From positions 1 to 12,340 of the forward strand of contig JAQBTZ010000011.1 in NCBI GenBank assembly GCA_027624675.1: DNA of 12,340 bases. Direction: 5' to 3'. Origin of the DNA: a bacterium (GTDB lineage Bacteria > Patescibacteriota > WWE3 > 2-01-FULL-39-13 > JAQBTZ01). How positions within the stretch are numbered: the first letter of the stretch is position 1; every line of letters begins with the position of its first letter. The position numbers and the translations under genes are program-made. This document shows, piece by piece, positions 1 to 12,340 of the stretch. The notes beneath the pieces were generated by a model. That model made no database searches and was not told where the DNA came from. It was given only the letters and a program-made list of their open reading frames with translations.

Positions 1-1
1 T

Positions 2-49
2 GAGGTAAGGTTTGTTGAAAACAAGGTAGTGATTCAGTATGCTAAGTAG
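2..49 (+). CDS. C-terminal tail of an FtsQ/DivIB-like division protein (5' truncated by window edge)
   Basis: An open frame enters from the left edge and stops at TAG 47-49. It encodes only the last 15 residues, EVRFVENKVVIQYAK. FtsQ/DivIB proteins commonly end in a beta strand of the kind 'hDhRFxxxVhhk', and ftsQ usually lies directly upstream of ftsA, as here. What is seen is a short open tail with the right pattern in the right place. The FtsQ identity is inferred from family knowledge and synteny, and 15 residues cannot prove it. FtsQ would be a single-pass membrane protein that links early and late divisome parts. Confidence 0.45.
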   Translation, partial: EVRFVENKVVIQYAK

Positions 50-85
50 GTATAGATTAAACTTGGTAGATTACTATTTTTAATC

Positions 86-114
86 TTGCATTTACAACTA
101 GAACCTACTAGAAT
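86..114 (+). promoter_or_regulatory. possible ftsA promoter
   Basis: TTGCAT (86-91) is followed after 17 nt by TAGAAT (109-114), which matches the -10 consensus at 5 of 6 positions. The -35 is poor. The predicted start near 121 would give a 35-nt leader for ftsA without a Shine-Dalgarno sequence. ftsA could equally be co-transcribed with the upstream gene. A weak AT-rich inverted repeat (GATTAAA 55-61, TTTAATC 79-85) lies just before it. Confidence 0.3.
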
Positions 115-155
115 AAAGCTAATATTAAACAGTTACAAATAAAACAATTCTGCTC

Positions 156-1394
156 ATGTCAAAAGAAAATATAATCACAGCAATAGATATAGGGTCATCC
201 AAAATTTCTACACTAATAGCAAATGTAATAGATGAAAGAGTGTCAGTGATTGGGGTATCAACAGTACCTTCGAAAGGAATAAAAAAAGGTACAGTTGTAG
301 ATATAGACGAAGCAGTCGAGGCGATAAGCGATAGCCTAGAATCAGCAGAACGAATGGCAGGATACTCGATAAATAGCGCCTTTATAACAGTCGGTGGAAA
401 TCATATAGAGTCCGTTTCATCACACGGCGTAGTTGCAGTTTCTAACCAAGGAGCAGAAATTACCCCTGTAGATGTAGAAAGGGTAACTGAAGCAGCACAA
501 GCCTTAAGCATTCCATCAACAAAAGAGATAATCCACGTTATACCGCGAGATTTTATAGTAGATAAGCAAGACGGAATAAAAGATCCAATCGGAATGAGCG
601 GAATTAGACTTGAGGTAGTAACTGAGATAATTACAGCATCAACTACCTCACTCAAAAATTTAGTAAAGTGCGTACAGCAGGTAGGGGTAGATGTAGAGGC
701 ACCAGTTTTTACAGGGATAGCATCAGCTGGATCCGTTTTGACAAGCACAGAAAAAGAGCTAGGAACAGTACTGGTTGATATAGGAGGCGGAACAACCTCA
801 ATCACAATTTACCACGATACAAGCCCAGTATACGCTTCGGTTTTGCCAATTGGTGGTCAGCATATTACAAACGATTTAGCAATAGGGCTGAGATCATCAA
901 TAGATATTGCAGAACAAGTAAAACTTAAGGTAAGTACAGTAATGGGAGATGAGATAACAGAAGCAGATATAGACTTTGCAGAGTTTGGGCTAGATGCAAA
1001 AGACGTATCAATTAAGTTAATAAATCAGATAATAGGAGAAAGACTAAAAGAAATTTTTACCCTAGTAGCAACCGAAGTTAATAAATCAAGCTACGTTGGA
1101 AAGGTACCATCGGGCATAGTACTAACAGGAGGGGCCTCAAATACCTTTAACGCAGTCAGAATGGCAAAACAACAGCTACGAGTACCAGTTAGAATAGGAA
1201 CACCATCAGGAGTAACAGGGTTAATAGACGAAATACAAGGACCAGCTTATGCAAGCGTAGTAGGAGCGCTACTTTACGGAACAAGCTATTCGGTAGAAAA
1301 GGGCGGTGGAATTAACTTAAAGATGATGGATGCAGGAAAGGCAAAGAATATTTTAAAAAAAGCGCTAGGCTTTGTAAAAGGGTTAATGCCTTAG
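156..1394 (+). CDS. ftsA: cell division protein FtsA
   Basis: FtsA is the actin-like ATPase that anchors FtsZ filaments to the membrane and recruits the later divisome. The 412 residues match the usual length of about 400-430. In order are the phosphate-1 motif of the actin fold (AIDIGSSKIS, about residues 9-18), the FtsA-specific 1C region, phosphate-2 (VDIGGGTTS, about 207-215), and the adenosine motif (VLTGGASN, about 322-329). The C-terminus (about 398-412, KKALGFVKGLMP) can form the amphipathic helix that binds the membrane. The start ATG at 156 places the first motif at the expected distance, and no Shine-Dalgarno sequence precedes it. It follows a probable ftsQ tail, but ftsZ is not adjacent: 842 nt with another reading frame and repeats intervene. 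The identification is firm. Confidence 0.96.
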   Translation: MSKENIITAIDIGSSKISTLIANVIDERVSVIGVSTVPSKGIKKGTVVDIDEAVEAISDSLESAERMAGYSINSAFITVGGNHIESVSSHGVVAVSNQGAEITPVDVERVTEAAQALSIPSTKEIIHVIPRDFIVDKQDGIKDPIGMSGIRLEVVTEIITASTTSLKNLVKCVQQVGVDVEAPVFTGIASAGSVLTSTEKELGTVLVDIGGGTTSITIYHDTSPVYASVLPIGGQHITNDLAIGLRSSIDIAEQVKLKVSTVMGDEITEADIDFAEFGLDAKDVSIKLINQIIGERLKEIFTLVATEVNKSSYVGKVPSGIVLTGGASNTFNAVRMAKQQLRVPVRIGTPSGVTGLIDEIQGPAYASVVGALLYGTSYSVEKGGGINLKMMDAGKAKNILKKALGFVKGLMP

Positions 1395-1429
1395 GTTAGA
1401 TTTTTACACATTTTATACACAGCACCCCA

Positions 1430-1458
1430 TTGACTTAGCCTATAGTATTTGGTATAAT
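1430..1458 (+). promoter_or_regulatory. strong sigma70-type promoter with extended -10, predicted leaderless
   Basis: TTGACT (1430-1435), a 17-nt spacer and a perfect TATAAT (1453-1458), with TGG directly before the -10 (TGn, 1450-1452). This is the closest match to consensus in the window. The transcription start would be about 1465-1467, on or next to the ATG at 1467-1469, which implies a leaderless message. It sits just after ftsA and drives whatever is encoded from 1467 on. Confidence 0.8.
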
Positions 1459-1466
1459 AATATACA

Positions 1467-1502
1467 ATGAATTGGCAAATTCGCCAGTTTTTTCGGCACT
1501 GA
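1467..1502 (+). CDS. 11-codon reading frame at a leaderless start (leader peptide or first part of a frame-broken gene)
   Basis: ATG at 1467 lies where transcription from the strong promoter at 1430-1458 should begin. Its frame reads MNWQIRQFFRH and stops at TGA 1500-1502. The T6 run at 1488-1493 falls inside the frame. Moving back one base there passes into the long frame at 1472-1870, giving MNWQIRQFF-SALKEF or similar. A weak hairpin (ATTGGC 1471-1476, GCCAGT 1483-1488, then T's) overlaps it. It could be the true N-terminus of the next gene, with a real or assembly indel, or a leader peptide. I cannot decide between these from the sequence. Confidence 0.4.
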   Translation: MNWQIRQFFRH

Positions 1503-1870
1503 AGGAATTTACCGCAGTGGCGCCAGGGATTGAGGATCGATTTGTCCCACCGGCACATAGCTACAATGACCGGGTTGAATTTGACATTGTTCGGGGAAAC
1601 TACATAGTTTCTTATGATGGAAAAACTGCGGGTGTAAAGACTTGGCTAGAAGATGATGCAAGCTATCCAGCGGATTTTTTACCAGAAGAAACAACGATCG
1701 TAGTTTTGAAAGCTCAGGAGGGCACGGTGGTTCGGAAAGTTGAAGGTTTCAAGGAAGACCAAGATTTTTCGATGATCATTTTTAACGATAGCTACCGGAC
1801 AGAGCTTTTTTCACCCCCAATTTTCAATTTTAAATACCCTAATACCGCCATTATCAACCCGCGGGGTTGA
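1472..1870 (+). CDS. hypothetical protein between ftsA and ftsZ, possibly frame-shifted at its 5' end
   Basis: I do not recognise this protein. The frame from TTG 1472 gives 132 residues ending NPRG at TGA 1868-1870. The frame is open from 1439 but has no ATG or GTG before the TTG. The only ATG placed well for the strong upstream promoter (1467) is in another frame. The sequence has no obvious signal peptide or membrane segment. It is rich in acidic and aromatic residues, with EFDIVRGNYIVSYDGK and TTIVVLKAQEGTVVRKVEGF suggesting beta strands of a small soluble domain. Base composition is visibly more GC-rich than the neighbours, with codons such as GCG, CGG and CCG that ftsZ and nrdJ rarely use, so it may have been acquired. 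A GC-rich hairpin covers its stop codon. The even amino-acid composition and strong promoter support a real, transcribed gene. Function unknown. Confidence 0.55.
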   Translation: MANSPVFSALKEFTAVAPGIEDRFVPPAHSYNDRVEFDIVRGNYIVSYDGKTAGVKTWLEDDASYPADFLPEETTIVVLKAQEGTVVRKVEGFKEDQDFSMIIFNDSYRTELFSPPIFNFKYPNTAIINPRG

Positions 1871-1871
1871 T
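1853..1871 (+). terminator. GC-rich hairpin over the stop codon, candidate terminator
   Basis: ATCAACCC (1853-1860), loop GCG, GGGTTGAT (1864-1871) form a perfect 8-bp stem that includes the TGA of the hypothetical gene. The base run right after it (AGTTTAATG) is only moderately T-rich, and a T7 run comes 19 nt later (1890-1896), so this is a fair but not classical intrinsic terminator. Confidence 0.5.
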
Positions 1872-1906
1872 AGTTTAATGTTGTAACCATTTTTTTCAGA
1901 ATACCA

Positions 1907-1997
1907 ACGTCATTCCCGAGTAATCGGGAATCCAGCCCCTTTTATACTAGATCTCCAATTCCCGCTAAGTCGGGACTTCGCAAGTTGGAGATGACGT
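1907..1997. repeat. 91-bp MITE-like GTCAT palindromic element
   Basis: The element is bounded by perfect 7-bp inverted ends, ACGTCAT (1907-1913) and ATGACGT (1991-1997). Inside are two hairpins. One is ATTCCCGA (1912-1919) with loop GTAA and TCGGGAAT (1924-1931). The other is an outer stem ATCTCCAA (1951-1958) with TTGGAGAT (1985-1992) enclosing smaller stems (CCCG 1961-1964 with CGGG 1971-1974, ACTT with AAGT). The phrase GTCATTCCCGA...TCGGGAATCCAG resembles dispersed intergenic palindromes found in many bacteria. It codes for nothing convincing. Copy number in this genome cannot be seen here. Confidence 0.75.
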
Positions 1998-2019
1998 AAT
2001 AGCGGAATTTTAAATTTTA

Positions 2020-2044
2020 GATGCTGAAACTAATTCAGCATGAC
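2020..2044. repeat. second GTCAT-type palindrome
   Basis: ATGCTGAA (2021-2028), loop ACTAA, TTCAGCAT (2034-2041) form a perfect 8-bp stem followed by GACA. On the minus strand this reads TGTCATGCTGAA...TTCAGCATCT, the same TGTCAT-plus-dyad layout as the elements at 1907 and 11979. It lies 23 nt after the first element, so the two may be parts of one composite array. Confidence 0.65.
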
Positions 2045-2093
2045 AATGCTATATTCTCGATACCCGATACTATATACTAATTTCACTTATCTA

Positions 2094-2122
2094 TTGCCAA
2101 ATCTTTATTTCTTGCATACACT
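2094..2122 (+). promoter_or_regulatory. weak candidate distal ftsZ promoter
   Basis: TTGCCA (2094-2099, 5 of 6 to consensus), 17 nt, TACACT (2117-2122, 4 of 6). The predicted start near 2129 lies inside the dyad at 2122-2165, which would become the 5' end of a leader of about 108 nt in front of ftsZ. This is speculative, because the proximal promoter at 2200-2229 is a better fit. Confidence 0.22.
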
Positions 2123-2165
2123 ATAGTCGTACCAAAAGGATTTATCTTTTTATTGGTAGACTATA
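2122..2165. promoter_or_regulatory. 13-bp bulged inverted repeat upstream of ftsZ
   Basis: TATAGTC (2122-2128), a single unpaired G (2129) and TACCAA (2130-2135) pair perfectly with TTGGTA (2153-2158) and GACTATA (2159-2165). The loop is 17 nt. The dyad is 35 nt upstream of the ftsZ -35 box. It is not a classical terminator on either strand, because the bases after the stem are A-rich on the plus strand. It could be an operator, a structured leader, or a remnant of a repeat. No function is assigned. Confidence 0.55.
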
Positions 2166-2199
2166 AGTAAACGCAAAAATAAAAAAATGTTTTTTAAGG

Positions 2200-2229
2200 T
2201 TGAATTTTATTTTGAGTTTGCTTTATAAG
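2200..2229 (+). promoter_or_regulatory. ftsZ promoter, predicted leaderless
   Basis: TTGAAT (2200-2205), 18-nt spacer, TATAAG (2224-2229). The -10 ends 7 nt before the A of the ftsZ ATG (2237), so transcription should begin at about 2236-2237 with essentially no leader. The flanks are AT-rich and no Shine-Dalgarno sequence exists. Confidence 0.6.
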
Positions 2230-2236
2230 ATAAATT

Positions 2237-3352
2237 ATGTTAATCAAACCAGAGGTAGAAAAATTTGCAAAAATCAAGGTTGTAGGTGTTGGTGGTGGAG
2301 GTGGAAATGCCATTAACTCTATGATAGCTAATCTTCAGATTAGGGGTGTTGATTTTATGGCAATAAATACAGATGCGCAGGCTTTATCGGTTAATGAGGC
2401 AGGAGTTAAGATTCAGATTGGTAAAGAGTTAACAAAAGGTTTAGGTTCTGGCGCAAGACCAGATATTGGAAAAGATGCTGCACAAGAATCAATTGCCGAG
2501 ATAAAAGCAGCACTTGAGGGTAGCGACATGGTCTTTATAACAGCAGGTATGGGTGGTGGAACAGGAACAGGTGCTTCTCCAATTATAGCTCAGATTGCAA
2601 AAGAGGTAGGAGCATTAACAGTAGGAGTTGTTACAAAGCCATTTCATTTTGAAGGAGCTCGTAGAACTGAAAATGCAGAAGCAGGAACAAGAGCTTTAAA
2701 AGAACAGGTAGATGCATTAATTACAATTCCAAACCAAAAATTATTAGATGTTGTTGAGAAAAAGATGAGTATGATGGATGCCTTTAAGGTTGCAGACAGT
2801 GTTTTAGGTGAAGGGGTACAAGGAATATCCGATTTAATAGTTATGCCAGGTTTAGTTAATGTTGACTTTGCAGATGTTAGGACAATTATGACAAACAGTG
2901 GTAGTGCAATGATGGGTATAGGAACAGCAAGTGGCGAAAACAGAGCAGAAAATGCAGCAAAAGCAGCAATTTCATCTCCACTTTTAGATGTTTCGATAGA
3001 CGGAGCAACAGGAATACTAATTAATGTAATAGGTGGTAGAGATTTAGGGCTACACGAGGTAGATGCAGCAGCAAGAATAATTGGAGAAAAGGCAAGTCCT
3101 GATGCTGAGATAATTTTTGGAGCAACAATGGATGAGGCGTTAAACGATCAGATAAAGATAGTTGTAATTGCCACAGGATTTGACGAAGGGATAAATAATA
3201 GTTATAAAACATTTAATAACCCATTAGTAAAAGATGGTACACCACAGCAAGCTGACAAATTTAGAGAAACTGATGCAGAGAAAAAGAAAGAAGATGAAGA
3301 AAGGCCAGATGATAGTAAATTTGATATCCCTGCTTTTTTAAGAAATAGATAA
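2237..3352 (+). CDS. ftsZ: cell division protein FtsZ
   Basis: FtsZ is the tubulin-like GTPase that forms the cytokinetic ring at midcell. The 371 residues fit the family. Visible are the N-terminal glycine run ([15 protein letters not shown], about 15-29), the tubulin signature GGGTGTG (106-112), the T7 synergy loop NVDFAD (208-213) that completes the neighbouring subunit's GTPase site, an acidic, lysine-rich linker (about 325-360), and the conserved C-terminal peptide [10 protein letters not shown], which binds FtsA. Presence of both FtsA and the tail peptide supports a working FtsA-FtsZ tether. The ATG at 2237 has a leaderless promoter in place of a Shine-Dalgarno sequence. Unlike the usual ftsA-ftsZ pair, the gene has its own promoter after an 842-nt gap. 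Confidence 0.98.
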
Positions 3353-3389
3353 TACCCCATTTTATTTATAATTTTCTAATTACTTAGTC

Positions 3390-3401
3390 CACCTTAAGGT
3401 G
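3390..3401. terminator. 12-bp perfect palindrome after ftsZ (weak terminator or operator)
   Basis: CACCTTAAGGTG (3390-3401) is a perfect palindrome that could fold as a 4-bp stem with a TTAA loop, 38 nt after the ftsZ stop and 44 nt before the first NrdR-like site. The bases after it (ATTTACAT) are not a real T-tract. Termination is possible but weakly supported. Confidence 0.25.
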
Positions 3402-3444
3402 ATTTACATACTCGATACTAAATACTTATTTTACCCCTTGACCA

Positions 3445-3460
3445 ACAATTTGAATTTTGT
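3445..3460. promoter_or_regulatory. distal NrdR-box-like site
   Basis: ACAATTTGAATTTTGT has dyad ends ACAA and TTGT and matches the NrdR-box consensus (acaCwATATATwGtgt) at about 11 of 16 positions. It starts exactly 31 bp upstream of the better site at 3476. This is the spacing of three helical turns typical of paired NrdR boxes. Alone it would not be convincing; the phasing makes it so. Confidence 0.55.
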
Positions 3461-3465
3461 TAATT

Positions 3466-3497
3466 TTGATTATACCTACTATATATTGTGCTATGAT
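3466..3497 (+). promoter_or_regulatory. nrdR promoter with extended -10, predicted leaderless
   Basis: TGC directly precedes TATGAT (3492-3497), a good extended -10, with a looser TTGATT (3466-3471) 20 nt upstream as the -35. The -10 ends 7 nt before the A of the nrdR ATG (3504), so the message should start at the ATG. The proximal NrdR box occupies the spacer and the TGn element, so bound NrdR would block polymerase. Confidence 0.65.
3476..3491. promoter_or_regulatory. proximal NrdR box
   Basis: CTACTATATATTGTGC matches the NrdR-box consensus at 13 of 16 positions, including the core CTATATATTGTG. It lies between the -35 and the -10 of the nrdR promoter and overlaps the TGn. Together with the site at 3445 it forms a tandem pair 31 bp apart. 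This indicates that NrdR represses its own gene and the nrdJ gene after it. Confidence 0.75.
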
Positions 3498-3503
3498 ATA
3501 CAA

Positions 3504-3950
3504 ATGAAGTGTATATATTGTGGTTTTGCAGACACTAAGGTTGCAGACAAACGAACATCAGAACAAGGAGATATAAGTCGCAGACGCCGAGAATGTTTAA
3601 AATGTGGTAAGAGATTTACTACATATGAAAAGGCGGAAAAGGCAGAAATCTTTGTTATAAAAAAAGATGGTGAGAAAAAAGAGTTTGACCGAGAAAAACT
3701 GGAAAAAAGCATAAAAAGTGCTTGTGGTAAAAGACCAGTTAGTGAAACTCAGATCGTAGATATCTTAGATGATATAGAGATGCGGTTAACAAATCGAAAC
3801 ACAAATATTGTTTCGACAAGTGAGCTTGGTCGTTTGGTTTTAACACGAATCAAAAAACTAGATTTAGTTGCATACATGCGATTTGCAAGTGTATTTCTGG
3901 ATTTCGAAGATTTAGAAGATTTTCAACAAGAAATTTCTAAATTAAAGTAA
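3504..3950 (+). CDS. nrdR: transcriptional repressor NrdR
   Basis: NrdR senses dATP and ATP and shuts off ribonucleotide reductase genes by binding paired NrdR boxes. From ATG 3504 the protein has 148 residues, close to the usual 150. It begins MKCIYC, with zinc-ribbon cysteines C3, C6, C31 and C34 and the basic stretch SRRRREC typical of the DNA-binding part. The ATP-cone domain runs from about 49 to 139 (FVIKKDGEKKEFDREKLEKSI and onward). The frame is open upstream to 3399, but the conserved MKC start, the promoter and the NrdR boxes all fix the start at 3504. nrdJ follows after 56 nt with no clear terminator, so the two are probably co-transcribed and autoregulated. Confidence 0.97.
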   Translation: MKCIYCGFADTKVADKRTSEQGDISRRRRECLKCGKRFTTYEKAEKAEIFVIKKDGEKKEFDREKLEKSIKSACGKRPVSETQIVDILDDIEMRLTNRNTNIVSTSELGRLVLTRIKKLDLVAYMRFASVFLDFEDLEDFQQEISKLK

Positions 3951-4006
3951 TAATTTTATGTCTTAATGGGTATAAGTACTTGCCCCTATAGAAAACTGTC
4001 GCAAAA

Positions 4007-6430
4007 ATGAACGAAAATAATTTAGAGGTAAAAGTTAATTCTAAAACTACACCTTATTCAACCAAAGATTTACTTTCTGGAAAAGTAACAAGCCTTCCGA
4101 TTTCTGATAATGCGTTAAAAGTATTTGCAAGGAAATACTTAGTTAAAAACGAAGATGGACAGTACACAGAAACCCCAGAAGACGTATATCGACGAGTAGC
4201 AAGAGCTTTAGCACTTGTTGAAAAAAACTATGGCAAGTCTGATGAAGAAATTGAGAAATATGAAAATGCATTTTACGACATAATGACAAAGTTTGAATTT
4301 ACACCAGCTGGCAGAACATTACAAAATGCAGGGTCTCCAACCTCGATTATCGCAAACTGTATAGTTTTAGATTTTGAAGATAGCATGGAGGGTATTTTTA
4401 AGACATTAGAAGAGGCAAGCCAACTACAACAGCAAGGTTCTGGTTTAGGTTTTGCATGGCACCTACTTCGACCTGCTGGATATAGTGCTAAGCGAACAAT
4501 GGGTAGAGCAAGTGGTCCTGTTTCTTTTTTAAAGGTTTTTGACACAGCATTTGGAACAATCAAGCAACAGGGTAGGCATGGAGCTAATATGGGAATAATG
4601 AACGTTGATCATCCGGATATATTAGAATTTATTAATTGTAAAAGGAAAGAGGGAGAGATAAGAAATTTTAATATCTCAGTAGGATTAACTGACCAGTTTA
4701 TGAAACAGGTAAAAGAAAAATCTGATAAGCCATGGGTTTGTAATTGGAAAGGTGTTGAGATGTTGCCAAGACAGGTGATACGTGATGATTACGGTTCGAT
4801 TAAAGAGGTAAAAGACGTTGAGATTACAGCAACCAAACTTTTCGATTTATTAGTAACAGCTGCATGGACAAACGGTGAGCCTGGAGTTATATTTCCTGAT
4901 ACGGTAAATGACACTAATCCATTACCAAAGCTTGGTAGAATAGAGGCTTGTAATCCTTGTGGCGAGCAGATGTTACATGCTGGAGATGTTTGTAATTTAG
5001 GTTCAATTATATTAGATAAATTCGTTATTGATGGGGCTATTAACTGGGAAAGAATGGGTTATGTCGTTCGCAATTCTGTGCGAATGTTAGATAACGTTGT
5101 TGATATGTTTGACCACACAGTAGAACGAGTTCAAGTAATGAGTCAGAACAATAGACGTTTAGGACTAGGTGTAATGGGATTTGCAGATATGCTTTATGAT
5201 TTAAATCTAGGATACGATACAGAAGAAGGAAGACAGGTTGCAGAAAAAGTAATGAGCTTTATAACAAACGAGGCACATAAAACTAGTAATCAGCTTGCAG
5301 AAGAAAAAGGAGTGTTTCCAAACTATCGTTTAAGTGTTTTTGCAGAACAAGGCATAAAGATGAGAAATGCTGCACTAACTACAGTAGCTCCAACTGGTTC
5401 TATTTCAATGCTTTCAGATGTTTCAAGTGGAATAGAGCCTTATTTTTCACTAGCATACTCTAAGAAAATGATGGCCGAAGGAAACGAAGAAGACCTATTT
5501 TATATCAACAGACATTTCTTACAGACACTAAAGGATAGAGGAATCTTTTCTAATGAATTAGTTGCGAAAGTCGTAGCAAATGGCGGAAGTGTAGTCGGAA
5601 TGAAAGAGATTCCACAAGATATTCAAAAGGTTTTCGTAACATCAATGGATATATCCGCAGAGGCTCATATACGTATGCAAGCTACTTTTCAGAAATATAC
5701 AGATAATAGCATCTCAAAAACTATTAATTTTAATAACTCCGCAACAGTTGAGGATATGAAAAATGGATACATGATGGCCTGGGAGCTTGGTTGTAAGGGT
5801 TGTACGGTGTATAGAGATGGAAGTCGTGACCTACAGGTTTTAAGTACAGAAAAGACAAAAACAAACACAACAGTTGATAGTAATGAGGTAATAAATAAGT
5901 GGTTATCAAGTCAGCAAGAGTTTATTGCAAGACCAAGAAAGATGAGTGGAAATACGTATAAGCAAGAAACTCCATTTGGTGATTGTTATGTAACTATTAA
6001 CTCTGATGAAAATGATAATCCATTTGAGATATTTATTACAATAGGAAAGGCAGGTTCTGATATTTCAGCATTTGCAGAAAGTTTAGGTAGAATGATCTCG
6101 CTTAACCTACGAATGCCATCTGCAATGACAATAGATAAAAGAGTACGAGAGATAATCGATAATCTAATTAGGATAGGTGGTTCTAACTCTGTTGGGTTTG
6201 GTAAAAATAGAGTAATCTCGTTACCTGATGCAGTTTCAAGAGTTTTATTAGAGCACATAGGCGCTGTAAAAGTTGTAGAACAGGAAACAGAAACGGGGAC
6301 ACAAAAAGCTGTTAAGCATGAAAAACAGTTAGGGCTACTTGCTGATATTTGTCCAGAATGCGGAGTTGCATCTTTTGTAAAAGAAGAGGGCTGTCAAAAA
6401 TGTTATACATGCGGGTATAGTAAGTGTTAA
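4007..6430 (+). CDS. nrdJ: adenosylcobalamin-dependent ribonucleotide reductase (class II)
   Basis: This enzyme reduces ribonucleotides to deoxyribonucleotides for DNA synthesis, using adenosylcobalamin to make the thiyl radical, so no oxygen or radical subunit is needed. The 807 residues include the redox cysteine C118 (ANCIVLDF), the stretch QQQGSGLGFAWHLLRPAGYS typical of NrdJ, the active-site NPCGE (N316, C318, E320) and the partner cysteine C329 (VCNLGS). APTGSISMLSDVSSGIEP is the phosphate-binding loop, and WELGCKGCTVYRDGSR follows. The C-terminus carries a zinc-ribbon-like tail (CPECG ... CQKCYTCGYSKC) with the mobile cysteines. I see no N-terminal ATP-cone, so allosteric control through that domain is absent and NrdR provides the visible regulation. 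ATG 4007 has no Shine-Dalgarno sequence. TATAGA at 3987-3992 could be a minor local -10. Confidence 0.96.
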   Translation: MNENNLEVKVNSKTTPYSTKDLLSGKVTSLPISDNALKVFARKYLVKNEDGQYTETPEDVYRRVARALALVEKNYGKSDEEIEKYENAFYDIMTKFEFTPAGRTLQNAGSPTSIIANCIVLDFEDSMEGIFKTLEEASQLQQQGSGLGFAWHLLRPAGYSAKRTMGRASGPVSFLKVFDTAFGTIKQQGRHGANMGIMNVDHPDILEFINCKRKEGEIRNFNISVGLTDQFMKQVKEKSDKPWVCNWKGVEMLPRQVIRDDYGSIKEVKDVEITATKLFDLLVTAAWTNGEPGVIFPDTVNDTNPLPKLGRIEACNPCGEQMLHAGDVCNLGSIILDKFVIDGAINWERMGYVVRNSVRMLDNVVDMFDHTVERVQVMSQNNRRLGLGVMGFADMLYDLNLGYDTEEGRQVAEKVMSFITNEAHKTSNQLAEEKGVFPNYRLSVFAEQGIKMRNAALTTVAPTGSISMLSDVSSGIEPYFSLAYSKKMMAEGNEEDLFYINRHFLQTLKDRGIFSNELVAKVVANGGSVVGMKEIPQDIQKVFVTSMDISAEAHIRMQATFQKYTDNSISKTINFNNSATVEDMKNGYMMAWELGCKGCTVYRDGSRDLQVLSTEKTKTNTTVDSNEVINKWLSSQQEFIARPRKMSGNTYKQETPFGDCYVTINSDENDNPFEIFITIGKAGSDISAFAESLGRMISLNLRMPSAMTIDKRVREIIDNLIRIGGSNSVGFGKNRVISLPDAVSRVLLEHIGAVKVVEQETETGTQKAVKHEKQLGLLADICPECGVASFVKEEGCQKCYTCGYSKC

Positions 6431-6440
6431 GATTGTCTGC

Positions 6441-6572
6441 ATGAGAATTATAGATATGATACTAACCTTATTATTGATAATAGCAGTTTCAGTTGCTACA
6501 ATTCATATGATAAATCGAGCCATACAGGTTGATAATACTAAGCATATAATAGAGAAAAGTCTAAAATTATGA
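6441..6572 (+). CDS. small single-pass membrane peptide after nrdJ
   Basis: ATG 6441 opens a 43-codon frame ending at TGA 6570-6572, 10 nt after the nrdJ stop. After MRIID comes one clear hydrophobic segment (MILTLLLIIAVSVATI, residues 6-21), then a short polar tail (NRAIQVDNTKHIIEKSLKL) that could be an amphipathic helix. This layout, N-terminal membrane helix plus charged tail, is typical of real small membrane proteins. I do not recognise a family. The close spacing suggests co-transcription with nrdR and nrdJ, and a terminator follows at 6637. There is no Shine-Dalgarno sequence. Conservation in relatives would be needed to be sure it is a gene. Confidence 0.5.
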   Translation: MRIIDMILTLLLIIAVSVATIHMINRAIQVDNTKHIIEKSLKL

Positions 6573-6636
6573 ATACTAAGTTTGCTAATCAATTAATTAT
6601 TAATAACTAAGCGTACCTTTTTTAAGCGTGCGCTAT

Positions 6637-6661
6637 ATCCCCCTTACATAGGGGGATTTTT
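6637..6661 (+). terminator. intrinsic terminator ending 9 nt before the ileS start
   Basis: ATCCCCCT (6637-6644), loop TACAT, AGGGGGAT (6650-6657), then T's to 6661. The 8-bp GC-rich stem with a T5 tract is the best terminator in the window and would end the nrdR-nrdJ transcript. It also lies so close to ileS that any ileS transcript from upstream must read through it. The 3' arm AGGGGGA resembles a Shine-Dalgarno sequence but sits 13 nt before the ATG. Confidence 0.8.
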
Positions 6662-6669
6662 GTACAAAG

Positions 6670-9576
6670 ATGAAAAATTTTAAAAAAATAGACAATAAGC
6701 CATTTCCACAAATAGAAGAAGAGGTGCTGAAATTTTGGAAAGAAAACAATACATTTAAGCGGTCAGTGGATGAAAGACCAGATAATAATCCTTTTGTATT
6801 TGTTGATGGGCCTCCTTTTGTAACTGGAAATCCTCATTACGGTTCGTTATTACCTTCAATTGCAAAAGACGTAGTGCCTAGATATCAGACAATGAAAGGA
6901 AAAAAAGTACGAAGAGTATGGGGCTGGGACTGTCATGGATTACCAATCGAGGAAAAGGTAAATACAAAACTTGGTATAACAAGTAGAAAGCAGTTAGAGG
7001 AGGATTTTGGAGTAACAAGATACGTAAAAGAGTGTAAAGATTATGTAGAAAGCAGTATTACCTCTTGGGAATGGTACATAGATAGAGTTGGTAGATGGGT
7101 AGATTTAAAAAATGCATATTACACAATGAAACCAGAGTTTAATGAGTCTGTAATATGGGGATTTAAACAGATTTACGATAAAGGATATATTTATAAAGGG
7201 AAAAGAGTGTCGCTTTATTCGACTGATACATCAACACCAGTCTCAGATTTTGAGGTTGCAATGGATCCAGATAATTATAAAGATACAACAGATTTAAGTG
7301 TGTTTGTTAAGTTTGAGCTTTCATCAGATATATTTAACGACGTGATGCAAAATCAGCCAGTATATTTACTAGTATGGACTACTACACCATGGACAATCCC
7401 CGCCAATTTTGCACTTGCAGTTAATCCTGAATATCAATATGTACTGGTTAAATTTGAGGAAACTTATTTTGTTGTTGCAAAAGAAAGGGTTAAGTACACA
7501 TTTAACGACGTTACCCCTAAGGGTACAGTCAAAATTCTAAAAACTTTCAAAGGATCAGATCTTAATGGTCTAAGTTATAAGCCAGCATATAATTACTACG
7601 TAGATATTTCAAATAAAAATGACTTTAAAATCTATCTAAGTTCAGACGTAACTAAGGACGATGGTACAGGAGTATTACACATTGCCCCTGCATTTGGCGA
7701 GGTCGACTTTAATTTAGGAAAACTTAATGGACTAAGCATAATATCAGATATTGATGCAGAGGGTGCAATGACAATTGACCCATGGAAAGGAAAATACTTA
7801 AGAGGAGCAAGTAAGTTAATCGCATCTGACATGCAGGAAAAAGGGATATTATTTAGATCACAAGATTATACACACAGATTACCATATTACAGAGGTCGAA
7901 ATCCATTAATATACATGGCACAAGACGCCTACTTTATTAATCTAAAAAAAGTTAACGAAAAAATATTAAGTGATAATGAAAATGTAAACTGGGTTCCAGA
8001 ACATTTTAAGAAAGGTAGATTTGAAAAAACAGTAGAATCAGCGCCGGACTGGTGTATATCTAGAAATCGTTATTGGGCAACAATTATGCCAATTTGGCAA
8101 GACGAAACAGGCGAAAATTTGGTAGTTGGTAGTATAGATGAAATTACAAAGTATACAGATCAGATTGAAAAACGCGAAGATGGATACTATTTTGAGGGTG
8201 AGCCATTTAGACTGCACCGAGACATATGTGATCAGCTAATATTAGAAAAAGATGGTAAAAAATACAAACGAATACCAGAGGTACTTGATGGTTGGTTAGA
8301 TTCTGGATCTGTTCCGTTTGCAGAGTATCATTACCCATTTGAAAATAAAGATGTATTTGAAAAAGCTTTTCCTGCTGATTATATAGTAGAGTACACAGGT
8401 CAGATTAGAGCATGGTTTCAGATGTTGTTTAGGGTAAGTGAGATGATATTTGACGAGATTCCGTTTAAAAATGTATTAGTAACAGGAGTACTAGCAGGCA
8501 CAGACGGACGAAAGATGAGTAAGTCGTTTGGAAACTATCCTGATCCAAAATTGATACTAGAAACAATTGGTGGTGATGCTTTAAGGCTGTATTTTATGGG
8601 TTCGCCTGTAATGCTTGGAGAAAGTGTAAGTTTTGATGAGGTAGAGCTTAGAAATAAATCAAAAAATGTATTATTACCTTTATTAAACTCACTTAATTAT
8701 TTTTTAATATATGCACAGGAAAATAAGTGGAGCGTTGAAAAACTACAACAATCAACAAATATACTAGACAAATGGATATTAGTAAGACTTAACCAAGCAA
8801 CTGTTGAGGTTAGCCAGGCAATTGAGTTATACCACCTACCAACTGCAGTTAGATCAATTGAAAGTTTTGTAACAGATTTATCAACCTGGTATGTTAGAAG
8901 GTCAAGAGGGCGAATTACTAATAACGATAATATGGCAATAAGCACTCTTTATACTGTGTTACTAGAGTTTTCAAAAGTTGCAGCGCCTGTTATACCTTTC
9001 ATTACAGAAAAGATATATCAAGAGCTTGTTGAAACAGCAGATACAAAGCTAGATTCTGTACATTTATGTATGTATCCTGAAAGTGTACAGTTAACCGAGC
9101 AAGATAAAAACCTGTTATCAGAAATGGAGCAAGTTAGAGAGTATATTTCTTTCGCGCACTCATTAAGAAAAGAGATAAATATTCCAGTCAGGCAGCCACT
9201 AGAAACTTTGTATATTAAGAGTGAGAAAAGTTTAAGTTCTGAACTGGTTGAGATAATAAAAGAAGAATCAAACGTAAAAGATGTAGAGTTTGTAGCTCAG
9301 CTAAAAGAAACAGGTGAAATTAAGGTAAAAGATGACAAAATAGCATTAAAGATTACTCTTTCTGAAGGTCTTTTATTAGAAGGAGATTTTAGAGCATTAA
9401 TAAGAAAAATCCAGCAAGCTAGAAAGGTAAATAATTTAAATGTTGGAGATAAAATTGATTTACAGTATACATTAGATCAAGAAAAAATAATAAATACCTT
9501 TAAAGTTGAAATTGTTAAGATAACAAACGTTGTTGATTTTATTAAGAGTGACGTGTTTAACGTTATAAAAAGGTAA
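6670..9576 (+). CDS. ileS: isoleucyl-tRNA synthetase, type 2 (eukaryote-like)
   Basis: IleRS charges tRNA-Ile with isoleucine in the cytoplasm. The 968 residues show the class I signature as PHYGS (H56-S59, where HIGH is usual), GWDCHGLPIEEK just after it, the CP1 editing domain (TTTPWTIPANFALAV at about 237-251 and GTGVLHIAPAFGEVDF ending near the editing aspartate D346), the KMSKS loop (K615-S619, GRKMSKSFGN) and the anticodon-binding domain with SLRKEINIPVRQPLE near residue 835. PPFVTGNPHYG and the RQPL segment point to the type 2 branch shared with eukaryotes and many mupirocin-tolerant bacteria, and no C-terminal zinc finger is present. rodA starts 7 nt downstream. I see no T-box leader. 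A terminator hairpin precedes the start, so the promoter is unclear. Confidence 0.97.
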   Translation: MKNFKKIDNKPFPQIEEEVLKFWKENNTFKRSVDERPDNNPFVFVDGPPFVTGNPHYGSLLPSIAKDVVPRYQTMKGKKVRRVWGWDCHGLPIEEKVNTKLGITSRKQLEEDFGVTRYVKECKDYVESSITSWEWYIDRVGRWVDLKNAYYTMKPEFNESVIWGFKQIYDKGYIYKGKRVSLYSTDTSTPVSDFEVAMDPDNYKDTTDLSVFVKFELSSDIFNDVMQNQPVYLLVWTTTPWTIPANFALAVNPEYQYVLVKFEETYFVVAKERVKYTFNDVTPKGTVKILKTFKGSDLNGLSYKPAYNYYVDISNKNDFKIYLSSDVTKDDGTGVLHIAPAFGEVDFNLGKLNGLSIISDIDAEGAMTIDPWKGKYLRGASKLIASDMQEKGILFRSQDYTHRLPYYRGRNPLIYMAQDAYFINLKKVNEKILSDNENVNWVPEHFKKGRFEKTVESAPDWCISRNRYWATIMPIWQDETGENLVVGSIDEITKYTDQIEKREDGYYFEGEPFRLHRDICDQLILEKDGKKYKRIPEVLDGWLDSGSVPFAEYHYPFENKDVFEKAFPADYIVEYTGQIRAWFQMLFRVSEMIFDEIPFKNVLVTGVLAGTDGRKMSKSFGNYPDPKLILETIGGDALRLYFMGSPVMLGESVSFDEVELRNKSKNVLLPLLNSLNYFLIYAQENKWSVEKLQQSTNILDKWILVRLNQATVEVSQAIELYHLPTAVRSIESFVTDLSTWYVRRSRGRITNNDNMAISTLYTVLLEFSKVAAPVIPFITEKIYQELVETADTKLDSVHLCMYPESVQLTEQDKNLLSEMEQVREYISFAHSLRKEINIPVRQPLETLYIKSEKSLSSELVEIIKEESNVKDVEFVAQLKETGEIKVKDDKIALKITLSEGLLLEGDFRALIRKIQQARKVNNLNVGDKIDLQYTLDQEKIINTFKVEIVKITNVVDFIKSDVFNVIKR

Positions 9577-9583
9577 CCAATTA

Positions 9584-10642
9584 ATGTTTTACGGTATATA
9601 TTTACCAGTGTTCTTACCATATCTTGCGATAACTATATTAGGATTGTTAAATTTATATGTGTTAGATAACAATCTTTTTATATATCAGGCAGTTTTTTTT
9701 GTTTTATCATTAATAATTTTTTTTGTAGTATCTGCAATCCCTATTAACGTTCATAAAAAATATTCATACCCACTTTATGTAATTAATATAGTTCTTTTAT
9801 TATTAGTTTTTATTATGGGTGAAATTACCAGAGGGTCTACAAGGTGGATTAACCTAGGAGTTGTTAATATTCAACCTTCGGAGTTTATAAAGGTAACCTT
9901 AATTTTAACAATTTCTAATTTACTTTCATATAAAACTAAAAAAATCATAAGCATACAAAACTTTCTGTATGCAACTCTTATTTTCTTGCCTGCATTTGCG
10001 CTAGTATTTTTTCAACCTGACCTTGGTACCTCACTTGTTCTTATTGCAGTGTTTGGGGTATTGATATTTTACTCTGGGGTAAGAGTAAGTTATGTTTTAT
10101 TAATTTTACTATTATTTTCAATAGCATCAGGTCCAGTATGGAACAGCTTAAGGGGTTATCAGCAAGATAGGATAATATCGTTTATCAATCCAAGTTTAGA
10201 TCCACTAGGAACAGGTTATAACGCCATACAAGCTCAGATTGCAATAGGATCAGGTAAATTAACAGGCAAGGGCTTAGGATCAGGAACACAGGCGCGGTTA
10301 GGGTTTTTACCAGAAAATACAACCGACTTTGCATTTGCAGCTTTTGCAGAAGAATGGGGCGCAATAGGTAGTAGTATCTTAATGTTATTATATTTTATAA
10401 TCCTTTATTCAATCTTAAACTTATTTACTAAGGTAAAAGATTACTTTTCAAGGTACGTTGTTCTTGGTGTTGTTATTGTATTTTTCGTACATATATCAAT
10501 AAATATCGGTATGAATATTGGTATAATGCCTGTTACTGGTATACCATTACCATTTTTTTCATATGGTGGTAGTTCGTTTTTAGCACTATCAATAATGTTA
10601 GGTTTGGTAAATAGTGTTGCAAAAGATAAGCAATTAATATAA
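9584..10642 (+). CDS. rodA: SEDS peptidoglycan polymerase RodA
   Basis: RodA is the membrane glycosyltransferase that polymerises lipid II during cell elongation, working with a class B PBP. The 352-residue protein is almost wholly made of about ten hydrophobic segments. SEDS marks are GSTRWINLG and IQPSEF (about residues 84-105), FQPDLGTSLV (about 143-152), the long extracytoplasmic loop NPSLDPLGTGYNAIQAQIAIGSG through LGFLPENTTDFAFA with the catalytic-type aspartate D248, and NIGMNIGIMPVTGIPLPFFSYGGSS near the end. Length and gene context favour RodA over FtsW. The start ATG 9584 is 7 nt after the ileS stop and has only a weak AAAGG upstream. It belongs to the ileS-rodA-rplU-rpmA operon, and no partner PBP is in the window. 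Confidence 0.92.
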   Translation: MFYGIYLPVFLPYLAITILGLLNLYVLDNNLFIYQAVFFVLSLIIFFVVSAIPINVHKKYSYPLYVINIVLLLLVFIMGEITRGSTRWINLGVVNIQPSEFIKVTLILTISNLLSYKTKKIISIQNFLYATLIFLPAFALVFFQPDLGTSLVLIAVFGVLIFYSGVRVSYVLLILLLFSIASGPVWNSLRGYQQDRIISFINPSLDPLGTGYNAIQAQIAIGSGKLTGKGLGSGTQARLGFLPENTTDFAFAAFAEEWGAIGSSILMLLYFIILYSILNLFTKVKDYFSRYVVLGVVIVFFVHISINIGMNIGIMPVTGIPLPFFSYGGSSFLALSIMLGLVNSVAKDKQLI

Positions 10643-10656
10643 AATTCAACATTGTT

Positions 10657-11085
10657 ATGAAAGACACATACGCAGTACTACGAATATCTGGCCTGCAATA
10701 CCTTGTTAGAGAGGGTGATGTTGTAGATGTTGTTAAATCAAAAGAACTTAGACCAGAGGTTTTGTTACTAAACCAAGAGGGAAAACTTACAATAGGAACA
10801 CCAATAGTTGAGGGCACAAAGATAGATATAGAGGTAGAAAATGAATATAATGAAAAGATACAGATCCGAAGATATAAGTCGAAATCAAGATACAGAAGAA
10901 CTAAAGGTTTTAAGTACCCAATGCAAAGACTAGTAATAACAGGGATAAATAAAGACTCAATGAGTGCCAAAGAGCTAGAAGCAAAGAAAGTCAAGAAAGA
11001 ATCAATTAAGAAAGTTGAAAAAGTAGCAGTAAAAAAAGAGGGAAAGCCAAAAGTAAAGACAACAGTAAAAGTAAAAACTAATTAA
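10657..11085 (+). CDS. rplU: 50S ribosomal protein L21 with a lysine-rich C-terminal extension
   Basis: L21 binds 23S rRNA in the large subunit. The body (about residues 1-103) has the usual layout: YAVLRISGLQYLVREGD at the start, the central VLLLNQEGKLTIGTPIV segment, and the basic RNA-binding stretch RRYKSKSRYRRTKGFKYP (about 70-88). After the normal end near residue 103, about 39 further residues follow, made mostly of lysine, valine and glutamate (AKELEAKKVKKESIKKVEK ...), probably disordered or a charged helix. Such tails occur in some lineages. It starts 14 nt after rodA and is 9 nt before rpmA, the usual rplU-rpmA pair. No Shine-Dalgarno sequence precedes the ATG. Confidence 0.95.
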   Translation: MKDTYAVLRISGLQYLVREGDVVDVVKSKELRPEVLLLNQEGKLTIGTPIVEGTKIDIEVENEYNEKIQIRRYKSKSRYRRTKGFKYPMQRLVITGINKDSMSAKELEAKKVKKESIKKVEKVAVKKEGKPKVKTTVKVKTN

Positions 11086-11094
11086 TACTAAAAT

Positions 11095-11346
11095 ATGGCA
11101 CATAAAAAAGCCACAGGTTCTAGAGCCACACAAAAATCAAATAGAAAAGGTAAAAGACTTGGAGTTAAAAAGTTTGGTGGAGAGCAAGTTATATCTGGAA
11201 ATATTATAGTAAGACAAAGAGGAAGAGTTTTTAAGGCTGGGGATGGAAGCATGATGGGTAAAGATTTTACAGTATTTGCAGTTAAAGAGGGAGTAGTTAA
11301 ATTTGTTGATATTACAAACTCTAAAAAAGAGATTCGAGTTATCTAA
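11095..11346 (+). CDS. rpmA: 50S ribosomal protein L27
   Basis: L27 sits at the peptidyl transferase centre, where its N-terminal tail reaches toward the tRNA ends. The 83 residues begin MAHKKATGSRATQKSN and continue with the family core GKRLGVKKFGGEQVISGNII, VRQRG, and DFTVFAVKEGVVKF. The N-terminus starts directly with AHKK, without the cleavable extension seen in Firmicutes, so no processing peptidase is needed. It is the last gene of the operon starting with ileS. The stop TAA overlaps the stop of lepB on the opposite strand, and I see no terminator hairpin between them. Confidence 0.97.
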   Translation: MAHKKATGSRATQKSNRKGKRLGVKKFGGEQVISGNIIVRQRGRVFKAGDGSMMGKDFTVFAVKEGVVKFVDITNSKKEIRVI

Positions 11347-11912
11347 TGTCTAATCTTAGCAAAAGCCTCTGGTGGCCAATATCTTATCCAGGCCTTACCA
11401 ATAATTAAATCTTTTTTTACAAATCCCCATTCTCTACTATCCGAACTTTGTTCTCTATTATCACCAAAAAGTGCGTATTCATCAGAACCTAAAGTGTATT
11501 TCTGACCTTCCTGAATGCTTAATCTACCTAAAGTTATAACATTTTCAGTATTGTAATCCTCATCTAAAGTAAATCCTAAAGGAAATTCAGAATTAAAAAT
11601 TGTAATCTTGCTCGAGTTAATCTGAATAGATTCGTTAGGTAGAGCAATAATCCTTTTAATATAATCTAACCTTTCATCGCGAGGGTACTTGAAAACAATA
11701 ATATCACCACGCTTAAGTTCAGAAAATCTAAGCATAAGCTTGTTAGTAAGAATAAATTCTCCAGTTTTTAATGTTGGAAACATTGACTCGCCTCTAACCT
11801 GATGAGGTTGAGCAATAAGTGCATAAAATATAAAGAAAACAACACCAGCAATAATTACTGTCTCTGCAATATCTAGAAAAAAATGTCCAAGAATATTAAA
11901 TATTTTCACCAA
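11343..11912 (-). CDS. lepB: signal peptidase I
   Basis: Signal peptidase I cuts signal peptides from exported proteins on the outer face of the membrane. Near residues 12-34 is one membrane segment (LDIAETVIIAGVVFFIFYALI). The catalytic serine is in RGESMFPTL (S43) and the general base lysine in DYIKRIIALP (K86, numbering from TTG 11912). The box E motif GDNREQSSDSREWG follows. About 189 residues is normal for a compact Gram-positive-type enzyme. The start is uncertain by one codon: TTG 11912 or, more likely, GTG 11909, which lies where its promoter should begin transcription. The gene is convergent with rpmA and has its own promoter. Confidence 0.95.
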   Translation of the reverse strand: MVKIFNILGHFFLDIAETVIIAGVVFFIFYALIAQPHQVRGESMFPTLKTGEFILTNKLMLRFSELKRGDIIVFKYPRDERLDYIKRIIALPNESIQINSSKITIFNSEFPLGFTLDEDYNTENVITLGRLSIQEGQKYTLGSDEYALFGDNREQSSDSREWGFVKKDLIIGKAWIRYWPPEAFAKIRH

Positions 11913-11916
11913 GTAA

Positions 11917-11945
11917 ATTGTAGGGGGAATGGTTACAAATTACAA
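11917..11945 (-). promoter_or_regulatory. lepB promoter, predicted leaderless
   Basis: Read on the minus strand: TTGTAA (11945-11940), 17-nt spacer, TACAAT (11922-11917). Transcription should start near 11910, one base from GTG 11909, so the lepB message would be leaderless. The arrangement favours GTG 11909 over TTG 11912 as the start. Confidence 0.6.
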
Positions 11946-11978
11946 GGTAAAGATTAATAAATATCCATTATGCCCCGT

Positions 11979-12005
11979 GTCATTCTGAGGCTACTGCCGA
12001 AGAAT
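11979..12005. repeat. third GTCAT-type dispersed palindrome
   Basis: GTCATTCTGAGG starts at 11979. ATTCT (11982-11986) pairs with AGAAT (12001-12005), and GGC with GCC inside, around a TACT loop. It resembles the widespread GTCATTCTGAG...GAAGAATC intergenic repeat, and shares the GTCAT opening with the elements at 1907 and 2020. Translated on the minus strand it gives RFFGSSLRMT, a false peptide often seen where such repeats are read as protein. Confidence 0.65.
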
Positions 12006-12011
12006 CTATAT

Positions 12012-12239
12012 TTCTTGAATCTGAGTTTATAGATTAACGTTAGTTCCATCAAAATGCCACAGGCTTTAAGCTCCTCAGAATTAGCATCTGTTATGTTTAG
12101 TAAATATAGGATTTTATCTTTTCTGGTTTTAGTGTGCTCTGTTAATACTTCGCGAGATTCTTTTTGCAGTGGATGTAACAGATTTTCGGCCAATAAGAAA
12201 ACTAACAATAGCTACTATAATTAAAATTATGTAGTACAT
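12012..12239 (-). pseudogene. broken gene for a small membrane-anchored protein
   Basis: ATG 12239 on the minus strand opens a 36-codon frame that stops at TAA 12129. It starts MYYIILIIVAIVSFLIG, a clean membrane segment, then a basic stretch (RKSVTSTAKRISRSINRAH). Just at that stop the next frame continues with TKTRKDKILYLLNITDANSE, which looks like the start of a winged-helix domain. One base gained or lost near 12131-12140 would join them. That second part soon decays and runs into the GTCAT repeat at 11979-12005, which supplies its false C-terminus. From memory, CPR genomes encode small proteins with an N-terminal membrane helix and a winged-helix DNA-binding domain, and this looks like a damaged copy. 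The 36-residue peptide alone (12129-12239) could also be made. Confidence 0.4.
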
Positions 12240-12340
12240 TTTTTATGTATAAATTTTTATACTATACAAATATTACAATATAGATCATTATATTTCTATA
12301 GTTTTAATATAATTTAGAGAGGTTTTTATACTAATAATTT
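12240..12340. other. AT-rich edge region with promoter-like sequence
   Basis: This stretch to the right edge has no coding frame of note. It is very AT-rich. On the plus strand TATAAT (12308-12313) could serve a gene beyond the window. On the minus strand TATACA (12251-12246) ends 7 nt before ATG 12239, again the leaderless spacing. Neither has a good -35, so both are weak. Confidence 0.3.

Follow-up and report, generated by a model that had tools for sequence, protein, structure and literature searches.

NrdR often controls its own gene (PMC9110341). In Streptomyces coelicolor, nrdR and nrdJ form an operon with NrdR boxes in its promoter, as at the locus described here, and the DNA-reading residues of that repressor are conserved in the protein encoded here; the two differ in that an NrdR tetramer has been seen on two boxes in S. 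coelicolor, whereas here one box is strong and its partner is weak or lies elsewhere (PMC9110341). The nrdRJ genes of Cutibacterium (Propionibacterium) acnes also bear a likeness, with an nrd-box pair overlapping one of two promoters, but that pair was called by motif search and the part of the report available to us does not mention a leaderless nrdR (PMC3848588). In Escherichia coli nrdAB, the upstream partner box proposed at first bound weakly, and what its authors regard as the true pair consists of the strong box and a non-canonical one on the downstream side of the promoter (PMC12176259). A weak partner upstream together with a true one downstream therefore has a precedent, although the target is nrdAB and box 2 is not stated, in the accessible part of that report, to lie in coding sequence (PMC12176259). 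Leaderless mRNA in Patescibacteria is mentioned in passing or in a reference in the available portions of two papers (PMC12641178, PMC6851277), and our literature search found no paper covering both NrdR and Patescibacteria. The switch at the present locus is of a known kind. The analysis extends a well-studied dNTP-sensing switch, with its box spacing and promoter layout, to a small-genome phylum. Like E. coli nrdAB, the case is also an example of a box pair being mispredicted.

The window, by which we mean the whole analysed stretch of 12,340 nt, comes from a patescibacterial genome of 726 kb in 126 contigs that is 84% complete. Its gene order is ftsA, a small ORF, ftsZ, nrdR, nrdJ, ileS, rodA, rplU and rpmA, with lepB on the opposite strand; rplU, rpmA and lepB were named by eye from their sequences. 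The nrdR gene (3504..3950, + strand) starts with ATG at 3504 and encodes a 148-aa protein with a Zn ribbon and an ATP cone. It matches TIGR00244 at 156.7 bits, above the cut-off of 124.65, and its domains match PF22811 (65.3 bits) and PF03477 (71 bits), both above the curated cut-offs. Residues D15, R17, R26-R29 and R37, whose DNA-reading roles come from work on S. coelicolor (PMC9110341), are present; residue 12 is K in 38 of the 94 loci compared below, the window among them, and R in the S. coelicolor protein. Downstream lies nrdJ (4007..6430, +), encoding a B12-dependent class II ribonucleotide reductase (TIGR02504, 632.6 bits; PF02867). No other gene of this genome, complete to 84%, matches PF02867, a family to which class III reductases do not belong. 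The upstream neighbour of nrdR is ftsZ (2237..3352, +; TIGR00065, 424.4 bits). The small ORF between ftsA and ftsZ (1472-1870, 132 aa) matched nothing in either NCBIfam or Pfam at E 0.001.

We compared 94 nrdR loci, namely the window and 93 relatives, the window being the sole member of its own family in the set. A scan among named organisms returned seven loci (Clostridiales, Clostridia, Firmicutes, Micrarchaeota) that were 45-52% identical, and none was used. A two-box model with free spacing between 18 and 59 was fitted to the 94 loci after seeding with the NrdR-box consensus. The fitted spacing was 32 bp in 54%, 33 bp in 21% and 31 bp in 13%, so that 88% of the mass fell at 31-33 bp, compared to at most 3% at any of those spacings in a single shuffle. 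Posteriors of the pair model were often high in shuffled loci too (>0.9 in 45/94 shuffled vs 66/94 real) and were therefore dropped as evidence, leaving the concentration of spacing as the feature relied upon. Box pairs 31-33 bp apart were found upstream of nrdR in 56 of the 93 relatives, including all five NrdR-bearing members of the same order (L003-L007). A box matrix was learned from these 56 score-filtered pairs with the window left out. In box 1 of the relatives G13 is near-invariant (97-99%), while roughly three in four have C4; the leave-one-out minimum of the box 1 scores, 3.2 bits, was discarded as evidence because its value is set by the score filter on both boxes. At least 50 of the 94 loci, L003-L007 included, have an nrdJ-like gene downstream of nrdR in the same orientation; this count is a lower bound, many loci extending just 1.9 kb downstream.

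The 16-mer CTACTATATATTGTGC at 3476-3491 (+), at the nrdR promoter, is in all probability a genuine NrdR box. The consensus for such boxes is ACACWATATATWGTGT, and we reproduced against it the 13 of 16 matches given in the first-pass annotation, which had paired this site with a second 16-mer at 3445-3460; the coordinates of both, with starts 31 bp apart, agree with the sequence. In this AT-rich genome the frequency of 13/16 matches is by itself at chance level (the 726 kb hold 26, and 25 matches to the reversed pattern used as control), so it is the promoter position of the site that carries the weight; about 0.005 such matches are expected per 150 bp (26/725,728 x 150). By the relatives' matrix the box scores 15.9 bits as box 2 and 14.0 as box 1, and C4 and G13 are both present. 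Its sequence is not unique, since six distinct sites score at least 15 bits in 465 kb of the genome and it ranks third among them. This rank and the parity with the reversed pattern are what could be said for a chance match and an nrdR that is not autoregulated here; we hold that to be very improbable, given that no other + strand site of the window scores higher than this 16-mer and that its position is the one at which boxes occur in the relatives.

Autoregulation of nrdR-nrdJ is well supported by these comparisons, and the operon proposed earlier for this small genome gains from the box pairs upstream of nrdR in the 56 relatives. We consider it likely that nrdR and nrdJ form an autoregulated operon under dATP-dependent repression by NrdR, acting through the strong box and a weak second site. 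When dATP is plentiful, an NrdR tetramer would bind 3476-3491 and would also contact the second site about three helix turns away; the bound protein would cover the promoter, and nrdR and nrdJ would both be shut down. Sequence comparison supports the strong box and an operon of a conserved type; that dATP throws the switch and that a second contact is needed are inferred from NrdR of other bacteria. At the level of the whole genome, 47 box pairs exceed 10 bits in 465 kb, the best of them in L180, where several hits crowd, and neither the upstream nor the downstream pair at nrdR is outstanding among these.

The upstream half of the pair in the first-pass annotation is probably wrong. The proposed distal dyad, ACAATTTGAATTTTGT at 3445-3460 (+), matches the consensus at 11/16 positions by hand count, and carries A and T in place of C4 and G13, so that both G-C pairs read by NrdR are absent. 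Its score of -5.1 bits is equalled or bettered at 7.2% of window positions, and the dyad looks like chance; it is probably a non-working or decayed box. These G-C pairs are read by the protein in the S. coelicolor NrdR structure, and inverting such pairs lowered binding at least 50-fold (PMC9110341). The 31-bp distance falls inside the range of 31-33 bp found in the relatives, but the distal member in the window is not recognisable as a box. Its spacing, and its occupation of the box 1 place relative to a TTGACC motif, speak for a functional partner at 3445-3460, which the missing G-C pairs and the many equally good positions nevertheless make improbable. Mutation of one box makes binding by E. 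coli NrdR 530- to 1000-fold weaker (PMC12051234).

A different candidate for the second box lies within the gene. The site AGTGTATATATTGTGG at 3508-3523 (+) occupies codons 2-7 of nrdR, 32 bp downstream of the strong box, and is the partner that the pair model chooses for 3476-3491. It matches the consensus at 12/16 positions, keeping G13 and having G at the C4 position; the first-pass annotation does not list it. Its score of -0.8 bits is reached by 0.94% of window positions, or about 3% when three spacings are allowed, and is the highest at that place among the 94 loci, the next being -7.8. The codons concerned encode the first zinc-binding CxxC (KCIYCG), in which the window has Ile at a site that is Pro in 84/94 loci. 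The Ile and the choice of codons together give the top box score possible for the peptide (P = 0.078 by codon usage), and with Pro instead of Ile the maximum would be -5.55 bits. Among the relatives, the last 7 nt of box 2 fall within the nrdR ORF in L075, and in L047, L067, L031 and L038 box 2 stops 1-3 nt short of the ORF. The site is suggestive as a second box, a weak candidate that is slightly favoured over the upstream dyad as partner of the strong box. It is a more doubtful proposal that the second box has moved into nrdR, with codons 2-7 doubling as operator for the gene's own zinc ribbon and the message being leaderless; were that so, the repressor would bind the DNA encoding its own DNA-binding domain. 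Neither 3445-3460, which lacks C4 and G13, nor 3508-3523, which has G13 only, is a full second box, and the fact that neither scores positive counts against the explanation by autoregulation through two sites.

Two promoter signals in different registers surround the strong box. The extended -10 whose spacer and TGn are, in the first-pass annotation, covered by the proximal box is present as TGC-TATGAT (3489..3497, +); it ends 6 bp before the ATG, with a predicted start at or near the ATG. Its hexamer TATGAT (3492-3497) follows the strong box directly (gap 0) and starts at -12, a leaderless-type placement, and would make the strong box equivalent to box 1. The other signal, absent from that annotation, is TTGACC (3438..3443, +), which occupies the place of the relatives' -35 and would make the strong box equivalent to box 2. 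At 17 bp from it lies a weak -10, TAATTT (3461..3466, +), with 3/6 matches, below the cut-off used in both the survey of relatives and the tally described below (TAnnnT, at least 4/6). The usual layout of the relatives' nrdR promoters is TTGAC, box 1, -10, box 2. TTGAC occurs 3-9 bp before box 1 in 33/56 relatives (0.026 per locus at control offsets), and TTG at -7..-5 of box 1 in 43/56. A -10 directly follows box 1 with a gap of 0 in 15/56 and of 2 in 11/56 (control, 1.0 per position), and follows box 2 in one relative at each of these gaps. Measured against this layout the window has TTGACC, a -10 with 3/6 matches and a box 1 that is not recognisable. A plain sigma-70 scan of 3300-4100 found two sites, TTTACA-18-TATTTT at 3403-3432 being listed, and neither candidate promoter was among them; shuffles gave 3.4. 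No terminator was detected in a scan of the same region.

From the relatives' layout one would expect the message to have a leader. Under it, transcription directed by TTGACC and TAATTT would begin near 3473, with the strong box lying over the start as box 2, box 1 at about 3444-3460 would have decayed, and the mRNA would have a leader of about 30 nt. This is a finer reading of the autoregulation explanation and compatible with it, and we regard it as plausible, if somewhat short of an even chance. The frequency of TTGAC and TTG beside box 1 points to it, as does the 12-nt gap between strong box and ATG, which is usual, box 2 ending at most 20 nt before the ATG in 23/56 relatives. TAATTT, however, has only 3/6 matches to TATAAT, the distal site scores poorly and a much better -10 stands directly after the strong box. 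In a tally of the signals the downstream pair reached 16.0 bits and the upstream pair 15.4. The site in codons 2-7 adds almost nothing, the downstream sum being 15.9 bits without it; when second boxes are left out, this value for the strong box with its own -10 compares with 22.8 for the strong box as box 2 with TTGACC, a sum in which neither a -10 nor the spacing is counted. With second boxes left out, then, the upstream promoter comes out ahead; the tally does not take in how common leaderless starts are in this genome, a point in favour of a promoter at the ATG. A leaderless start of nrdR at the ATG, as judged from these signals, has about even odds, because the -10 at the ATG has a rival in the conserved -35 further upstream and because the reduced tally favours the upstream promoter. 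The two could also coexist in tandem at a distance of about three helix turns, with a box at the spacer of each promoter and the strong box serving both, the upstream promoter giving a short leader and the downstream one a start at the ATG. Such an arrangement is seen in L055, where TTGACC-17-TATTAT spans box 1 and, 33 bp on, TTGACA-17-TACGAT spans box 2 and ends 6 bp before the ATG, leaderless in form; L003, of the same order, has TATAAT directly after box 2. Taken together, the 56 relatives nevertheless do not show -10s after box 2 more often than expected, so the tandem layout is rare, and we think it rather unlikely in the window, a little more so than an operator within codons 2-7.

A leaderless nrdR would be ordinary in this genome and phylum, where leaderless-type -10 elements are common. 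Among ORFs of the window genome with at least 60 bp upstream (from 61/126 contigs, the start being taken mechanically as the first ATG), 38/187 have a -10-like hexamer at -14..-12, vs 6.2 expected. The intended control, ORFs with less than 20 bp upstream, gave a smaller count at a similar ratio (6/107 vs 1.9 expected). Corresponding values were 22/163 (4.5 expected) in stretches of six order relatives, 23/161 (4.5 expected) in another 18 genomes from the phylum and 1/9 (0.1 expected) in two others of the class. For nrdR itself, a hexamer with at least 4/6 matches stands at the leaderless-type place in 16/94 loci, window included; of the 56 relatives that have clean pairs, just L028, L036 and L055 show it. 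In the genome, the order and the 18 phylum genomes, leaderless-type -10 elements were about five- to sixfold over expectation, and there was little Shine-Dalgarno signal.

Some further observations concern relatives of the same order. NrdR has no match in G003, a genome given as 100% complete, whereas the five other order relatives each have one. L004, L005 and L007 have GTGTCC in common after box 2, upstream of nrdR, and in L004 and L005 this is followed by a GC-rich stretch that by eye seems capable of forming a hairpin.
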